The position numbers and the translations under genes were made by a program. 64,000 bases of DNA from an uncultured Lentisphaeria bacterium (GTDB taxonomy: Bacteria; Verrucomicrobiota; Lentisphaeria; Victivallales; Victivallaceae), in the NCBI GenBank assembly GCA_903863035.1, contig CAIPAT010000336.1, positions 1-64,000 on the forward strand, written 5' to 3'. Below, one piece after another: positions 1-64,000 of the stretch. Position 1 is the first letter of the stretch. Each line of letters opens with the position of its first letter. Below the pieces are notes generated by a model. The model was not told the DNA's origin and did no database searches. It saw nothing but the letters and a program-made list of their open reading frames with translations.

Positions 1-48
1 GATAAAGTGATGTTCGGTTACAGTTACGCGCGATATTTATCTTTATAA
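1..48 (+). CDS. C-terminal tail of an outer-membrane-type protein (partial)
   Basis: The first 15 codons are open in frame 1 and end at TAA 46-48, reading DKVMFGYSYARYLSL. Alternating aromatic or hydrophobic residues near a C-terminus are typical of the last strand of a beta-barrel outer-membrane protein, so a porin or LptD-like barrel is possible. The gene body lies outside the window and the assignment rests on 15 residues only. Confidence 0.4.
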   Translation, partial: DKVMFGYSYARYLSL

Positions 49-123
49 CTGAAATCAAAATGGGAAAAAAGAAGAAAAATCGCACGGACGGGGTTTTGTC
101 ACTTGCAATATTCCTCTTTATAT

Positions 124-163
124 GTGTCCAAAATGTCCAGGTCCATAGTGTCCATGATGTCCG
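124..163. repeat. Degenerate 9-bp tandem repeat (TGTCCATNA)
   Basis: About four imperfect 9-bp units built on GTCC(A)T follow each other here. A second tract of the same unit lies at 61243-61281. On the opposite strand the unit would read Met-Asp-X, but no ribosome binding site or extended frame supports a protein. Apart from this tract and the 22-bp iterons at 192-257, nothing else is recognisable between 49 and 350. Confidence 0.6.
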
Positions 164-191
164 GATCACGAAAACAGTTTTGCAGAGCAGG

Positions 192-257
192 TGTCCAAAT
201 TGAGCGGGCATGTTGTCCAAAATGAGCGGACATGGTGTCCGGAATGCGCGGAAAGGG
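192..257. repeat. Three 22-bp direct repeats, each a dyad (TGTCC-N9-GGACA)
   Basis: TGTCC begins at 192, 214 and 236, exactly 22 bp apart, and the intervening bases are conserved (AAAATGAGCGGACATG in the middle copy). The middle unit contains the inverted pair TGTCC/GGACA separated by 9 bp; the first unit has one change and the third is more degenerate. A 22-bp period is about two helical turns, so a regulator could bind one face of the DNA. The array ends about 100 bp upstream of the Bax-inhibitor-like gene. Function is inferred only. Confidence 0.55.
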
Positions 258-362
258 AGATCATTACATATTTGTTTCAAATTAATAGATATGATTTGGC
301 TTTCCGGCAGCATGATATATATTTAATCGTACTCTAATTTATATAAAAGCGAGGTTATGAAC

Positions 363-1097
363 ATGGAAAGAGATTACAATTCCAGAATGGAAAATACGCC
401 GGTCAATACCGGAACTATGGCGTTTGCCAGGACACAGAGCAGTTTTATAAATCGCGTTTACGGCTGGATGTGCGGCGGTCTTGTTCTTACCGCCTTGATT
501 GCGATGTGGACGGCTTCGACACCGGCGGTGATGAATACAATACTTTCCAGCCGGATTTTATTTTTCGGGCTGATTATACTGGAACTGGTGGCGGTTGGAT
601 TCCTGGCGCTGCGGTTGAACAAGATGTCGGCGCTGACTGCAACCGGAGTATACCTGGCGTATGCGGCGCTTAACGGGCTTACCTTGTCGGTAATTTTTTA
701 TCATTTCACCATGGAATCGCTGGCCACGACATTTTTTGCCACGGCCGGGACTTTTGGAGTAATGAGCCTGTACGGTTATGTGACCAAACGCGACCTGACT
801 TCCATCGGCAACCTTTGCTTTATGTTTCTTATCGGCGTAGTCATTGCCTCCGTGGTCAATATATTCTGGGCTAACAGCATGCTTTACTGGATTACAACCT
901 ATATCGGCATTGCGGTTTTTGTCGGCCTTACGGCTTATGATACCCAGAAAATCAAGGCAATGAGCATGGCGGTGGATGGTATTGAACAATCCGAAAGCGC
1001 CAAAAAATACGCTATTTCCGGAGCTTTAACCCTGTATCTTGACTTTATCAACCTGTTCCTGCTGCTGCTGCGCATTTTCGGCGGCGGCCGCAACTGA
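363..1097 (+). CDS. Bax inhibitor-1/YccA family membrane protein
   Basis: A 244-residue polytopic inner-membrane protein with about seven hydrophobic segments from residue 30 to the C-terminus. The AYDTQKIK motif and the ending LYLDFINLFLLLLRIFG are characteristic of the BI-1/YccA/YbhL family. Bacterial members are linked to ion leak across the membrane and, for YccA, to modulation of the FtsH protease; the exact role here cannot be read from sequence. The ATG at 363 is preferred over 357 because GAGG at 351-354 lies 8 nt before it but only 2 nt before 357. The metallo-hydrolase follows 23 bp downstream and may be co-transcribed. Confidence 0.9.
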   Translation: MERDYNSRMENTPVNTGTMAFARTQSSFINRVYGWMCGGLVLTALIAMWTASTPAVMNTILSSRILFFGLIILELVAVGFLALRLNKMSALTATGVYLAYAALNGLTLSVIFYHFTMESLATTFFATAGTFGVMSLYGYVTKRDLTSIGNLCFMFLIGVVIASVVNIFWANSMLYWITTYIGIAVFVGLTAYDTQKIKAMSMAVDGIEQSESAKKYAISGALTLYLDFINLFLLLLRIFGGGRN

Positions 1098-1120
1098 TTT
1101 GAACAGCGAAAGGATTTTTG

Positions 1121-1729
1121 ATGTCCATGATTATTTTAGAATCGGTGGGGATGATCGAGACCAACTGCTATCTGGTCCAGATCGAAGACGGTCACAGGCT
1201 TTACATCATCGACCCCGGATCGGAACCGGATAATATTATCAAAGCAGCGGCAACGCTGAATTTTGACGAGGCGGTCATTCTGCTTACCCACGCGCATGTC
1301 GATCATATCGGCGGCATCCGGGGAGTGATGGACGCTTTAAAGGTCAGCACCGTATATCTGCATCCATTAGACCTCGGGCTTTACAACAGTCCGGATAATC
1401 ATCTGATGCCGTTCATCCCGCGGGCCAAAAACCTGCCGGTACCGGTATCAACCATGGCGGGTACCGATTTTACGATTCTGGAAACGCCCGGTCATACCCC
1501 TGGCGGTGTTTGTTTTTACTTTAAACAGCTTCAGGCGCTTTTTGCCGGGGATACACTTTTTTCCGGTTCCATCGGGCGAACCGATCTGCCCGGCGGAAGT
1601 ATGGACACCATTCTGGATTCGATCAGAAACAAGATACTTGTGCTGCCTGACTCGGTTAAGGTCTATCCCGGCCACGGACCGGCCACTTCTGTCGGCAGTG
1701 AAAAGTTGAACAACCCGTATTTATCGTAG
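1121..1729 (+). CDS. MBL-fold metallo-hydrolase (glyoxalase II-like)
   Basis: A 202-residue cytoplasmic metallo-beta-lactamase-fold hydrolase. The metal-binding motif THAHVDHIGG supplies H57, H59, D61 and H62. Further ligands are seen in ETPGHTPG, FAGDTLF and the C-terminal YPGHGP. The length matches the short hydroxyacylglutathione-hydrolase-like group (YcbL type), which hydrolyses thioesters, but the substrate is unknown. The start ATG at 1121 is preceded by AAAGGA with proper spacing; an in-frame TTG at 1118 is less likely. Confidence 0.85.
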   Translation: MSMIILESVGMIETNCYLVQIEDGHRLYIIDPGSEPDNIIKAAATLNFDEAVILLTHAHVDHIGGIRGVMDALKVSTVYLHPLDLGLYNSPDNHLMPFIPRAKNLPVPVSTMAGTDFTILETPGHTPGGVCFYFKQLQALFAGDTLFSGSIGRTDLPGGSMDTILDSIRNKILVLPDSVKVYPGHGPATSVGSEKLNNPYLS

Positions 1730-1807
1730 AGTTGGCGTTATTGGCGCGTAAAACTTTTTGACGGCCTGATTATCTATTACTTTAATAAGATTAAGGAGGA
1801 ATAGATT

Positions 1808-2401
1808 ATGGTAAATTCAACTAAATTAACCGCTGCCAGTTGTCCGGTCAGCATGAATGAGTTTCCACTCTCCAAGGTTTTCCACCTGTTCGAGCCGGGG
1901 CCGGTAGTGCTGGTGACGACCGCAAATAAGGGATGCACCAACATCATGACGATGAGCTGGCACATGATGCTGGAGTTCGAGCCACCGCTGATCGGCTGCT
2001 GCGTCAGCGCTTGTAATTACAGCTTCGCGGCATTGCGTAAAACCCGGGAATGCGTGATCGCCATCCCGACGGTCGAACTGGCGTCGAGGGTGGTCGAGAT
2101 CGGCAACTGTTCAGGTCATGACGTCGATAAGTTCGAGGCTTTCGGTCTGACGCCGGTGTCTGCTCAACAGGTAGCTCCGCCGCTCGTGGCCGAGTGTCTC
2201 GCCAATATTGAGTGCCGCGTGGCAGATACCAGAATGGTAAACAAATACAATTTATTCATCCTGGAAGCAGTCAGGGCCTGGATTGACCCGAAGCACAAGG
2301 AACGCCGGACAATCCATGCCAACGGGGATGGCACTTTCGTGGTGGACGGCAATACCATCAACCTCAAGAAAAAGATGGTGAAGTGGAAATACCTGCTGTA
2401 G
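1808..2401 (+). CDS. Flavin reductase family protein (FMN-binding split barrel)
   Basis: A 197-residue protein of the flavin reductase/FMN-binding split-barrel family. The stretches VVLVTTANKGCTNIMTMSW, PPLIGCCVS and the C-terminal TFVVDGNTI match family positions around the flavin. Such proteins bind FMN and either reduce flavin with NAD(P)H or act as small flavoproteins; the partner enzyme is not evident. A strong AAGGAGG lies just before the ATG. The gene ends 16 bp from the convergent hydrolase gene. Confidence 0.85.
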   Translation: MVNSTKLTAASCPVSMNEFPLSKVFHLFEPGPVVLVTTANKGCTNIMTMSWHMMLEFEPPLIGCCVSACNYSFAALRKTRECVIAIPTVELASRVVEIGNCSGHDVDKFEAFGLTPVSAQQVAPPLVAECLANIECRVADTRMVNKYNLFILEAVRAWIDPKHKERRTIHANGDGTFVVDGNTINLKKKMVKWKYLL

Positions 2402-2417
2402 CAGTATGTCAGTCATG

Positions 2418-3227
2418 TTACTCTGCCGGTGCGCAAATGAACCTTTTGACGGCAGCCGTGTATTGGTCACGGCAGTCGAAATAACATTCATCATGGGCGC
2501 CGGTCAGCTCCAGGAATGTTTTCGGCTCATTGGCGAGCGCGAACAGTCTCCGGCCGTGACTGAACCTGACAACCTGATCATCGCGGCTTTGAATTATCAA
2601 CACCGGACATTTTACCTGTTTTAGAAAGTCTCCGGTTGGAAAACTGTAGCGGCAAAGCAGTTTGACGGGGAAGTAGGGATACCTGTCGCTGCCGGTTTCC
2701 GGGATCGAGACGAACGATGATTCGCAGATCAGCCGGTGCGGTTGTTTTTTCGCGGCCAGGCGGGCGGCGGCGGCGCCGCCGAGGGAACGGCCGATAAGCA
2801 CGATGCGGTCCGGCGGGATTCGCTTTGCGTTTACCAGGAACTGCCAGGCGGCTTCCGTGTCCAGATACAGACCATTCTCTGAAGGTTTGCCGCTGCTCAG
2901 GCCGTATCCGCGATAGTCTAAGATAAAAAAGTTTACGCCGAGCTTATGGTAAAGATCAATAGTTTCGACCCGGTGGGCCAGGCAGCCGCCGTTGCCGTGA
3001 CAGAAGAGCACCGTGTATTCGGCATTGTCTGCCGGAATGAACCATGCATTGATTTTTACTCCGTCGGCAGTTTCTAAATAGATATCTTCAAAAGGTATTT
3101 CGAAATTGAGCGGAGTGGCAAAAATCTCTTTTGTCGGGTAAAATACCATGCGGTGCTGCATGAAATAAAGCGTTCCTGCGAGCAGCAGATATGTGGCGGC
3201 GGTGATTATTACAATATAGAAAAGCAT
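2418..3227 (-). CDS. Alpha/beta hydrolase, membrane-anchored (BEM46-like)
   Basis: A 269-residue alpha/beta hydrolase with one N-terminal hydrophobic helix (residues 1-24), suggesting an inner-membrane anchor with the catalytic domain outside. The oxyanion region FCHGNGG, the nucleophile elbow GRSLGG, the acid in QSRDDQVV and the histidine in GAHDECYF complete the expected triad. It belongs to the COG1073/BEM46-like group, whose substrates are mostly unknown. A paralogue of the same type, but a lipoprotein, is at 46205-47023. Confidence 0.85.
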   Translation of the reverse strand: MLFYIVIITAATYLLLAGTLYFMQHRMVFYPTKEIFATPLNFEIPFEDIYLETADGVKINAWFIPADNAEYTVLFCHGNGGCLAHRVETIDLYHKLGVNFFILDYRGYGLSSGKPSENGLYLDTEAAWQFLVNAKRIPPDRIVLIGRSLGGAAAARLAAKKQPHRLICESSFVSIPETGSDRYPYFPVKLLCRYSFPTGDFLKQVKCPVLIIQSRDDQVVRFSHGRRLFALANEPKTFLELTGAHDECYFDCRDQYTAAVKRFICAPAE

Positions 3228-3269
3228 ACTTTAACAGTTACCTGTGACATTTTGCCGGAGGCTTCAATT

Positions 3270-3551
3270 TCACATTCTTGGCGGGAAATCAAATTCGAAC
3301 TCAAACAATGAAGCAATCCTGGCACAGGCATTATCCTCGTCCGGACCGGATACGCGCAAAGTAATGCGGTCACCGCTTTGCAGACCTAAAGCGATCAAGC
3401 TGAGGATGCTGTTCAGTTCGGTATCTTCCCGGCCGGGAAGGGAAACAATGAACTCGTGTTCAGGAAACTCATTTATCGCATTGAGTATTGCACTGGCCGG
3501 CCGGCAGTGAATACCTGCCTGATTGTTTATTTTTAAGGTTTTTTCTTTCAT
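3270..3551 (-). CDS. HPr family phosphocarrier protein
   Basis: A 93-residue HPr-like protein. The active-site histidine lies in NQAGIHCRPAS, matching the family's GLHARPA site phosphorylated by enzyme I, and NSILSLIALGL aligns with the region around regulatory Ser46. It could act in sugar PTS phosphotransfer or in nitrogen/metabolic regulation; no PTS permease or HPr kinase is present in this window. The frame stays open upstream to 3707, but conserved HPr sequence begins at the ATG at 3551, which I take as the start. It is divergent from the glycosyltransferase gene, 76 bp apart. Confidence 0.85.
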   Translation of the reverse strand: MKEKTLKINNQAGIHCRPASAILNAINEFPEHEFIVSLPGREDTELNSILSLIALGLQSGDRITLRVSGPDEDNACARIASLFEFEFDFPPRM

Positions 3552-3627
3552 CTCGTTTTTTCTGTTATGATAAGAATAGTATACTATATATATGAAAAGA
3601 TATAATTCAAAATAGAATGAGACAATA

Positions 3628-5685
3628 GTGAGATCAATAAACAGTATTTTTACTAAAAAGACAATTTTAGTACTTTCAATTCTGCTGGCGGGGCTGATAT
3701 TGCGCATAATATACTTGCGGCAGTTCTCCGGATCGCCCCTGTTTTCTATTCCAATCGGGCCTGACGTTCAGGAATATGACGATTGGGCCAAAGAGATTAT
3801 TTCCGGGAAAATAATCTGGGAAGCCGTACATATTCACGGCCCGGTTTATCCGATGCTGCTGGCGGTATTTTATAAGCTTTTTTCTTTCAGTCTGCCTGCC
3901 GTTCGTTTTATGCAGCTGCTGATTGGTTTGCTTTGCTTTGTGCCGCTGTTCTATGCGCTGAAAACGTTCTGCTCAAAAACAGATTCCATGATCCCGTACC
4001 TTTTTCTTGGAATTGCCGCAATGTATCCGCCGCTGATTTATTACCATTCGGAATTGATCAGTGAAGCTTTGCTGGTGCCGCTGCTGTGCCTGACGGTGGC
4101 TATGCTTTATTTTGGCGAGCGGGAACCGGAATCTCAGGGAAGCCGGAGATGCCATGCTAAATATCTATGGTTTGCCGGGGCCGGCCTGACCGCAGGACTG
4201 GCGGCGGCAACCCATCCGATGGCGCTGATCTTTATTGCGGCGGAGGTTGTGCTGCTGCTGGTCATTGATTGGAGAACAAAGCCCGGAACATGGAAAAAAC
4301 TGTTGCCGGTGGTGCTTTTTATTCTTCCGGCGATGATGATCATTGCGCCGATATGCGTCCATAATTCGCTGCTTAGCGGCCGTTTTGTCCTGATTCAGAA
4401 CAACAGCGGGTTGAACCTTTTTATCGGCAACAACCCGGATGCGGCAGGAACTTGCTATGTACGCCCGGGGCCGCAGTGGAACGCGTTGAGCAACAGCGCC
4501 GAAACTGAGGCTGAAAAGCTGAAAGTCAGCAAAGACCGGATCTATTCGGCCCGCACCCTTGATTTTATTCGCGACAATCCGCTGCAATGGTTAAGCCTGC
4601 TGCTGAAGAAGGCTGTTTATGTGTGGAATTGGCGTGAGCTCATTTCCGGGGCAGATGCCGCGCCGCTGCGTTGCTTCACCGCGCTGCAGCGCTATTCCGT
4701 ATGGACCTCCGGAGTGATAGCGGTATTGTCGCTGGCCGGTCTGGCGCTGGCGTTCAGTCAACGCCGGACAATCTATTGCTACCGGCATTTTATTGTGCTG
4801 GCCGTGGCCTTCTGGCTCGGCCAGACGCTTACCGTGACCAGCGGCAGATACCGCCTGGCAATGTTCCCGGCGTTGTTTGTTTTTGCCGCCTTGCTGATTT
4901 CCAGAATTATTGCGGAACGGCGAAATCTCCATAATAATTTAAAACCGCTGACGTATTGCGGGGTTGCCGTGCTGGTGGTTTATCTGCCGTCGCCGCCGGT
5001 AAATACGGTAAGTGAACAGGCGGAGAGCGATTCGATTATGGGTGAAGCATATTTTAAGCAGAACAGTTATCCGGCGGCGGAAAAACATCTGACGGCGGCG
5101 CTTAAGGCGCTCGATGACCGCGCCCGCTGCCTGAACATGCTTGGCGTGATCGCCGAAAAAAAAGAGGACTTCGGTACGGCGGCAAGGTATTTCATGGATG
5201 CGGTAGAAGCTGACCCTGAATCGTCTGAAGGCTATATGAATCTGGCAATTAACGCCTCGAATATCAAAGATTTTGAGCGGGCGGAAAAGTTATTCGCACA
5301 GGCGCTGGCCAAGGGTTCAGGCAAGCCGGACGTACTCTATAATTATGGTTACTATCTGCAGCGGCGAGGCAATATCCCGCTGGCTGAGAAATATTACCAG
5401 CTTTGCCTGAAAGAGGCGCCTTGCGACCGCCGTGCCCTCAACGCCATGGGGATTATTGCGATGTCCAGAAAAGCTCACAAGGATGCGATAGTATTTTTTG
5501 GCCGTGCTTTATCCATTGCTCCCGGCAATGCCGGTTTGATGCTTAATCTTGCCGCGGCAAACGCGTCTGACGGCAGAACCGAAAAGGCCTTGGAGATTGT
5601 TCAGGAAATTCTGGCGCACGAGCCGGAAAACCGCAATGCGCTGATCATGAAACAGATGCTTACCAGAGTTCCTGGACAAAAGTAG
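3628..5685 (+). CDS. Membrane glycosyltransferase (GT39/ArnT-like) fused to TPR repeats
   Basis: A 685-residue protein starting at GTG. Residues 1-450 contain about ten or more hydrophobic segments. The acidic motif near residue 48 (GPDVQEYDDWA) in the first external loop is typical of GT-C transferases that use polyprenyl-phosphate sugars. From about residue 465 the protein continues as TPR-like helical repeats (AAEKHLTAALKAL, AARYFMDAVEADPESSEGY, AEKYYQLCLKEAP), an outward-facing or cytoplasmic scaffold depending on topology. The fusion implies protein-protein contacts of the transferase. Acceptor and donor are unknown. No strong ribosome binding site precedes the GTG. Confidence 0.8.
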   Translation: MRSINSIFTKKTILVLSILLAGLILRIIYLRQFSGSPLFSIPIGPDVQEYDDWAKEIISGKIIWEAVHIHGPVYPMLLAVFYKLFSFSLPAVRFMQLLIGLLCFVPLFYALKTFCSKTDSMIPYLFLGIAAMYPPLIYYHSELISEALLVPLLCLTVAMLYFGEREPESQGSRRCHAKYLWFAGAGLTAGLAAATHPMALIFIAAEVVLLLVIDWRTKPGTWKKLLPVVLFILPAMMIIAPICVHNSLLSGRFVLIQNNSGLNLFIGNNPDAAGTCYVRPGPQWNALSNSAETEAEKLKVSKDRIYSARTLDFIRDNPLQWLSLLLKKAVYVWNWRELISGADAAPLRCFTALQRYSVWTSGVIAVLSLAGLALAFSQRRTIYCYRHFIVLAVAFWLGQTLTVTSGRYRLAMFPALFVFAALLISRIIAERRNLHNNLKPLTYCGVAVLVVYLPSPPVNTVSEQAESDSIMGEAYFKQNSYPAAEKHLTAALKALDDRARCLNMLGVIAEKKEDFGTAARYFMDAVEADPESSEGYMNLAINASNIKDFERAEKLFAQALAKGSGKPDVLYNYGYYLQRRGNIPLAEKYYQLCLKEAPCDRRALNAMGIIAMSRKAHKDAIVFFGRALSIAPGNAGLMLNLAAANASDGRTEKALEIVQEILAHEPENRNALIMKQMLTRVPGQK

Positions 5686-5693
5686 AGGAAAAG

Positions 5694-6359
5694 CTAGCGA
5701 TTTTTAGGCGACTCAATTGCAGCCGCATCGGGATTTTTTTTTGACGGAGACATTTTATGCTCAATAACCATGGTGGCGAATCCCAGAAGAACAATAATTA
5801 TGCCGACTATTTTATTTGCCGCCGCAAGATAGGAGAAATCAAGTTTTGAGCGGACAAATCCGAAAATTACAACCAGTGTCAGCCACCAGATGCCGGACCC
5901 GGCGACCACTCCGGAAACCAGAATTGACGCATCCATGTAGCCGCGCTGCGGATCAATCAGGTTTAAGCCGGCGAATATGGCCAGAAATCCCATGATGGTC
6001 ATCGGGTTGGTAATGGTGATAATGAAAGTGGACAGAAAATCCCGGAAGAGAGTGTTGGGGATATCGTCTTCAATATCTATTACCGGCTTGGAGAAATACA
6101 TCCTGACTCCGATGAAAACAATAAAGGCCCCTCCGATCAGGCGAATCCAGAAACTGCATCCGATCAGGAAATCCGAGATAAGAGTAAGCCCGAAAGCCGC
6201 CACCGCCCCGTATAATCCGTCCGCTGCCGCCGCTCCGAGCCCGGAGAATAAGCCGGCAAGCCGCCCTTTGGCAATGACGCGATGGACGCATAAAATACCG
6301 ACCGGGCCGACCGGTATGGCAATCAGCAATCCTATAAAAATGCCCTTCAAAAACAACAT
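5694..6359 (-). CDS. LysE family translocator
   Basis: A 221-residue inner-membrane protein with about six transmembrane segments. The N-terminal IAIPVGPVGILCVHR and the following GLGAAAADGLYG are hallmarks of the LysE/RhtB exporter family, which expels amino acids or related metabolites by proton exchange. The C-terminal tail (KMSPSKKNPDAAAIESPKNR) is hydrophilic. The substrate cannot be told from sequence. The gene converges with the upstream transferase gene, ending 8 bp from it. Confidence 0.88.
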   Translation of the reverse strand: MLFLKGIFIGLLIAIPVGPVGILCVHRVIAKGRLAGLFSGLGAAAADGLYGAVAAFGLTLISDFLIGCSFWIRLIGGAFIVFIGVRMYFSKPVIDIEDDIPNTLFRDFLSTFIITITNPMTIMGFLAIFAGLNLIDPQRGYMDASILVSGVVAGSGIWWLTLVVIFGFVRSKLDFSYLAAANKIVGIIIVLLGFATMVIEHKMSPSKKNPDAAAIESPKNR

Positions 6360-6587
6360 CGCGTTAAAGACTCCATAATTACGGCGTTAATCAATCAAAA
6401 AACAAGCCTGTAAGTTAGCGGAACAACCAGTTTTTTCAAGTTGCCGATTTCCTTTGCGACAGGTGAGCAGCGAAGATTTCAGCAATACGGTTCCACTCAG
6501 TATTATTGCCGGAAACGAGGAGATGAAACAAAACCGGCTTTTTCATATGAACCCGATTGTCATAAGATCAGGCATCGCTGCCGGGCA

Positions 6588-7394
6588 TTATGCCAGGCAA
6601 ATCTTTTTCAGCGTGAAAATGTTTTTGTCTTTGTCGTAATCGATTTCAGACATGCACCCGTTTCTGGTAACAGATCCTGCACAGTATTCGCCTCTGCCGG
6701 TTTCGTCAATCTTCTCGTAAGGAAGATGCACATGACCGCAAAGCGACAAATCAATCTGCTTATCCAGAAGCAGCTTCAATACTTTTTTCTGGCCCCACAA
6801 CCGGTGGCGGACCCTGAGCAGCGGCCGGTCTTCAATCAACGGATAATGACCGACGATAATCCGCGGACTGGTTTTCTCTTTACTGCATAACCGCTCAACA
6901 AATTCACTGGAATCCTTTTTGAGATAACCGCATGACGAGATAAGGTTTGACGGCCAGCTTTCGTTGACAATGATGAACTGCACCCCGGCAATCTCTTTGG
7001 CGATCGGCAGGTCATCAAACCCGAATCCGCCTTTATTCATAAACAGAAACATCTCTTTCATCGCCCTGACACATTTTTCACGATACACATAATAATCGTG
7101 ATTGCCGGGTACAAAGAGCATCGGGATTTTGGATTCCTGCAACGGTTTCAGCACCTCTCTGACCAGTGCGAATTCCCCGGGCTGGCCGGTTGAAGTCAAA
7201 TCTCCGGTGCATACCGCAACATCGGGTCGGGTATCGAGAATATACTCCACGGCTTTCTGCAGTTTACCCTGGTCATGGCGGAATCTGCGACGGAAGCGAT
7301 AATTGAAGACTCCGACCCAGCGTTTGTCCAGATAAGCCAGCCAGTCTTCGGCGGGACCGCCTGCGTGAGAATCGGAAAAATGTATTATTTTCAT
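6588..7394 (-). CDS. Metallophosphoesterase
   Basis: A 268-residue calcineurin-like phosphoesterase. All five metal-site blocks are visible: HFSDSHAG (DxH), CTGDLTSTG (GD), VPGNHDYY (GNHD), VGHYPL (GH) and LCGHVHLP (GHxH). The fold binds two metals and hydrolyses phosphomonoesters or diesters; the substrate is unknown. It starts 39 bp after the kinase gene on the same strand, so the two may be co-transcribed, but a functional link is inference. Confidence 0.88.
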   Translation of the reverse strand: MKIIHFSDSHAGGPAEDWLAYLDKRWVGVFNYRFRRRFRHDQGKLQKAVEYILDTRPDVAVCTGDLTSTGQPGEFALVREVLKPLQESKIPMLFVPGNHDYYVYREKCVRAMKEMFLFMNKGGFGFDDLPIAKEIAGVQFIIVNESWPSNLISSCGYLKKDSSEFVERLCSKEKTSPRIIVGHYPLIEDRPLLRVRHRLWGQKKVLKLLLDKQIDLSLCGHVHLPYEKIDETGRGEYCAGSVTRNGCMSEIDYDKDKNIFTLKKICLA

Positions 7395-7433
7395 AATATT
7401 ATAGTTTCTCTGAAGTTCAGACCTGCCGGTCCG

Positions 7434-9812
7434 TCAACTGCTTTCAGACAGGGCTTTTTTAAAAGACTCAAGCGTGCCGAAACGGCTTTGCAGTTCTTTT
7501 TTCTGTTCGCTGGTAGCCCCTTTCAGTTTTTCTTTGAAATAGAGGCGTTCTAGTTTAGGAAGTTCGGTTTTCCAGAACGCGTCAGGAACACACTTATCCA
7601 GACCGCCGTCATATTCGCCGTTATACAGCATATAAAAGAAATATCCGTTATTGATATTATTCTTTTTTTCAATCCGGTTGATGAATGTTGACAAATAGAA
7701 GTCTCTCAAATCGGCAAGCTTGACTTCTTCGGTATCGTCAGAAAGCATCATTTTTATGGTGAGAACGCCATTTTCTATTTTTTTGATTTTGCCAAGCGAG
7801 CCGCGTTTATATTCTATCTGCATACTCTCCAGGTCGGTTCCGCTGTTCTTAAGCATATTATCCATTTGCCGGCCTGTGTTATACGCCTCCAGCAGCTTCT
7901 TGCCGTAATCCGCTAATTTGCCTGCCGCTTCCTTCTCCTTCTGAGAACGTCCTGCCGCATTGGATGGTTCGGTAATCGCTTCCGTAATCGCCTTTTCAGC
8001 AATTGCGGCATCACTGCTCCCGCAATATTTTACAAACATTCCGGGTAGATTATCCTGCTTCTTTTTGACTGAATTCAAATATTCTGCAACGCGTTGATCC
8101 TGTGCTTTTTTTTCTTCATCCTGCTTGCGTTTCCTTTCCCGTTCGGCCTGGTCAAACTTTTGCTTCTGCTGCTCCTGCTGACGCTTTTCCGCCTGTATAC
8201 GCTCATCCGCTTTTTTGCGGGAATCAATTTCGGCGAGATGTGACGCCCTGAGTTTTTCGCGGGCTGGAAGCACACGGGCCTTCTCGTCCAGCGGAACGTA
8301 TACCCGCAGAAAATCTTTCAATTTTTCTTTCTTTACAGCGGTATCCGGCTGCGAATATTTTTCAAAAAAATCATCGGCTTTATCCAGAAAACCTATTTTG
8401 TCTTCTGGATTTTTGGTATAAGCCAGAAGCATTTCATCAATTTTCCCGCAGTATTCGACATCATTGTTGACTTTTACAGGCGGCGGGGGTGGAGTAGGCG
8501 CAGTATTCTTAACAACATTCGCGGGGAGGGGCGTGACAACTTTATTAGTTCCCGTGTTTTTCAGAATCGGAATCACGTAGATCCAGATAACGGCGCCGGC
8601 GATCACCACGATTCCAGTAATGGTCAAAATAGTCCACAGCAATACCTTTTTTCTTGGCGCCCCATGTATTTCATCATCCATGCGCCCGCTGAAGACCATG
8701 CCGCTGGATGTAGTGGACGTGGACGAATATAACGGTTTGAACGAACCGGTAGTGGTGGTCGGCACTTCCGCGCCGCCCGGGGCCGGATGGGCTCCGGGAA
8801 GAGTCAGCACAGCGCTCTTTGACACCGCTCTGGTTCTGGTGGAAAAGACTTTCGGCATGGAAAGAGTTGTCGGCAGTTTGCCGCGCCGGAACATCCGGAG
8901 ATCCTCAACCAGTTCTTCGGCGTCCTGATAACGCTCGGCAACATCTTTTTTCATCATCTTGACGATGATCTGGCTGACCGCCTCCGGGACTTTCGGATTG
9001 ATGATAATCGGCGGAACAAGATTGGCTTCGATGTGTTTTTTGGCGATTTCCGTGGCGGAATTGCCTTCATATGGAAAGCGTCCTGTCACAAACTGATAAA
9101 ATGTTGCGCCCAGACTGTAAATGTCACTGCGGACATCCATCGGCGCACCGGTAAGATGTTCCGGGCTGATGTATTGAGGAGTTCCCATTACTTCGTCTTC
9201 ATCATCATCTTCAACATCCCCGGCGACACGGGAAAGTCCCAGGTCTGCCAATTTGGCCCGCCCGTTTTTAGTCAGCATGATGTTGTCGGGTTTGATGTCG
9301 CGGTGAACCAGTTTCTGCTCTTTCCAGGCGCAATCCAGCGCTTCGGCAATCTGCTGAATGATGGTTACCGCTTTTTCGGTGGTAAGCACTTTCTCGCGTT
9401 TCAGTACCGCTTTCATGGTTTCGCCGTCAATGTATTCCATGGCAAAGTAGAAAATGCCTTCATCTTCGCCGACGGCATAAGCCTGAACAATGTGCGGATG
9501 GTTAAGCTTGGCTGCGGAACGTGCTTCTTTGATGAAATTGACTACGAATTCTGCATTATTAGCATAGTTTTCCTGAAGAATTTTGACTGCGGCAGGACGG
9601 TCCAGAGAGATTTGATGCGCCAGATAAACCACGCCCATCCCGCCGCGTCCGATCTCTTCCATGATGATGAAATCGGCAATAACAGATCCGGTGGCAAGAC
9701 GGGAAGTCGGCACGGTGACAATCTCGTCACAGTGACCGCACTGCACTTCCTCTCCCATTTGCGAATTATCTACTGCCACAATTCCGCGGCAAAACGGACA
9801 TTGAAATCGCAT
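7434..9812 (-). CDS. Membrane Ser/Thr protein kinase with N-terminal zinc ribbon
   Basis: A 792-residue protein. Residues 1-35 form a CX2CX16CX2C zinc ribbon. A Hanks-type kinase domain spans about 47-310: IGRGGMGVVYLA loop, catalytic K77 in AAVK, HRD at 170-172 followed by IKPDN, and ADLG in place of ADFG. A proline/threonine-rich linker leads to a transmembrane helix at about 391-415. The periplasmic part holds a coiled-coil segment rich in K, E, Q and R (about 510-575) and an unrecognised C-terminal domain. This kinase/TM/sensor plan is common in PVC bacteria; ligand and targets are unknown. The ribbon has the same cysteine spacing as those in the protein at 27854-29587. Confidence 0.9.
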   Translation of the reverse strand: MRFQCPFCRGIVAVDNSQMGEEVQCGHCDEIVTVPTSRLATGSVIADFIIMEEIGRGGMGVVYLAHQISLDRPAAVKILQENYANNAEFVVNFIKEARSAAKLNHPHIVQAYAVGEDEGIFYFAMEYIDGETMKAVLKREKVLTTEKAVTIIQQIAEALDCAWKEQKLVHRDIKPDNIMLTKNGRAKLADLGLSRVAGDVEDDDEDEVMGTPQYISPEHLTGAPMDVRSDIYSLGATFYQFVTGRFPYEGNSATEIAKKHIEANLVPPIIINPKVPEAVSQIIVKMMKKDVAERYQDAEELVEDLRMFRRGKLPTTLSMPKVFSTRTRAVSKSAVLTLPGAHPAPGGAEVPTTTTGSFKPLYSSTSTTSSGMVFSGRMDDEIHGAPRKKVLLWTILTITGIVVIAGAVIWIYVIPILKNTGTNKVVTPLPANVVKNTAPTPPPPPVKVNNDVEYCGKIDEMLLAYTKNPEDKIGFLDKADDFFEKYSQPDTAVKKEKLKDFLRVYVPLDEKARVLPAREKLRASHLAEIDSRKKADERIQAEKRQQEQQKQKFDQAERERKRKQDEEKKAQDQRVAEYLNSVKKKQDNLPGMFVKYCGSSDAAIAEKAITEAITEPSNAAGRSQKEKEAAGKLADYGKKLLEAYNTGRQMDNMLKNSGTDLESMQIEYKRGSLGKIKKIENGVLTIKMMLSDDTEEVKLADLRDFYLSTFINRIEKKNNINNGYFFYMLYNGEYDGGLDKCVPDAFWKTELPKLERLYFKEKLKGATSEQKKELQSRFGTLESFKKALSESS

Positions 9813-10129
9813 CTATTATTTTCTGGGTTCTAATTGTTTATTAACATATGATCTATGATATCGCAAAGAAATATATATCAAAAGTCTCAGATGTTAAACC
9901 TGCTTTCAGTAGATTTTCGCAATTTTTACGTCAAAAAAATTAAATCCGTCAAAAAATACTGTTTTTTTGGATAATTTAACCATAAAATCTAATATATTGG
10001 GGAATTAAGGAAAGCATTAATTTAGATTGCCCAAAAGTACAAACCGGACAAGCATCGGTTTCATAATTCTCAATTTGCCGGTTTATCAGGATTTTTTTTG
10101 ATCCGTAAACATTATAGACGATATTTGTT
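9813..10129. other. AT-rich divergent intergenic region (kinase/Lrp)
   Basis: No gene is seen. The stretch contains two direct copies of CGTCAAAAAA (9929-9938 and 9948-9957) and an inverted pair AAACCGG (10041-10047) / CCGGTTT (10078-10084) followed by a run of T at about 10092-10099, which could act as a weak terminator or regulatory hairpin. Promoters for the kinase are expected here but none is convincing. Confidence 0.4.
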
Positions 10130-10158
10130 AATTATTTAGAATAATATTCTAAATAATT
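10130..10158. promoter_or_regulatory. 29-bp perfect palindrome, probable Lrp-family operator
   Basis: Every base from 10130 to 10143 pairs with its partner in 10145-10158 around a single central base at 10144; the core reads TTTAGAATAATATTCTAAA. AT-rich palindromes of this form are typical Lrp/AsnC sites. The right end overlaps the putative -35 box of the Lrp gene, fitting negative autoregulation (inference). Confidence 0.7.
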
Positions 10159-10185
10159 TGATTTTAGGCAATTATATTATATAAT
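10158..10185 (+). promoter_or_regulatory. Probable sigma-70 promoter of the Lrp-EamA operon
   Basis: TTGATT at 10158-10163 and TATAAT at 10180-10185 are separated by 16 bp, close to the sigma-70 consensus. The promoter directly follows the palindrome and lies about 35 bp upstream of the Lrp start codon. Confidence 0.55.
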
Positions 10186-10218
10186 ATAGCCTTTATAGAG
10201 AATATGGAGGATATAGAG

Positions 10219-10662
10219 ATGCTGGATAATATTGATAAAGACATATTACGCTATTTGCAGGAAAATGCCCGGATGGCTAACGTTGAAATAGCCCGTCGGG
10301 TCGGCATCGCTCCGTCAGCGGTATTGAAGCGGATCAGACGCCTCGAACAGGACGGCGTAATCATGGGATATGAAGCCCGTATAAATAACCGTGCCGTTGA
10401 CTGCGGCATGTCGAGTTTTGTTCTGGTCGCAACCGGAGAGAAACCGGGGGCGCTTGATATTGGCCGGAAGATTGCGAATCTGCCGGAGGTGCAGGAAGTG
10501 CACTTTACCGCAGGCGAGTTTTACTATCTATTGAAAGTCAGGACCAAAGATCCGGATTCACACAATGAGTTCGTCAAAAAACTCGGTGATATCGGCGTTA
10601 AAGACTGCCGCACGACACTGGTACTGAAAACAGTTAAAGAGACATTGCGGCTGGATATATAA
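10219..10662 (+). CDS. Lrp/AsnC family transcriptional regulator
   Basis: A 147-residue regulator with an N-terminal winged helix-turn-helix (NVEIARRVGIAPSAVLKRIRRLE, about residues 20-42) and a C-terminal RAM effector-binding domain (about 65-140). Family members bind amino acids and form octamers that bend DNA. The ATG at 10219 has GGAGG at 10206-10210 with 8-nt spacing and is preferred to the ATG at 10204, which overlaps that site. The EamA transporter gene lies 53 bp downstream, suggesting the regulator controls export of an amino acid or similar compound. A 29-bp palindrome upstream suggests autoregulation. Confidence 0.92.
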   Translation: MLDNIDKDILRYLQENARMANVEIARRVGIAPSAVLKRIRRLEQDGVIMGYEARINNRAVDCGMSSFVLVATGEKPGALDIGRKIANLPEVQEVHFTAGEFYYLLKVRTKDPDSHNEFVKKLGDIGVKDCRTTLVLKTVKETLRLDI

Positions 10663-10715
10663 ATATTATGCAGCGGCCTCTTTTATAGAAATTTATAATC
10701 AGAGATAGTTAATTT

Positions 10716-11669
10716 ATGAATAAAAATGCATCTTATCAATGGGGAGTTTTCTGCTCTTTTGCCAGTGCTTTTTTATGGAGCACTACCTTTATCGGCGGCC
10801 GCTGGTTGTTGAAAGACCGCAGCATCGACCCTGTCAGTCTGTCTGTAATCCGCTTCGGAATTGGCGGCATACTGCTCTTTGTTTTCGGTTATGTGTTCTT
10901 CCGGCGTAAATTATTCAATATAAGTTTCAGGGATATTCTGATGCTGGCCTGGCTGAGCCTCTGGGGAATTGGCGGAATGAGCGTATTTCTATTTGTCGGA
11001 CAAATGCAGACGTCGGCAATAAATACTTCGATGATTATCGCATTGAGCCCGATATTGACCATGCTGCTGGGAACTTTCGCGGGTAAACGGCTTAATGCGT
11101 TTATGGTTTGCGGAATGCTGATCAGTCTCACCGGCTGTCTGCTGGTACTCGGGGTGATTACTCAAAACGGAATTGCTTACAAGAGCGGGAATGTTTTCGG
11201 AGATCTGATGGTTTTCAGTTCTGCCGCCTGCTGGGCTGTATATGCGGTATTCAGCGGGAAAACAGTGGAGCGCCTGGGCGGATACACCGCGACGACCTGG
11301 GGAATGCTTATCGGGTTTGCTGAACTGTTGATTGTCCGGGCGTTATGGCCATGGGTGTTGACTATTCCGAGTACGGCACAGACCGGGCAATGGTGGGCAG
11401 TGCTGTATATCGCGATTTTTCCGACGGCAATCGCTTTTTTTGCATGGTATGAAGCGATGGACAGAATCAATTTATCGCTGCTCAATATAATGCAATATTT
11501 AACCCCGCTGTTCACGGTGCTGCTGGCATTCTTGTTTTTCGGCGAAACGATGAATCTGCTGAATATTGCCGGTGCAGTCATGGTCCTGGCCGGAGTGATG
11601 CTTGCCTCCGGAATATCCGGATGGAATATTTTATCTTTGATTAATCGCCAGCCGTCAAAAATGCCGTGA
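10716..11669 (+). CDS. DMT-superfamily transporter (EamA, RhaT-like)
   Basis: A 317-residue inner-membrane protein with about ten transmembrane helices formed by two EamA repeats (about residues 10-140 and 160-300). Motifs include FLWSTTFIGGRWLL near the N-terminus and SLLNIMQYLTPLFTVLLAFLFFGE in the second repeat. Members export amino acids and other metabolites; the partner Lrp regulator supports an amino-acid-like substrate (inference). The gene is followed directly by dispersed repeats and a decayed transposase. Confidence 0.9.
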   Translation: MNKNASYQWGVFCSFASAFLWSTTFIGGRWLLKDRSIDPVSLSVIRFGIGGILLFVFGYVFFRRKLFNISFRDILMLAWLSLWGIGGMSVFLFVGQMQTSAINTSMIIALSPILTMLLGTFAGKRLNAFMVCGMLISLTGCLLVLGVITQNGIAYKSGNVFGDLMVFSSAACWAVYAVFSGKTVERLGGYTATTWGMLIGFAELLIVRALWPWVLTIPSTAQTGQWWAVLYIAIFPTAIAFFAWYEAMDRINLSLLNIMQYLTPLFTVLLAFLFFGETMNLLNIAGAVMVLAGVMLASGISGWNILSLINRQPSKMP

Positions 11670-11671
11670 AA

Positions 11672-11695
11672 GTATGTTGCTCTACACGGCTGTGA
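11672..11695 (-). repeat. Dispersed TATACTCT repeat, copy G
   Basis: Contains CTCTACACGGCTG (11680-11692), the conserved core of the intergenic repeat family, in the orientation opposite to copy A at 11905-12012. It lies 2 bp after the EamA stop codon. Confidence 0.5.
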
Positions 11696-11798
11696 TCTTT
11701 AGAGTTTGGTGCGCTGATAGAATGATGTTCATCTGTCGTTCAACAACGCGTTATGTGTTTTCCCGGAGGGTTGTCCCGCGTCTGCTGGATTGGGAAAC

Positions 11799-11818
11799 GG
11801 TTGACACAGAGGTCAACC
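11799..11818. repeat. Hairpin GGTTGAC-ACAGAG-GTCAACC
   Basis: A 7-bp perfect stem with loop ACAGAG. A second copy at 58721-58740 has the same loop but a stem reading GGTTGTC/GACAACC, so one base pair is flipped with both sides changed together. It is preceded by GGGAAACGG here and by GGGAACGG in the other copy. Confidence 0.6.
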
Positions 11819-11904
11819 CGCCACCGGAACCATTTGTACAGAAAACAGACCTGCCAAGGCGAAGCAATATTATATTATCAGCACTGCCTTCGAGTTTGGA
11901 TTCG

Positions 11905-12012
11905 CACCCTTCGAGGCTTTCGATACCCCGTGGTATCGGCAGCCTCTCAGAATACGAATCAATTCTCAAAATCTTCGCAATCTATGTAAAATTTTCAGCC
12001 GTGCAGAGTATA
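11905..12012 (+). repeat. Long dispersed repeat, copy A (about 108 bp)
   Basis: Closely similar to 27737-27842 over its whole length. It contains a hairpin CGATACC/GGTATCG (11921-11938), the words AATACGAA and AATTCTCAAA, then TTCGCAATCTATGT and the core AAAATTTTCAGCCGTGCAGA. Most other copies in the window carry only the last 25-40 bp. The frame of the decayed transposase runs through its 3' end. The rest of 11696-11904 shows no gene. Confidence 0.7.
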
Positions 12013-13349
12013 TATAGCCTATCAAAGCAGTTTATTCCAAATTCGTGCGGAACAAATCACAAAGAATATCGTGATTTATGTGAACGTTTTGATTTTGTAG
12101 ACCGGATATTTAGCACGAGCGGCGTGGAATTTGAATTTGCGGAATATTAGCTTGAGCGTAGTGTGCAGACATCCGGGAATCCGGAATTGAAATTGACGCC
12201 GAAAGAGATCCGCCGTCATACCGTCTATGCGGTTCAGGCCTTGTGTAGCAATTATCTGCGTCTTGAACTTAAAACATTATTCCGCCAGGCGGCTTTTCTG
12301 ATTGCGGCCAGCGAAGATTTTCAACGGTTTATTTTTGCGGGAGATTTTACTTCCGCCAAATGTCCCGGCAAAAGCAAACTGCATGATTTTGCGCTGCTCG
12401 TTCCGGATGATTTCATTCGCAAAATCAATGAATCGCTGCTCAAAGATTTTTCTTCAGATGCCGCGGAACAATACGGTCTTTGCAGTCCGCTGGAAAGCAA
12501 AACGCTCTGGCTGGACGCAACGTGTCTGATGTCGAACATCCATTTCCCGGTGGACTGGGTGCTGCTGCGCGATGCAGTCCGGTCACTGGTTAAAGCGATC
12601 TTATGCATCCGGAGACACGGGTTGAAAAACCGCATTCCAGCCCCGGCAAGCTTTCTCAGTCAGATCAATGCGCTTTGCATGGAAATGTCCAATAGCCGCC
12701 GCCGTCAGGATGCAGAGAAGCGGCGTAAAGATGTGTTGCGCCGGATGAAGAAAAACTGCCTGCGGCAATTGAGCAGGCCCATCGGCGGATCATCAGTGGT
12801 GAAAAACTTGAAGCTGATGAAAAGACACTCAGCCTTTATGATGACACTGCTTCAGCCATCGTCCGTGGCAAATCCGGCGCGGAAATCGAATTCGGCAATG
12901 AGCTGCTGATTGCCGAGCAAGCCGCCGGCTTCATCGTTGACTGGCAGCTTTATGAAGAGAAAACAGCCGATCAGCGCAAGCTCGGGGATTTTCTGGAAAG
13001 TTATCAGCCTCAAAATAAAGGAGTTGAAACCATCGTGACCGACCGGGGATTTGATGGCAAACCAAACCAGCGCAAACTGGAGAAAATAAACATCTGCAAT
13101 GGAATGTGTCCGCGTTCGCCGGCACAAATGGCGGAACGCATGAAAGATGAAAACTTCCAGACGCTGCAGCACCGCCGCAGTCAGACGGAAGGACGTGTTG
13201 CCGCAATCAAGCGATTTATTGGTGACAAGATGCCGTGCCGGAATTTTGAAGATAATAAACGCCATGCCGCATGGGCGGTGCTCAGCCACAATCTGCACCT
13301 GCTTGCCAAGCTCATGACGGAAGCCAGACGACAAGTCAAAGTCGCATAA
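12013..13349 (+). pseudogene. Decayed DDE transposase (IS4/IS5/ISNCY-like)
   Basis: The product read across two frames is transposase-like and retains the catalytic acids: D in LWLDATCL, D in VTDRGFDGK and E in SQTEGRVAAIKRF. The first frame is broken by an in-frame TAG at 12148-12150 after EFEFAEY, and at about 12745-12756 (within GAAGAAAAACTG) the reading must slip to the -1 frame to continue as EEKLPAAIEQAHRR. The slip site G-AAA-AAC is not a perfect slippery heptamer, so a disabling mutation is more likely than programmed frameshifting. Terminal inverted repeats were not found. The N-terminal boundary is uncertain. Confidence 0.75.
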
Positions 13350-13711
13350 AACTCCGGCTGGCACAGATAAAATTTGAAATGGTAATCGCTGACAAGATCA
13401 GCAGGAAATCCTGTTCCCAAATCAGACAGTTTTTGGCCCGAAAAATAGACCCCGCTCAAATCACAGTCCTCGGATTACGCTTTTTTGAAAGTCTTCATGA
13501 CAGGCTTAAATGCGGTTGCCAAAAATCACTGTTTTACGGACAGGCTCTATATAAGCGCGCGGTCTGGCACAGAATACTTTGCCGGCATAATCTGCTTGAA
13601 GGAGGACCCGAGGGAGCAAGACAGGAAGGGCATGAGGATCATCACGGTTTCGAGCATTACTGTTCAAGCGGACACAGCGGCGGCAGGCGCCGCTGATTTC
13701 AATCTGTAAAT
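13350..13711. other. Gap after the transposase remnant, no supported gene
   Basis: Several frames are open over 200-400 bp (for example 13485-13709, 74 codons), but none has a convincing ribosome binding site or recognisable product. The region may be IS-derived debris or the eroded end of a gene. No repeat of the families seen elsewhere was recognised. Confidence 0.4.
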
Positions 13712-14626
13712 TTAAATGTCGTCTGCATCTTTTTGATTGGATGAACCGTCGCTGATGAACAAATTGTTTGTCCATGCCCGCCGCCCCTCCTGATCCTCGA
13801 TCTCCAGGTAAGCGTATCGCCAGTCGGACGGGATGGAGAAACTGGCGCTGGTGATGAGTTTTCCGTCAAAAGAACCTGTTCTGTTGCCGCGGGAACCGTC
13901 GCCGACAATTCTCGCGAACTTTACAGGAGACATCGAAAAATGCAATTTGTCGCCATCAAATCTGATGGATCGTATTTCCGGGCCGCAGCTTGAATAGAAA
14001 TTGCCGCGGCGGATTGCATTGATGATTGCCGGTCTGGTGCGTTCCATCGCATTGATCATGATCCAGCCGCCATTCCACCCCGGATGTTCCGGACGGAGAT
14101 GGGTGTCGTCAACCGCAAACGCAAGCGCATCCGGATTGTGATTTAATACCGAAGTCCAGTGGACCAGCCCGTCACTCTTGCCGTTCAGCCAGCGGCAGAC
14201 ATGGTTGTACACTTCCACCCCGGAAAGTGGATGCCGAACACAGTCGTCCATCGAGTTGTCACACCAGTGCGGGTGGGCAAGGATAGTAATCGCCTCCTGC
14301 TGCAGCGCAGAATGCAAACCTGCTTCAAATCCGTTTTCACGGCTTATACCCTTGACCCTGCCAAGACATACCACGTGGAAATATGCGCCGGTATGGTCAT
14401 TCCCGTCGAGTTCCACTCCGTCAAGCCATAACAGCGGATAATACTCTGCATCTTTTTCTACATCTGAGACCACCCAGTGATCGGTACGGAAGAGAAAGTC
14501 ATAACCGGCGGAACTATATAATTCCGCGAGTTCTTTGAAATTCTTACCGCCGTCAGATGCCGTGCTGTGCAGATGTGTGTTGCCTTTATACCATCTTCCG
14601 GAAGTGTCATAGCGAATTTTTTTCAT
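13712..14626 (-). CDS. PHP-domain metal-dependent hydrolase
   Basis: A 304-residue protein of the PHP (polymerase and histidinol phosphatase) superfamily, CehA/McbA-like. The first motif NTHLHSTASDGG gives H18 and H20; FRTDHW and ILAHPHWCD supply further metal ligands. PHP enzymes are phosphoesterases or C-O/C-N hydrolases; the substrate is unknown, but position as last gene of a glycan locus suggests a carbohydrate derivative. ATG at 14626 has GAGGA six nt upstream; the ATG at 14632 directly abuts it and is less likely. It begins 24 bp after the glycoside hydrolase gene. Confidence 0.8.
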   Translation of the reverse strand: MKKIRYDTSGRWYKGNTHLHSTASDGGKNFKELAELYSSAGYDFLFRTDHWVVSDVEKDAEYYPLLWLDGVELDGNDHTGAYFHVVCLGRVKGISRENGFEAGLHSALQQEAITILAHPHWCDNSMDDCVRHPLSGVEVYNHVCRWLNGKSDGLVHWTSVLNHNPDALAFAVDDTHLRPEHPGWNGGWIMINAMERTRPAIINAIRRGNFYSSCGPEIRSIRFDGDKLHFSMSPVKFARIVGDGSRGNRTGSFDGKLITSASFSIPSDWRYAYLEIEDQEGRRAWTNNLFISDGSSNQKDADDI

Positions 14627-14650
14627 TATCATTCCTCATCGACAGTTGAA

Positions 14651-17600
14651 TCATTTTACTGCCGGCGGCAGCACGGTGGCGGCTATCACACACAGCAGGC
14701 CGTCGCCAGCTGCAAATATTTCAACGGCTTCAATCTCCGTCTCCGGTCGCGAATTGGCCAGTTCTACCAGGAACAGGCCGTATTCATTGAAGCGTTCGCT
14801 AAGAAATTTGAATGCAGGAGACGCTCCTGCTGACTGGGGCGTCAGGAACCAGTCCTGCAGATGTCTGCCGTTTTCAAGCGGCATGATTGTTTCCCTGCCG
14901 TCGGTATAACGCAGTTTAATTTCTCCAAGTATCTTGGCTCCAGATGGCACATACATGGCGGTCAGCAGGAAAGCGATTCCGGCGGAACGTCCGCCGACCG
15001 GCAGCCGGAGCGAACTGCCGCTGATCCCCCGCCAGTCCGCCGTCGAGAGCATCGCCGGATAGTCGGCGCACCGGAACTGGATTCCCTTGATGACCGGTGC
15101 TGCCTGAACCTTTTTTAGCATATCGTCGAGTCCGACCGAATTGCCGCCGCGGGTGAACATCCGCCGTGCCTCCTGGTTTTTAACCGGCAGTGAACGGGTT
15201 CCGGCAATGGGGGTGACTGACTGCGGTTGCAAAGATACGTCATCGACCACGATTGTGCCTGTTTTTTCCAAACCGACGATGAAAGCGATGTTTCCGGTCG
15301 GTGGACGCGGGAAATCCGCTGTTACCCGGTAATGTTGAAATGCTCCTGCCTTGATCAGGCCGAGCTGATAATGCTTATAGACGTTGCCGCTGCGGTCGAA
15401 GACCGCCAGATAGGCTTCGGCCGGCGCTGTTCCCAGGTTTTTGAGCCATGCGGAAAATACATAACTGCCGGGTTCGTTGAGCTGCTGCTCGAAGAAAGCG
15501 TAGACCCGGCCTTTGCCTGAGCTGGACAGTGACAGTGCGTAATCGCCGCTGCGTCCACCTTTGACCAGGCCGATGCGGCCTTGGGGATCGTAGGTGCGAT
15601 CCCGGAACTGCCAGTTGGCAACGACGGCGTTGCCGAGTCCGCCCATGGCGATGTCGCCGCTGATTTCCTCAAAGCCGCCGTTGGGGCAAAGTTCTGCCGC
15701 AACCGCTTCCGCCGCGATCACTTTGACTGGCTGGCGGCTCACTGCGAAGAGCATCTCCAGTGCTTGGTCCGGACGACAGCTGTCGCCTTCACGGGTGAAT
15801 TTTACCTCCCGGCCATAAACATCGGAGATACTGACGATGTCGCCGCCCAGCTGCCACCGGCGTGGTAAACTGGCCTGTCCCAGTGCGGTGAACCAGGAGC
15901 CGTCGGTACGGCGGAAACTATATTTTAGATCGAAATATTTGACTTTTGGATCATCGATCACCCCGGCAAATTCGCTGCATTTGCGCAGTTGATTCTGCAT
16001 TGCCGCCAGAGTGGACAGTACCGGATTCGGGCTTAAAGTATAGTATGAGAAAAAGAAGTCATCGCCGAAACTGAAATATTTCTCAAAACCGAATTCAATG
16101 AACCAGAAGAAGATCGCAGCGGTCAGTAAACTCTGTTTTTTGCGGTCGGCGATGGTATGCCACATCTGCTCCGTCTGCCAGATCGGCATGCCTGGTTTGG
16201 CTTCTTTGATCGCCGCCAGCAGGGGGGCGATGCCCCACCGGCCCTGATAGGCGTGGATATTGTAGATGTCGCAGTATTGGGCGGCGCCCATCCTGAGCAG
16301 ATCAAAAGGCATTTTCTGGTCGCAGAGTGCGCCATAGCCGAAACCGCTGACCAGGATGCGGCAGTCGGGATCAGCCTTTTTCGCCGCCTGCCAGGAAACC
16401 TTGAGCAGTTCGAAGTAGTCCTGGGTCGTACCTGAGAAGGATGCGGGCGGACCTGGCGGATGCCAGTCTACTTCGTTCCAGATCTCCCAGTGGCTCACTC
16501 GTCCCTTGTAGCGGGACACTACCTGATAGACGTAGTTTTCCCAATCACTCAGCCGGGCCGGTTTGTGCCGGGCGGCCATGGAAGAGTTCTTGTGACCTGG
16601 TTTTACTTCCGGGTCAGCGGCCCAGACCGGGGGATCACCGAGGATGCCGAGGCAGTTGACCCCGTTGCGTTCGGCGGCGGCCACCATTTTGTCGGCCAAT
16701 GTCCAGTCGAAGCGTCCTTTTTCCGGTTCGATAGCATTCCATTTGAAAGCATCGCTCCGGCACCAGTGCAGATCTAGTTTGGCCAGCACTTCAGTGTGGT
16801 CAAAAAGGTGGTGTCCGAGATAGGCGGCGAACCTGCCGTCTTTGACCTGCGGATCAGTCGCCGGAATAACGGCATGGGTGAACTGCCAGCGGCGGTCTGC
16901 CCGTCCCGGCGCTGAAACAGTCATGTCCAAATCATAGAATCCATTCGGCAGCGGCGGCAGCAGAAGTTCACGGGGGACCAGCACGGAACGAGGCGGCAGT
17001 TCGAAATCGTATTCCCTGTAATCGGCCTTTTTACCGTCAATGTCAGTAATCTTCAATTTGACATGGTATTTTACCGTTGAATTGGCGTAGTTGCCGGCAA
17101 TCAGCGGCAGTTTCACCGGATTGCCGCATACGGTGAACGATTTTTCAAAATTCCATACCGGCGTCAGGAAGGAGAAGTCATCTCTGCCGGCGGTAATCCG
17201 GTACTCGGCTTGGGCTAAATTGTTTCCCGCGAGAAATGTGGTGTCCGGTCCGGCGGTGAAGGCCATACCCGGATTGGAGTTCAGTTCCGGATCCGGCAGC
17301 TGCCGGGATGAAATACGCATGGCGCTGACTGCGAAAGGCGCGGCGCGGCAAACTCTGAACTGCGCCGGTATCGGACCGATTTCTCCGGTGAAGTCGCTGC
17401 GGTTTTTCAGTTGACCGTTGACGTAGAGCCGCAGACCGTCTTTGCCCCAGCTGCAGGCGATGTTGACCGGCTTGCCTTGAACCAGCGCCTCCAGTCCAGT
17501 TTTGGCGTAGGAGGTCTGTTCTCCTCCTCTGCGGGCGACCGCAAAAAGACCACGTGAATTGTTTTCTCCGCTGGCGGTACAAATCCCCAGAATGTTACGG

Positions 17601-17857
17601 GCTGTCGAAGCGGCTAGCGGCTGGGCAGGGGACATCTCAAAGGCGAACGACCAGTCGCTTTCAAATTCCGTCGCTGGTTTGGCAGGAGTGACAGTGAGTT
17701 CGACTGTTCCAGCCCCCGTGTTGATGATACCGGGGGCATAGAAACTGACTAATTTGCCGTTATATTCTTCACATTCGGCGTTTTTAACTGCCTGTGCCTG
17801 CCCGGTTAACGCGGCAGCGGACAGTCCGCAACAGCATAACAGTATTTTTCTGATCAT
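14651..17857 (-). CDS. Secreted multidomain glycoside hydrolase (clan A, GH39-like)
   Basis: A 1068-residue exported protein with a signal peptide (residues 1-23). Residues about 45-190 look like a LamG/concanavalin-type domain. A TIM-barrel hydrolase domain spans about 335-620: YLGHHLFDHTEVL at its start, acid/base E462 in WEIWNEVDW, and candidate nucleophile E563 in IWQTEQMW, as in GH39/GH5-type retaining enzymes. Residues about 710-870 resemble a CBM4/9-like carbohydrate-binding domain (NGGFEE through VVDDVSL). The C-terminal 200 residues are unrecognised. It probably cleaves a complex polysaccharide outside the cytoplasm. It precedes the PHP gene and follows the GH130-like gene. Confidence 0.8.
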   Translation of the reverse strand: MIRKILLCCCGLSAAALTGQAQAVKNAECEEYNGKLVSFYAPGIINTGAGTVELTVTPAKPATEFESDWSFAFEMSPAQPLAASTARNILGICTASGENNSRGLFAVARRGGEQTSYAKTGLEALVQGKPVNIACSWGKDGLRLYVNGQLKNRSDFTGEIGPIPAQFRVCRAAPFAVSAMRISSRQLPDPELNSNPGMAFTAGPDTTFLAGNNLAQAEYRITAGRDDFSFLTPVWNFEKSFTVCGNPVKLPLIAGNYANSTVKYHVKLKITDIDGKKADYREYDFELPPRSVLVPRELLLPPLPNGFYDLDMTVSAPGRADRRWQFTHAVIPATDPQVKDGRFAAYLGHHLFDHTEVLAKLDLHWCRSDAFKWNAIEPEKGRFDWTLADKMVAAAERNGVNCLGILGDPPVWAADPEVKPGHKNSSMAARHKPARLSDWENYVYQVVSRYKGRVSHWEIWNEVDWHPPGPPASFSGTTQDYFELLKVSWQAAKKADPDCRILVSGFGYGALCDQKMPFDLLRMGAAQYCDIYNIHAYQGRWGIAPLLAAIKEAKPGMPIWQTEQMWHTIADRKKQSLLTAAIFFWFIEFGFEKYFSFGDDFFFSYYTLSPNPVLSTLAAMQNQLRKCSEFAGVIDDPKVKYFDLKYSFRRTDGSWFTALGQASLPRRWQLGGDIVSISDVYGREVKFTREGDSCRPDQALEMLFAVSRQPVKVIAAEAVAAELCPNGGFEEISGDIAMGGLGNAVVANWQFRDRTYDPQGRIGLVKGGRSGDYALSLSSSGKGRVYAFFEQQLNEPGSYVFSAWLKNLGTAPAEAYLAVFDRSGNVYKHYQLGLIKAGAFQHYRVTADFPRPPTGNIAFIVGLEKTGTIVVDDVSLQPQSVTPIAGTRSLPVKNQEARRMFTRGGNSVGLDDMLKKVQAAPVIKGIQFRCADYPAMLSTADWRGISGSSLRLPVGGRSAGIAFLLTAMYVPSGAKILGEIKLRYTDGRETIMPLENGRHLQDWFLTPQSAGASPAFKFLSERFNEYGLFLVELANSRPETEIEAVEIFAAGDGLLCVIAATVLPPAVK

Positions 17858-17943
17858 TCTTGATCCGTTCGGTTATGATGGTTCAAAAGTTAAAGACAGC
17901 GTCACGGCGTGCCCGATACCTTTTTAATAAGTGATTTGGCCGG

Positions 17944-18882
17944 TCACAGACCATTCAGGCAGGCGTCGATGATTTCATCCAGGTCGCCCTCCGCCAGTCC
18001 GATGCAGGTGTCGGCTATGCCGTAATATACCCGCAGCCGCCGTGTTTTCATATCGGCGATCGCGCCGGTGGCGAAAACGCATCCCGGAGTGCGTCCGCGG
18101 AATTCATAATCCTCTTCAGCGGTCAGCAGATAGCTTTCCATTCTGCCGATGATTTTTTCCGGATTTTCCAGGTCAAGCAATATCGCGCCGAGCGAGTAAC
18201 TCACAATGGAACAGGAACTGCTGACGCCGTGAATGATTTCCAGCCACCCTTTTTCGGTTTTGACCGGTACCGTCGGCCCGATTTTTTCCCAGTTCCAGTT
18301 GGTAAAGCCTTTCATCATAAAACGGTGATGGCCCCAGTGCACCAGATCCGGCGACCTGGAACTCCAGATATGTCCGCGCTCATTGGCGGCGCCCATGCTG
18401 TATGGACGTTCCAGCCGGTAGTAATACCCCCCGATTTTTTCCGGGAAGAGACAGGGGACGCGGTTATCCGGCAGCGCCACAATGTCCACCGGCTCGAAAC
18501 TGTTGAAATCTCTGGTTTTATACATCAATCCGATGCAGCCCATTTCCGAATTGCCGGGGCGGACGACGTAATATTCATCTCCGATTTGTGTCACCCGGCA
18601 GTCGATCGGATGATTGTCGTATTCACCGAACATTTTATCCGGATCACGGAAGAACACCGGTTTTTCGTGAATTGTAAAATTTATTCCATCCGTGCTTTCG
18701 GCAACGTGGGTGCGGGCATAGGATTGATTGCGCAACATTACCGAAACCAGCAGTATGGTTTTGCCGTTATAGATGGTTTGACCAGGATTGAACACCACAT
18801 CCGCCGGTCCCCACGGAAAATCTTTTGGCGTAATTATCGGGTTTTGCGGATGACGTTTCAGTAATGTTTCCTGTCTGAACAT
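17944..18882 (-). CDS. GH130-like beta-glycoside phosphorylase/hydrolase
   Basis: A 312-residue cytoplasmic five-bladed beta-propeller-type protein. The N-terminal block LKRHPQNPIITPKDFPWGPADVVFNPG and the segment FGEYDNHPIDCRVTQIGDEYYV match GH130 proteins, which phosphorolyse or hydrolyse beta-mannosides. It may process oligosaccharides released by the neighbouring secreted hydrolase. The start at 18882 has AGGAA just upstream; an upstream in-frame ATG at 18918 lies next to the pseudopilin stop codon and has no clear site. Confidence 0.85.
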   Translation of the reverse strand: MFRQETLLKRHPQNPIITPKDFPWGPADVVFNPGQTIYNGKTILLVSVMLRNQSYARTHVAESTDGINFTIHEKPVFFRDPDKMFGEYDNHPIDCRVTQIGDEYYVVRPGNSEMGCIGLMYKTRDFNSFEPVDIVALPDNRVPCLFPEKIGGYYYRLERPYSMGAANERGHIWSSRSPDLVHWGHHRFMMKGFTNWNWEKIGPTVPVKTEKGWLEIIHGVSSSCSIVSYSLGAILLDLENPEKIIGRMESYLLTAEEDYEFRGRTPGCVFATGAIADMKTRRLRVYYGIADTCIGLAEGDLDEIIDACLNGL

Positions 18883-18921
18883 AATATTCCTTCTTATTTT
18901 TAAATTGATATCACTCATCGA

Positions 18922-19719
18922 TTAATAGAAAATCCCGTCATGTCTTACCCACATGCTGTTGTCGTTACGGTAACCGACACTGGCCACCCAGGGGCCGTAA
19001 ATCGCACTTTGAGGATTGTTATACAAATTCATTGCCGCGGCTTCACCAAAACCACCTGCGGACTTTGCGCCGACCACATGCCCGTCAACAAAAACGGCGT
19101 TGCATTCGGTATTCCCCTGATGCGCCGGCCACAGAATCGGGCCGTTTCCCACGACGGAATAGGAATTGTTGACTCTGTAATAGCCGAGCGGGTTCATATC
19201 ACCGGCTGCACGGTTCTGTCTGGCAGATTCGACAAACATTATGGTTTTGGAAGTCGCGCGGCACATTGACAGTTTAAATGGTCCTGCCGGTCTGGTGGAA
19301 GACAGATAATAGTAATTCATCCCGTAATCGCACTGCGCCCACCCGGCATCGTCAAGATTGCTGACGTAAAAGGAAGGACTGTTCCAGAAATCCTGATAAT
19401 AAGAACTGGTCGGAGCCATGCGCGTCCGGGATGGACAGGTCAGCTGTTTCTTGGTGATGTCTTTGGTTGTGACCAGCACGCCCGTCCAATAATGTACGCC
19501 GCCCACGTCGCCCGGAACGAAGATATCGTTGTAACTGGAGAGGTAATTATGCATCGCCATTCCCAGTTGTTTGAAATTATTTTTGCAACTGGCGCTTCTT
19601 GACACCTCCCTGGCTTTGTTGAGCGCAGGCAGCAGCATTGAGGCGAGAATTCCGATGATGGCGATCACCACGAGGAGTTCGATGAGCGTAAAAGTACCTT
19701 GTTTTCGACTTTGTTTCAT
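18922..19719 (-). CDS. Pseudopilin with prepilin cleavage/methylation motif
   Basis: A 265-residue protein opening with [20 protein letters not shown], the type IV prepilin/type II secretion signal: cleavage before F and an invariant E five residues later, followed by a hydrophobic stalk. The C-terminal motif [16 protein letters not shown] is the H-X9-DG signature of PVC-type (DUF1559-related) pseudopilins. Such proteins are abundant in Lentisphaerota and often sit in glycan loci; they may form short pseudopili that aid secretion or substrate capture (inference). It lies between the LacI regulator and the GH130-like gene. Confidence 0.9.
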
Positions 19720-19817
19720 TTAAGTATCTCCTGTCTTTTTACTTTAGTCCTTGTTTCATTCTGACTTATCTTTAATCCTTATTCCTCATTCCATTCAGAC
19801 TTCAGTCTTCCTCCGAT

Positions 19818-20846
19818 TCATTTTATGCACGGGCCGGTTGATCCGCGAATAATCAGTTCCGTCGGCAGGGTAAGTCGCGGCGGCACCCAGTCTCCAGGAG
19901 ATTTTAAAGCCTGATCAATGGCTTCCGCCGCCATATACCCGATGCGTTCGATTGGGTGATTGACGGTCGTCAGAGACGGAAACCAGTTGACAGTATCATC
20001 ATAATTATCAAAGCCGGTAAGCGAGATGTCGTCAGGGATTTTCCTACCGGAGCGGTGAATGGCGGTAAGTGCACCCAGCGCCATACCATCATCTACTGCC
20101 ATCACGGCGGTCAGTTCCGGTGCCTGCTTCAACAATTGCGTCATGGTTTCGATACCGTTACCGCCACGCGAATAATCTCCGATGGGCAAAGCACGGGCAA
20201 TCCAGCTTTCCTGCCGGGCAATGCCGGCCTGACTCATGGTATCTAAATAAGCTTGAAAACGCTGCCGGAGGTCAAAAACCGTCTCGCCGTCAAAGGGCAG
20301 GATATAGCCGATTTTTCGATGACCAAGTTCCAGCAGATGTTGAGCGGCGGCGCAGGAACCGGTATAGGAATCATTATCGATATAGCCCAGACGCGGACCT
20401 TCCACGATGGTATCCATGAAAATCGTCGGCAATTGAGACTGGGCCAGTTCCGGATGAATGTTTTTGAACCATTCGCCCGGTCCGGCAATAACCGCGGAGC
20501 ATTGCTGATCGCGCAAACGCTGCAGCAGAACAGTTCCTGACTCGTCGTAACCGAAAATCAAAGTCACGTCTAATTCGTGCGGACGGGTATATTCGAATAC
20601 CCCCTTAAGCGCTCTTGAAATATAGCCGGATTGATCTTTTTCCGCAGTCATAAATGCAATTCTGGTACGTCGCGGCGCAGGATAGTTGGTGGTGAAATTG
20701 TACTTGCACAACAGTTTGTTGATCTTGACGCGAATATCCTCGCCAACTCCCACCCGGTTGTTCATCACTCTGGAAACGGTCGATGCCGAAACCTCCGCTT
20801 CCTGAGCAATCTGGTAGATGCTGATGTCCTGACGAAGTCTTCCCAT
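19818..20846 (-). CDS. LacI family transcriptional regulator
   Basis: A 342-residue regulator. The N-terminal helix-turn-helix reads ISIYQIAQEAEVSASTVSRVMNN (about residues 8-30), followed by a hinge and a periplasmic-binding-protein-like effector domain (YISRALKGVFEY through LTLPTELIIRGS). It heads the minus-strand carbohydrate locus and is the likely sensor of its sugar. An 18-bp palindrome lies 20 bp before the start codon. Confidence 0.93.
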   Translation of the reverse strand: MGRLRQDISIYQIAQEAEVSASTVSRVMNNRVGVGEDIRVKINKLLCKYNFTTNYPAPRRTRIAFMTAEKDQSGYISRALKGVFEYTRPHELDVTLIFGYDESGTVLLQRLRDQQCSAVIAGPGEWFKNIHPELAQSQLPTIFMDTIVEGPRLGYIDNDSYTGSCAAAQHLLELGHRKIGYILPFDGETVFDLRQRFQAYLDTMSQAGIARQESWIARALPIGDYSRGGNGIETMTQLLKQAPELTAVMAVDDGMALGALTAIHRSGRKIPDDISLTGFDNYDDTVNWFPSLTTVNHPIERIGYMAAEAIDQALKSPGDWVPPRLTLPTELIIRGSTGPCIK

Positions 20847-20865
20847 TTCGCTTAATTCCCGATTT

Positions 20866-20883
20866 TTATGTTGCGCAACATAA
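20866..20883. promoter_or_regulatory. 18-bp palindrome, probable LacI-type operator
   Basis: TTATGTTGCGCAACATAA is a perfect dyad with a central CG, as in LacI/GalR operators. It sits 20 bp upstream of the LacI start codon, where repressor binding would block transcription of the regulator and possibly the whole locus. I did not see a second copy before the pseudopilin or the hydrolase genes. Confidence 0.65.
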
Positions 20884-20992
20884 TTAATTATAAGTCATCG
20901 TCATAAAAAAAGCAATAGATAAAATAAACAAATCGGAAAGATTTAAATTTTGTGCATAACCAGGCGTTGCTGACATTGCAGATATAAAAGGG

Positions 20993-21034
20993 GGATAAAA
21001 AAACAAGCAATGTTTCGTTGAAACATTGCTTGTT
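20993..21034 (-). terminator. Rho-independent terminator of the TolC-like gene
   Basis: A perfect 15-bp stem, AACAAGCAATGTTTC at 21002-21016 against 21020-21034, with a 3-nt loop. Read on the minus strand it is followed by a run of T (20995-21001 complement), so it terminates the gene ending at 21058. Confidence 0.85.
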
Positions 21035-21057
21035 GACTTTTAAAAGGACGAATAGCG

Positions 21058-22713
21058 TTACTTGGTTGCGGGTTTCCTGATTTCAGTGGTTTTCTTGGAT
21101 TCCACAGGTTTTTCCGGAACAATGATGTCAAATTTTTCTCTGTTGCCTTCCGGAATTGTATTATTGCCCAGCACAACGCCATTAAATGTGATAACGTTTT
21201 TGTTGATTTCTGCTCTGGCCTTTTCCGCCGCCTTCTGCTTTTGTTCAGTTTCCGATTTAGCTTTAGCTTCGGAAAGTTTAATTTCTTCAATCAGGCGGTC
21301 AAGGGTCTTCTGATCCAGCGCCTGAACTCCGATAGTGTTGAGCAGACGGTAATAAGAAAGATAATAATTGCCCAGGGCCAGAGTACGGTCGATCTGAGTT
21401 TCCGCGGTTTCCAGCTCCATCCGGTCAAGTTCCAGCTTGGACAGTGCGCCGCCGGCGGTGAAGTTCTGGCGTGCTATCTTCAGATGATCGGCATATGCCA
21501 TATATACCTTTTCGTCAAGATCAAAACGCTCTTTCACTTCGATCACGTTGGCATGAGCAATACGCACCTGCGACATGACCCCGATGGACAGCGCCAGTGT
21601 TCTGAGCGAGATTTCATCGATTTCAGTATTGATGGTGCGATATTTGGCAATCTGCTGCGGGAGTTTCAGCAGGTTGTACGCTGCTCTCATCCCGATTTCC
21701 CACCAGCTCTGATTATAGAGGAACGAGTTGCTTGAATTGGTAAAGTCGGTGAATACTTTGACGTTCGGGAACATCATCAGGATGGTTTTTCTGGCTTCTG
21801 TTACTGTAACGCTGGTTTCGATATCGAGCTGATACAGTTCCGGGCGTTCCATCAGCGCGATTTTCTCAAGCAGGTTGATGTCGGGAAGCTGAATAGTGTT
21901 CATCTTCTGCAATGCCCTGGTATCGACTTTGATGTCATCGATCGGCAGATAGCCCATCAGTGCCCGCAGTTCAATACAGGAGTTCTGGTAACTGCGCTGA
22001 TATTCCATCAGCCGTTTTTCCAGCCGGATAAATCTTTTTCTTTCATCCAGGAGACGCAAGGGGGAGACTGATTTCGAGTCACTGATTTCGGCAAATACTT
22101 TTTCTATATTTTTACATTTGACCAGCAGCTTTTCGGTAGTTTCAATAGCGTCCTGAGTGGCCGCCACTTTGAAATATGTCTTGACGACCTCCAGTGTTAA
22201 GTTCTGGGCGGCGCGCCGTTTCTGTTCCATTGCGATAAGAGCGTTGTCTTCCGCCTGGTTGGCATTTAAGTAAGCGAGTCCGAAGTCAAGTACGCTGAGC
22301 GCCATTTCAACTTTGAATACATTCTCGCCTTTATCCGAACTTTTGCTCGGCGGGTAAGTCTGCGCTCCGGTTTGGAGGTTCTGGCTGCTCGATCCCGGTT
22401 CGTTGTTTCTGCCGGTAGCATCGTCAGAAATCGTCAAGTCCGGAAGCATGCCGAGCATTTCAGCGGTAACTCGTTCCTGGGCAATCCGTTCTTTTAAGTC
22501 AAATACTTTCAAGTCGAGGTTCTGTTTCAGGGCAATGGAGATACATTCAGGCAGAGTAAAAACGGTGCCTTGAGGAATAACTTTCTTATTGATTTTTCCG
22601 AAATGCTCGTTGGCTTTTTCAACGCGCTGCTGACGGTAATATTCAGAATCATGACATCCGAATGCCACCATTGCTATAGCTAAAGCAAATACTGAACGAA
22701 ATACTTTTAACAT
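21058..22713 (-). CDS. TolC-like outer membrane efflux lipoprotein
   Basis: A 551-residue outer-membrane factor of the TolC/OEP type. The signal ends with AMVAFGC, a lipobox with Cys20. Long helical coiled-coil segments (about 140-245 and 340-440) alternate with strand regions, including the typical TLALGNYYLSYYRLLNTIG near the end of the second repeat. The C-terminal 100 residues are charged (KQKAAEKARAEINKN...) and unusual. It is the second gene of a two-gene minus-strand operon after the 82-residue protein and faces the adaptor/M50 operon, for which it likely provides the outer-membrane channel (inference). Confidence 0.85.
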   Translation of the reverse strand: MLKVFRSVFALAIAMVAFGCHDSEYYRQQRVEKANEHFGKINKKVIPQGTVFTLPECISIALKQNLDLKVFDLKERIAQERVTAEMLGMLPDLTISDDATGRNNEPGSSSQNLQTGAQTYPPSKSSDKGENVFKVEMALSVLDFGLAYLNANQAEDNALIAMEQKRRAAQNLTLEVVKTYFKVAATQDAIETTEKLLVKCKNIEKVFAEISDSKSVSPLRLLDERKRFIRLEKRLMEYQRSYQNSCIELRALMGYLPIDDIKVDTRALQKMNTIQLPDINLLEKIALMERPELYQLDIETSVTVTEARKTILMMFPNVKVFTDFTNSSNSFLYNQSWWEIGMRAAYNLLKLPQQIAKYRTINTEIDEISLRTLALSIGVMSQVRIAHANVIEVKERFDLDEKVYMAYADHLKIARQNFTAGGALSKLELDRMELETAETQIDRTLALGNYYLSYYRLLNTIGVQALDQKTLDRLIEEIKLSEAKAKSETEQKQKAAEKARAEINKNVITFNGVVLGNNTIPEGNREKFDIIVPEKPVESKKTTEIRKPATK

Positions 22714-22764
22714 GACAGCCCCGCTTCTTGAATTTCTCTGACTACATTTAGATAGGTTTAACCC

Positions 22765-23013
22765 TTACTTGGCATTATTGGTTTTTTGGAGAATCCCTGC
22801 TTCAAGAAGTTTGTCGATAAGATTCTGCATCGAATTGAAGGCGTTCAGAAAGCCCTGCGGCGGCATAATAATCCGCTCTTTACAAAGAGGCTGAGGCTCG
22901 CCTTTGCCATCAGGATCCGGTTGCAGGGTAACGAAATCAAATCTTACCATGCCGCCGGCAAAATGAATCTGCCCAATTCCGTCAGCAAAGATTTCTTCTT
23001 TAGTGTTGTCCAT
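22765..23013 (-). CDS. Small unknown protein of the M50/HlyD locus (82 aa)
   Basis: I do not recognise this protein. It is 82 residues, without signal peptide or membrane segment. The middle part is beta-like (GIGQIHFAGGMVRFDFVTLQP), followed by IIMPPQGFLNAFNSMQNLIDKLLEAGIL, a likely amphipathic helix. ATG 23013 is preceded by AGGAGAG with good spacing and is chosen over the frame start at 23031. It lies 51 bp before the TolC-like gene on the same strand and is divergent from the adaptor genes, so it is probably a dedicated cytoplasmic component, chaperone or regulator of that system. Confidence 0.75.
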   Translation of the reverse strand: MDNTKEEIFADGIGQIHFAGGMVRFDFVTLQPDPDGKGEPQPLCKERIIMPPQGFLNAFNSMQNLIDKLLEAGILQKTNNAK

Positions 23014-23051
23014 TTTTCTCTCCTGAATCAATCTATTTTTGAGTTAAATTA

Positions 23052-23068
23052 TATTCTTAATAAGAATA
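23052..23068. promoter_or_regulatory. 17-bp palindrome in the divergent promoter region
   Basis: TATTCTTAATAAGAATA is a perfect dyad around base 23060, placed 39 bp upstream of the 82-residue protein gene and about 220 bp upstream of the HlyD gene. It could be an operator shared by both operons. No regulator gene is adjacent. The rest of 23014-23285 is AT-rich and shows no gene. Confidence 0.45.
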
Positions 23069-23285
23069 AGACTTCTTCTGTCATCAATATAAAACAACTA
23101 GAACATAACATTAAAAAATTAATTTGCAAACTACTTTTTTATAAAAATCACTCATTCGGAATAATTGATTTTCGAGTATCAGAACGCCGGAAAAAAAACA
23201 ACAATAATTTTTAAATAATCCAAAGCATTTTGCACGAGTAATGATTATATTACACTGATTTTGCAAGAACAGAAAGGTATTGACA

Positions 23286-24146
23286 ATGAATTATTTATTC
23301 CGGTTATTATTGAGCAATTGCAAATCTTCCGGACTTTCTTCTGCGGTTTGTCTGCTTGGATTGTGCCTGTTGTGGATTGCGCCGACAAATGTGTCAGTCG
23401 CCGGCGAAGCGCAAGTTGAAGCAGATGAATATCCGACAAAGGTTGTCATATTTCCCTTTCGCCAGGCGGTGATTTCGGCGGAGGTTGACACTGCGGTCAA
23501 GCAATATAATTTCAAAGAAGGGGATTGCTTCAAGGAGGGGGAAGTTATTGCCCTGCTTGAGGATAAAATTTATCTGCAGAAATACGAAAAGGCAAAATCC
23601 GCGCAGCTTGAGTCTGAAGCTTCGATGCAATTTGCGCTGAAAAATTTCAAACGCAACGAGGAAATGTATCAAAAAGGCATTCAGGGAATGCAGGATTTGG
23701 AAAAAAGCGAATTGGAAAGAGATATCGCTGCTTCAAAATTGAATTTCTCTGTTGCAAATATGAAAATGGCGGAAATAGATTTGAAGGCCTGCCGTCTGGT
23801 TGCGCCGTTTGCCGGGCGTTTGATCAAAAAACTGGTACAGGAGCACGAATTTGTGCGCGCCAGCCAGCAGGTAATCAATATTATCGATGATTATCAACTG
23901 CTGGCGGTGATGCACCTGCCGTCTTCCGAAATCAATAAAGTGGCCATTGGTAAAAAAATGCGTGTCTGGATTGATGAAACCAGAACCGAACACGAAGGAA
24001 CGATCAATGTGATTTCCGGCGAGATTGATCCCGGCAGCCGGACCTTTGAAATAAAAGTTCTTCTCGATAACCGTGCCAGAAAGCTGGCGGCGGGAATGTC
24101 AGGCAAACTGATGAAGCAATATGACAAAAACAGCGGAAAAAAATAA
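23286..24146 (+). CDS. HlyD/RND-type periplasmic adaptor protein
   Basis: A 286-residue membrane fusion protein. An N-terminal hydrophobic segment (about residues 18-38, ending SVAGEAQ) is a signal peptide or anchor. The split lipoyl/barrel-sandwich domain is seen before and after a helical hairpin (about 95-165, rich in K, E and Q), with LVAPFAGRLIKKLV completing the lipoyl half, then a beta-barrel domain (VISGEIDPGSRTFEIKVLLDN). Such adaptors connect an inner-membrane transporter to TolC. ATG 23286 has AAAGG at 23273-23277. The stop codon overlaps the next ATG by one base, so the two genes are translationally coupled. Confidence 0.88.
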   Translation: MNYLFRLLLSNCKSSGLSSAVCLLGLCLLWIAPTNVSVAGEAQVEADEYPTKVVIFPFRQAVISAEVDTAVKQYNFKEGDCFKEGEVIALLEDKIYLQKYEKAKSAQLESEASMQFALKNFKRNEEMYQKGIQGMQDLEKSELERDIAASKLNFSVANMKMAEIDLKACRLVAPFAGRLIKKLVQEHEFVRASQQVINIIDDYQLLAVMHLPSSEINKVAIGKKMRVWIDETRTEHEGTINVISGEIDPGSRTFEIKVLLDNRARKLAAGMSGKLMKQYDKNSGKK

Positions 24147-25567
24147 TGTCTGAAACTCAATCCGGCAAAGAACAAAAAGAATTATTACTGCTTAAAGGCA
24201 AGCTGAATGCCATTTCCGCAGTTTTAAAACTGGGCCATGAAGCTTTCGAAAAGAGAACTCTGCAGCAACTGGCTAATCATATTGTCAATAACAGCCGGAT
24301 GGTGGCTCCGTATGAACGTTCCGCGCTGATTGATATGCGCGGAAGCAAACCTAGAATACTTGCGGTGTCCGGGCAGCCGGAAGTTAATGCCAACTCTGAA
24401 TACTGTTTTAATCTGACGAATTTGATTCAGCCGCTTGCCGGACTGGACAAAGTGGCGGTGCTTACGGATGAGCTGCTTAAAGAGAAAAACGCCAAACAAA
24501 GCGCGCTTGATGCTTTTGAATACCTTAAAGCATGTTTCCCGCAAATGCTGCTGATTCCGATCAGGCCGGTAGCCCGCGGCGGGGACGCGGCTCCGGAATT
24601 GCTGATCTGGGCCGTGGAATTTTCAGACCAGGCCAATCTGGCCAGCGCCGGCAGTCTTCTGCCGTTGTTGTGCCAGCACTATGCAGAAGCGCTTTTTTTC
24701 ACCCTTCATGAAAAACAAAAAATTATTCACCGTGTGATTGACCGCAAAAAATGGCTTAAACCATCGCGGGTGCTGCTGATATTGTTCTGCTTGTTTTTTA
24801 TCTCCCTCTTTGTGATGCCGATCAGGCAGAATGTGGCGGCGGATTTCGAGATCATGCCGGGGAAAGAGAATTTTTACTATGCCCCGTTTGACGGAGTAAT
24901 TGAGACATGCTACAACAATAAAAGCGGCAGCAGCGTCGTGCCGGGAAATATAATACTGACATACAATACTGAAGAACGCGCTTTTGATCTGGCCGGCGCG
25001 GAAAACGCCCGCAACAAGATTTCGGCTCAACTGGATCTGATTCAGCAGCAATCATTCAAAGATATTTCCAAGCGCGGGGAAGTCCGGATGCTTGAACTGC
25101 AGAAAGAAAAAGCGGAAATAAGTATCAGGCGCAACAAATGGTTTTTGGAAAAAAGCGCGATACGGGCCAAGCAGACTGGAATCCTGGACATCTCCGACAA
25201 GGATAAGCTCGAAGGCAAGGCTGTACGCGCCGGAGAAAAGCTGTTTGAGATATTATCCACGGAGAGCCTGATCGCCTTGATTGCGCTGAATGAGCAGAAT
25301 GCCTCAGTGCTGGGCGATGACTGCAAGATTACATTATATCTGCATACCATGCCTGAAATGCCAATAATCGGGAAAATTGAATCAATCAGTCCGAAACCGG
25401 TTCTTACCGAGAAAAAAATTTATTGTTATATGATCCGGATGACGATGGAATACCAGAAAAAAGATCTCCTTTGCGGGATGCGCGGGGTAGCCAGGATTGC
25501 CGGTCCGCGGGTGCCGCTCGGCTATTATTTATTCCGGAATATCGTGCTGTGGTGGAGACGGGTTTAA
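24146..25567 (+). CDS. GAF-like/HlyD hybrid adaptor membrane protein
   Basis: A 473-residue protein. Residues about 15-190 form a soluble domain of GAF-like appearance (FEKRTLQQLANHIVNNSRMVAPYERSALI, then LLIPIRPV), which would be cytoplasmic. A transmembrane helix follows at about 207-224 (LLILFCLFFISLFVMP). The rest is periplasmic and HlyD-like: lipoyl half FYYAPFDGVIE, a helical hairpin (about 280-325), then IRAKQTGILDISDKDKLEGKAV and a barrel domain. This is a second adaptor with its own cytoplasmic sensor-like part. It lies between the classical adaptor and the M50 protein, 21 bp before the latter. Confidence 0.8.
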   Translation: MSETQSGKEQKELLLLKGKLNAISAVLKLGHEAFEKRTLQQLANHIVNNSRMVAPYERSALIDMRGSKPRILAVSGQPEVNANSEYCFNLTNLIQPLAGLDKVAVLTDELLKEKNAKQSALDAFEYLKACFPQMLLIPIRPVARGGDAAPELLIWAVEFSDQANLASAGSLLPLLCQHYAEALFFTLHEKQKIIHRVIDRKKWLKPSRVLLILFCLFFISLFVMPIRQNVAADFEIMPGKENFYYAPFDGVIETCYNNKSGSSVVPGNIILTYNTEERAFDLAGAENARNKISAQLDLIQQQSFKDISKRGEVRMLELQKEKAEISIRRNKWFLEKSAIRAKQTGILDISDKDKLEGKAVRAGEKLFEILSTESLIALIALNEQNASVLGDDCKITLYLHTMPEMPIIGKIESISPKPVLTEKKIYCYMIRMTMEYQKKDLLCGMRGVARIAGPRVPLGYYLFRNIVLWWRRV

Positions 25568-25588
25568 ACCGCAAGGACCTGGAAAATC

Positions 25589-27718
25589 ATGGCTAATATA
25601 CCTGACAACCCCGCGCCGGAAAAGAAATATTTTACCGGAACGCTGCGTACCGATCTTGAACTTTTCGGCGGCGAGCCAGATACCGACGGCGGTACTACAT
25701 GGATAGTTTTTGATCCGGTGAGTGACAAATATTTTCGTCTTTCTGAAGAAGATCATCAGATTATCGGCTGCATGTCAGAAAATATGGAACTGGATGCTTT
25801 TCTGGCAAAAGTAAAAAATCGCGGTATACATGCGGACAAAGAAAAAATCCTGAAAATCCTGAGTTTTCTGAATCAGAGCAATCTGATGCTTCCCATGTAT
25901 AAGGTGACGGAGGAGAAGGTTGAGAAACATCAGGCGATGAAACGGCGGAACTTCATCCATTTGCTGCTTTATACCTATCTGTTTTTTAAAGTTCCGCTAC
26001 TTTCGCCCGATCGCTTTCTTGACCGTACCGTGAACGTTGTCAAAACGATTTTCAACAAATGGACTTTTCTGATGCTGGGCGTGATTGCGGGAGGCGGATA
26101 TATCTGCCTGGTCGTCAAATGGCAGAAGCTGACTGAGGAATTTATTAATACGATTAATTTCCAGGGGATGGTCCGCTATTCGATTGCAGTTGTCATTATA
26201 AAATGTGTCCATGAATTTGCTCATGCGTATACCGCTAAAGCCGTCGGAATCAGGGTAAGGCGGATGGGAATGGCTTTCATTGTATTTTTTCCCAGACTTT
26301 ACACGGACCTTACTGACTCCTGGCGCATTCCAGACCGGCATAAAAGACTTCTGATTGACGGTTCCGGAATTCTGAGCGAAATTATCATCGGAGGCTGGGC
26401 TGCGCTGGTGTGGGCCTATTCCGGCCCGGGCTTGACTCAAGCCGTCGCATATTACATTTTTACCGTAAGCATCATCAGTACGGCACTGATCAATGGAAAC
26501 CCTTTCATCCGCTATGACGGGTATTACCTGTTGATGGACTTAGTCAATATTGATAATCTTCAGATGCGCGGGACCGAGCGCGTCCGTGAACTTTTCCGGA
26601 AATACTGCCTTGGAATTGATTACATCCCTAACGATAATACACAGGGCTGGAAAAAATATTTTTTAATTATTTTCGGTATTTCATCATTCATCTACCGGAT
26701 TTTCCTATATACCTCAATTATTTTGGTAGTATATTATTACTTCGAAAAAGCGATCGGCATCGTATTGCTGATGCTTGAAATCTATTTACTGGTGATCAAG
26801 CCTTTCATGACGGAAACAAAAATGATTATGGCAGTGAAGAACAAGATTAAAACACGTAATTACATAATTTCGCTGTCAGGCGCCGGAATACTGCTGCTGA
26901 CTTTATTTATGCCGCTGCCATGGAATATCGCGATTCCATGCGAAGTAAAACCGGAAGTGTCGAATATGATTTATGCCCGCACAGACGGCTTCCTTGAAGA
27001 ACTTTGCGTTAAAGACAAAGGCAGCGTAAATAAGGGGGATATTATTTTTAAGCAGCAAAGCCCGTTTATTGAATGGGATTTGAAAGAAGCGGCCCTGGAC
27101 AAAGTCATCGGCGCTTTTGAACTGGATTTCGCTCAAAGCAATACTTCCACACTCGGACTCGCCCAGGTGAAACTGCAAGCATTAAAAAATGCTGAAATTA
27201 CGCTGGACGAACTGCGCCATAAAAAATCTCTTTTGACTGCCGCCAGCGCGATTGACGGTATCTTCGCCATTTATGACCTGCATCTGAAACCGGGCAAATG
27301 GCTGCATAAGGGCGAGATTATTGGAGAAGTTTATGGGCCGGAAAAGCAGATCATTGCCGCATTTATCAAGGAAACTGATTTCAAAAAGATTTCCGGCAAT
27401 GAAAAGGTTTCAATCTCGCTGGAAGACGGAATCGAGTCATATCGCGGTAAAATTGTTTCCGCGGCCCCGGTACCGGTTATCCTTGCGCCGTCGCCGTTGA
27501 TTAATTATTTTGGCGGCCGCATTATGTGTTATCCGCTTCCTGACGCCAATTTGTTTCAGCCGATAGAGCCTTATTACAGAGTCAATATCGCGGTGGCGGA
27601 CGGCGTGAACCTGCCGCCGGGCAGATCAGGTACGGTATGGCTTCGCAAATATTCTTCCATTGGCGGCAATTTCCTTCGCGAGGTGCTTTCCGTTCTTCAA
27701 AAAGAACTTTATTTTTAG
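25589..27718 (+). CDS. PqqD-like/M50 metalloprotease/HlyD fusion protein
   Basis: A 709-residue inner-membrane protein with three parts. Residues about 18-105 resemble a PqqD-like winged helix (WIVFDPVSDKYFRLSEEDHQI), the fold that binds peptide leaders in RiPP pathways. Residues about 155-420 form a site-2-protease (M50) core: HEFAH at 208-212 in a membrane helix and the third zinc ligand D310 in NGNPFIRYDG, so the active site looks intact. After a helix at about 428-447 the C-terminus carries a HlyD/lipoyl-like periplasmic domain (NMIYARTDGFLEELCVKDKGSVNKGDII, and ASAIDGIFAIYDLHLKPGKWLHKGEII). It is the third gene of the operon. A protease-exporter role is inferred. Confidence 0.85.
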   Translation: MANIPDNPAPEKKYFTGTLRTDLELFGGEPDTDGGTTWIVFDPVSDKYFRLSEEDHQIIGCMSENMELDAFLAKVKNRGIHADKEKILKILSFLNQSNLMLPMYKVTEEKVEKHQAMKRRNFIHLLLYTYLFFKVPLLSPDRFLDRTVNVVKTIFNKWTFLMLGVIAGGGYICLVVKWQKLTEEFINTINFQGMVRYSIAVVIIKCVHEFAHAYTAKAVGIRVRRMGMAFIVFFPRLYTDLTDSWRIPDRHKRLLIDGSGILSEIIIGGWAALVWAYSGPGLTQAVAYYIFTVSIISTALINGNPFIRYDGYYLLMDLVNIDNLQMRGTERVRELFRKYCLGIDYIPNDNTQGWKKYFLIIFGISSFIYRIFLYTSIILVVYYYFEKAIGIVLLMLEIYLLVIKPFMTETKMIMAVKNKIKTRNYIISLSGAGILLLTLFMPLPWNIAIPCEVKPEVSNMIYARTDGFLEELCVKDKGSVNKGDIIFKQQSPFIEWDLKEAALDKVIGAFELDFAQSNTSTLGLAQVKLQALKNAEITLDELRHKKSLLTAASAIDGIFAIYDLHLKPGKWLHKGEIIGEVYGPEKQIIAAFIKETDFKKISGNEKVSISLEDGIESYRGKIVSAAPVPVILAPSPLINYFGGRIMCYPLPDANLFQPIEPYYRVNIAVADGVNLPPGRSGTVWLRKYSSIGGNFLREVLSVLQKELYF

Positions 27719-27736
27719 CCAATTCTACTGAATTAG

Positions 27737-27842
27737 CACTCTTCAAGGCCTTCGATACCACGGTATCGGCAACCTCTCGGAATACGAACCAATTCTCAAA
27801 AAATTCGCAATCCATGGTTAAATTTTCAGCAGTCAGAATATA
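27737..27842 (+). repeat. Long dispersed repeat, copy B (about 106 bp)
   Basis: Near-full-length relative of copy A (11905-12012) with the same hairpin CGATACC/GGTATCG (27753-27768), AATACGAA, AATTCTCAAA, TTCGCAATC and AAATTTTCAGC words. It fills the space between the M50 gene and the convergent zinc-ribbon gene. No T-rich terminator is visible, so it may itself be the intergenic signal. Confidence 0.7.
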
Positions 27843-27853
27843 ACTGGTGAATT

Positions 27854-29587
27854 TCAGTTACGGTTTCTGCGGATATTAATTTTCTTCGGCTGTCCGGGAG
27901 GCTCTGGTTTAGGCGGGACCAGGTATTTTACGGCTGTGGAATTGCAGAATGGGCAGACAGGCGGTTTCAGTGTATCAATTTTGTCGTATTTAATCGGACT
28001 GTCATCTGACTTTTTCTCAATGCGGGTAAAAATTCCGTTGCAATAACTGCATTTCCACTGAAATCCAAGCGGGCCTTTGCATTTAGAACATTTTTCGGTG
28101 AAGATATTTTTGATGGGCCTGGTCTCACAAGTTTTGCAGCTTGCGCACATGACGTTGATCTGCAGTCCGCCTTTAGTGCTCATCTGGTATATTTTTATGC
28201 CGCTGTAAGTAATGATGCCTGTAAGTGAGACCATAAAGAGAAACAGGAAAATCACTACTTTTCGCGGCATTTTGCTGAATATTCCTATTTGCATCATCCA
28301 GTCGATAATCAGCGCAAAACTCGCAAAGAAGAAATTGTGTTCGGGGATTTCAAGAACATATTTTACCATCGTTCTTGCAGTCTTAGTCATGGAAATAGAC
28401 GTTTGGGTTTTTTCAGCATCCCGTTCCGGATATTTAGCCTGCAATGCTCTGGGCATAACCGGAGGCATGGTCGCAGATTTGGACGGCTCGGTGCTCTTTG
28501 GCACCGGTGTTTTTGACAAAAGATGCTTTACCGGAAGAGGCAGCGCGCCTCTGGATTCAAAGCGTTTATCGCTCTGGTCCGGCGACTGGAGATTGATTTG
28601 AGCAGACGCAGTTCCATTGGCTGATTGTTCCGGCTTCAAATTGCCTTCTACCGGGGGAGGGGGTGATTCTGATTCTGCTGGAACTTCAAAAACTTTGTTA
28701 CATTTGGCACACTCCCCTTCCTGCCCCGCAAGCTCCTTTGGCAGCCTGTATTTCTGACCGCAGGCTTTACACCAGAAAATGACATTTTCCTGTGGAGATG
28801 CACTTGCAGGCGCATTGTCTGACAGTCTTGGAACGACCATATTTCTTTTGCATTTGGCACATTCCGCCAGTTGTCCGCCTAAATCCTTTGGCAAACGATA
28901 TTTTTGATTGCAAACTTTACAGCGGAAAATAATATCATCAGGTGCTTTGTTTTTTGACGTGCTGGAACGAACGCTGATCTTCTGGATTTTATCTTTATTT
29001 TTATCGACAACCGGAATAAAGCTCGCAATGGCAGTAGCTTTTTCAATGGCTTTGCGCGATTCCGGCGCAGGCGGCCGGTCTTCCGATTTTCCCGGAACTA
29101 TAAAAGCATTGTGGCATCTGGAGCATTCCCCCTCCTCGCCGGCAATTTCTTTTGGCAGCCGGTATTTCTGGCCGCAGGATTTACACCAGAAAATAACACT
29201 TTCTTTTGCAGATGCACTGTCCGATTGTTTGGGAACAATCATATTTTTTTTGCATTTGGCACATTCCGCGATTTGGCCGCCGATGCTTTTGGGCAGCCGG
29301 TATTTCTGGTTGCATATTTTGCAGCGGAAAATAATATCATCGGGGGCTTTGTTTTTTGACGTGCTGGACGCAATTTTGATTTCCTGGATCTTCTCTTTGT
29401 TCTTGAGCACGGGAGTCAGGCCGGTCACGGTATTATCTTTATTGACGGAACTGCCAGGCGGGATTTCAGATTCTTGCGGAACCAGCATTTGGGTTTTGCA
29501 TCTGATGCAGTCCAGAGTATCGCCTGAACAATTGTCATCCAGTTCATATTTTTGATTGCATTTTTTACACCGGAACCTGATACTCAT
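27854..29587 (-). CDS. Membrane protein with five N-terminal zinc ribbons
   Basis: About 577 residues. Five zinc ribbons of spacing CX2CX16CX2C occupy roughly residues 7-30, 88-111, 135-160, 225-248 and 275-298; ribbons 2-3 and 4-5 with their linkers (STSKNKAPDDIIFRC) are a tandem duplication of about 120 residues. A linker with S, P and K leads to a hydrophobic region near 410-430 and a transmembrane helix (KVVIFLFLFMVSLTGIITYSG, about 445-465), then a C-terminal tail with further CxxC pairs (CASCKTCETR, CSKCKGPLGFQWKCSYC, CPFC). Function unknown; metal binding and membrane location are predicted. Start chosen at 29587, where the first ribbon begins, over 29614. Confidence 0.75.
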   Translation of the reverse strand: MSIRFRCKKCNQKYELDDNCSGDTLDCIRCKTQMLVPQESEIPPGSSVNKDNTVTGLTPVLKNKEKIQEIKIASSTSKNKAPDDIIFRCKICNQKYRLPKSIGGQIAECAKCKKNMIVPKQSDSASAKESVIFWCKSCGQKYRLPKEIAGEEGECSRCHNAFIVPGKSEDRPPAPESRKAIEKATAIASFIPVVDKNKDKIQKISVRSSTSKNKAPDDIIFRCKVCNQKYRLPKDLGGQLAECAKCKRNMVVPRLSDNAPASASPQENVIFWCKACGQKYRLPKELAGQEGECAKCNKVFEVPAESESPPPPVEGNLKPEQSANGTASAQINLQSPDQSDKRFESRGALPLPVKHLLSKTPVPKSTEPSKSATMPPVMPRALQAKYPERDAEKTQTSISMTKTARTMVKYVLEIPEHNFFFASFALIIDWMMQIGIFSKMPRKVVIFLFLFMVSLTGIITYSGIKIYQMSTKGGLQINVMCASCKTCETRPIKNIFTEKCSKCKGPLGFQWKCSYCNGIFTRIEKKSDDSPIKYDKIDTLKPPVCPFCNSTAVKYLVPPKPEPPGQPKKINIRRNRN

Positions 29588-29729
29588 GGCTGCTTGTTTC
29601 CCGAATTCGATCATTTCGTCATAATAAACTGTCGGTAATATATCCTTTCACTTAAATTTATAAAGTCCTGAATTGCAAAAAATTCAAGCTTTTAATCCAT
29701 GATTTGAGACGCAGATAATTGTTGTTAAT

Positions 29730-29812
29730 TACACTCTGCACGGCTGATAATTTAACATAGATTGCGATAATCATGCGCGTCTTTTTTTGAATTTCAGCCG
29801 TGTAGAGTATAA
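29730..29812. repeat. Inverted pair of dispersed repeats (copies C1 and C2)
   Basis: C1 (29730-29767, minus orientation) and C2 (29789-29812, plus orientation) face each other across 21 bp and could fold into one hairpin of about 20 bp with few mismatches; the core is TCAGCCGTG(C/T)AGAGT. The remainder of the gap 29588-30012 holds a small hairpin AGCCGG/CCGGCT (29896-29911) and a possible promoter (TTGAAA 29965-29970, TTGTAT 29989-29994) before the next gene, but no other gene. Confidence 0.65.
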
Positions 29813-30012
29813 TGCGATCACCCCTGGTTTTATTTGCAGATTTATTTCAACCACTGAAACATTAATTCTTTTTTGTGGTCTAATACAGCCGAATGAGCCG
29901 GTTTGCCGGCTGATAAACTGGAAAAAAGTTTGTAATAGACCGCTTTCGGAAGTAACTTACAGCCTTGAAATACAGTTTAAAACCAGTTTTGTATTGTTAA
30001 GGAGAACTGCTT

Positions 30013-30492
30013 TTGGATAAGAGTTTATTGTCGGCAAAATTCAAAAAAGATTACATCGCCTATTTGGCAATTGGAATTTTTTTCTTTATATTGACTGCAG
30101 AACTGATTGTCGCGGTCTGGCTGCCTGTACATTTACGTTCGGAAAATGTATGGGCGCTGCAGGTGGCGCGGCAGGACATGATTGACATGTTTGACACTTT
30201 GAGGAGCGGTTTTGGAAGAATATCCAAGACCAGCCAATTGGAAGGCGAGGCGAATATTGCTGTAAAATGCCTGGATTCAATGGCTATATATCTTAGAACT
30301 TATCAGGCGGTATTAAACGCCGGGCAGATAGCGGAGATCCGGAGTAATCTGGACGATTTTCAGGCGATTCTTTATCGCTTGCAAAAAGAGAATCCTTACG
30401 GACGTCAGGAAAAAATTGATCCGTCCGGTTTTCTTAAACGGCTCTCGGCTGAAGGGATGAAACCGGTTTCTTTACCGGGATCAGACAAATAA
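30013..30492 (+). CDS. Unknown single-pass membrane protein at head of LPS operon
   Basis: A 159-residue protein that I do not recognise. It starts at TTG, with GGAG at 30001-30004 eight nt upstream. One transmembrane helix (about residues 16-38, AYLAIGIFFFILTAELIVAVW) is followed by a mostly helical, probably periplasmic domain. It lies 12 bp before the heptose kinase gene, so it is likely co-transcribed with the LPS genes, which is the only clue to its role. Confidence 0.7.
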   Translation: MDKSLLSAKFKKDYIAYLAIGIFFFILTAELIVAVWLPVHLRSENVWALQVARQDMIDMFDTLRSGFGRISKTSQLEGEANIAVKCLDSMAIYLRTYQAVLNAGQIAEIRSNLDDFQAILYRLQKENPYGRQEKIDPSGFLKRLSAEGMKPVSLPGSDK

Positions 30493-30504
30493 ATTCGGAG
30501 AATA

Positions 30505-31527
30505 ATGGATATGGATATCAGTCGTCTTAAAGAAATTGTAACTCTTTTTAAAAATAAAAAAATCGCGGTGGCCGGGGATTTGATGCTGGATGTTTACGTA
30601 TGGGGCAAGGCCAGCAGAATATCTCCTGAAGCACCGGTGCCGATTGTGGGAGTGAGCAGGAAAACCAGTTGTCTCGGCGGTGCCGCTAATGTAATGCGCA
30701 ACGTGGTTACGCTGGGCGGACAGGTCAAGGCGTTCGGGGTTATCGGCAGCGACCATGACGGCGCAGAAGTTTCCGATATGCTGACCGGATACGGGATTGA
30801 GTCGAAATCTGTTTACACCGATCCCTGTCGGAGGACAACCCAGAAGCAGCGGATTATCGCCGGTTCACAGCAGCTGCTGCGGATTGACTACGAAGATACT
30901 GACCCGGTAGATGGAAAATTCCGGGCGAAAATAGTTTCTGACCTGCTGGAGCTGATCGAAACATCGGCGGTGGATGCCATCATTTTTGAAGATTACGGCA
31001 AGGGACTGCTGGATGAGGATATGCTTGCCGCCGCCGTTCAGGCCGCGTCAAAGCAGGGTATTATCACGGCGCTGGACCCGAAGCCGGGCCATTTACTGAA
31101 TGTCAAAGGTTTGACCGTGATCAAGCCGAACCGTTCCGAAGCTTTTGCCATGGCCGGCAAATTTGCGAAAGATGGCGCTGTCCCGGTCGAGCAGGATAAA
31201 GAACTAATTGAAGTCGCCGAAATACTTATGGCTGAATGGGAGCCGGATTATCTGCTGATTTCGCTGGCCGCCCAGGGGATGGCGCTTTTCCGTAAAGACT
31301 CGCCAATGCTGGTAATACCGACACGGGCGCGTGAGGTTTTCGATGTTTCCGGCGCCGGCGATACCGTTATTTCGGCATTCTCGCTGGCGCTGGCCGCCGG
31401 TGCGTCCGGCAGGGAAGCCGCGGAAATCGCCAACCACGCCGCCGGTATCGTAGTGGGTAAAGTGGGAACAGTGACCGTTTCCGCAGATGAATTGATTGAA
31501 AGTTTTGAAGCTGGAGAATTAAATTGA
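30505..31527 (+). CDS. rfaE1: D-glycero-beta-D-manno-heptose-7-phosphate kinase
   Basis: A 340-residue PfkB-family kinase matching the kinase domain of HldE. Motifs: AVAGDLMLDVYVWGKASRIS, APVPIV, GGAANVMRNV and the catalytic DVSGAGDTVISAF near the C-terminus. It phosphorylates heptose-7-phosphate at C1 in the ADP-heptose pathway of LPS core synthesis. The nucleotidyltransferase half of bifunctional HldE is absent, so this is the stand-alone form. It is first of the clear LPS genes, and its stop overlaps the TTG start of kdsB. Confidence 0.9.
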   Translation: MDMDISRLKEIVTLFKNKKIAVAGDLMLDVYVWGKASRISPEAPVPIVGVSRKTSCLGGAANVMRNVVTLGGQVKAFGVIGSDHDGAEVSDMLTGYGIESKSVYTDPCRRTTQKQRIIAGSQQLLRIDYEDTDPVDGKFRAKIVSDLLELIETSAVDAIIFEDYGKGLLDEDMLAAAVQAASKQGIITALDPKPGHLLNVKGLTVIKPNRSEAFAMAGKFAKDGAVPVEQDKELIEVAEILMAEWEPDYLLISLAAQGMALFRKDSPMLVIPTRAREVFDVSGAGDTVISAFSLALAAGASGREAAEIANHAAGIVVGKVGTVTVSADELIESFEAGELN

Positions 31528-32258
31528 AGACAAGAACAGTCGCCGTGATTCCGGCCAGATATGGCAGCACCCGTTTCCCGGGCAAAGTGCTGGCCGAACT
31601 TTGCGGCAAACCGATGATTCAATGGGTATATGAGAAAGCGGCAGCCTCGATCGCCGATGAAGTTATTATTGCCACGGACGAGCTGAAAGTGGCAAAAGTG
31701 GTTGAAGGATTCGGCGGCATGGCCGTCATGACTTCCCCGAACCATCCCTCCGGCACTGACCGGATCAGCGAGGCGGTACAGGGGCTTGACTGCGATATTA
31801 TAATCAATGTGCAGGGCGATGAACCCTTGATCCCGACCAGCGTCATTGACGGACTGATCCGGAAAATGCAGGAAGACGCTTCAATTGAAATGGGTACGGT
31901 GGCTGTGCCGAGACTGCGTTCTGAAATAGAAAATGATCCGAACAAGGTAAAAGTGGTGTTCGACGAACGCAACTTTGCATTGTATTTCAGCCGTTCGATG
32001 ATGCCGTATCTGCGTGAAGGCGGCAAAGATACCGAAACTTATCTGCACTGGGGCATCTACGCTTACCGGCGTGAAACGCTGCACCGCTTCGTGCGCCTGC
32101 CGGAAGGGCGGCTGGAGTCCTGCGAAAAGCTGGAACAGTTGCGGGCATTGGAAAACGGCATTCGAATCTATGTGATGTTAAGCGATCTTGAAAGCATCGG
32201 GGTGGATACCCCCGAAGACCTTAAGCGCGCCGAAATGAAAATCAGAGAAAAACTATAA
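31524..32258 (+). CDS. kdsB: 3-deoxy-manno-octulosonate cytidylyltransferase
   Basis: A 244-residue enzyme that activates Kdo with CTP to CMP-Kdo for lipid A core synthesis. The nucleotide-binding N-terminus AVIPARYGSTRFPGKVLAEL and the motifs GTDRISEAV and IINVQGDEPLI are diagnostic. It begins with TTG in the overlap TTGA with the rfaE1 stop, preceded by CTGGAG, which fits coupled translation. A cytoplasmic enzyme; length is normal. Confidence 0.95.
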   Translation: MKTRTVAVIPARYGSTRFPGKVLAELCGKPMIQWVYEKAAASIADEVIIATDELKVAKVVEGFGGMAVMTSPNHPSGTDRISEAVQGLDCDIIINVQGDEPLIPTSVIDGLIRKMQEDASIEMGTVAVPRLRSEIENDPNKVKVVFDERNFALYFSRSMMPYLREGGKDTETYLHWGIYAYRRETLHRFVRLPEGRLESCEKLEQLRALENGIRIYVMLSDLESIGVDTPEDLKRAEMKIREKL

Positions 32259-32263
32259 TAAAG

Positions 32264-32287
32264 TTCTAAACTTCTAAAATTCTAAAG
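32264..32287. repeat. 8-bp tandem repeat (TTCTAAAN)x3
   Basis: Three units TTCTAAAC, TTCTAAAA and TTCTAAAG directly follow the kdsB stop. The reverse complement is the unit repeated at 43993-44032, so the same microsatellite occurs in two intergenic regions. Confidence 0.6.
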
Positions 32288-32375
32288 TTAAGAAGACAAA
32301 AGGAAGCGGAAATACAGGTCCGGAGCAGCGGAAAATTAATAGCAGAATAAATAAAGATATTAAAGGCGGTTGATA

Positions 32376-33194
32376 ATGAATAAAATTAAGATTTACGGCA
32401 ATGTCAGCATCGGTTCCGGCCTGACGCTTATCGGCGGACCGTGCATGGCGGAAAGTATGGAACTCTGCCGGGAAGTTGCAACGTATTTAAAAGAATTATG
32501 CAGGGAACTCAATATCCAGTATATTTTCAAGGCATCTTACGACAAAGCCAACCGCTCCAGCGCCAACTCGGTGCGCGGCCCCGGCATGAAAGAAGGCCTG
32601 GCCATGCTTGCGGAAATCAGGCGTTCACTGGAACTGCCGGTGATTACCGATATTCATGAAACCATCGAAGCGGAAGCCGCCGCTGCCGTTGCGGATATAA
32701 TTCAGATTCCGGCATTTCTCTGCCGTCAGACTGACCTGCTGGTGGCAGCGGGCAGAACCGGCAAACCGGTGAATATCAAAAAAGGACAGTTCATGGCCGC
32801 TGAAGATATGAAGGGCGCCATCGAAAAGGTGCGTTCAACCGGCAACCAGCAGGTGATGCTGACTGAACGCGGCACCAGTTTCGGCTATCATAATCTGGTG
32901 GTTGATATGCGTTCGCTGGCAACCATGCGTGAAATGGAAGTTCCGGTAGTATTTGACGCGACTCATTCGGTACAACTGCCGGGCGGACTGGGCAATGCTT
33001 CCGGCGGCCAGCGTCAGTTTATCCGTCCGCTGGCGAGAGCCGCCGCCGCCGTCGGCATTGACGTATTGTTCGCCGAAGTTCACCCGAATCCGGAACAAGC
33101 GATGTCGGACGGCCCTAATTCGCTATGCTTCAAAGATATCAGAACCGTATTGACGGAAGTAAAGGCAATTTATGATCTCACAAAAGAAAATTGA
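32376..33194 (+). CDS. kdsA: 3-deoxy-8-phosphooctulonate synthase
   Basis: A 272-residue class I aldolase-like enzyme that condenses phosphoenolpyruvate with arabinose-5-phosphate to Kdo-8-phosphate. Diagnostic blocks: IGGPCMAES, FKASYDKANRSS, PVITDIHE, KKGQFMAAEDM, LTERGTSFGYHNLVVDMR and FDATHSVQLPGG. ATG 32376 has AAAGG at 32362-32366; the upstream TTG at 32370 is less likely. The 3' end overlaps kdsC by 23 bp. Confidence 0.95.
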   Translation: MNKIKIYGNVSIGSGLTLIGGPCMAESMELCREVATYLKELCRELNIQYIFKASYDKANRSSANSVRGPGMKEGLAMLAEIRRSLELPVITDIHETIEAEAAAAVADIIQIPAFLCRQTDLLVAAGRTGKPVNIKKGQFMAAEDMKGAIEKVRSTGNQQVMLTERGTSFGYHNLVVDMRSLATMREMEVPVVFDATHSVQLPGGLGNASGGQRQFIRPLARAAAAVGIDVLFAEVHPNPEQAMSDGPNSLCFKDIRTVLTEVKAIYDLTKEN

Positions 33195-33690
33195 TAAAAT
33201 AAAAGCGCTGGTGCTGGACATTGACGGCGTTCTTACTGACGGACGGCTCGGCTACAGCGCCGGAGATGAAATAAAGTTTTTCCATGTCCGCGACGGACAC
33301 GGCATCAAAATGGCGATCCGCAGCGGAATTCTCGTGGGAGTATTGTCCGGACGGGTGGCGGAGTCCAACCGCAAACGCGCCAAAGAACTGGGTTTCAGCT
33401 TTTTTTACGAAGGACAGAAGGACAAGCGGAAAGCATTCGAACTGCTGCTGAAAGAACAGAATCTCAAAGCGGATGAATGTCTCTATATGGGGGACGATGT
33501 CGTTGACCTGCCGCCGATGCTCAAATCAGGGATTGCGGTTACGGTCGCTGATGCTCCGGAATATATGGATAAATACTGTACATTCCGCACAATCAAAGGC
33601 GGCGGCCAGGGTGCGGTCAGGGAAGTGATTGACTGGCTGCTGATGAAACAAGGCAAATGGGATCAGCAAATGGAGCGTTATATATCCTGA
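33172..33690 (+). CDS. kdsC: Kdo-8-phosphate phosphatase (HAD family)
   Basis: A 172-residue HAD-type phosphatase. The first motif LVLDIDGVLTDGRLGY holds the nucleophile aspartate, VLSGR is motif II and YMGDDVVDLPPM is the last acidic motif; these match KdsC. It removes phosphate from Kdo-8-phosphate before activation by KdsB. It overlaps kdsA by 23 bp, and its stop codon shares one base with the next ATG. Confidence 0.93.
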   Translation: MISQKKIDKIKALVLDIDGVLTDGRLGYSAGDEIKFFHVRDGHGIKMAIRSGILVGVLSGRVAESNRKRAKELGFSFFYEGQKDKRKAFELLLKEQNLKADECLYMGDDVVDLPPMLKSGIAVTVADAPEYMDKYCTFRTIKGGGQGAVREVIDWLLMKQGKWDQQMERYIS

Positions 33691-36350
33691 TGATTAAACT
33701 AAAAACAATTTTTATATTTCTGGTATTGCTCGCACTTGGAATGCCGCTGACAGAGGTTGCCAGGGGCAATGATAACATACATTCGCTGAAGACTATCAAT
33801 GCCCGGCTGCCGATGTACAATAAAGACCGGCTGCAGTTTTTCATTTACAGCCGAGAACTTGTGCGGCAGGGCAATAAAATTGACGCCAAAGATGCGATCA
33901 TTGACCTCATCCGCAAAGGCATAAATGTTGACCACATCAAATATATGGACAAAGTGGAACCTTATCCGCTGGGAGCGCCTGCTGTACAGGTGCTGGATTT
34001 CTGGAAAGATAAAATGCACAGCGAAGGCATCATTATGTCGCCTGCCGCACAAATAGACCAGAGCAGCAAAACTGCCTCCGGTATGGAAAAAGTCCGTTTC
34101 CGTTCTCCAATGATGGATCTCGACGGCGTTGGATTCCTGGCAAACTATGATAAGCGGAATGTACTTATCCGGAAGGATGTCCAGATCGTTATCCGGATGG
34201 AAGCAGTAGAGGCTGCTCAGAAAAAAGACGGCAAAGATTCCGCCGCTTCGTCGTCCGGCAATGTTGACGTGACTTCCGATACCATGTTCATTGACTTTGA
34301 AAATAATATCATTACCCTGGAAGGCAATGTCAAAGTCAGTGAATCCAGATTCAACATAGACTGCAACAAACTGATTCTTTATATGAAATCAGGCGCGGTC
34401 GAAGGCCTTGCTGACCGCGATCTTTTAAAAGGCGCCGCATCTAAAACATCTAAAAACGAACCGCCGCAGGCAGAACCTAAAAAAGAGATTGTGAAGAATA
34501 AAAAAGATGACAATGCTCAGGCTCTTTCCAAAATAATCTGTATCGGGAACGTGGTGATAACCCGTAAACTCAGTAAAGAAGATCTGGACAAAGGCGCTCA
34601 GGTGGCAAAAGCGGGGAAGGCCATTTATGACATGAATACCCAGCAGATTGTATTGACTGAAGGCAAACCTTCAATTGCCCGCGGCAATGATACCATAACC
34701 GGTAAAACCATTACGTTATGGCGCGAAACCGAACGGATGCAGGTGGACAAAGATGCTTTAATCACGATGAAGATACCGAAAAAAGCGGAGGAAAAAGCCA
34801 AGCCTGACGCTTTGAAGCCGACAGAAGTTTATTCCGATTTCATGGATATTGACTATCCCGGAAATCTGGCAGTATTTACCGGCAACGTTAAAATCAATGA
34901 CGCCATGATGGACGTTGATTGCCATAAAATGACGATTTATCTTGAAGACCGGACGGAAGGCGCGAAGAAAGCCAAACCCGCCAATCTGAAATCCGAGCAG
35001 GCGCTTACTGAAAATGTCAAGGCCGCCAAGGATGTGTCCGAAATTATTTGCGTCGGTGACGTGGTCGTTTGTCGCAAAGCAGCCGCTGCCGACGGAGAAA
35101 CCGCTTATGCCGACAAAGCCATATACAACCTTAAGGAAAGCAAAATCATTCTTTCCGGGAACAATCCGATCATCATCCGCGGCAAGGATTCGGTAAGCGG
35201 ACAACTGGTTACCATCTGGGTGGATCAGCAGCGGATGAAAGTTGATCAGAACAGCAGGATCGTTCTGGAATCCATGAAGTCTGGCAAAATGTCCGGCAGC
35301 GACCAGTCTCCGTCAAAGGGGGCGGCGGTCGTCACTTCTGATTATTCCGATATAAATTACGGCGGCAACGAAATGAGTTTTGACGGTAAGGTCCGGGTAA
35401 AAGACCCGCAAATGGACCTGGTATGCCAGAAAATGAAAATATACCTTGAGGAAAAATCCGGCACGGTAAAAAAAGCGCCGAAGGCCGAGGATCCGATGGA
35501 TCAGTTGAAAGGCGGGGAATCTCAGAAAGATGTTTCAAAGATTGTATGCACCGGCGACGTCCAGGCGGATGACCCGAAAATGACGCTTAACTGCGATACA
35601 CTGACGATTATGATGGCCGACAAAAAGCAGATCACTGGTAAGAAAAAAACTAAAACCGAAGCTGTCGGTCCGCTGGGCTCTGACGGTAAACGCGAAATTT
35701 CGCGACTGATCTGCGAAGGCCGCGTCAAACTGGAGTCCAAAGAACAAAAAACCGATGGCAAGGCTAAAGTCGCGGCTATTAATCCAAATGAAGGGGTGCA
35801 GGACGTAATCAAGAAAGGCCCTGCCGGAAAAACTGTCGTCAGTTCTGATATGGCGGATATCCGGCCTGTCGAGAATTACGCGGAACTCATCGGCAAAGTG
35901 GTAGTTGACGAACCTCGACTCAATCTGTCCTGTAAGAAAATGCTGATTTACGCGGATGAACTTAAACCCGAAGGCCAGATGAAACTTTCCGGGGATATTG
36001 ACGACGAAGAAAAAGTCAGCTCGGACGAAGTTCCCCGCCGCATCAGTCTGGGCGCCGGCAAAGAACTGAATAAAATTATATGCCTTGATGATGTCGTTAT
36101 TTTGCGTAAAGGCGGCGAAAAAGTGGAAAAGGCTACCGGAACGCACGGGTTATACGAAGTCATAGACCGCAAGATCACCCTTACCGGCAAACCGGATAAG
36201 CTGCCGACGCTGGAGCAGGACAATACCGTTATGGAAGGTGAAAAATTCATTTTATATCTTAACAGCGAGAAGGTTGACGCCATCGGCGGAAAATTGAAAG
36301 ATGCGAAAATGCCGTCGATTAATAATATGCCGGCGAAGGCGGCAAAATAA
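33690..36350 (+). CDS. Very long LptA/OstA-like periplasmic LPS-bridge protein
   Basis: An 886-residue exported protein (signal peptide, residues 1-24) at the position of lptC/lptA between kdsC and lptB. LptA of E. coli has about 185 residues. Here OstA-like modules recur at about residues 190-237, 378-423, 546-592, 615-650 and 713-760 (pattern: S-D-x-x-D-I-x-x, x-G-N-V-K-V, D-C-x-K-M-x-I-Y), interleaved with modules starting (K/E)IIC(I/V/L)xDVV near 282, 451 and 795, separated by charged linkers. This suggests a long continuous or beaded beta-taco able to span the periplasm. No separate lptC is seen, and the N-terminal part may supply it. Confidence 0.8.
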   Translation: MIKLKTIFIFLVLLALGMPLTEVARGNDNIHSLKTINARLPMYNKDRLQFFIYSRELVRQGNKIDAKDAIIDLIRKGINVDHIKYMDKVEPYPLGAPAVQVLDFWKDKMHSEGIIMSPAAQIDQSSKTASGMEKVRFRSPMMDLDGVGFLANYDKRNVLIRKDVQIVIRMEAVEAAQKKDGKDSAASSSGNVDVTSDTMFIDFENNIITLEGNVKVSESRFNIDCNKLILYMKSGAVEGLADRDLLKGAASKTSKNEPPQAEPKKEIVKNKKDDNAQALSKIICIGNVVITRKLSKEDLDKGAQVAKAGKAIYDMNTQQIVLTEGKPSIARGNDTITGKTITLWRETERMQVDKDALITMKIPKKAEEKAKPDALKPTEVYSDFMDIDYPGNLAVFTGNVKINDAMMDVDCHKMTIYLEDRTEGAKKAKPANLKSEQALTENVKAAKDVSEIICVGDVVVCRKAAAADGETAYADKAIYNLKESKIILSGNNPIIIRGKDSVSGQLVTIWVDQQRMKVDQNSRIVLESMKSGKMSGSDQSPSKGAAVVTSDYSDINYGGNEMSFDGKVRVKDPQMDLVCQKMKIYLEEKSGTVKKAPKAEDPMDQLKGGESQKDVSKIVCTGDVQADDPKMTLNCDTLTIMMADKKQITGKKKTKTEAVGPLGSDGKREISRLICEGRVKLESKEQKTDGKAKVAAINPNEGVQDVIKKGPAGKTVVSSDMADIRPVENYAELIGKVVVDEPRLNLSCKKMLIYADELKPEGQMKLSGDIDDEEKVSSDEVPRRISLGAGKELNKIICLDDVVILRKGGEKVEKATGTHGLYEVIDRKITLTGKPDKLPTLEQDNTVMEGEKFILYLNSEKVDAIGGKLKDAKMPSINNMPAKAAK

Positions 36351-36488
36351 AACTTTAGCTGAAACCCGGCTTGAAGATGATATATTTTATGATAGTTTTA
36401 CGGCGTTGCATAAAAGTCTGAAAAATGACAAAATACGGGATGCGCCCGCACTTGGCGGATGCATAATTATCGAAGGGAAGTGAGAAGG

Positions 36489-37232
36489 ATGGAAGAGACC
36501 AAAAGCGATGATTGTCTGATCAAAGCGGAAAATCTGGTCAAAGCCTATCATGGCAAACGCGTAGTCAACGGCGTGTCAATCAACGTCAAGGCGGGAGAAG
36601 TCGTCGGACTGCTCGGCCCCAACGGCGCCGGAAAGACTACGAGCTTTTATATGATTATGGGTCTGATTAAACAGGATGCCGGAACAATTCATTTCCGGGG
36701 TTTGGATATTTCCAAAACTCCGATGTATAAACGGGCCAGACTCGGTATGGGATACCTGGCCCAGGAGCCTTCAATTTTCAGAAAGCTTACGGTCGAACAG
36801 AATATCATGGCGATCCTGGAAACGCTGGATATATCCCGTAAAGAACGCATGGAGCGCCTGGAAGAACTCCTCAGCGAACTGGAATTGACGCCGTTGTCAA
36901 AACAGAAAGCCATGACGTTAAGCGGTGGTGAACGCCGCCGTCTGGAAATTACCCGCGCACTGGTCACCAATCCGTCATTCATCCTGCTGGACGAACCGTT
37001 CAGCGGCGTTGACCCGATCGCGGTTTATGACGTTCAACAAATCATCGGGCAGTTAAAACATAAAAATCTAGGTATTCTTATCACCGACCATAATGTCAGG
37101 GAAACGCTTTCGGTCGTGGACCGGGCGTACCTGATGAGCCAGGGAAAAATTATGCTTGAAGGAAACAGCAATTTCCTGGTCAATGACGATAAAGCCAGGG
37201 AAGTATATTTAGGCCCTCAATTTACTATGTAA
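36489..37232 (+). CDS. lptB: LPS export ABC transporter ATP-binding protein
   Basis: A 247-residue ATPase that powers LPS extraction by LptFG from the inner membrane. Walker A GPNGAGKTTSFYM, Q-loop YLAQEPSIF, signature LSGGERRRLE, Walker B FILLDEPFSGVDP and the H-switch ITDHNVRETL are all intact and typical of LptB. ATG at 36489 is preferred to 36459 because conserved sequence begins there and purine-rich sequence precedes it. lptF and lptG are not in this window. Confidence 0.95.
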   Translation: MEETKSDDCLIKAENLVKAYHGKRVVNGVSINVKAGEVVGLLGPNGAGKTTSFYMIMGLIKQDAGTIHFRGLDISKTPMYKRARLGMGYLAQEPSIFRKLTVEQNIMAILETLDISRKERMERLEELLSELELTPLSKQKAMTLSGGERRRLEITRALVTNPSFILLDEPFSGVDPIAVYDVQQIIGQLKHKNLGILITDHNVRETLSVVDRAYLMSQGKIMLEGNSNFLVNDDKAREVYLGPQFTM

Positions 37233-37267
37233 TTTTATTGAAAAACCAAACATATAGGAGGTTAGTT

Positions 37268-37612
37268 ATGATCATTATCAGCGGACGTCATCTTACTGTT
37301 ACGGATGCCATGAAACAGCATGTCGAAGACAAGCTAAAGCCTGTTGTCGAGTCTGTTCCTCATCTTAAAATCACATCAGTCAGGGTTGTTCTGGAGCTGG
37401 AGAAAAACCGGTTCAAGGCGGAAATCATCGTCAACATGAAAAACCATGATATGGAAGCCGTTTCCGAAACCTATGACATGTATCAGGCAATAGACATGTC
37501 TGTCGAAAAAATTGATACCCAGATCCGCAAACTGGTGGACAAAGTTCAGGACCATCATCGCTGCAAGTGCTCGAAGGAAGACAGCGTTGAAGCCGAAGCT
37601 GAAACCGAATAA
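37268..37612 (+). CDS. hpf: Ribosome hibernation promoting factor, short form
   Basis: A 114-residue protein. The N-terminal IIISGRHLTVTDAMKQHVEDKL and the YQAIDMSVEKIDTQIRKLVDKV region match the HPF/YfiA fold that binds the small ribosomal subunit in stationary phase. The long-form dimerisation domain is absent. TAGGAGG at 37256-37262 precedes the ATG at 37268. It follows lptB by 35 bp, as in many Gram-negative genomes, although no rpoN lies between them. A terminator follows. Confidence 0.93.
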   Translation: MIIISGRHLTVTDAMKQHVEDKLKPVVESVPHLKITSVRVVLELEKNRFKAEIIVNMKNHDMEAVSETYDMYQAIDMSVEKIDTQIRKLVDKVQDHHRCKCSKEDSVEAEAETE

Positions 37613-37632
37613 TTAACGGATTGATTTCTCGC

Positions 37633-37664
37633 GCCGCAGCGGTAAATGCCTCTGCGGCTTTTTT
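37633..37664 (+). terminator. Rho-independent terminator after hpf
   Basis: Stem GCCGCAG (37633-37639) / CTGCGGC (37652-37658) with a 12-nt loop, followed by six T. It closes the LPS/hpf transcription unit. Confidence 0.85.
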
Positions 37665-37748
37665 ATCTCTTACCGCATATTTATTGCAAAAAATTTGACT
37701 GACGGGGTTCAAGACGTATTTTTAGAATGTATAATTTACTGCAACCTG

Positions 37749-37777
37749 TATTAAATTTTCAACCTTATAGAGTATAA
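37749..37777 (+). repeat. Dispersed TATACTCT repeat, copy D
   Basis: Carries TTAAATTTTCAACCTTATAG followed by AGTATAAC, in the same orientation as the following isomerase gene, 67 bp before its start codon. The reverse complement matches copies E and F closely. Confidence 0.55.
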
Positions 37778-37843
37778 CTCCGGCAGTGCTGCCGGAATAA
37801 GTGTTGTTGCGGAATTGCTCTTAAAATCAAGGATGTGATTATA

Positions 37844-38608
37844 ATGTTTAAAAATGGTCTGGTCTCTGTCTCTTTCAGAAATTTTTCTCCTGAAAAGATA
37901 ATTAAAATGTGTGTCAAAGCCGGCTTGGACGGTATTGAGTGGGGCGGCGATATTCATGTGCCGCACGGCAATTTGCAGGCTGCCGCGATAGTGCGGCAAA
38001 TGACGATTGACGCTGGACTGCATATTGCCGCTTACGGTTCCTATTACCGCGCCGGAGCCGGCGAACAGGCCGGACTGGCATTTGAAGATGTGCTGGCCTC
38101 CGCCATTGAACTCAAAACCCCGACCATCCGGGTATGGGCCGGCGGGCAGGGGTCGGCGGATGCCGGAGAGGCCGGACGCATCAGTGTTATCAACGATTTA
38201 CGCCGGATCGCCGAAACGGCGTCGAAAGCCGATATTTCGATAAGTCTGGAATTCCACAGCGGAACTTTGACCGACACGAACGCATCTGCAATCCGACTGA
38301 TGGATGAGTTGAGCGGAACAAACGTCTTTTTTTACTGGCAGCCGCCGGTAAGCCAGTCTTTTGAATACTGTTGCGAAGGCTTGTCGGCCGTACTGCCGCG
38401 ATTGAGTAATATTCATGCTTTTCACTGGATGAATACGGAAAGGCGTCCGCTGGCGGAAGGCATTCCGAACTGGAAAAAATATCTGGAGATTGCCGCCGCC
38501 GCCGTCAAAGATCACTATGTTATGCTGGAATTTATTCTGGACGACAGCGAAACCCGGTTCTATGCTGATGCAGCGATCCTCAAAGAATTGACCGAACCAT
38601 ACGATTGA
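37844..38608 (+). CDS. Sugar phosphate isomerase/epimerase-like TIM-barrel protein
   Basis: A 254-residue xylose-isomerase-like TIM barrel. MFKNGLVSVSF at the N-terminus, LDGIEWGGDIHVPHG and ISLEFHSGT supply typical metal-binding positions. Family members isomerise or epimerise sugars or inositols. The exact substrate is unknown. ATG 37844 lies 10 nt after AAGGA; the GTG at 37835 is too close to that site. It is preceded by repeat D and followed 28 bp later by an unrelated membrane-protein gene. Confidence 0.8.
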   Translation: MFKNGLVSVSFRNFSPEKIIKMCVKAGLDGIEWGGDIHVPHGNLQAAAIVRQMTIDAGLHIAAYGSYYRAGAGEQAGLAFEDVLASAIELKTPTIRVWAGGQGSADAGEAGRISVINDLRRIAETASKADISISLEFHSGTLTDTNASAIRLMDELSGTNVFFYWQPPVSQSFEYCCEGLSAVLPRLSNIHAFHWMNTERRPLAEGIPNWKKYLEIAAAAVKDHYVMLEFILDDSETRFYADAAILKELTEPYD

Positions 38609-38636
38609 CAAGGTTTTAATATACAGGAGAGAGATT

Positions 38637-39437
38637 ATGGCGTCTCAACAGAAAGTAGTTGGCGTAAGCACGGAGAGCAATACCGGTTACTGCCTTTATC
38701 TGGTGCTGATCTTTATAATCGCGGCCGCGGTGCTGGTCTATATCGCCTATCTCATGGTTTCCGCACCGGCACGCACGATGGACTCGGCGTTGATCAATGC
38801 TAGGAAACTCTTGCAGACTGAGATAAAGATCACCGAAAAGATTACCTCTGAGTTCAGCACCATCGACGGCAGGCAGGATCTGCTGGTCTGCTCCGAATAC
38901 AGCTTTTTGTCGGATTTTAAAACCATCGCGGTCACTAAACTCGCAGTCACCAGCAAAGGCTATTTTGCGTTAAGAGTCCCGGTGGAATATAATTTTTATG
39001 TGCCGATGAATGATCGCAAACAATGGCACTTTAAATACAGCGACGCCACCGTCTGGGTGGACGCGCCGGCATTAAAATGCCTGACTCCGAATATCAAGTG
39101 GCGCGATTCCGAAGAATTTATTTACGGCGGTTTGTTAATTGACAGTGAGAAATCATCTGAAGAGTTGAAAGACATGCTGCTCAAACAGGCCAAAGTGTCC
39201 GCCTCGGCCAGTGCCAGATCGGACAATGTCCGCCATGCCGCCCGCATCAGCCTGGCCAAATTTCTCAATGAATGGCTTTTTCTGAAATTGAAAAATGAAC
39301 TCCAGATAAATGCCGTCGCCATAAAATTCAATGACGAAAATAATTATCCGCCGGTGTTATTCGCGGTTGCCAAACTTAAAATACCCGTTGAGAAACGCGA
39401 ACAGCCGGAATCTCCGGTCATTATCGATAACAAATGA
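38637..39437 (+). CDS. Unknown membrane-anchored protein (DUF4230-like layout)
   Basis: A 266-residue protein with one N-terminal transmembrane helix (about residues 19-41, LYLVLIFIIAAAVLVYIAYLM) and a periplasmic domain. The order of features, an anchor, a beta-rich middle (VPVEYNFYVPM, VWVDAPALKCLTP) and a long helix (SSEELKDMLLKQAKVSASASA), resembles DUF4230 proteins, but this is only an impression and the function is unknown. The small membrane protein at 39445 follows by 7 bp and is likely co-transcribed. Confidence 0.65.
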   Translation: MASQQKVVGVSTESNTGYCLYLVLIFIIAAAVLVYIAYLMVSAPARTMDSALINARKLLQTEIKITEKITSEFSTIDGRQDLLVCSEYSFLSDFKTIAVTKLAVTSKGYFALRVPVEYNFYVPMNDRKQWHFKYSDATVWVDAPALKCLTPNIKWRDSEEFIYGGLLIDSEKSSEELKDMLLKQAKVSASASARSDNVRHAARISLAKFLNEWLFLKLKNELQINAVAIKFNDENNYPPVLFAVAKLKIPVEKREQPESPVIIDNK

Positions 39438-39444
39438 TTCTGCC

Positions 39445-39786
39445 ATGAAAAAATTTCTGCAAACAATCGGGCTTGATCCGCTGGTGGCATTTGCGGTTGT
39501 CGCCATTGATTTCATGCTGTTTGCACCGGACTCGACCGGCGTCGGCTGGGTGATATCCTGTATTGTCGGTTTACTGCTGGTTTTGCCCTGTATCATGCTG
39601 CAGCGTTTTTCGTTCGGCGACAAGTGGATGATTGCCATCGCCAAAGGTGTCATCGTTGGTATTTTAACTGCAATTCCGACACCGCTGCCGTCAATTGTGA
39701 CGGGGGCCGTCGGCGTGGCCGGACTGCTGTCGCAAATCAACAGAAAGCAGCTGCCGCAGCCGGAAAAAAAAGACGCCGGGAATTGA
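39445..39786 (+). CDS. Small unknown inner-membrane protein (113 aa)
   Basis: A 113-residue protein with about three hydrophobic segments: AFAVVAIDFMLFA, GWVISCIVGLLLVLPCIML and VIVGILTAIPTPLPSIVTGAVGVAGLL. I do not recognise the family. The ATG at 39445 is chosen because the longer frame upstream overlaps the preceding gene in another frame. A terminator hairpin overlaps its stop codon. It probably works with the preceding anchored protein. Confidence 0.65.
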   Translation: MKKFLQTIGLDPLVAFAVVAIDFMLFAPDSTGVGWVISCIVGLLLVLPCIMLQRFSFGDKWMIAIAKGVIVGILTAIPTPLPSIVTGAVGVAGLLSQINRKQLPQPEKKDAGN

Positions 39787-39804
39787 TTCCCGGCGTCCAG
39801 TTTT
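39772..39804 (+). terminator. Rho-independent terminator overlapping a stop codon
   Basis: GACGCCGGGAAT (39772-39783) pairs perfectly with 39786-39797 across a 2-nt gap; a TTTT run follows the stem by three bases. The left arm encodes the last residues of the upstream gene. It may also serve the convergent oxidoreductase gene, which ends at 39836. Confidence 0.8.
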
Positions 39805-39835
39805 ATAAACTGAATTATTGAGGTGATAAATTAAG

Positions 39836-40891
39836 TCAGCCTTTGGGGGCAAACGCTGTTCCCTTTTTCACCAGTTCAGTAATTCTTACTACTTCCATAC
39901 CTTCTTCAATCGTGATCGGATATGGTTTGCCTTTACGGATGGCATTGTACAAGGCCTGCCAGATGTCATGTGTGTCGCATTTGGCCTTTGGCGCGACTTT
40001 AATGGTTTTTTCAATCCATTTAAGCACTTCCGCATTGCCGAAAACTCCGTTCAGCGGGGGATTGTCGGGATAGGCTTTTATTTTCAGGAATTTCTGCTTC
40101 GGATCAATATATTTCAGCGTGATCGAATCACCCTGGCAGGTTAACGCGCCCTTCGTGCCGAAAATAACGTATTCCGGTTGTGAAATAGCCGCGCCGCCGC
40201 TGATTTCCAGATCAACTATCCGCCCGTTTTTACCGGTCAGCACGATTTTCAGATGGTCTTCGGCATCGCCGACTGCGGCAATCTTTTTTAAATCGCTCCA
40301 TACATTGGCGACCGGAGATTCCAGAAAACGCAAGGCATGATCGATGATATGCGGACCCCAGTTGTTAAGCTGTCCGCCGCCGCATCCAATGATGGTCTGC
40401 CAGTCATTCCGGCGCTGGTAGCCGTGACGGTGCAGTTTGACTTCATAAACATCGCCGAGAATGCCGGAGGCGATGATTTCGCGGATATGGGTGAACGGCG
40501 CTTCAAAACGGCGGTTATGGCGCAGAAACAGTTTCCCCGGATATTTTTCCGAGGATTTCTTCAATTTTTTGGCGTCCGCATAGGTCAGCGCGACCGGCTT
40601 TTCCAGGAACACATATTTACCGGCCGCCAGCGCTTTGAGGGCATGGGCGGTATGATCAGGCGAACGGGTGGCGACGACAACCAGTTCCACTTCCTGATCT
40701 TTCAGGAATTCTTCCGGATTGCTGTAAAAGCGTCCGGCCGGCAGTTTTTCCTTCGATACCTTGATCCGGTCTTTGGCAAGGTCGCAACCGGCGACAATTT
40801 CGAACATTTCGGGAAACCTTAAGGCCTCGGTAATATGCATGCAGTAACCGGCCCGGCCAAGCCCCCAGATACCAACTTTGATCTTTTTCAT
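39836..40891 (-). CDS. Gfo/Idh/MocA family oxidoreductase
   Basis: A 351-residue NAD(P)-dependent oxidoreductase. The Rossmann motif GIWGLGRAGYCMH and the EKPVAL block with its catalytic lysine are present; the C-terminal domain follows from about residue 125 (FLRHNRRFEAPF). It oxidises or reduces a sugar or cyclitol, substrate unknown. It is the last gene of a three-gene minus-strand operon, 7 bp after the isomerase gene, opposite an AraC regulator. Confidence 0.9.
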   Translation of the reverse strand: MKKIKVGIWGLGRAGYCMHITEALRFPEMFEIVAGCDLAKDRIKVSKEKLPAGRFYSNPEEFLKDQEVELVVVATRSPDHTAHALKALAAGKYVFLEKPVALTYADAKKLKKSSEKYPGKLFLRHNRRFEAPFTHIREIIASGILGDVYEVKLHRHGYQRRNDWQTIIGCGGGQLNNWGPHIIDHALRFLESPVANVWSDLKKIAAVGDAEDHLKIVLTGKNGRIVDLEISGGAAISQPEYVIFGTKGALTCQGDSITLKYIDPKQKFLKIKAYPDNPPLNGVFGNAEVLKWIEKTIKVAPKAKCDTHDIWQALYNAIRKGKPYPITIEEGMEVVRITELVKKGTAFAPKG

Positions 40892-40898
40892 AGTTTAT

Positions 40899-41651
40899 TT
40901 ACTTTCCTATTACATTCTTAACAAATTTCAAACTAACTGCCAGATCCTTCAGCGGATCGCGCAGATGAACGTCGTGCTCAATGTGAATCCAGCCGTCCCA
41001 GCCGACTTTCAGCAGCATTTCAATTACTTTGGTGTTGTTGAAACCGTTGTTGCCGGCGCCGAGTTCGCAGAAACGGTATTCTTTGATGCCGTCAGGGCGG
41101 GAGCCGCCGGTCAGGAATACGTCTTTCAGATGCATTACCGAAATGCGTTTGTGATATTTTTTCACGATTTCTACCGGATCGCCGCCGGCCATGCTCAGGT
41201 GTCCGGTATCAAACACAATCCCGGTATCGGGACAGGCTTTCAGGAAATCTTCCAGTTCCTTCTGGTTTTCAACGCGCTGGTGCATGTGGTTGTGAATGGA
41301 CGCGGTCACGCCCCATTTGACGCAGGATTTGCTCATGGTGTTGCATCGGCGGCAGAATTCCTTGAAATCCACCACGCGGTCATTCTGTCCGGGATTCAGC
41401 CACACATATTTTTTGTCCAGTGCGGCGGTCCATTCAGTGGTAACCTGGACGCTCGGACCGCGGCAGGTGCTGAAATCCATGCCCAGCTTGCGGTACAGCG
41501 CCGCTTTGTAAAGCGCATCGGACGGGCTCACCGCCTCCAGACGCTCTGTTCCGTTGAATCCAAGTTTCTTCAGGTCCAGCAGTCGTTCTTCAATGTCATA
41601 AAGTCCGCCGTACCACACGTTCATTCCGTAATCAGCCACTCCGAATTTCAT
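40899..41651 (-). CDS. Sugar phosphate isomerase/epimerase (copy 1 of a tandem pair)
   Basis: A 250-residue TIM-barrel protein of the xylose isomerase-like/IolE group. Metal-site candidates are in SIHNHMHQ, IVFDTGHLS, VMHLKDVF and IHIEHD. Its neighbour at 41671-42438 is a diverged paralogue. An 83-bp block (41458-41540) differs from the paralogue by two bases only, while the rest is much more diverged. It likely acts with the oxidoreductase on a sugar or inositol-like substrate. Confidence 0.88.
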   Translation of the reverse strand: MKFGVADYGMNVWYGGLYDIEERLLDLKKLGFNGTERLEAVSPSDALYKAALYRKLGMDFSTCRGPSVQVTTEWTAALDKKYVWLNPGQNDRVVDFKEFCRRCNTMSKSCVKWGVTASIHNHMHQRVENQKELEDFLKACPDTGIVFDTGHLSMAGGDPVEIVKKYHKRISVMHLKDVFLTGGSRPDGIKEYRFCELGAGNNGFNNTKVIEMLLKVGWDGWIHIEHDVHLRDPLKDLAVSLKFVKNVIGK

Positions 41652-41670
41652 TTTTTCACCCTTTCTTTGG

Positions 41671-42438
41671 TTATGAAACAGTTTTTAAATTTATGATTGA
41701 CAGTCCGCCGCGTTTGAGGTAGTCCAGACTGTCAGACAGTTCGTCCAGCGGATTGATCCTGAAATCTTCCGGTTCAATGAAGACCCAGCCGTCATATCCC
41801 GATTTGATTAAAACTTCCAGCGTTTTCCGGTTGATGACCCCGAATTCGCCGCTGCCGAGAGCCCGGTATTCGATCTTTCCGGTTTTCCCGTCTGTGATTT
41901 CGGCGTCTTTCAAATGCACCGCGCAAATCCGGTTCAAGTATTTTTTCACGATGGTGGCCGGATTGCCTCCGGCAAGTCCGATTTCACCGACGTCAAACAC
42001 CAGCCCGGCATCCGGGCAGGCCTCAAGATAACGTTCGATCTCCGCCTGGGTGGCAAGCCGGGAGCCGATATGATTATGTATTCCGCAGCGCAAACCATAT
42101 TTCGCGGCGGCTGCGGCAAAAGCGTTCACTCTGGTGGTAAAAGTATCAAAATCCAGTTCAGGGGCCAGGCTGCCGGGGGTGATCCAGACATATTTTCTGC
42201 CGAGCCCGGCGGTCCACTCTATTCCGGCTTGAACGGACGGTCCGCGGCAGGTGCTGAAACCCATGCCCAGCTTGCGGTACAGCGCCGCTTTGTAAAGCGC
42301 ATCGGACGGGCTCACCGCTTCCAGCCGTTCCGTTCCAGACAAACCGAGCTTTTCAATGTCGCGAAGGCGGCTTTCAATATCATACAATCCGCCGTCCCGG
42401 ACATTCAGTCCGTAATCCGCCACTCCGAATTTAATCAT
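41671..42438 (-). CDS. Sugar phosphate isomerase/epimerase (copy 2 of a tandem pair)
   Basis: A 255-residue TIM-barrel paralogue of the preceding gene, with the corresponding motifs CGIHNHIG, LVFDVGEIG, AVHLKDAE and VFIEPED. Some metal-site positions differ (VGE for TGH, EPED for EHD), so the reaction may differ too. ATG 42438 is preceded by GGAA at proper distance, and the frame extends to 42456 without support. It is first in the operon, divergent from the AraC gene. Confidence 0.85.
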   Translation of the reverse strand: MIKFGVADYGLNVRDGGLYDIESRLRDIEKLGLSGTERLEAVSPSDALYKAALYRKLGMGFSTCRGPSVQAGIEWTAGLGRKYVWITPGSLAPELDFDTFTTRVNAFAAAAAKYGLRCGIHNHIGSRLATQAEIERYLEACPDAGLVFDVGEIGLAGGNPATIVKKYLNRICAVHLKDAEITDGKTGKIEYRALGSGEFGVINRKTLEVLIKSGYDGWVFIEPEDFRINPLDELSDSLDYLKRGGLSIINLKTVS

Positions 42439-42458
42439 AATTTTATTCCGCTGCAATT

Positions 42459-42483
42459 GATTATAATGGATTATATGATTATA
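42459..42483. promoter_or_regulatory. Three direct GATTATA repeats between divergent genes
   Basis: GATTATA starts at 42459, 42469 and 42477. Direct repeats near one helical turn apart are typical AraC-family sites, and the location between the isomerase operon and the AraC gene fits control of both. The AT-rich sequence makes chance occurrence possible. Confidence 0.4.
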
Positions 42484-42546
42484 CTATAAAGCATTATTGC
42501 TTTGTTTGGAATAGATTTATTGAGCAAAAAACTGGACTTTTTGATC

Positions 42547-43359
42547 ATGAAGTATTTTGAAGGCGTTAATTTTATCGGCTGCGGCGAGGATGCCAGCCAC
42601 GCAAATATTCAGAAGGACCGGCTTTTCGAAGGTTATTACGGTATTCAATATAATCACGGCGGCCCGCTGGATTTTGCCGCCGGCGACAGTCCGCGCCGGC
42701 AGGTCGAGGGGCCTTATGCTTTCATTACTCAGCCCGCCATGAAATTTTACTACGGAGCGCCGTCCGGACAATCCCGCCATCATGTTTTTGCCTGCTTCAA
42801 AGGCCCGCGAGTGGACCGGTTCATCCGCCACGGACTGCTGACCATCAACTCAAATCAGCCGTTGATCAGAATCATCAACGCCGAACGGTTTCTGGCAACA
42901 TTGCGCGAATTGATTGCGAATATCCGGCACAACCCTCCTCAGAATTATAGCCGCGCAGTGCTGCTGCTGGAGGATCTGCTGCTGCAACTCCATGAACAGC
43001 CGTCGGAAAAATCGGAAATCAACAGTCATCTGATACCCGGTTTGAAGCAGCTGGTCAGCGCCGTGGAGCAGAATCCCCAACTGGAATGGGATTTCACCAG
43101 GGAAGCCGCCGCGCTCGGCGTATCATATCCGCATTTCCGCCGTATTTTCCGGCAATATGCCGGAGCTGCCCCCGTAAACTTCCTGATTAAATGCCGTCTG
43201 CGCAACGCTGTCTGGCTGCTGCTGCATTCCGACGACCAGATCAGCGCCGTCGCGGAAAATTGCGGCATTCCCGACGAGTTCTACTTCTCCCGCCTGTTTA
43301 AAAAATACTACAATCTCCCCCCCCTGACCTACCGCCGCGAGTTCAAAAACCGTCCATAA
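42547..43359 (+). CDS. AraC family transcriptional regulator
   Basis: A 270-residue regulator. The N-terminal half (residues 1-165) resembles a cupin-type sugar-binding domain; the C-terminal half carries two helix-turn-helix motifs (FTREAAALGVSYPHFRRIFRQ and ISAVAENCGIPDEFYFSRLFKK) ending LPPLTYRREFK. It is divergent from the isomerase/oxidoreductase operon and is probably its activator. The start at ATG 42547 is chosen from domain content; a TTG at 42502 in the same frame cannot be excluded. Confidence 0.88.
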   Translation: MKYFEGVNFIGCGEDASHANIQKDRLFEGYYGIQYNHGGPLDFAAGDSPRRQVEGPYAFITQPAMKFYYGAPSGQSRHHVFACFKGPRVDRFIRHGLLTINSNQPLIRIINAERFLATLRELIANIRHNPPQNYSRAVLLLEDLLLQLHEQPSEKSEINSHLIPGLKQLVSAVEQNPQLEWDFTREAAALGVSYPHFRRIFRQYAGAAPVNFLIKCRLRNAVWLLLHSDDQISAVAENCGIPDEFYFSRLFKKYYNLPPLTYRREFKNRP

Positions 43360-43379
43360 GGCTTCTGGTATTTATATAA

Positions 43380-43407
43380 ATCCTGCCCATCCTGTTCATC
43401 CCTGTTT
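43380..43407. repeat. ATCCTG-type interspersed repeat
   Basis: ATCCTGCCCATCCTGTTCAT followed by CCCTGTT. The same kind of sequence, inverted, is at 61118-61135. Similar short words are scattered in the intergenic DNA of many bacterial genomes; function is unknown. Confidence 0.55.
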
Positions 43408-43716
43408 AATGATTCATTTCCCCGCGATATGCAAGCAATGAAAACACCAATACTATAATTCGGGATCTATGATTTTAGTAATCAGGCTCACGACCGAACA
43501 AGTAAAACGATTGCTGACGGTCATGGATGATCAGGCGTATTCCGCGTGTGAATTGATGAAGAATTTGATGCCGGCCCGCCTTCCTTTGTTCATATCTGCG
43601 TCCCGCATTGCAAGCCGGACTGATTGCTATGACCTCTCCCGACAGTCCCCGTGCCGGAAACCAGAAATACCGTTTGACTTCCAATGGCCGGCAAGCAAAA
43701 GAAACAGGTAAGTAAA

Positions 43717-43744
43717 TATATACTCTCATAAGGCTGGAAATTAA
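43717..43744 (-). repeat. Dispersed TATACTCT repeat, copy F
   Basis: Reads TATATACTCTCATAAGGCTG then GAAATTA, matching the left part of the family consensus in minus orientation. Confidence 0.5.
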
Positions 43745-43841
43745 GTGTTGGATATTGGGTGTTGAAATGAGTTCATATTGGGTTATCTTGACCGCCATGG
43801 GGTTATGCTCCGTAACCTGGATCGGAAACGGTTGCGACATA

Positions 43842-43976
43842 TCCCGCAGTCGCGGGACTTCAAGGCGGACAATCTCTCCAGCATTGCTCTGTTCAACGAC
43901 TATCTAATCTCGCGGAGTGGTTGTCCCAAATTGGGGTGGTAAAAATTTTAGGCATTTAGATCCCGCAGTCGCGGGA
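43842..43976. repeat. Two identical REP-like hairpins (TCCCGCAGTCGCGGGA)
   Basis: Copies at 43842-43857 and 43961-43976 each form a 6-bp GC stem with an AGTC loop. The first is preceded by GGAAACGGTTGCGACA, similar to the lead-in of the hairpins at 11799 and 58721. A related hairpin ATCCCGC-ATT-GCGGGAT is at 58697-58713. Confidence 0.6.
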
Positions 43977-43992
43977 CCCGCAAGCGGGATCG

Positions 43993-44032
43993 AACTTTAG
44001 AACTTTAGAACTTTAGAACTTTAGAACTTTAG
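43993..44032. repeat. 8-bp tandem repeat (AACTTTAG)x5
   Basis: Five exact units plus a partial sixth, ending just before the ispE stop codon. It is the reverse complement of the unit found after kdsB (32264-32287). Exact short units are prone to length change by slippage. Confidence 0.8.
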
Positions 44033-44045
44033 AACTTACAGGCTG

Positions 44046-44927
44046 CTAGCTCAGGTTTTTGCCGGAGACGAAGACATCCATTTCGGGGAATTCCTGGCGC
44101 ATGGCTGCGGCAACTTTTTCGGCATAGGTGAAATCGCTGCAAATGGCGAAAACCGTTGGTCCGCTGCCGGTCATTTCCGCGCCCAGCGCCCCGTGTGTCA
44201 ACAGGCGGTCTTTCAATATTTGCAGGATGGGAAATTTGCGGATAACCGCTGGGGCCAGGTCATTATGCAGCAGTCCGGCGCAGGTTTTGAAATTCCCGGC
44301 GCGGACGGCGCTGGTCAGCGCATTGAACCGGTCTTTGTCCGCCGGGCCGGTTAACGCCGGGTCCATGTTATCGTATGCCCATTGGGCGCTTACCGGGAAG
44401 CCGGGATTGACCAGCACGACGGGTATTTCCGGCAGGACGCCCGTCAGAAATTCGAGTCTTTCGCCGATGCCGGACGCTATTGCGGGGCGTGATTCCATGA
44501 AAAACGGCACATCCGCGCCGACATGCAGCGCGGCTCTGGTCAGGACCGGCAGCGGCAGCTGTTTGTAATGTTTCTGAAGCATTTGCAGCACTGCCGCGGC
44601 ATCGCTGCTGCCGCCACCCATGCCGGCGGCGACGGGGATCTTTTTGTCGATCTCAATGCGCCATTTGGCCGGGAGTCCGGTCATGGCGGCATATCTGACG
44701 GCGGCTTTGTGGCAGATATTGGTTTCGTCAGTGGGAACCTTTTTGTCGCGGCAGATGATTTCAATGCCGAAAAGCACGGTCAGGTCGTCAACGGTAAGCA
44801 CGATGTTGTCAGCCGGAGAGGTCAGCGGCAGGAAGAATGACAGTATTTCATGATATCCGTCTGGTCTTTTGCCGGTAACTTTAAGGAACAAATTGATTTT
44901 GGAATAAGCAATTGATCTGATTTTCAT
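44046..44927 (-). CDS. ispE: 4-diphosphocytidyl-2-C-methyl-D-erythritol kinase
   Basis: A 293-residue GHMP kinase of the MEP isoprenoid pathway. The N-terminal YSKINLFLKVTGKRPDGYHEI with its catalytic lysine, the ATP-binding IPVAAGMGGGSSDAAAVLQ and the C-terminal GAEMTGSGPTVFAI are diagnostic. It phosphorylates CDP-methylerythritol in the cytoplasm. It follows an oxidoreductase gene on the same strand, with a hairpin between. Confidence 0.95.
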   Translation of the reverse strand: MKIRSIAYSKINLFLKVTGKRPDGYHEILSFFLPLTSPADNIVLTVDDLTVLFGIEIICRDKKVPTDETNICHKAAVRYAAMTGLPAKWRIEIDKKIPVAAGMGGGSSDAAAVLQMLQKHYKQLPLPVLTRAALHVGADVPFFMESRPAIASGIGERLEFLTGVLPEIPVVLVNPGFPVSAQWAYDNMDPALTGPADKDRFNALTSAVRAGNFKTCAGLLHNDLAPAVIRKFPILQILKDRLLTHGALGAEMTGSGPTVFAICSDFTYAEKVAAAMRQEFPEMDVFVSGKNLS

Positions 44928-44959
44928 CGCTTTAGTTCTCCTGCTGGAATAACAGATGA

Positions 44960-44988
44960 CAGGAGCGGCTGATTAATGGCCGTTCCTG
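44960..44988. terminator. Hairpin between oxidoreductase and ispE genes
   Basis: CAGGAGCGGC (44960-44969) pairs with GCCGTTCCTG (44979-44988) through one wobble pair and a 9-nt loop. On the minus strand, the direction of both genes, no T-run follows, so it may be a weak or factor-dependent terminator or an RNA-processing element. Confidence 0.4.
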
Positions 44989-45035
44989 AAGGGTTTTGAT
45001 TGTGTTCTTTATTCGCACGTTATATAAAAGTTAAT

Positions 45036-46037
45036 TTAAGCCGGGCATGTAAATTTGAAGCCGTAATGCTCGTTGTATTCCGCTATTTGTTTAGTGATGT
45101 CTATGGCCAGCCGGAGCGCCCGCAGGCCGTCTTCGCCAGTCACTTTCGGATCTGTTACTTTTCCGTCCTGCTGAGTTTTCTTCACGGCCAGCAGGAAATC
45201 TTCAAGTTCCGCCGCCAGCGCGTTTTTTTCATCCAGATTAATTTCTTTTTTGGCCAGCCCGACCCGGTTTTTCTTGATGATCAAACCGGAATGGGTGGCG
45301 TAGTCCATGGAGATATAGCAGTCTTCCTGGAATACCCGGAACCGGCGCATTGGTTCCATGCTGACGCGGCTGGCGGTGATATTGGCGGCGCTGCCGTTGA
45401 CAAACTTTATCCGGACGCTGACAATATCCTCGGTTTTGCTGAGTACCGGAATGCCGATGGCGTCAATCCGTTCAATCTCGGAATCCACCATGGTCAGAAT
45501 CAAGTCCAGGTCATGGATCATCAGGTCAAGCACCACGCTGACTTCAGTGCCGCGGCGGTGCTGTCCGGGGCGCGCCGGAGGATACTGCGCCAGGCGGTGA
45601 GCCTCGATAAAACGGGTGTCCGCCGCATGTTTTTCCAGGAAATCCATTGCCGGATTGAAACGTTCGACATGACCGATGGCCAGCACCAGATTACGCATTC
45701 TGGCTTCTTTTACGATCTCTTCGGCTTCTTCCACCGTCACTGCGATCGGTTTCTCGATCAGCAGGTGTTTATTCATCTTCAGCAGCGGCAGGGACGTGGC
45801 GTGATGCTGGGTGGCAGGTACCGCGACGCTGAGGGCATCGCACTGTGCGGCGAGCTCTGCCACATCCGTAAATACTTTCAAGCCGAATTCCTGGCCGACT
45901 TTTTCAGCGGTCTCGCCGGAGACGTCGTAGACTCCGACGACTTCGGCGTTTTCGCTGAGATTATAGAGTCTGGCGTGATGTCTGCCGAGCGCCCCGACGC
46001 CGACCACTCCAACTTTTACTTTTGCACCTTGATCCAT
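45036..46037 (-). CDS. Gfo/Idh/MocA family oxidoreductase
   Basis: A 333-residue NAD(P)-dependent oxidoreductase. The Rossmann motif VGVVGVGALGRHHARLY and the catalytic-lysine block LIEKPIAVTVEEAEEI are present, and the C-terminal domain includes GHVERFNPAMDFL. It probably acts on a nucleotide sugar or another sugar; a role in lipid A or surface sugar synthesis is possible but not shown. The gene stands alone upstream of ispE. Confidence 0.88.
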   Translation of the reverse strand: MDQGAKVKVGVVGVGALGRHHARLYNLSENAEVVGVYDVSGETAEKVGQEFGLKVFTDVAELAAQCDALSVAVPATQHHATSLPLLKMNKHLLIEKPIAVTVEEAEEIVKEARMRNLVLAIGHVERFNPAMDFLEKHAADTRFIEAHRLAQYPPARPGQHRRGTEVSVVLDLMIHDLDLILTMVDSEIERIDAIGIPVLSKTEDIVSVRIKFVNGSAANITASRVSMEPMRRFRVFQEDCYISMDYATHSGLIIKKNRVGLAKKEINLDEKNALAAELEDFLLAVKKTQQDGKVTDPKVTGEDGLRALRLAIDITKQIAEYNEHYGFKFTCPA

Positions 46038-46204
46038 AGTTAATATCCTTAAATTAGATATAAAATTTTATCTACTATACACGGTATTTCCTAAAATTTT
46101 AGCTTTCTGTTAAAAATATTGCTTCTCAAATTTGATTTAAAGCCGTTTGAATGATTATATTGTTGGCTAAATGATTGTTTTTATGGTTTTACGCGGAGCA
46201 AAAA

Positions 46205-47023
46205 ATGGGAAACGCTGTCAGTGATCGCACTGGAAATAAACATTCTATGAGAAGACTGTTGCTGATTATTGTGATTACCGTTACGGTTTTTCTGGTGCTG
46301 GCCGGATGTTTTTCCGACAAACTTATCTTTCAGCCGCCGCGCAGCGGAGTTGAGCCGGACAAAGATATGACCATGCTTCAGGTCTCGCCGGATGTTAAGA
46401 TAGCGCTGCTCTATCTGCCTTCGCCATCGGCGGCTTATACGCTGCTGTACAGTCATGGCAATGGCGAAGACTTGTTTGATCTGAAATCGTTTCTGGCGGG
46501 ATACAGCAGTCATGGTTATTCCATCCTGTGCTATGATTATGAAGGTTACGGCGCCAGCCAGGGGAAGCCAACCGAACCGAACACCTACCGCGATATTGAA
46601 GCGGTTTACCGCTATATGACCGGAACGCTGAAAATACCGCCGGATAAGATCATCTTATACGGGCGTTCCGTGGGCAGCGGTCCGACCTGCTTTCTGGCGG
46701 AGAAATACCCGGCGGCAGGAATGGTTTTGCAAAGCCCGTTCACCAGTACATTCAAGGTGGTTTGTCCGGTTCCCCTGCCATTTGACAAATTTCCTAACTT
46801 GCAAAGAATCAGGAACATCAAAATGCCAATCTTGATCATGCACGGCACGCTTGACGGAGTCATCCCCTTTCATCACGGGCAGGTGTTATTTAAAGCCGCC
46901 AACCAGCCCAAATATTTCTTTGAAGTGCCAGACGCCGGCCATAATGACCTGGAGTTCTGCGCCGGGGACAATTACTGGCTGGAGCTCGACAAGTTCATTA
47001 AATCACTGCCAAGGGCAAAGTAG
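46205..47023 (+). CDS. Alpha/beta hydrolase lipoprotein (BEM46-like)
   Basis: A 272-residue hydrolase with an N-terminal signal ending in LVLAGC, a lipobox. Motifs: LYSHGNGEDLFDL, YDYEGYGASQGKP, nucleophile elbow GRSVGSGP, acid in HGTLDGVIPF and histidine in PDAGHNDLE. It resembles the protein at 2418-3227 but is lipid-anchored. The ATG at 46205 has GCGGAG six nt upstream and is preferred over 46175. Substrate unknown. Confidence 0.87.
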   Translation: MGNAVSDRTGNKHSMRRLLLIIVITVTVFLVLAGCFSDKLIFQPPRSGVEPDKDMTMLQVSPDVKIALLYLPSPSAAYTLLYSHGNGEDLFDLKSFLAGYSSHGYSILCYDYEGYGASQGKPTEPNTYRDIEAVYRYMTGTLKIPPDKIILYGRSVGSGPTCFLAEKYPAAGMVLQSPFTSTFKVVCPVPLPFDKFPNLQRIRNIKMPILIMHGTLDGVIPFHHGQVLFKAANQPKYFFEVPDAGHNDLEFCAGDNYWLELDKFIKSLPRAK

Positions 47024-47044
47024 CCGAACGCCCATCCGCAAGTA

Positions 47045-47836
47045 TTAAGAACCCGCTAAAATATGTTTTACAAAAGCCGCATAGGAACATTTTGCGATAA
47101 TTCTTTGGAATTGAAATGTCATCGTTTTTTCAAATTTTTCAGCCTTTGACTTGTTGAAGCGACCGTCTTTTCCTACAAACTGTCCCCACCAGCCATAACC
47201 GCCTTTTGAATCAGGCGGCGAAACAATGAAACTTTGATGATATTCAGGCGGAAAAAAACTTTGAAAGACATTCAACTCATTGAGCCATGACTCACAGCCG
47301 ATAGTTTCCGGCAAAATACCTTTGGCTTGAATGTCTTTCACAATCGCGGCAAGCTCTCTGACTCTGTCGCTGGTAGAGGTAAACGGCGATTCTGGAATGC
47401 ATGCGTTTTGGAAATGCAGATAAACGTGTTTCATCCCGGGATCATAGTTATAGCGGAAGCACCCGAACCACTCATGAGCGGCTTTCGGCGTCTGCGCGGA
47501 ATAAGAAAGAAACGGGGCAATAATCTTCATTGACTCCCGCGCAAACCCCGTTCTGTCCGCGCGGCATGAAAATTTGGAGTAATTTTCTCTGATTGATTTC
47601 AACGCAGACTGCCAGTCTTTATCTGTCTCTTTAACAGAGGGAATCTTCTGTATGATTGAAACAATCGAAGTATATCCCTTAAATGCTTTTTCAAAATCTT
47701 TTTCGAGTCCATTTTCGAGAACATAAAAAAGGTATTTGAGCTGAAGTTCAGCCATCGCAGGAACAAGTTGAACATTATCACATTTTGATGCGCCCGGGTA
47801 CTCATTACTGCTGTTTTCTATTTTAATTTCAGTCAT
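47045..47836 (-). CDS. Unknown protein at the end of the DUF4838 operon
   Basis: A 263-residue soluble protein that I do not recognise. It has no signal peptide or membrane helix. The first half is helical; aromatic-rich segments follow (EWFGCFRYNYDPGMKHVYLHFQN and GGYGWWGQFVGKDGRFNKSKA), and YDPGMKHVYLHF might hold metal or ligand contacts. Its start overlaps the amidohydrolase stop as ATGA, so translation is coupled, which suggests a partner role in the same pathway. Confidence 0.75.
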   Translation of the reverse strand: MTEIKIENSSNEYPGASKCDNVQLVPAMAELQLKYLFYVLENGLEKDFEKAFKGYTSIVSIIQKIPSVKETDKDWQSALKSIRENYSKFSCRADRTGFARESMKIIAPFLSYSAQTPKAAHEWFGCFRYNYDPGMKHVYLHFQNACIPESPFTSTSDRVRELAAIVKDIQAKGILPETIGCESWLNELNVFQSFFPPEYHQSFIVSPPDSKGGYGWWGQFVGKDGRFNKSKAEKFEKTMTFQFQRIIAKCSYAAFVKHILAGS

Positions 47837-48642
47837 AACAGCCAGTCCGCCGCAGTCTTTCCCATTATGCTGTCGATAATTCCAGAAGGAACGCCGATGC
47901 GCTTCAGCAGTATCTCGTAATGCTTTTGTGCATCCAGCATGATGCCCGGAGCCGTAAAATATGCGTCGGATCCGAGAAGCAGTTTTTTGAACCCTGAAAA
48001 TGAAGCATCAACTTCGGCGACACAGCTGCCCAGCCATGATGCAAGTTCGTCAGGTCGAATTGCCATCCAGCTACCGCTGCCTGCCAGATCTGCGTAGATG
48101 TTGGGATGAAGCTTTATCAGTTCCGCTGCCTCCTTTCTGAAAAATGTTGTGCCTAAATGTGCCATAATTATTTTCAATTCAGGAAAGGAACGGGCTATCC
48201 GGTCCAGATTTAGAGGATTCATATTTTTGAGAAGCGGCCGGCGGTCAATTATGTCTTTTTTACACTGCCTGAACGCTCCGGTGTGGAAAAGGACGGGAAG
48301 TTTTAATTTCTCCGCCTTTTCATAAACCGGCATGTACAAATCATGATCATACGGATAATATGGCGTTATGCACTTGAGGCCTTTAAAGCCCTGTTCCGCG
48401 AAGTTATCGACAACACCGGCATCTATTGTATCCCACAAATTGACAAACGCAAAAGGAATCAGGATGCCTGAATACTGATTTGCGGCTTTAAGAGTGGCAT
48501 CATTTTCCGGGAATTCATGATCACAGCGCGGACCTGCCGAACAAGCACAGGCTGTTGTTTCAGACTTCTCACAAACTTCTACGAATCTTTTAAGCGCGTC
48601 AGGATCAGTACTGTCAATATGCGTATGAATGTCTATTTTCAT
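47833..48642 (-). CDS. Amidohydrolase family (TIM-barrel) metal-dependent hydrolase
   Basis: A 269-residue protein of the amidohydrolase-2 type. The N-terminal MKIDIHTHIDS holds the HxH pair, IIMAHLGTTF a further histidine and LLGSDAYF the catalytic aspartate. Members hydrolyse or decarboxylate lactones and aromatic acids; here a sugar-lactone-like substrate is plausible from the neighbouring oxidoreductase. It begins 26 bp after that gene and overlaps the next by four bases. Confidence 0.85.
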   Translation of the reverse strand: MKIDIHTHIDSTDPDALKRFVEVCEKSETTACACSAGPRCDHEFPENDATLKAANQYSGILIPFAFVNLWDTIDAGVVDNFAEQGFKGLKCITPYYPYDHDLYMPVYEKAEKLKLPVLFHTGAFRQCKKDIIDRRPLLKNMNPLNLDRIARSFPELKIIMAHLGTTFFRKEAAELIKLHPNIYADLAGSGSWMAIRPDELASWLGSCVAEVDASFSGFKKLLLGSDAYFTAPGIMLDAQKHYEILLKRIGVPSGIIDSIMGKTAADWLL

Positions 48643-48668
48643 TCTTGCATTCTCCTGTTTTAAAAAAA

Positions 48669-49886
48669 CTAAATAGCGTCCATATTTACAATCCGGTTTT
48701 CCTCCAAAGAATATTCTTGCGGTTCAATTCTGACCACTTTTCCCGTTGATCTAGCTAGTTCAATGGCATTCCCTACTACTGTAGCCGCCAGTCCGGCCTG
48801 GTAATCTACTTTCGGCGGGATGTCGCTACATATGCAACGAACAAATTCTTCGAAAAACAGTTGATCACTACCTCCATGTCCTGAATCATTGTCTGCCTGA
48901 CAGTCGTAAATCACCGGCTGCAATCCGATGGACGAACTCACTTTGATGCGGTTATTCACCGTATTTCCTTCAAGATACCCTTCCGTACCAACTAACCGAA
49001 TTGTTCTGCCTGCCTGCGGAGCGAAAAGATTCAACGAAAAAACAGCACGAATACCATTGCCATATTCCAATATTGTCACCTGATTGTCTACCACATCTTT
49101 ATCAGCGTTGTAAACACATAAATCAAACTTGCTTTTCGATGGGTTTGCTTTTTCCGCTTCGGACATCACTACCAGTTCTCCGTGAAAGCGGAAACGACAG
49201 CCTTGATCCGTACATACAGAGCAGAACTGTGCCATCTGTTTTTCCGGACGGAAAAAATTGCAATCTCCGAATGATGCCACCCGTACTGGCAACGCATCGA
49301 CAATCCAAGATATTAGATCAATATCATGACTACACTTGGCCAGTATGAAACCGCCGCTGTTCGCCACTTTGCGATGCCAGCGCCGCATGTAACTGGCGCC
49401 ATGCATCACTCCGATAGACTCTTCGGCAGCCACACTCATGATTTGTCCCAGCCGCCCGGACTCTACGATAGCTTTAATCTGCTTGTACATCGGATGTTCA
49501 CGTAACACGAAACCTAGTTGGATTATTTGACTTTTTGAAGTTCGTGCTGCCAGGATCTCCCGGCATTCCGCTGCTGTTGGAGCCATCGGTTTCTCTAGCA
49601 TGATGTGCATACCATGCCGCAATGCCGTCACCGCTACTTCAGCGTGGAGATAATCAGGAACGGTAATCACTACTGCGTCCAATTCCGAAACACGAAACAT
49701 AACATCCGGTTCGGTAAATTGCGGCACGGCGGCGCAATCATATGCCATGGCAAAGTCATGCAACCGACAAGCATCCGTATCGCACAGCGCCACTAACTCC
49801 ACACGCGGAGTACTCCGCGCCAATTTTATATATGCGCCGCCACGCTGCCCGACACCAATAATCCCAATACGACAAGGCTCATTCAT
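48669..49886 (-). CDS. Gfo/Idh/MocA family oxidoreductase with Cys cluster
   Basis: A 405-residue NAD(P)-dependent oxidoreductase. GIIGVGQRGGAYIKLA is the Rossmann motif and LEKPMAPTAAECREI the catalytic-lysine block. The middle contains CSHDIDLISWIV and a cysteine group FCSVCTDQGCRF, as in several sugar-acting family members. It likely oxidises a sugar released by the DUF4838 protein. It starts 4 bp after that gene. Confidence 0.88.
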   Translation of the reverse strand: MNEPCRIGIIGVGQRGGAYIKLARSTPRVELVALCDTDACRLHDFAMAYDCAAVPQFTEPDVMFRVSELDAVVITVPDYLHAEVAVTALRHGMHIMLEKPMAPTAAECREILAARTSKSQIIQLGFVLREHPMYKQIKAIVESGRLGQIMSVAAEESIGVMHGASYMRRWHRKVANSGGFILAKCSHDIDLISWIVDALPVRVASFGDCNFFRPEKQMAQFCSVCTDQGCRFRFHGELVVMSEAEKANPSKSKFDLCVYNADKDVVDNQVTILEYGNGIRAVFSLNLFAPQAGRTIRLVGTEGYLEGNTVNNRIKVSSSIGLQPVIYDCQADNDSGHGGSDQLFFEEFVRCICSDIPPKVDYQAGLAATVVGNAIELARSTGKVVRIEPQEYSLEENRIVNMDAI

Positions 49887-49890
49887 TTTA

Positions 49891-52200
49891 TCATTCCTTT
49901 CCCCGATAAATCAAATAAGACGGTTTCCATAGCCCACCAACGTTATCATTATTTTCCACTTTTACGCATAGCAAGTTTTCCAAGCCAAACTTTACATGGG
50001 GGGTAATGTCCAATTCAAATGGTTTCTCCCAACTGTTTGGATCCTTTTTTACATCGTAATTGAATCTGCCGACTAGATGGCCATTGACCCAAACCTCGCA
50101 ACTTTCATCGACTGCGCCAAGATGAAGAAATACATGCTTTGAACTTTGTTCCGGAATATATACTTTTGTGCGGTACCACATGTTTTTATAAGCAGTGAAA
50201 CCTTGCATCTCCAGAGTTTTCCACGTCGATGCCTTGCTCCATTTCGTTACCTCAATGTCTTGAGCGGCATACCCCAGTCTTATCCCTTGCCCTTCTGGAT
50301 CAGGACGAACCAACCACATTTCCGATAAAGCCTGAGTATCGCCTTCAGGTTTGCCTTGCGAGGTCAATGACCAGACATTTTTTTCAATGCGGTCAAGTAG
50401 TTGCATGTTTACAGCATGGCGTGGCAGTTTTTCCCGCATTTCATGCAATTGTGTCCAAGCTTGCTTCCGCGCCGTCACAGTACTGTCAGGCGCGGCAAAC
50501 AGCGCAGCGCATTTTGACGAAGCGATGGCATACTCCAAACCTTGCCGCAAGAAGTCCACTTTAGCGGATGCTGAAGCATTGCCAACCACTTTAGTTGCTG
50601 CAGCGTCCAAATATTTCCGCCCCTGCTCCAGCGTTGCCGCAGGGAAAATTATATGTGCATAGGCGGCATAATGAAAACCGTGAAAATACCAGCGCCGCAC
50701 CGACTTTTCGTAGATGCTATTGATTTTTCCCGTATTGCGTTGCAAATAATCACGCCAGAATTCCATATATGTGGCAATTTCCGGAGCAGCAGCCCCAAAA
50801 CTGGAAGTGTATTCCGCCACCAGACTTGCCGGATTGGCATCCGAATTAGCGCACAGTCTTGCCATGACGTAATAATCCAGACCACGAGCCGCCCACATCA
50901 TTCCCGGACCATCGATTACAACCCCAATACACCCAAGATTACGCAATGACTTGAATTCCGAGGCATACTGATCATACCAAACCTCAGGCATACAGTAACC
51001 ACCAATGAAATTGTTAGTCCGAAGATAAAGCGTAGCGCCGGACGCTTGCCATGCGTTATATTCGCCTTGTAACCATTGATTGTATTCCGGACGGCGCGGG
51101 AACGGAATATCTGGGACTATCCCCACATAGCAATAGGCATTCAGTTTAGTTTTCCGAGGCGCATAAAAATAACTCTGATAGGCATAAAATGAAACTTTGG
51201 CATCCGGAACGAACTTGGCTGCCTTCTCCTGAACTTTCCGGTAAAAGGCGGCATAACGTTCACCAACATTGCGGTAGAGTTGATAACGTGCAGTCGGTCC
51301 GCGCTTATCGGGTCCGTCAAGCGCCAAACAACTAATACAGCAGCAACGGTCAGTCGTATCGTTCTCTTTAACATTGAGCGCCAAACTGATAGTCGGAGAC
51401 TTACTTTGCAACGTTTGCCAGTTTTTAACAATCTGATCTTGAAAAGCATCATTACTGACACACATTGCAGCGTAAGCACGAACGCTACGCTTGCCATTAT
51501 TCAGCATGGCAAACCAATCAGGATGCTCCTTGCCGTAAAGCTCTGCCCATTTGGAAAATGCGTGTCCGTTTGTTCCGGCATGACGGATGAACCCGGCTCC
51601 GGACATATGCATTACACGTCGTCCCCAACGGTATGCTTCCGTATCTTTTTCCAGTTGACTGGCGCGGGCAAACTGTAAAGATGGCGGATATGCGCCGTCA
51701 AACTCCGAATTCAAGTTGATATATGCCGCAGCCGGAATGTACTCGCCGGTAATGCCCGGCCAAAGCCATTTTACTCCTAGTGCATGATTCAAATAATGGT
51801 AGACTCCGAACAGCGTTCCGGCAGCAGTGTCAACATTTGTTTCCGGACCGTTGCCATCTTTACCAATGATATAAAGAAAATTGTCATGATATTGCAAGGT
51901 GAAAAAATCAGGAGCCTTTTTGGAAATATCCAATTCGTGTTTTTGTGCCATTAATGTGTTTCCCAAGCAAAATCCTCCGAGAATTGTTGTCGTAACTCGA
52001 TTCTCTGTAATTATTGGCAATTTTATTCCGGCAACTTTCTCAACATAGTTTTGGAGTTCCATCGCCGCAGTCTGTTCCACCGAATTAGGATATTCCGGAA
52101 TAACTATTGCACTGGTATCCATCCGCGTCAATTGAAACGCTGAACTGAAACCGGGGATGAAGCAGAGCATCATCACAACGAGGTAAAAAAAAACATTCAT
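49891..52200 (-). CDS. Secreted DUF4838 glycan-active protein
   Basis: A 769-residue exported protein with a signal peptide (residues 1-21, ending PGFSSA). Residues about 25-150 resemble the alpha-glucuronidase/GH20 N-terminal domain (AAMELQNYVEKVAGIKLPII). The centre matches DUF4838 (SLALNVKENDTTDRCCCISC, LYLRTNNFIGGYC, GVVIDGPGMMWAARGLDYYVMARL). The C-terminal 130 residues look like a galactose-binding/jelly-roll domain (VWVNGHLVGRF). DUF4838 is a glycoside-hydrolase-like family of PVC and Bacteroidota, and the reaction is unsettled. It heads the catabolic part of the operon, 30 bp after the pseudopilin. Confidence 0.82.
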   Translation of the reverse strand: MNVFFYLVVMMLCFIPGFSSAFQLTRMDTSAIVIPEYPNSVEQTAAMELQNYVEKVAGIKLPIITENRVTTTILGGFCLGNTLMAQKHELDISKKAPDFFTLQYHDNFLYIIGKDGNGPETNVDTAAGTLFGVYHYLNHALGVKWLWPGITGEYIPAAAYINLNSEFDGAYPPSLQFARASQLEKDTEAYRWGRRVMHMSGAGFIRHAGTNGHAFSKWAELYGKEHPDWFAMLNNGKRSVRAYAAMCVSNDAFQDQIVKNWQTLQSKSPTISLALNVKENDTTDRCCCISCLALDGPDKRGPTARYQLYRNVGERYAAFYRKVQEKAAKFVPDAKVSFYAYQSYFYAPRKTKLNAYCYVGIVPDIPFPRRPEYNQWLQGEYNAWQASGATLYLRTNNFIGGYCMPEVWYDQYASEFKSLRNLGCIGVVIDGPGMMWAARGLDYYVMARLCANSDANPASLVAEYTSSFGAAAPEIATYMEFWRDYLQRNTGKINSIYEKSVRRWYFHGFHYAAYAHIIFPAATLEQGRKYLDAAATKVVGNASASAKVDFLRQGLEYAIASSKCAALFAAPDSTVTARKQAWTQLHEMREKLPRHAVNMQLLDRIEKNVWSLTSQGKPEGDTQALSEMWLVRPDPEGQGIRLGYAAQDIEVTKWSKASTWKTLEMQGFTAYKNMWYRTKVYIPEQSSKHVFLHLGAVDESCEVWVNGHLVGRFNYDVKKDPNSWEKPFELDITPHVKFGLENLLCVKVENNDNVGGLWKPSYLIYRGKE

Positions 52201-52230
52201 TTAAACTTTCCTGTATTTGTTTATCATCTG

Positions 52231-52908
52231 TCAATAGTTGACGTAAAGTCTTACGATATCATATTTTTCACGCCAAATATATGAATTTACGGAAGCCACA
52301 TTCATATCTAAAAAAAGAACATTCGTCATGACGCCATGGCGCATTATTCTTGGAGTGTAAGGTTCATAGCAGACATCATACTCGCTGAAATACGGATAGT
52401 TGGAATCGGCGCGATAATAATCAAGTATAAGCGGACGTGCGCTTGGCTTCTTTATGTGAGTGAGCTTTCTGTACTTAGATTTTTCCACATCGACCAATTG
52501 GCTACGGATAAAGACATTGTAAGCATAGTTGAGTCCCGTGCCAGAGATAGAACTGGTGATCTTGAAGTCAGTTTGTACCTCCTGTGGGCAAACAAAAGCT
52601 TTGTTTCGGAGGTTATAGCTATTGCTCGGATCGTTAAGATAAGTTCGCAGATAACTATACCACCATATTGTTCCAGTCGATTGTTCCCGGCAAGGCGGTA
52701 GATAATCACTGTTGTCGTTGATGTAGAATACCACGCAATTACCCAGTTGCTTCAAATTGCTGATGCATCTTATTGTTTTTGCTTTGTCGCGCGCCTTGTT
52801 CAGCGTCGGAAGCAACATTGAAGCTAGGATTGCGATGATCGCTATCACAACAAGGAGTTCTATGAGTGTAAAAATTAACATATTGCAGTTTTTATTCTTT
52901 GTTTTCAT
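52231..52908 (-). CDS. Pseudopilin with prepilin cleavage/methylation motif
   Basis: A 225-residue protein. [20 protein letters not shown] is the prepilin peptidase signal and stalk, followed by [26 protein letters not shown], common to PVC pseudopilins. The C-terminal H-X9-DG motif is altered to [15 protein letters not shown], with DM in place of DG. It is the first gene of the minus-strand sugar operon, the counterpart of the pseudopilin at 18922-19719. Confidence 0.88.
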
Positions 52909-53076
52909 TTTTTATCCTATAATTAAATCAGTTATAAGGTTAATTGGTTCTTTAATAAATCTAACAAATCACTTATTTTTATCAAACTCCTTCAATTTTT
53001 CTTTTCATAATGCCTCCTTGGGCTATATTGAAGACACAACTTTTGTTATGTAATTATTATATACTCGCAATAGATA

Positions 53077-53475
53077 GAATAAAATGGGTAAAAAAGGTTT
53101 TTTTTTAACAAAAGCGACGATTCGTAATTTAAATTAGACCTAAACATCGATCTGCTTAATTCTTATCGCTTTGCCGAGTACAGTATCATAACTTGAATTC
53201 CCGTGAAGATGTAACTATGTCCTGACATAACCACTTGAAAATAAACCAACAATCAATAAAAGGTGAGTTGCTTTTTATCAAAAGCATAGTTAAATTTATT
53301 TGAAAAGTAACTATTGAGTAAAAAAATCATATGGCAAGCCTTACGCATCACCGCAACAAGAAGACCGGCGTAACTTATGTCTATTCAGTTGAAAGCTATG
53401 GGATGGCTGTGAAATAAATGGGCAAAGAGGTCTAATTTTTAACAAAAGCAACGATTATGCAATTTAAATTTAAAC
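53077..53475. repeat. Imperfect direct duplication of the AraC 5' region
   Basis: 53077-53140 and 53411-53475 share the order ATAAA(A)TGGG, AAA(A/G)AGG, TTTTTAACAAAAGC, ACGATT and AATTTAAATT; the second copy includes the start of the AraC gene. A weaker relative, TTTTTATCAAAAGC, lies near 53271. About 270 bp including an IS1634-like remnant separate the two main copies. The rest of the gap 52909-53456 is AT-rich without genes. Confidence 0.6.
53331..53417 (+). pseudogene. N-terminal remnant of an IS1634-like transposase
   Basis: The frame from ATG 53331 reads MASLTHHRNKKTGVTYVYSV then ESY, the characteristic N-terminus of IS1634-type transposases, for about 23 residues. It then diverges to GMAVK and stops at 53415-53417, so more than 95 percent of the gene is missing. 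The remnant lies within the duplicated AraC upstream region. Confidence 0.6.
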
Positions 53476-54323
53476 CAGGGCATGATTTCACTATTGATCA
53501 TCGTTCATTTAACGATTTGAGCGCCGATCCCATTTTGCCGGAAAAAATTCATGTTTTCCGTCGTAATGAACCCAATCATGGAAATTTTCAGATCAACTCG
53601 AACATTGATACGCAATTTATTCTCTGGGTCTGCTTGAAAGGTTGTGGCTGCTTATTGATAGACAACATCACCTATATCTTAAAAGAAAATGATGTAATCA
53701 TCACTTTTCCCGGACAGCCGCACCTTCGCCTGCCGCTGAATGACGAGAAAGTGGATTGGCTGCTGATTCGCTTTGTCACCACACCACCGGACTGGTTCAA
53801 CATGTTTCGCTGTAAAATATTGCGGATGTCAGCCAAATCAATTCGTTTTTTACAGGAGTTTGGCAATGCCTATTTGGAAGCCGTACAGACACCAATGCCA
53901 AATATTGCTATTGAATGCTGTTGCTGGTTAGGGTTGCTGCTCAATTCATTGCGACAGTCACAAACTCTTGATGAGCAGGTATTTCGTCTGGCTACACAAG
54001 GAACCGATTATGTCCGGCAGGCATGTCAGTTAATCATGTCTCCGCAATTTGTCGGCAAGCCGTTCAAAGCTATAGCTCAGCACCTGCAAGTTTCGCCTAG
54101 TCACTTGCGTGCCGTTTTCAAGCAGACTACCGGAACAACCCCGGGAAGCTTCATCATCAAAAACCGTATATTCTCCATTCAACATTTGTTACTACATTCG
54201 ACATTAAATATTACTCATATTGCTGAAAAAAGCGGATTCGACAGTATTTATACGTTATCAAGATTTTTCCGTAAACAGTGTGGTGTTTCTCCACGACAAT
54301 ATCGCAACCAACACAAAGTTTGA
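53457..54323 (+). CDS. AraC family transcriptional regulator
   Basis: A 288-residue regulator. Residues 1-150 resemble a cupin effector domain (VWCLKGCGCLLIDNITYILKENDVI in outline); the C-terminus has two helix-turn-helix motifs (FKAIAQHLQVSPSHLRAVFKQTTG and ITHIAEKSGFDSIYTLSRFFRKQ) ending GVSPRQYRNQ. It is divergent from the pseudopilin/DUF4838 operon and likely activates it. Its base composition is clearly more AT-rich than genes after 54676. No good ribosome binding site precedes ATG 53457. Confidence 0.9.
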   Translation: MQFKFKPGHDFTIDHRSFNDLSADPILPEKIHVFRRNEPNHGNFQINSNIDTQFILWVCLKGCGCLLIDNITYILKENDVIITFPGQPHLRLPLNDEKVDWLLIRFVTTPPDWFNMFRCKILRMSAKSIRFLQEFGNAYLEAVQTPMPNIAIECCCWLGLLLNSLRQSQTLDEQVFRLATQGTDYVRQACQLIMSPQFVGKPFKAIAQHLQVSPSHLRAVFKQTTGTTPGSFIIKNRIFSIQHLLLHSTLNITHIAEKSGFDSIYTLSRFFRKQCGVSPRQYRNQHKV

Positions 54324-54675
54324 TTTGTTCTCATTCAGGGCAAAACTACCACCGGCTTAACCGGTGAGATTCAAATACCTTCAGATGCAAGTGATCTAGA
54401 ATCTGCTGTGCTATAGTAAAGCATGGTTCGCCAACCACGTTACCAACTAACACAGGATGTTAAAATGACGTGGGGCTACCGGTAATATGCCCTTCTGGCA
54501 GCCTGTCGGACTTATATCATCTACTGCGGTTTAAGATAAAGTCAAATCTATGCCGAACAAACCACATAGGCATATTATCTTTAACGGCTTTGCCCGGCTT
54601 CAAATTATTTTGGTTCTCTACTGGAAATAAAATTATTTTAAGTCATATTATTTCCTGAATATCAGGAGTTTTTCT
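54324..54675. other. Gap after AraC; one hairpin, no supported gene
   Basis: Contains the hairpin CACCGG-CTTAA-CCGGTG (54350-54366), which recalls hairpins at the ends of IS200/IS605 elements but has no transposase beside it and is also possible as a terminator stem. An open frame at 54470-54658 has no ribosome binding site and is not called. Confidence 0.45.
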
Positions 54676-56499
54676 ATGGAATCACCGGACGCGCAAAAGG
54701 CGGCGGAAAATAAAGCGACAGGCGTTAACGCTTTTTCGTTGAAGGGTTTTTGCTCATGGCGGAATTTTGCCATGCTCTTTCTGGTCTGCGGATTGTCACT
54801 ATGGATCAATCTGCGCGGCATTACAACCGGGCTGCCTTCGGCTGAACGGCTTGAGGTGTCGCTCGGCGGCGCGGCCGTCATGGAGAAAAAGCTGCCGGAG
54901 ATAAGGGCGGCGGTTACGGCCGGTCTCGGCAATCGTTCGGAATTCCTGGAAAAGAACAATCCCGACAATTTCCGGCAGCTGGCGTATTTTTCTCCATATT
55001 TCGATCAGCTCAGGACATTCAATCCGGATGAGTTTTATACTTTTAAGTCGCTGCGGAATATGGCTGAAAAGAAGACTATCAATCCCGGCAGTTATATTTA
55101 CGGCCCGTTCTACTTTTATCAGATCGGGGCTTCGCTGGCGGCGGGCCGGGCAACCGGTATTATCGGCCCGGTAAAAGATTCTTTTTATTATCTGTCCCAT
55201 CCGGAAGAATTCGCACGGTTTTTCCTGTGCGGCAGGCTTTTCACCGTGCTGATGGCCACGCTGGCGGTGGCGGTGACATTCCTGATCGGCTACCGTATCG
55301 GCAGGCTGCCGCTGGCGGCATTTGCCGCTTTGCTGCTGGCATTTATCCCGCTGTTTTCACTGGCGTCGAAATTTATCAAACCCGACAGTGTTACTGTGTT
55401 CTGGACTTCTCTGGTTATCCTTTTTGCCGTTCCGGTGCTGGTGCGGTCCAACTGGATTTATTATATCCTGAGCGGCATCTGTATCGGTCTGTCCGCCGGA
55501 TGCAAATATCCGGCGGCAGTTAACGCCTCTTACCTGATCATGTTTCATCTCCTGCGCCGCTACCCGGAAATCAGGAATGAGCAAAAATGGGTTGTACGCG
55601 ATGATTTAAAACTAGTCACTGCAGGAGGAATTTCCATTGCCGCTTTTCTTTTGAGCTGCCCTGCGTTAATCCTGGACTGGACTACATTCCGGGGAGATTT
55701 CCAGTGGGCTCAAGGCGCGGCCCGGACGGGCGATATTTTCGTAAATATGTTTGAGTCGATGGTGAGTTACAGTTATGATGCGTTGTTTTATACAGTGGGG
55801 ATCCCTGGTTTTATCGTAATCGCCGGCGGACTGATTCTGTGCATCTGCAAACCCGGCAAAATCTGGATCGGGATGTTTCCGGGAATATTGCTTTTTCTAT
55901 TTGTTGCCAGCAAGGGCGCGGATACGTCGGATGCGTACCTGCTGCCGGCGTACATTCCATTATGTCTGATGGCGGGCCGGTTTGTCTTTTATCCGAAAAA
56001 CCTGGTATTCTCCTCGACGGCGGCTGTTTTAGTTATTATCGGCACTTTCAGTTACTCGCTGGCTTACGCCAATATCGCCAGCGCGGAGAATGTCCGCACA
56101 ACTGCGGCAAAGTGGATCAACCGCAATATTCCTGCCGGCAGTGTGATCGGCAGCTCGCTTTATCCGGTAAGTTATCGCGTGGCAATGGTCAGCCCGGAAA
56201 AATACCGTTTGGTTAATTCTCAGATTGACGGACAGAAAATTTTTGAACAGGCAGATTATTACGTTCAAAGTTCATTCGACTGGAGCAGTCAAAGCTGTCC
56301 GCGACGCTTTATTTATGGAGAGGAAGCGGCGATTGCTCCGTGGTCAGTGAAGGTAATTGATTTTGAAAATGTGCCGCGGGCTTTTTTCGGCTTGCTGCCG
56401 CTCAAGCGGAATCACCGGATGAATCATTATTTTGAAGTGGTAGCTCCGGTAATCTCTATCTATAAAAATACAAATACGGCCAAACCGGAGGGAAAGTAA
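54676..56499 (+). CDS. Membrane glycosyltransferase (PMT/ArnT-like)
   Basis: A 607-residue polytopic protein with about ten hydrophobic segments. The first (about residues 32-50) is followed by a large external loop (about 55-175) with an FNPDEFYTFK motif whose acidic residues fit the GT-C catalytic site; KFIKPDSVTVFW follows another helix, and SKGADTSDAYLLPAYIPL lies near the end. Such enzymes move sugars from polyprenyl-phosphate carriers to lipids, glycans or proteins. The downstream methyltransferase-GT2 gene starts immediately after the stop codon, so all three genes to 58666 likely form one operon. Confidence 0.82.
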   Translation: MESPDAQKAAENKATGVNAFSLKGFCSWRNFAMLFLVCGLSLWINLRGITTGLPSAERLEVSLGGAAVMEKKLPEIRAAVTAGLGNRSEFLEKNNPDNFRQLAYFSPYFDQLRTFNPDEFYTFKSLRNMAEKKTINPGSYIYGPFYFYQIGASLAAGRATGIIGPVKDSFYYLSHPEEFARFFLCGRLFTVLMATLAVAVTFLIGYRIGRLPLAAFAALLLAFIPLFSLASKFIKPDSVTVFWTSLVILFAVPVLVRSNWIYYILSGICIGLSAGCKYPAAVNASYLIMFHLLRRYPEIRNEQKWVVRDDLKLVTAGGISIAAFLLSCPALILDWTTFRGDFQWAQGAARTGDIFVNMFESMVSYSYDALFYTVGIPGFIVIAGGLILCICKPGKIWIGMFPGILLFLFVASKGADTSDAYLLPAYIPLCLMAGRFVFYPKNLVFSSTAAVLVIIGTFSYSLAYANIASAENVRTTAAKWINRNIPAGSVIGSSLYPVSYRVAMVSPEKYRLVNSQIDGQKIFEQADYYVQSSFDWSSQSCPRRFIYGEEAAIAPWSVKVIDFENVPRAFFGLLPLKRNHRMNHYFEVVAPVISIYKNTNTAKPEGK

Positions 56500-57927
56500 A
56501 TGATAAATTATACATCACTTGATGACTTGCGCAAAGCGATCCGCGATAAAAAGGACGCGATTGCCGCCAAACGCGACCAGCGGATAAAAAGCAACCCTTA
56601 CTACTATGGACGGCTGCTCAATTCATTGAAATATATTGTGCCGCCCGGCGCAAAAGTATTAAATATCGGTTGCGGTACCGGCTATATTCTCAACCGGCTG
56701 CAGCCGGGACTCGGCATCGGCGTGGAGGCTTCCGCCGCCCATATTGAAATTGCCGGAAAAAATTACCCGGATTATCAATTTTTCGATCAGGAGCTTGAAA
56801 ATATTCAGGTCGAAGGAATTTTCGATTATATTGTGATTTGCGACATTGAAGATATTGTTGATGTTAAATCCCTGCTGGATTCAATCCGGAAAAACTGCGG
56901 ACGCCATACGCGGATAGTGATCAGTTACTATAACTACCTCTGGCAGCCGCTGGTGGGACTGGCGGAAAAAATGCATTTGCGTATCCGCCAGAAGGTGCAC
57001 AACTGGTTTGCTCCAAGCGATATGGAAAACCTGCTGGTTCACTCCGACTATGATCTGGTAAATACCAAGATGCTGATCCTTTTCCCGTATTACATTCCGC
57101 TGGTTTCCTGGTTTCTGGAGCGCTTTCTGGCCAGACTGCCGTTCTTTCGCATTTTCAGCATGAGCCGGCTGGCGGTAGCCAGAATGAATATGCCGGAGCA
57201 CAAAGATTTGAGCGTTTCGATTGTCATTCCATGTCGTAATGAGGCGGGGAATATCCAGAATGCGGTTGAACGTATTCCCAGGCTCGGCGGTCATACCGAG
57301 ATTATCTTCTGCGATGACAAGTCCACTGACGGGACTGCGGACAATGTCCGGGAGATGATGCGGAAATATCCGGAAAAAGATATTAAGCTGGTAGACGGGC
57401 CGGGAATATGCAAAGCCGATAATGTCTGGACCGGTTTTGACAACGCCTCCGGCGATATCATGCTGATCCTGGACGCGGACCTGACGGTGATTCCGGAAGA
57501 GCTTCCCTATTTTTACGAGGCGATTGCCAAAGGGCGCGGCGAATTCATTAACGGTTCGCGGCTGGTCTATCCGATGCACGAAGAAGCGATGCGGATTCTC
57601 AATATCGCAGGCAACAAGTTCTTCTCGATCCTGTTCTCCTATATTCTGGATAATCCGGTCAAGGATACTCTGTGCGGCACTAAAGTAGTCTGGCGCGAGG
57701 ATTTTGAGAATATCAAAAAGTTGCGCGGAGCATGGGGCATCAAAGACCGCTGGGGCGATTACGAAATGATTTTCGGCGCGGCCAAAAATCACCTGAAAAT
57801 CATTGATCTGCCGGTACATTATATGGAGCGCACTTATGGTGAAACGAAAATGACCAACCGCATGAAAAACGGCTGGATCATGCTCCGGATGTGCATGGTC
57901 TCCCTGCTCAAAATCAAATTTCATTAA
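56500..57927 (+). CDS. Methyltransferase-GT2 glycosyltransferase fusion
   Basis: A 475-residue protein of two enzyme domains. Residues about 30-200 form a class I SAM-dependent methyltransferase (VLNIGCGTGYIL, with VICDIEDIVD further on). Residues about 237-470 form a GT2 transferase of the dolichol-phosphate-mannose-synthase type: VSIVIPCRNEAGN, FCDDKSTDGT and the metal-binding DAD at 325-327. It could make polyprenyl-phosphate sugars used by the preceding membrane transferase. The ATG follows directly on the upstream stop; the next gene starts 13 bp later. Confidence 0.85.
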   Translation: MINYTSLDDLRKAIRDKKDAIAAKRDQRIKSNPYYYGRLLNSLKYIVPPGAKVLNIGCGTGYILNRLQPGLGIGVEASAAHIEIAGKNYPDYQFFDQELENIQVEGIFDYIVICDIEDIVDVKSLLDSIRKNCGRHTRIVISYYNYLWQPLVGLAEKMHLRIRQKVHNWFAPSDMENLLVHSDYDLVNTKMLILFPYYIPLVSWFLERFLARLPFFRIFSMSRLAVARMNMPEHKDLSVSIVIPCRNEAGNIQNAVERIPRLGGHTEIIFCDDKSTDGTADNVREMMRKYPEKDIKLVDGPGICKADNVWTGFDNASGDIMLILDADLTVIPEELPYFYEAIAKGRGEFINGSRLVYPMHEEAMRILNIAGNKFFSILFSYILDNPVKDTLCGTKVVWREDFENIKKLRGAWGIKDRWGDYEMIFGAAKNHLKIIDLPVHYMERTYGETKMTNRMKNGWIMLRMCMVSLLKIKFH

Positions 57928-57940
57928 GCTCTGGATCACA

Positions 57941-58666
57941 ATGGACAAACGTCTGGAAAACGAAATCGAACACGGCCGGTTCTTAAAAGAGCATGGCGCC
58001 GCGGATGTCTGGAACTGGACTTCACCGGCAGGCAAAATCCGCTGGCAGCGCCGGATTGAAATGTTGACCGCGCATATCCGTCCGGAAATGCAAGTGCTGG
58101 AGCTTGGTTGCGGTACCGGCCTTTTTACTGCCGGAATCGCCGCTTCCGGCGCCGCCGTCACCGCGATAGATATCTCCCCGGATCTGCTGAAAGAGGCCGC
58201 GGAAAAGGTCAAGGCCGGCAACGTTTCGTTCCAGCGTGAAAATGCTTATGACATGTCTTTTGCCGACGCCAGTTTTGACTCGGTTGTCGGCAGTTCCGTG
58301 CTGCATCATCTTGAACTGGATATGGCCTTGAAGGAAATTTACCGGGTGCTGAAAGACGGCGGAACCGCCAGTTTCACCGAACCCAATATGCTGAACCCGC
58401 AGATCGCGCTGCAAAAAAATATCCCCTGGCTGAAACGCAGGCTGGGCGATTCGCCCGATGAAACCGCTTTTTTCGCCTGGCAGCTGAAAAGGGAACTGAA
58501 AGAGTACGGATTCAAAGATATTGTCGTGACTCCGTTCGATTTTCTGCACCCAGGCATTCCGGCGGCATTGATACCAGTCTTCAAACCGTTATGCGATTGC
58601 GCCGAGAAAATCCCGCTGCTGCGGGCGATTGCCGGTTCACTTTATATCAAATGCAAGAAACCGTAG
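57941..58666 (+). CDS. Class I SAM-dependent methyltransferase
   Basis: A 241-residue methyltransferase. Motif I is VLELGCGTGLFTAG, followed by VTAIDISPDLL, FADASFDSVVGSSVLHHL and the C-terminal QLKRELKEYGFKDI. It belongs to the UbiE/methyltransferase-11 type. The target is unknown; operon context suggests a sugar, lipid or quinone-like acceptor in surface glycan synthesis. Confidence 0.88.
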   Translation: MDKRLENEIEHGRFLKEHGAADVWNWTSPAGKIRWQRRIEMLTAHIRPEMQVLELGCGTGLFTAGIAASGAAVTAIDISPDLLKEAAEKVKAGNVSFQRENAYDMSFADASFDSVVGSSVLHHLELDMALKEIYRVLKDGGTASFTEPNMLNPQIALQKNIPWLKRRLGDSPDETAFFAWQLKRELKEYGFKDIVVTPFDFLHPGIPAALIPVFKPLCDCAEKIPLLRAIAGSLYIKCKKP

Positions 58667-58696
58667 CGAACGAGTTTTGCGGTTTTCCGCGGATGG

Positions 58697-58740
58697 ATCC
58701 CGCATTGCGGGATAGGGAACGGTTGTCACAGAGGACAACC
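58697..58740. repeat. Pair of hairpins related to 11799 and 43842
   Basis: ATCCCGC-ATT-GCGGGAT at 58697-58713 and GGTTGTC-ACAGAG-GACAACC at 58721-58740. The second differs from 11799-11818 by a compensatory stem change with an identical loop. The pair lies in the 155-bp gap between the methyltransferase and tex genes, which are convergent; neither hairpin has a T-run. Confidence 0.6.
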
Positions 58741-58821
58741 ATCCCAAAGTGGATAAAACCTGCACCCGTGCTTCCAAATTTGAACAGCAGAAACATCAAT
58801 TCATAAAAACTCCGGAACGGT

Positions 58822-60933
58822 TCAGTCCACCAGCGACAGCGAAATGCGCTTGCGTTCGCGGTCAATCTCGATGACGGTCACCGTGAGCCGGTCATGCACC
58901 GCCACCACTTCCTGCGGGTCGCGAATAAAACGGTCGGCCATTTTGCTGATATGCAGCAGACCGTCACAATGAACTCCGATATCCACGAATGCGCCGAATT
59001 TAGTGACATTAGTCACTACTCCGGGCAGTTTCATCCCTAATGCCAGATCGGTAATCGAGTGGACGTTTTCGGCAAACGCAAACGGCTTGAATTCCGGGCG
59101 CGGGTCGCGTCCGGGCCGGGCAAGTTCGCGCAGAATATCCTGCAAGGTCGGCAATCCGGTTGTATCGCTGACATAACGCGCCAGTTCGATTTTCTCGCCG
59201 TCCGCCGCTTTTTTCATCAGTTCAGGAATACTGCAGGCGTGATCTGCGGCCATGCGTTTTACCAGATCGTAGCTCTCCGGATGGACGCCGCTGGAATCCA
59301 GCGGATTTGCCGCTCCGCGGACACGCAGAAATCCGGCACACTGCTCAAACGCTTTCGGGCCGAGCCCTTTAACCTTTTTCAGTTCCGCACGGCTTTTGAA
59401 CGCGCCGTTGATATTGCGGTATTCCACGATATTTTCGGCGAGTTTCGGGCCGAGCCCGGAAACATAAGTCAGCAGTTCGATACTGGCGCTGTTCAATTCC
59501 ACGCCGACCGCGTTAACACAGCCGGCAACGGCATCATCCAGCGACTGCTTTAATGCGGCCTGGCAAACATCGTGCTGATACTGGCCGACCCCGATTGACT
59601 TGGGATCAATTTTGATCAATTCCGCCAGCGGGTCCTGCAGCCGCCGCCCGATGGAGACCGCGCTGCGGAAGGTCAGGTCAAGATCGGGGAATTCCCGTCG
59701 CGCCACCTCGCCCGCGGAGTAGATGGATGCCCCGCTCTCGTTGACGCTGATCACCGGAATTTCCGCCGGTACCGTCTGGCGCAGGAAAACTTCGGTTTCG
59801 CGCCCGGCGGTGCCGTTGCCGACCGCAATCACTTCCGTCTGGAATTTTTTGCAGGCATTGAGTATTGCCGCGGCTGCCGCAACGGTGTTTTCAGGATAGA
59901 TTACGCAATGCTCCAGCAACTGCCCCTGGGCATCAAGCACGGCAACCTTGCAGCCGGTACGGAAGCCGGGGTCAACCGCAATTACCCGCTTCTGTCCGAG
60001 CGGCGCTTCCAGCAGCAGTTGCTTCAGGTTTGAAACAAATACAGCGATAGCTTCAGCGTCGGCTTTCTGCTTAAGCAGATTGACGCTTTCATTTTCCAGC
60101 GACGGCTGCAGCAGGCGGGTGTAGGCGTCCTCAATCGCCGCTTCAAGCTGCGCGGCATAAATGAAATTGCGGTTCCTGATGATTCTCCTGGCAATGAGCC
60201 GGTTGGCATCGTCCTTGTCCGGACGCAGCTGCATTGTAAGAAACCCCTGTTCCTGACCGCGCATTACCGCCAGCGCCCGGTGCGAAGGCACGCGTCCGGC
60301 CGGTTCGCTGTAATCAAAATAATCCCGGAATACCGCAGCCTCTGAAGCTTTGGATTTAACCACTTTCGCCGCAAACATTCCATGACGCTGGAAAAGTTCC
60401 CGCAACTCTCCGCGAATCCCGGCATTTTCGCTGATATCCTCGGCAATGATATCCATTGCGCCGCTCAACGCCGCTTCAGTGTCGGCAACCCCTTTCTCCG
60501 GATTGACAAACTGCTTGAGATCCAGATACCCGCTCTGCTGCGCCAGGATGAATTTCGCCAGTGGTTCGAGTCCTTTCTCGCGGGCCATGGAGGCGCGGGT
60601 TTTGCGCTTCTGCTTATACGGCAGATAAAGGTCTTCAAGTTCATCCAGCGCGTAAACCGCATTGAATTTATTTTCCAGCTCCGGCGTCAGCAGTTCGCGT
60701 TCGCGCAGCGATTCCAGCATGTTCTCGCAGCGCTTGTGCAGTTTCTGCAAGGCGTCAATCCCGTCCCGCAGTTTGATCAGGACGACTTCGTCCAGTCCGC
60801 CGGTGGCCTCTTTGCGGTAGCGGGCGATAAATGGAACCGTCGCCCCTGATTCGAAGAGTTCATGGACTTTGCGGACTCTGCTCGGATCAATCCCGGACAA
60901 TCTGGCGAGATATAGAAGATCTTGTTCATTCAT
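58822..60933 (-). CDS. tex: Tex family RNA-binding transcription accessory protein
   Basis: A 703-residue protein with the full Tex layout: N-terminal helical domain (FIARYRKEATGGLDE), YqgF/RNase H-like domain (RVIAVDPGFRTGCKVAVLD, about residues 318-340), helix-hairpin-helix region (YVSGLGPKLAENIVEYRN, VKGLGPKAFEQCAGFLRVRG) and a C-terminal S1 domain (PGVVTNVTKFGAFVDIGVHCDGLLHIS). It binds nucleic acid and influences transcription. Length is slightly shorter than the E. coli homologue (773). Confidence 0.95.
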   Translation of the reverse strand: MNEQDLLYLARLSGIDPSRVRKVHELFESGATVPFIARYRKEATGGLDEVVLIKLRDGIDALQKLHKRCENMLESLRERELLTPELENKFNAVYALDELEDLYLPYKQKRKTRASMAREKGLEPLAKFILAQQSGYLDLKQFVNPEKGVADTEAALSGAMDIIAEDISENAGIRGELRELFQRHGMFAAKVVKSKASEAAVFRDYFDYSEPAGRVPSHRALAVMRGQEQGFLTMQLRPDKDDANRLIARRIIRNRNFIYAAQLEAAIEDAYTRLLQPSLENESVNLLKQKADAEAIAVFVSNLKQLLLEAPLGQKRVIAVDPGFRTGCKVAVLDAQGQLLEHCVIYPENTVAAAAAILNACKKFQTEVIAVGNGTAGRETEVFLRQTVPAEIPVISVNESGASIYSAGEVARREFPDLDLTFRSAVSIGRRLQDPLAELIKIDPKSIGVGQYQHDVCQAALKQSLDDAVAGCVNAVGVELNSASIELLTYVSGLGPKLAENIVEYRNINGAFKSRAELKKVKGLGPKAFEQCAGFLRVRGAANPLDSSGVHPESYDLVKRMAADHACSIPELMKKAADGEKIELARYVSDTTGLPTLQDILRELARPGRDPRPEFKPFAFAENVHSITDLALGMKLPGVVTNVTKFGAFVDIGVHCDGLLHISKMADRFIRDPQEVVAVHDRLTVTVIEIDRERKRISLSLVD

Positions 60934-61068
60934 ATCGAATATTTCCTGTCATAACGAAATTAAAAACTGATCCGCCCGGTGTGAGCATTTATCAGACAAC
61001 CCAGCATAAGTGAAAGACTCCTAATTTAATCCTTAAAAACAAGGATTCAAAAAGATGTACGTAACATT

Positions 61069-61101
61069 TATATACTCTATAAGCTTGAAAATTTAAACAT
61101 A
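61069..61101 (-). repeat. Dispersed TATACTCT repeat, copy E
   Basis: TATATACTCTATAAGCTTGA then AAATTTAAACA, the reverse complement of copy D with few changes. It lies in the 607-bp gap 60934-61540, which also has a hairpin AATCCTT/AAGGATT (61028-61047), ATCCTG-type words (61118-61135), the GTGTCCCAAATGGGGGAG segment near 61179-61196, and the 9-bp tandem at 61243-61281. No gene is supported in this gap. Confidence 0.6.
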
Positions 61102-61117
61102 TAGGAATTTGTATTTT

Positions 61118-61135
61118 AACAGGGATATACAGGAT
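61118..61135. repeat. ATCCTG-type interspersed repeat (inverted)
   Basis: AACAGGGATATACAGGAT, whose reverse complement ATCCTGTATATCCCTGTT matches the words at 43380-43407. Confidence 0.5.
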
Positions 61136-61242
61136 AAGAAAAGGTAACTTCATCCAGCAGGCGCGGGAAAGGTAACCGGTGTCCCAAATGGGGGAGCCAG
61201 CGAATGCGGAAGAGAAAAGTGGTAAAGGCAGTTTGCCGACGC

Positions 61243-61281
61243 AGTCCATGGTGTCCATATTGTCCATAAAGTCCATAGTCC
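61243..61281. repeat. Degenerate 9-bp tandem repeat (NGTCCATNN)x4
   Basis: Units AGTCCATGG, TGTCCATAT, TGTCCATAA and AGTCCATAG follow each other without gaps, a better-preserved version of the tract at 124-163. The minus-strand reading gives Met-Asp-X repeats, which I regard as a by-product of the DNA repeat. Confidence 0.7.
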
Positions 61282-61540
61282 GGCGGCCGGAAAACCGGAA
61301 TGTGCCAGTGCATGGGAAGTATGGGAAGTGAAAAAATGATAAGCTCGGAAGTTGTCCAAAATATTTTTTCAGGCGAATAACGTATTACGAGGATAAATGA
61401 AAACTATAAATCAAACTCTTTTTCGGGCTGTAAAAAATAATTTGTCCTGCTATAGTATACGGAGTCGCAATCTGAGAGTAAGTAAAAATCGCGACTCGGC
61501 ATTAATCCGAAAATAGTTAAATATTGTCAGATTGGATAAG

Positions 61541-62344
61541 ATGGCTGCGAGTAACGCTCAAAAAAATGACCCGAAAAATAAGAAAGACCGGCAGAAATTA
61601 GTCCGGGTCGCATTATTTCTGCTGGGTATGGCTGCAATTATTACTGCCAGCTTTCTTTCTTTCCAGTCTGCCTCCAGGGCACTTTTTGCAAAAAATGAAC
61701 ATTTTATTGTCAGAAGCATTGAAGTCCGCAGTTCCGGCTGGTGGAACGGACAGTCAAAACTTATTGCCGAAAAGCTTGACATGGTCATTGGCCGCGACAA
61801 TCTGTTCAGCACCGACTTGCGAGAGTTGAGGTCGCGCCTGATGGCTAAAATCTCAAACATTGAAGATATTACGGTTTCCCGCAAACTGCCGGATATTCTT
61901 CAGATCTCAATCGTGGAACGCATTCCGCGGGCTTTTCTGATGAGCAGCCGTTCTCAGTGGGTGGTGGATGAAAGTTGTGTGGTAATGCAGAAGCAGTATT
62001 GCAACAATATCAATAATGATATGCCGGTGATTCTGGGACTGGACATCAGAAACGGAGTACGTGACGGCATGGAAATTCCAGAAATCGGATCGGCGCTGGA
62101 CGCGATTATGTTGTCGGTCAGAAATTTTCCGGACATCAGGATTTCCGCGATCAGCGTCAGAAATTCCGAGCAGTTGACCTGTATTCTCTCGTTCAGGGAA
62201 AAGCAATATAAAGCTTTTATTCCCCGCAAGAAAATGATGTTTATGCTCAGTGTGCTGCGCAGTGCGATAATCAAAGCTCAGGATAGCGGGGACTCCCGCA
62301 CTGTATTGGATCTCAACTACAACGGCAACGTAATTCTTAAGTAA
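61541..62344 (+). CDS. FtsQ/DivIB-like POTRA membrane protein
   Basis: A 267-residue bitopic protein: a cytoplasmic basic N-terminus, one transmembrane helix (about residues 22-42, VALFLLGMAAIITASFLSF) and a periplasmic POTRA domain (IVRSIEVRSSGWWNG, RDNLFSTDLRELRSRLMAKI, ITVSRKLPDILQISIVERIPRAFL), then QWVVDESCVVM as in the FtsQ beta domain. This is the typical layout of the divisome protein FtsQ. It is not next to mur or fts genes in this window, so it is called by architecture only. ATG 61541 is preferred to TTG 61532, but neither has a clear ribosome binding site. Confidence 0.72.
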   Translation: MAASNAQKNDPKNKKDRQKLVRVALFLLGMAAIITASFLSFQSASRALFAKNEHFIVRSIEVRSSGWWNGQSKLIAEKLDMVIGRDNLFSTDLRELRSRLMAKISNIEDITVSRKLPDILQISIVERIPRAFLMSSRSQWVVDESCVVMQKQYCNNINNDMPVILGLDIRNGVRDGMEIPEIGSALDAIMLSVRNFPDIRISAISVRNSEQLTCILSFREKQYKAFIPRKKMMFMLSVLRSAIIKAQDSGDSRTVLDLNYNGNVILK

Positions 62345-62463
62345 CCCGCTCTTTGATTTAAAATTTGCATAAATCTCTCATGGTGATAATGTCTCCGTAA
62401 AGGATTTATTTCGGACAAAAAGCATCAAGCAAAAGAAACCATAAACTTGAAGAGACATGAATA

Positions 62464-63945
62464 ATGCTTGAGTTTCAATATTATAATATATTCTGCATTA
62501 TAGCAATTTTGCTGATAATGAGTGTTTTGGCTAATAAGTTGTCCGAGCACTTCAATATCCCGGCATTGCTGCTGTTTCTGGCTATAGGAATGTTCGCGGG
62601 CGCTGACGGTCCCGGTAAAATAGCTTTTGATGACGCCAGAGTGTCATATTTGGTCGGATCGGCGGCCCTGGCGTTTATCCTGTTCTCCGGCGGACTTTCC
62701 ACTCATTGGAAGACAATCAAACCCATCCTGTGCTGCGGGATTTCGCTGGCGACTGTCGGCGTGCTGCTGACCGCCCTGCTGGTTGGTTTGTTCGCTCACT
62801 ATGTAATGAATTTTCCGCTGAAAGAAGGTTTGCTGCTTGGCGCAATCGTTTCGTCAACTGACGCCGCTGCGGTATTTACCATTCTCCGGTCTCAAAGCGC
62901 AGGTTTGCGCGGACGGCTGCAGCCGTTACTGGAACTGGAATCCGGCAGCAATGACCCGATGGCGGTCTTTCTGACCATATTCATGATTGACATGCTGAGG
63001 AATCCTCACGTTTCTTATTTACACATGATCCCTGATTTTTTTATAGAAATGTCTTTCGGCGCAATTGTCGGGTTTGTTATCGGTAAAAGCGTGCCATGGG
63101 CGTTTAATAAATTGAAGTTGAACTATGACGGGCTTTACCATGTGCTGGGTATCGGCACGGTATTGCTGACTTACGGCATCAGCGGATGGATTGGCGGCAA
63201 CGGCTTCCTGGCGGTCTATGTCTGCGGCATTATCATCGGCAACAGCGATTTTCTCTATAAGAACAGTCTTGTCAAATTTCATGACGGGATCGGGTGGCTG
63301 ATGCAGATCGCCATGTTCCTGGTGCTGGGCCTGCTGGTGTTCCCGTCGGAATTACCTAAAGTGGTACTTCCCGGCCTGTTGCTGGCGCTGTTTCTGATGT
63401 TAATTGCCCGTCCGGCGGCAGTATTCATTTCTGCCATTGGCAGCGGATTTGATTTCCGCCAGAAGCTCTTTATCTCATGGGTCGGACTTCGTGGCGCAGC
63501 CCCGATTATGCTGGCAACGTTCCCCATGATTGCCGGTTATAGTAACTCTAAACAAATATTCAACCTGGTTTTCTTTATCGTGCTATCGTCGGTGCTGGTG
63601 CAGGGGCGTTTGCTGATGCGTGTTGCCAATGCTTTGGGCCTCAATAAGCGGATTACGCAGCGAACCCGTTCCCCGCTGGAATTTGAACGCACCGAGGCAC
63701 TGCAAAGTGACATGAGTGAAATCGAGATTACGGCGCTTTCGCCGGCTGTCGGCAAAAAGATCTCGGAACTGGCGCTGCCGCCGGACACCCTGATTATGCT
63801 GATCCGGCGGGAGCAGAGTTTCGTGGTGCCGAAAGGCAGTACCGTTATTGAACCGGCCGACTGCCTGCTTATTCTGGCCGAGCCCGATGCCATCCGCCAA
63901 ATAACCGCTGACCTGGTTCCTGAATCAGAAGGCCTCGCAGAATGA
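62464..63945 (+). CDS. cvrA: Potassium/proton antiporter, CPA1 type with TrkA-C domain
   Basis: A 493-residue antiporter with about twelve transmembrane helices in residues 1-390. The conserved blocks LSEHFNIPALLLFLAIGMFAGADGPG, EGLLLGAIVSSTDAAAVFTILRS and LLELESGSNDPMAVFLT match CvrA/NhaP2 antiporters. The C-terminal about 80 residues (EIEITALSPAVGKKISELALPPDTLIMLIRR in outline) form a TrkA-C/RCK-C-like domain that senses ligand. It exports K+ in exchange for protons and helps volume and pH control. Confidence 0.92.
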   Translation: MLEFQYYNIFCIIAILLIMSVLANKLSEHFNIPALLLFLAIGMFAGADGPGKIAFDDARVSYLVGSAALAFILFSGGLSTHWKTIKPILCCGISLATVGVLLTALLVGLFAHYVMNFPLKEGLLLGAIVSSTDAAAVFTILRSQSAGLRGRLQPLLELESGSNDPMAVFLTIFMIDMLRNPHVSYLHMIPDFFIEMSFGAIVGFVIGKSVPWAFNKLKLNYDGLYHVLGIGTVLLTYGISGWIGGNGFLAVYVCGIIIGNSDFLYKNSLVKFHDGIGWLMQIAMFLVLGLLVFPSELPKVVLPGLLLALFLMLIARPAAVFISAIGSGFDFRQKLFISWVGLRGAAPIMLATFPMIAGYSNSKQIFNLVFFIVLSSVLVQGRLLMRVANALGLNKRITQRTRSPLEFERTEALQSDMSEIEITALSPAVGKKISELALPPDTLIMLIRREQSFVVPKGSTVIEPADCLLILAEPDAIRQITADLVPESEGLAE

Positions 63946-63970
63946 ACTCAACAATGGAGCGATGCAACTG

Positions 63971-64000
63971 ATGCCGGATAATGTTAAAAAGAGCGGCAGC
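63971..64000 (+). CDS. Start of a downstream gene (partial)
   Basis: The frame from ATG 63971 reads MPDNVKKSGS to the window end. GGAG at 63956-63959 is 11 nt upstream; an in-frame ATG at 63962 is only 2 nt from it. Only ten codons are visible, so no function can be given. Confidence 0.3.
   Translation, partial: MPDNVKKSGS

Follow-up and report, generated by a model that had tools for sequence, protein, structure and literature searches.

The five genes of the locus

The locus studied here spans positions 21058–27718 of a 64,000-nt window, i.e. the whole stretch of DNA that was analyzed, from an uncultured Lentisphaeria bacterium (GCA_903863035.1, contig CAIPAT010000336.1). Five ORFs lie there, all intact and placed as an earlier note on this DNA had them. 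The minus strand carries the genes of a 551-aa TolC/OEP-family outer-membrane channel with a possible lipoprotein signal, MLKVFRSVFALAIAMVAFGC (21058–22713; PF02321, E=5e-28, 98.5 bits), and of an 82-aa DUF3467-like small protein (22765–23013). The plus strand encodes a HlyD/RND-type periplasmic adaptor (23280/23286–24146; TIGR01730, 141.9 bits against a cut-off of 94.9), which from the ATG at 23286 comprises 286 aa with an N-terminal signal or anchor; a second, long adaptor (24146–25567) built of a cytoplasmic domain, a transmembrane segment and a HlyD barrel-sandwich (HlyD_3, 38 bits; HlyD_D23, 35 bits; both over cut-off); and a 709-aa fusion of a PqqD-like domain, an M50 site-2-type protease and a HlyD domain (25589–27718). 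A LacI regulator is the neighbor of the TolC gene in the window, and no gene for a giant protein of the kind described below lies inside the locus.

The M50-HlyD fusion is the defining protein of the system. Its matches to Peptidase_M50 (PF02163, 31.4 bits) and HlyD_3 (24.1 bits) are each over cut-off. The motifs singled out in the earlier note, HEFAH at residues 208–212 and D310 within NGNPFIRYDG, were both recovered; H208, E209, H212 and D310 are invariant in an alignment of 25 homologs, and HExxH is kept in 103/103 M50-HlyD proteins checked. According to the structure model, these motifs sit in predicted membrane helices of a polytopic protein. With HExxH and a distal Asp in membrane segments, the fusion protein qualifies, by its sequence, as a predicted M50 site-2-type protease. 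The PqqD-like character proposed for its N-terminus is supported by NF050069 (residues 36–104, E=3.5e-5) and by a partial match to the daptide PqqD-M50 model NF041824 (residues 31–403, 145.6 bits, under the cut-off of 300). The C-terminus likewise proved adaptor-like, both in profile comparison (4e-9 with MacA 4dk1) and in predicted fold (matches to MexA/MacA at about 1e-12).

DUF3467 (PF11950) is matched by 2/9 homologs of the 82-aa protein (best E=0.00078), the window member being unmatched, and at 78 bits by the Thalassospira protein encoded at the equivalent position. The predicted structure is β-β-β-α (pLDDT 84); a Foldseek search of the model against PDB gave no significant fold match (best PC4-like, E=0.18), which leaves a SecB-like chaperone identity unsupported. 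The gene adjoins the triad of plus-strand genes in sister genomes too. A role specific to this system is ruled out, as members of the family also occur beside ABC exporters and in genomes without M50-HlyD; of the seven copies in the window's genome, two adjoin ABC exporters. The protein is probably a cargo-side accessory, and possibly cargo or a chaperone-like factor.

Distribution and two classes of M50-HlyD loci

The triad (HlyD, long adaptor and PqqD-M50-HlyD) is conserved in Lentisphaerota and occurs also in Thermodesulfobacteriota, Planctomycetota and Pseudomonadota (Azospirillum, Pelagibacter, Burkholderia and E. coli plasmids), recurring above chance in dozens of genomes. The co-occurrence of these genes in other genomes, which the earlier note had put forward for checking, emerged clearly from a neighborhood search: among 80 class II M50-HlyD loci (see below), the first HlyD adaptor gene is kept in 66, the long adaptor gene in 69 and the 82-aa family gene in 13, and the TolC gene adjoins the triad in 30. 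The gene neighborhoods define HlyD, long adaptor and PqqD-M50-HlyD as a conserved predicted operon that in many cases also includes the gene of a TolC channel.

A tree of 93 M50-HlyD proteins splits into class I and class II (SH-aLRT 100), with the window's protein in class II. SecA is adjacent in 16 of the 22 class I rows and in none of the 71 class II rows, and the SecA label changes three times on the tree versus 15 times in shuffles. The same profile that detects the secondary SecA in class I, and so serves as a positive control, found no second SecA in the draft genomes of the window's order; each has one full-length SecA_DEAD of canonical size, so that a second SecA encoded away from the locus is ruled out for this order. 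Within class II, a gut clade of five loci adjoins yajC-secDF. Among E. coli, plasmids bearing the SecA-less version were found in 24/5426 genomes.

The M50-HlyD module itself is already known. Kamneva, Poudel and Ward (2015; PMC4452313) described a secondary SecA_DEAD/type I secretion-like locus in which the same three adaptor types (GAF-HlyD, M50-HlyD and HlyD, with or without an OEP) stand beside a secondary SecA. They suggested the M50 protein as the pore and SecA as the motor, named no substrate and called the biological role completely unknown (PMC4452313). The system is therefore not undescribed, as the earlier note had supposed; what is new here is the SecA-less class II and its candidate cargo. 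Our literature searches, which covered mainly open-access journal papers, found no paper on class II or its cargo, and a search on DUF3467 within the same scope likewise found none. The published M50-HlyD protein is a full-length homolog of the window's fusion, and both loci combine M50-HlyD, a long adaptor and HlyD without an ABC transporter. Unlike the published locus, the window's locus has no secondary SecA within it or nearby, nor is there one genome-wide in the window's order. TolC is often part of the class II operon, whereas the published locus has an OEP sometimes; the class II long adaptor measures ~470 aa with no detectable GAF, versus ~615 aa in the published type.

The cytoplasmic domain of the window's second adaptor (~205 aa) is GAF-like by weak similarity. 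Pfam GAF is detected in class I long-adaptor homologs but in 0/22 class II members, and comparison of the domain with the class I GAF region by hhalign gives a probability of 26–31%, which is weak and suggestive. A GAF domain in this protein, called GAF-like in the earlier note, was not confirmed.

T1SS-type ABC genes (at least 500 aa) lie near 6/80 loci and within the operon in none, and clustering of locus neighbors revealed no recurrent RND or other pump-like gene. The 80-locus survey and the neighbor clustering together rule out a consistently linked ABC or RND pump; the window's locus, as the earlier note had remarked, has no pump gene. As judged from gene content, class II is without a secondary SecA and without a linked ABC pump. 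ABC exporters are also encoded in the window's genome. An ordinary small-molecule or metal efflux system, in which the RND or ABC pump is encoded at another locus and a stress-response protease, here the M50 protein, has joined the operon, would account for a first adaptor that scores over the RND_mfp cut-off and for TolC-type channels, which are widely shared. We consider it very improbable: no pump is consistently linked among the 80 loci (a linked RND pump gene being what sets RND tripartite efflux apart from the window's system), the fusion of M50 to an adaptor arose anciently and has been conserved, and the consistent neighbors are leader-bearing giants.

Giant leader-bearing proteins near class II loci

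Neighbor clustering placed giant proteins (median about 1500 aa) at 42 class II loci, where they are the sole strongly recurrent neighbor (eight loci for the next best). Their N-terminus reads M..[FY].LE[DE]R[VI]LF[DE].A and is followed by DUF4347, which was detected in every class II giant tested; Pseudomonadota giants carry a LEPR/LESR leader instead, then DUF4347. The gene order is often TolC-giant-HlyD-adaptor-M50; in a second arrangement, the 82-aa family gene (sm82), TolC and the giant are divergent from the triad. The leader motif is N-terminal in 18/140 ORFs (at least 600 aa, near M50-HlyD) versus 0/840 internal windows (p=2e-16). Many class II loci have no leader ORF in their flanks, which often end early. 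The earlier note had predicted that a common leader-bearing protein would accompany the system, and such a partner exists: the recurrent class II companion is, from its predicted sequence, a giant repeat protein combining an LE[DE]R[VI]LF[DE]-type (in Pseudomonadota LEPR/LESR) leader with DUF4347. DUF4347 open frames include ones of 9334 and 16206 aa.

No typical Sec h-region was found in the giant leaders. Class I giants, with the leader LEPRILLSA, and the Thalassospira giants score over the cut-off of the NCBIfam model LEPR-XLL (NF012209), whereas class II Pseudomonadota leaders are under the cut-off or unmatched and the Lentisphaerota LEER/LEDR leaders fail to reach the model; the giants of the window's own genome gave no match (cut-off 17). 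Because the Lentisphaerota leaders miss this model, it is by their position and pattern that the leader variants are linked.

Two leader-DUF4347 giants, one of 4883 aa and the other of at least 4091 aa, are encoded elsewhere in the window's genome, and both adjoin a paralog of the 82-aa gene. Across whole-genome sets, all of them drafts, DUF4347 co-occurs with M50-HlyD both in the window's order (16/19 versus 3/36 genomes, p=2.5e-8) and in Alphaproteobacteria (8/11 versus 12/229, p=7e-8). The 12 Alphaproteobacteria and three genomes of the window's order that have DUF4347 without M50-HlyD rule out an exclusive association, so some DUF4347 proteins must exit by another route.

Taken on sequence grounds, the giants are probable cargo of the class II system. 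The same observations can be read differently, with M50-HlyD and TolC only processing or anchoring giants that cross via Sec or an ABC exporter. The invariant active-site residues, the resemblance of PqqD-M50 to the daptide leader protease, the genomes with DUF4347 giants but no M50-HlyD and the ABC exporters of the window's genome all fit such a role. A dedicated TolC and three adaptors in one operon have the design of a conduit, though, and the giants lack a typical Sec signal peptide; we regard a purely processing or anchoring role as unlikely.

A candidate export route

The reading we favor, with reasonable though far from complete confidence, is that the locus encodes a SecA-less class II M50-HlyD exporter with giants as its cargo, delivered through an adaptor-TolC conduit. 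Through its PqqD-like domain, the M50 protein would bind the leader of the giant, and at the inner membrane its M50 site would perhaps cut either this leader or the polypeptide itself. The three adaptor-fold proteins, docked on TolC, would form the conduit by which the giant reaches the surface. Since class I has a dedicated SecA, the simplest candidate for the motor is the housekeeping SecA/SecYEG.

An inner-membrane step could also be provided by the M50-HlyD fusion itself, acting as an ATPase-free pump or channel; the earlier note took this view, with the M50 protein replacing the usual pump. In favor of it, the M50 part is polytopic and carries an adaptor domain, and class II has no linked ABC or SecA. 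No M50 protein is known to transport proteins, however, the invariant catalytic residues suit a protease, and no energy source was found for such a translocator; with the SecA of class I and the class II clade at yajC-secDF pointing to Sec, we see little likelihood in it. For the same two reasons, a Sec-driven inner-membrane step appears at least as likely as replacement of the pump by the M50 protein.

The favored exporter model shares with type I secretion (HlyB/HlyD/TolC) a HlyD adaptor, a TolC-type channel and giant repeat-rich cargo; it differs in having no ABC transporter, a conserved tag that is N-terminal and an M50 protease fused to an adaptor. With the daptide intramembrane metalloprotease (NF041824) it shares the PqqD-like N-terminus and the M50 domain, but that 379-position model has no adaptor C-terminus and the cargo here would be giants, not small peptides. 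The likeness of PqqD-M50 to the daptide protease was counted in favor of the exporter model. More tentatively, and with considerable doubt, we suggest a diderm secretion system for giants with non-Sec LEPR/LEDR leaders, which a PqqD-site-2-protease-adaptor protein would read and process and which would exit by TolC, with no ABC, RND or dedicated SecA motor, in at least four phyla including E. coli plasmids.

The system, widespread yet little studied, is a predicted export machine that combines an intramembrane protease and an export-channel adaptor in one protein. Giants with a shared N-terminal leader in both classes point to candidates for the cargo, for the signal and for the receptor or protease. 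The candidate cargo makes the function of the machine testable for the first time, and the occurrence of the SecA-less version on E. coli plasmids opens it to genetic testing. If the proposed route is correct, some of the largest bacterial proteins would reach the surface with an intramembrane protease in place of the expected pump.

Conserved architecture of the locus

All five open reading frames are intact in the window, at the positions assigned in the earlier note, and the genome itself was assigned to the Lentisphaeria/Victivallales lineage from its named near relatives. Curated models support the TolC/OEP channel (PF02321; 21058-22713, minus strand), the first, RND/HlyD-type adaptor (23280/23286-24146, plus strand), the HlyD part of the second, long adaptor with its cytoplasmic N-terminus (24146-25567, plus strand), and both the M50 and adaptor parts of the PqqD-M50-HlyD fusion (25589-27718, plus strand). 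A gene for an 82-aa protein (22765-23013, minus strand) lies between the TolC and HlyD genes. The M50 catalytic residues H208, E209, H212 and D310 are invariant among 25 homologues. The adaptor-like C-terminus proposed for the fusion was borne out by a sequence profile (MacA, 4e-9) and by fold, as its AlphaFold model (mean pLDDT 80.8) matches MexA, MacA and Spr0693 at ~1e-12. Beside the locus is a gene (27854-29614, minus strand) for a 586-aa protein in which CxxC zinc-ribbon units recur and which has a transmembrane segment; it is conserved in the same place in one sister genome (locus L026, 77% identity).

M50-HlyD has relatives in 25 of the 41 genomes of the window's order, and a search of the species collection found them in 264 stretches spanning Lentisphaerota, Planctomycetota, Thermodesulfobacteriota and Pseudomonadota. 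In a set of 80 loci, the window's among them, M50-HlyD is accompanied by the long adaptor in 69, by HlyD in 66, by the OEP in 30 and by the 82-aa family in 13. The TolC-HlyD-adaptor-M50 set is plasmid-borne in Azospirillum, Magnetospirillum, Burkholderia, Variovorax and E. coli; the E. coli operon occurs in 24 of 5426 genomes at identity of at least 99%, and 21 of its 25 occurrences are on plasmids.

A SecA-less class of a published module

The earlier note took this to be a candidate undescribed export system. However, a conserved locus with M50/HlyD, GAF/HlyD, HlyD and sometimes OEP genes beside a secondary SecA_DEAD was published by Kamneva, Poudel and Ward in 2015, who noted that it lacks an ABC transporter, proposed SecA as the ATPase and the M50 protein as the pore, and stated that its biological role was completely unknown (PMC4452313). 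In such class I loci, found in Verrucomicrobiota and on one Rhodobacteraceae plasmid, a secondary SecA of ~650-700 aa adjoins the M50-HlyD gene, and the ~615-aa long adaptor has a Pfam GAF domain. In contrast, the window locus has no secondary SecA. The GAF label given to its second adaptor found no Pfam support in the window protein or 21 relatives, though a profile comparison shows weak similarity to the class I GAF region. Given the missing secondary SecA and the ambiguous GAF signal, the locus was classed as a variant rather than a member of the published type. In a tree, the 93 M50-HlyD proteins split (SH-aLRT 100) into 22 rows, 16 of them SecA-adjacent, and 71 rows, none SecA-adjacent, among which the window falls. 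In 38 of the 41 genomes of the window's order, a PF07517 search detected a single SecA; of the others, two have a single SecA gene split over contigs and one has none. Both results indicate that this second class, class II, has no dedicated SecA. As the earlier note had anticipated, no ABC pump is consistently associated: exporters of at least 500 aa occur in the flanks of only 6/80 loci and never inside the operon. The finding is good but its novelty had been over-claimed, the window's locus representing the SecA-less class of an orphan module already in the literature.

Giant proteins and their leader

The annotated plasmid neighbours of M50-HlyD operons are giant proteins: Ig-like in E. coli (13.4 kb), DUF4347 in Burkholderia, a tandem-95 gene in Variovorax (48.7 kb), LEPR-XLL in Thalassospira and calcium-binding in Alisedimentitalea (24.4 kb). 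In four of five readable N-termini, an initial stretch that is basic or short precedes EPRILLSAD, LESRQLFDGAA, LEPRVVYDAS or LEARYMFDAAA, and LEPRLLLAAD lies just upstream of the annotated Alisedimentitalea start. The Lentisphaerota leader reads M..[FY].LE[DE]R[VI]LF[DE][GA]A. Against the NCBIfam LEPR-XLL model, class I giants reach the cut-off, the class II leaders of Pseudomonadota fall below it or do not match, and those of Lentisphaerota do not match. DUF4347 was present in every class II giant tested.

A common leader-bearing companion, which the earlier note had asked about, does emerge. Giants are the only strongly recurrent unlabelled neighbour group, at 42 loci against 8 for the next best, the former figure being approximate because clustering was single-linkage over repeat proteins. 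Among ORFs of at least 600 aa near M50-HlyD, the leader motif occurs in 18/140 N-termini vs 0/840 internal windows (p=2e-16). In some loci the leader giant is encoded within the operon, between TolC and HlyD (e.g., loci L127, L132, L137, L140-L142, L145, L146, L148 and L251), and in others directly downstream of the 82-aa gene and TolC, divergent to the HlyD, long adaptor and M50-HlyD genes as in the window's layout (L243, L246); Victivallis vadensis (L120) also has one. Two DUF4347 proteins have open frames of 16206 aa (G027:C15, near position 10 kb) and 9334 aa (G010:C12, near position 28 kb). In the window, the place of the giant gene in relatives is occupied by a polysaccharide-use cluster (14651-19719, minus strand) encoding a GH10-like 1068-aa protein, a GH130 phosphorylase and a DUF1559 pseudopilin-like protein beside a LacI regulator.

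The window's genome encodes two leader giants, one of 4883 aa and the other of at least 4091 aa. Both contain a pair of DUF4347 domains, and each lies ~2 kb downstream of an 82-aa gene paralogue. Just upstream of the giants are ORFs of 292 aa (L164, 10194-11072, starting MYKFKEKIFFDAM) and 347 aa (L165, 9508-10551, starting MVFEMYKLEEKVFVDGM, no Pfam hit), possibly a diverged second leader-bearing cargo family. Full-length M50-HlyD is associated with DUF4347 both in the window's order (16/19 vs 3/36 genomes, p=2.5e-8) and in Alphaproteobacteria (8/11 vs 12/229, p=7e-8), these p-values being optimistic since related genomes count as independent.

The 82-aa family and a possible export route

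The 82-aa protein is DUF3467-like, with no significant match in a fold search, and the Thalassospira locus encodes a DUF3467 protein. Members of the 82-aa family number seven in the window's genome, also adjoin ABC exporters, and occur in genomes that lack M50-HlyD. The label that fits the protein best is that of a general accessory to exporters of giant proteins. Just past the window on the same contig (65666-72572), a second export locus combines a C39-like ABC exporter, a HlyD adaptor, an 82-aa-like DUF3467 protein and an AIDA-type repeat protein, and elsewhere in this genome (contig C179, 2525-6929) an 851-aa ABC exporter, HlyD and an 82-aa paralogue lie side by side. Another genome (G027:C10, 123581-124752) has four nearly identical tandem copies of the 82-aa gene.

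The PqqD-like domain of the fusion would bind the giant's leader, a proposal that draws on the part played by PqqD domains in peptide maturation and on similarity to the PqqD-M50 daptide protease. The M50 site may cut the leader, and the adaptors and TolC would form the conduit. As for the motor, SecA is the candidate suggested by class I. One class II clade of gut Lentisphaerota (five loci: L137 15107-18075, L140, L142, L146 and L148) has yajC and secDF (Pfam YajC and SecD_SecF_C) after the M50 gene, which possibly points to Sec, although these five related genomes may represent one event. A signal-peptide core of the typical kind is missing from the leaders, whose hydropathy is 1.2-2.25 over 12 residues, and this would make Sec an unusual route. 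What is new relative to the 2015 report is a probable cargo for the module, together with a probable signal.
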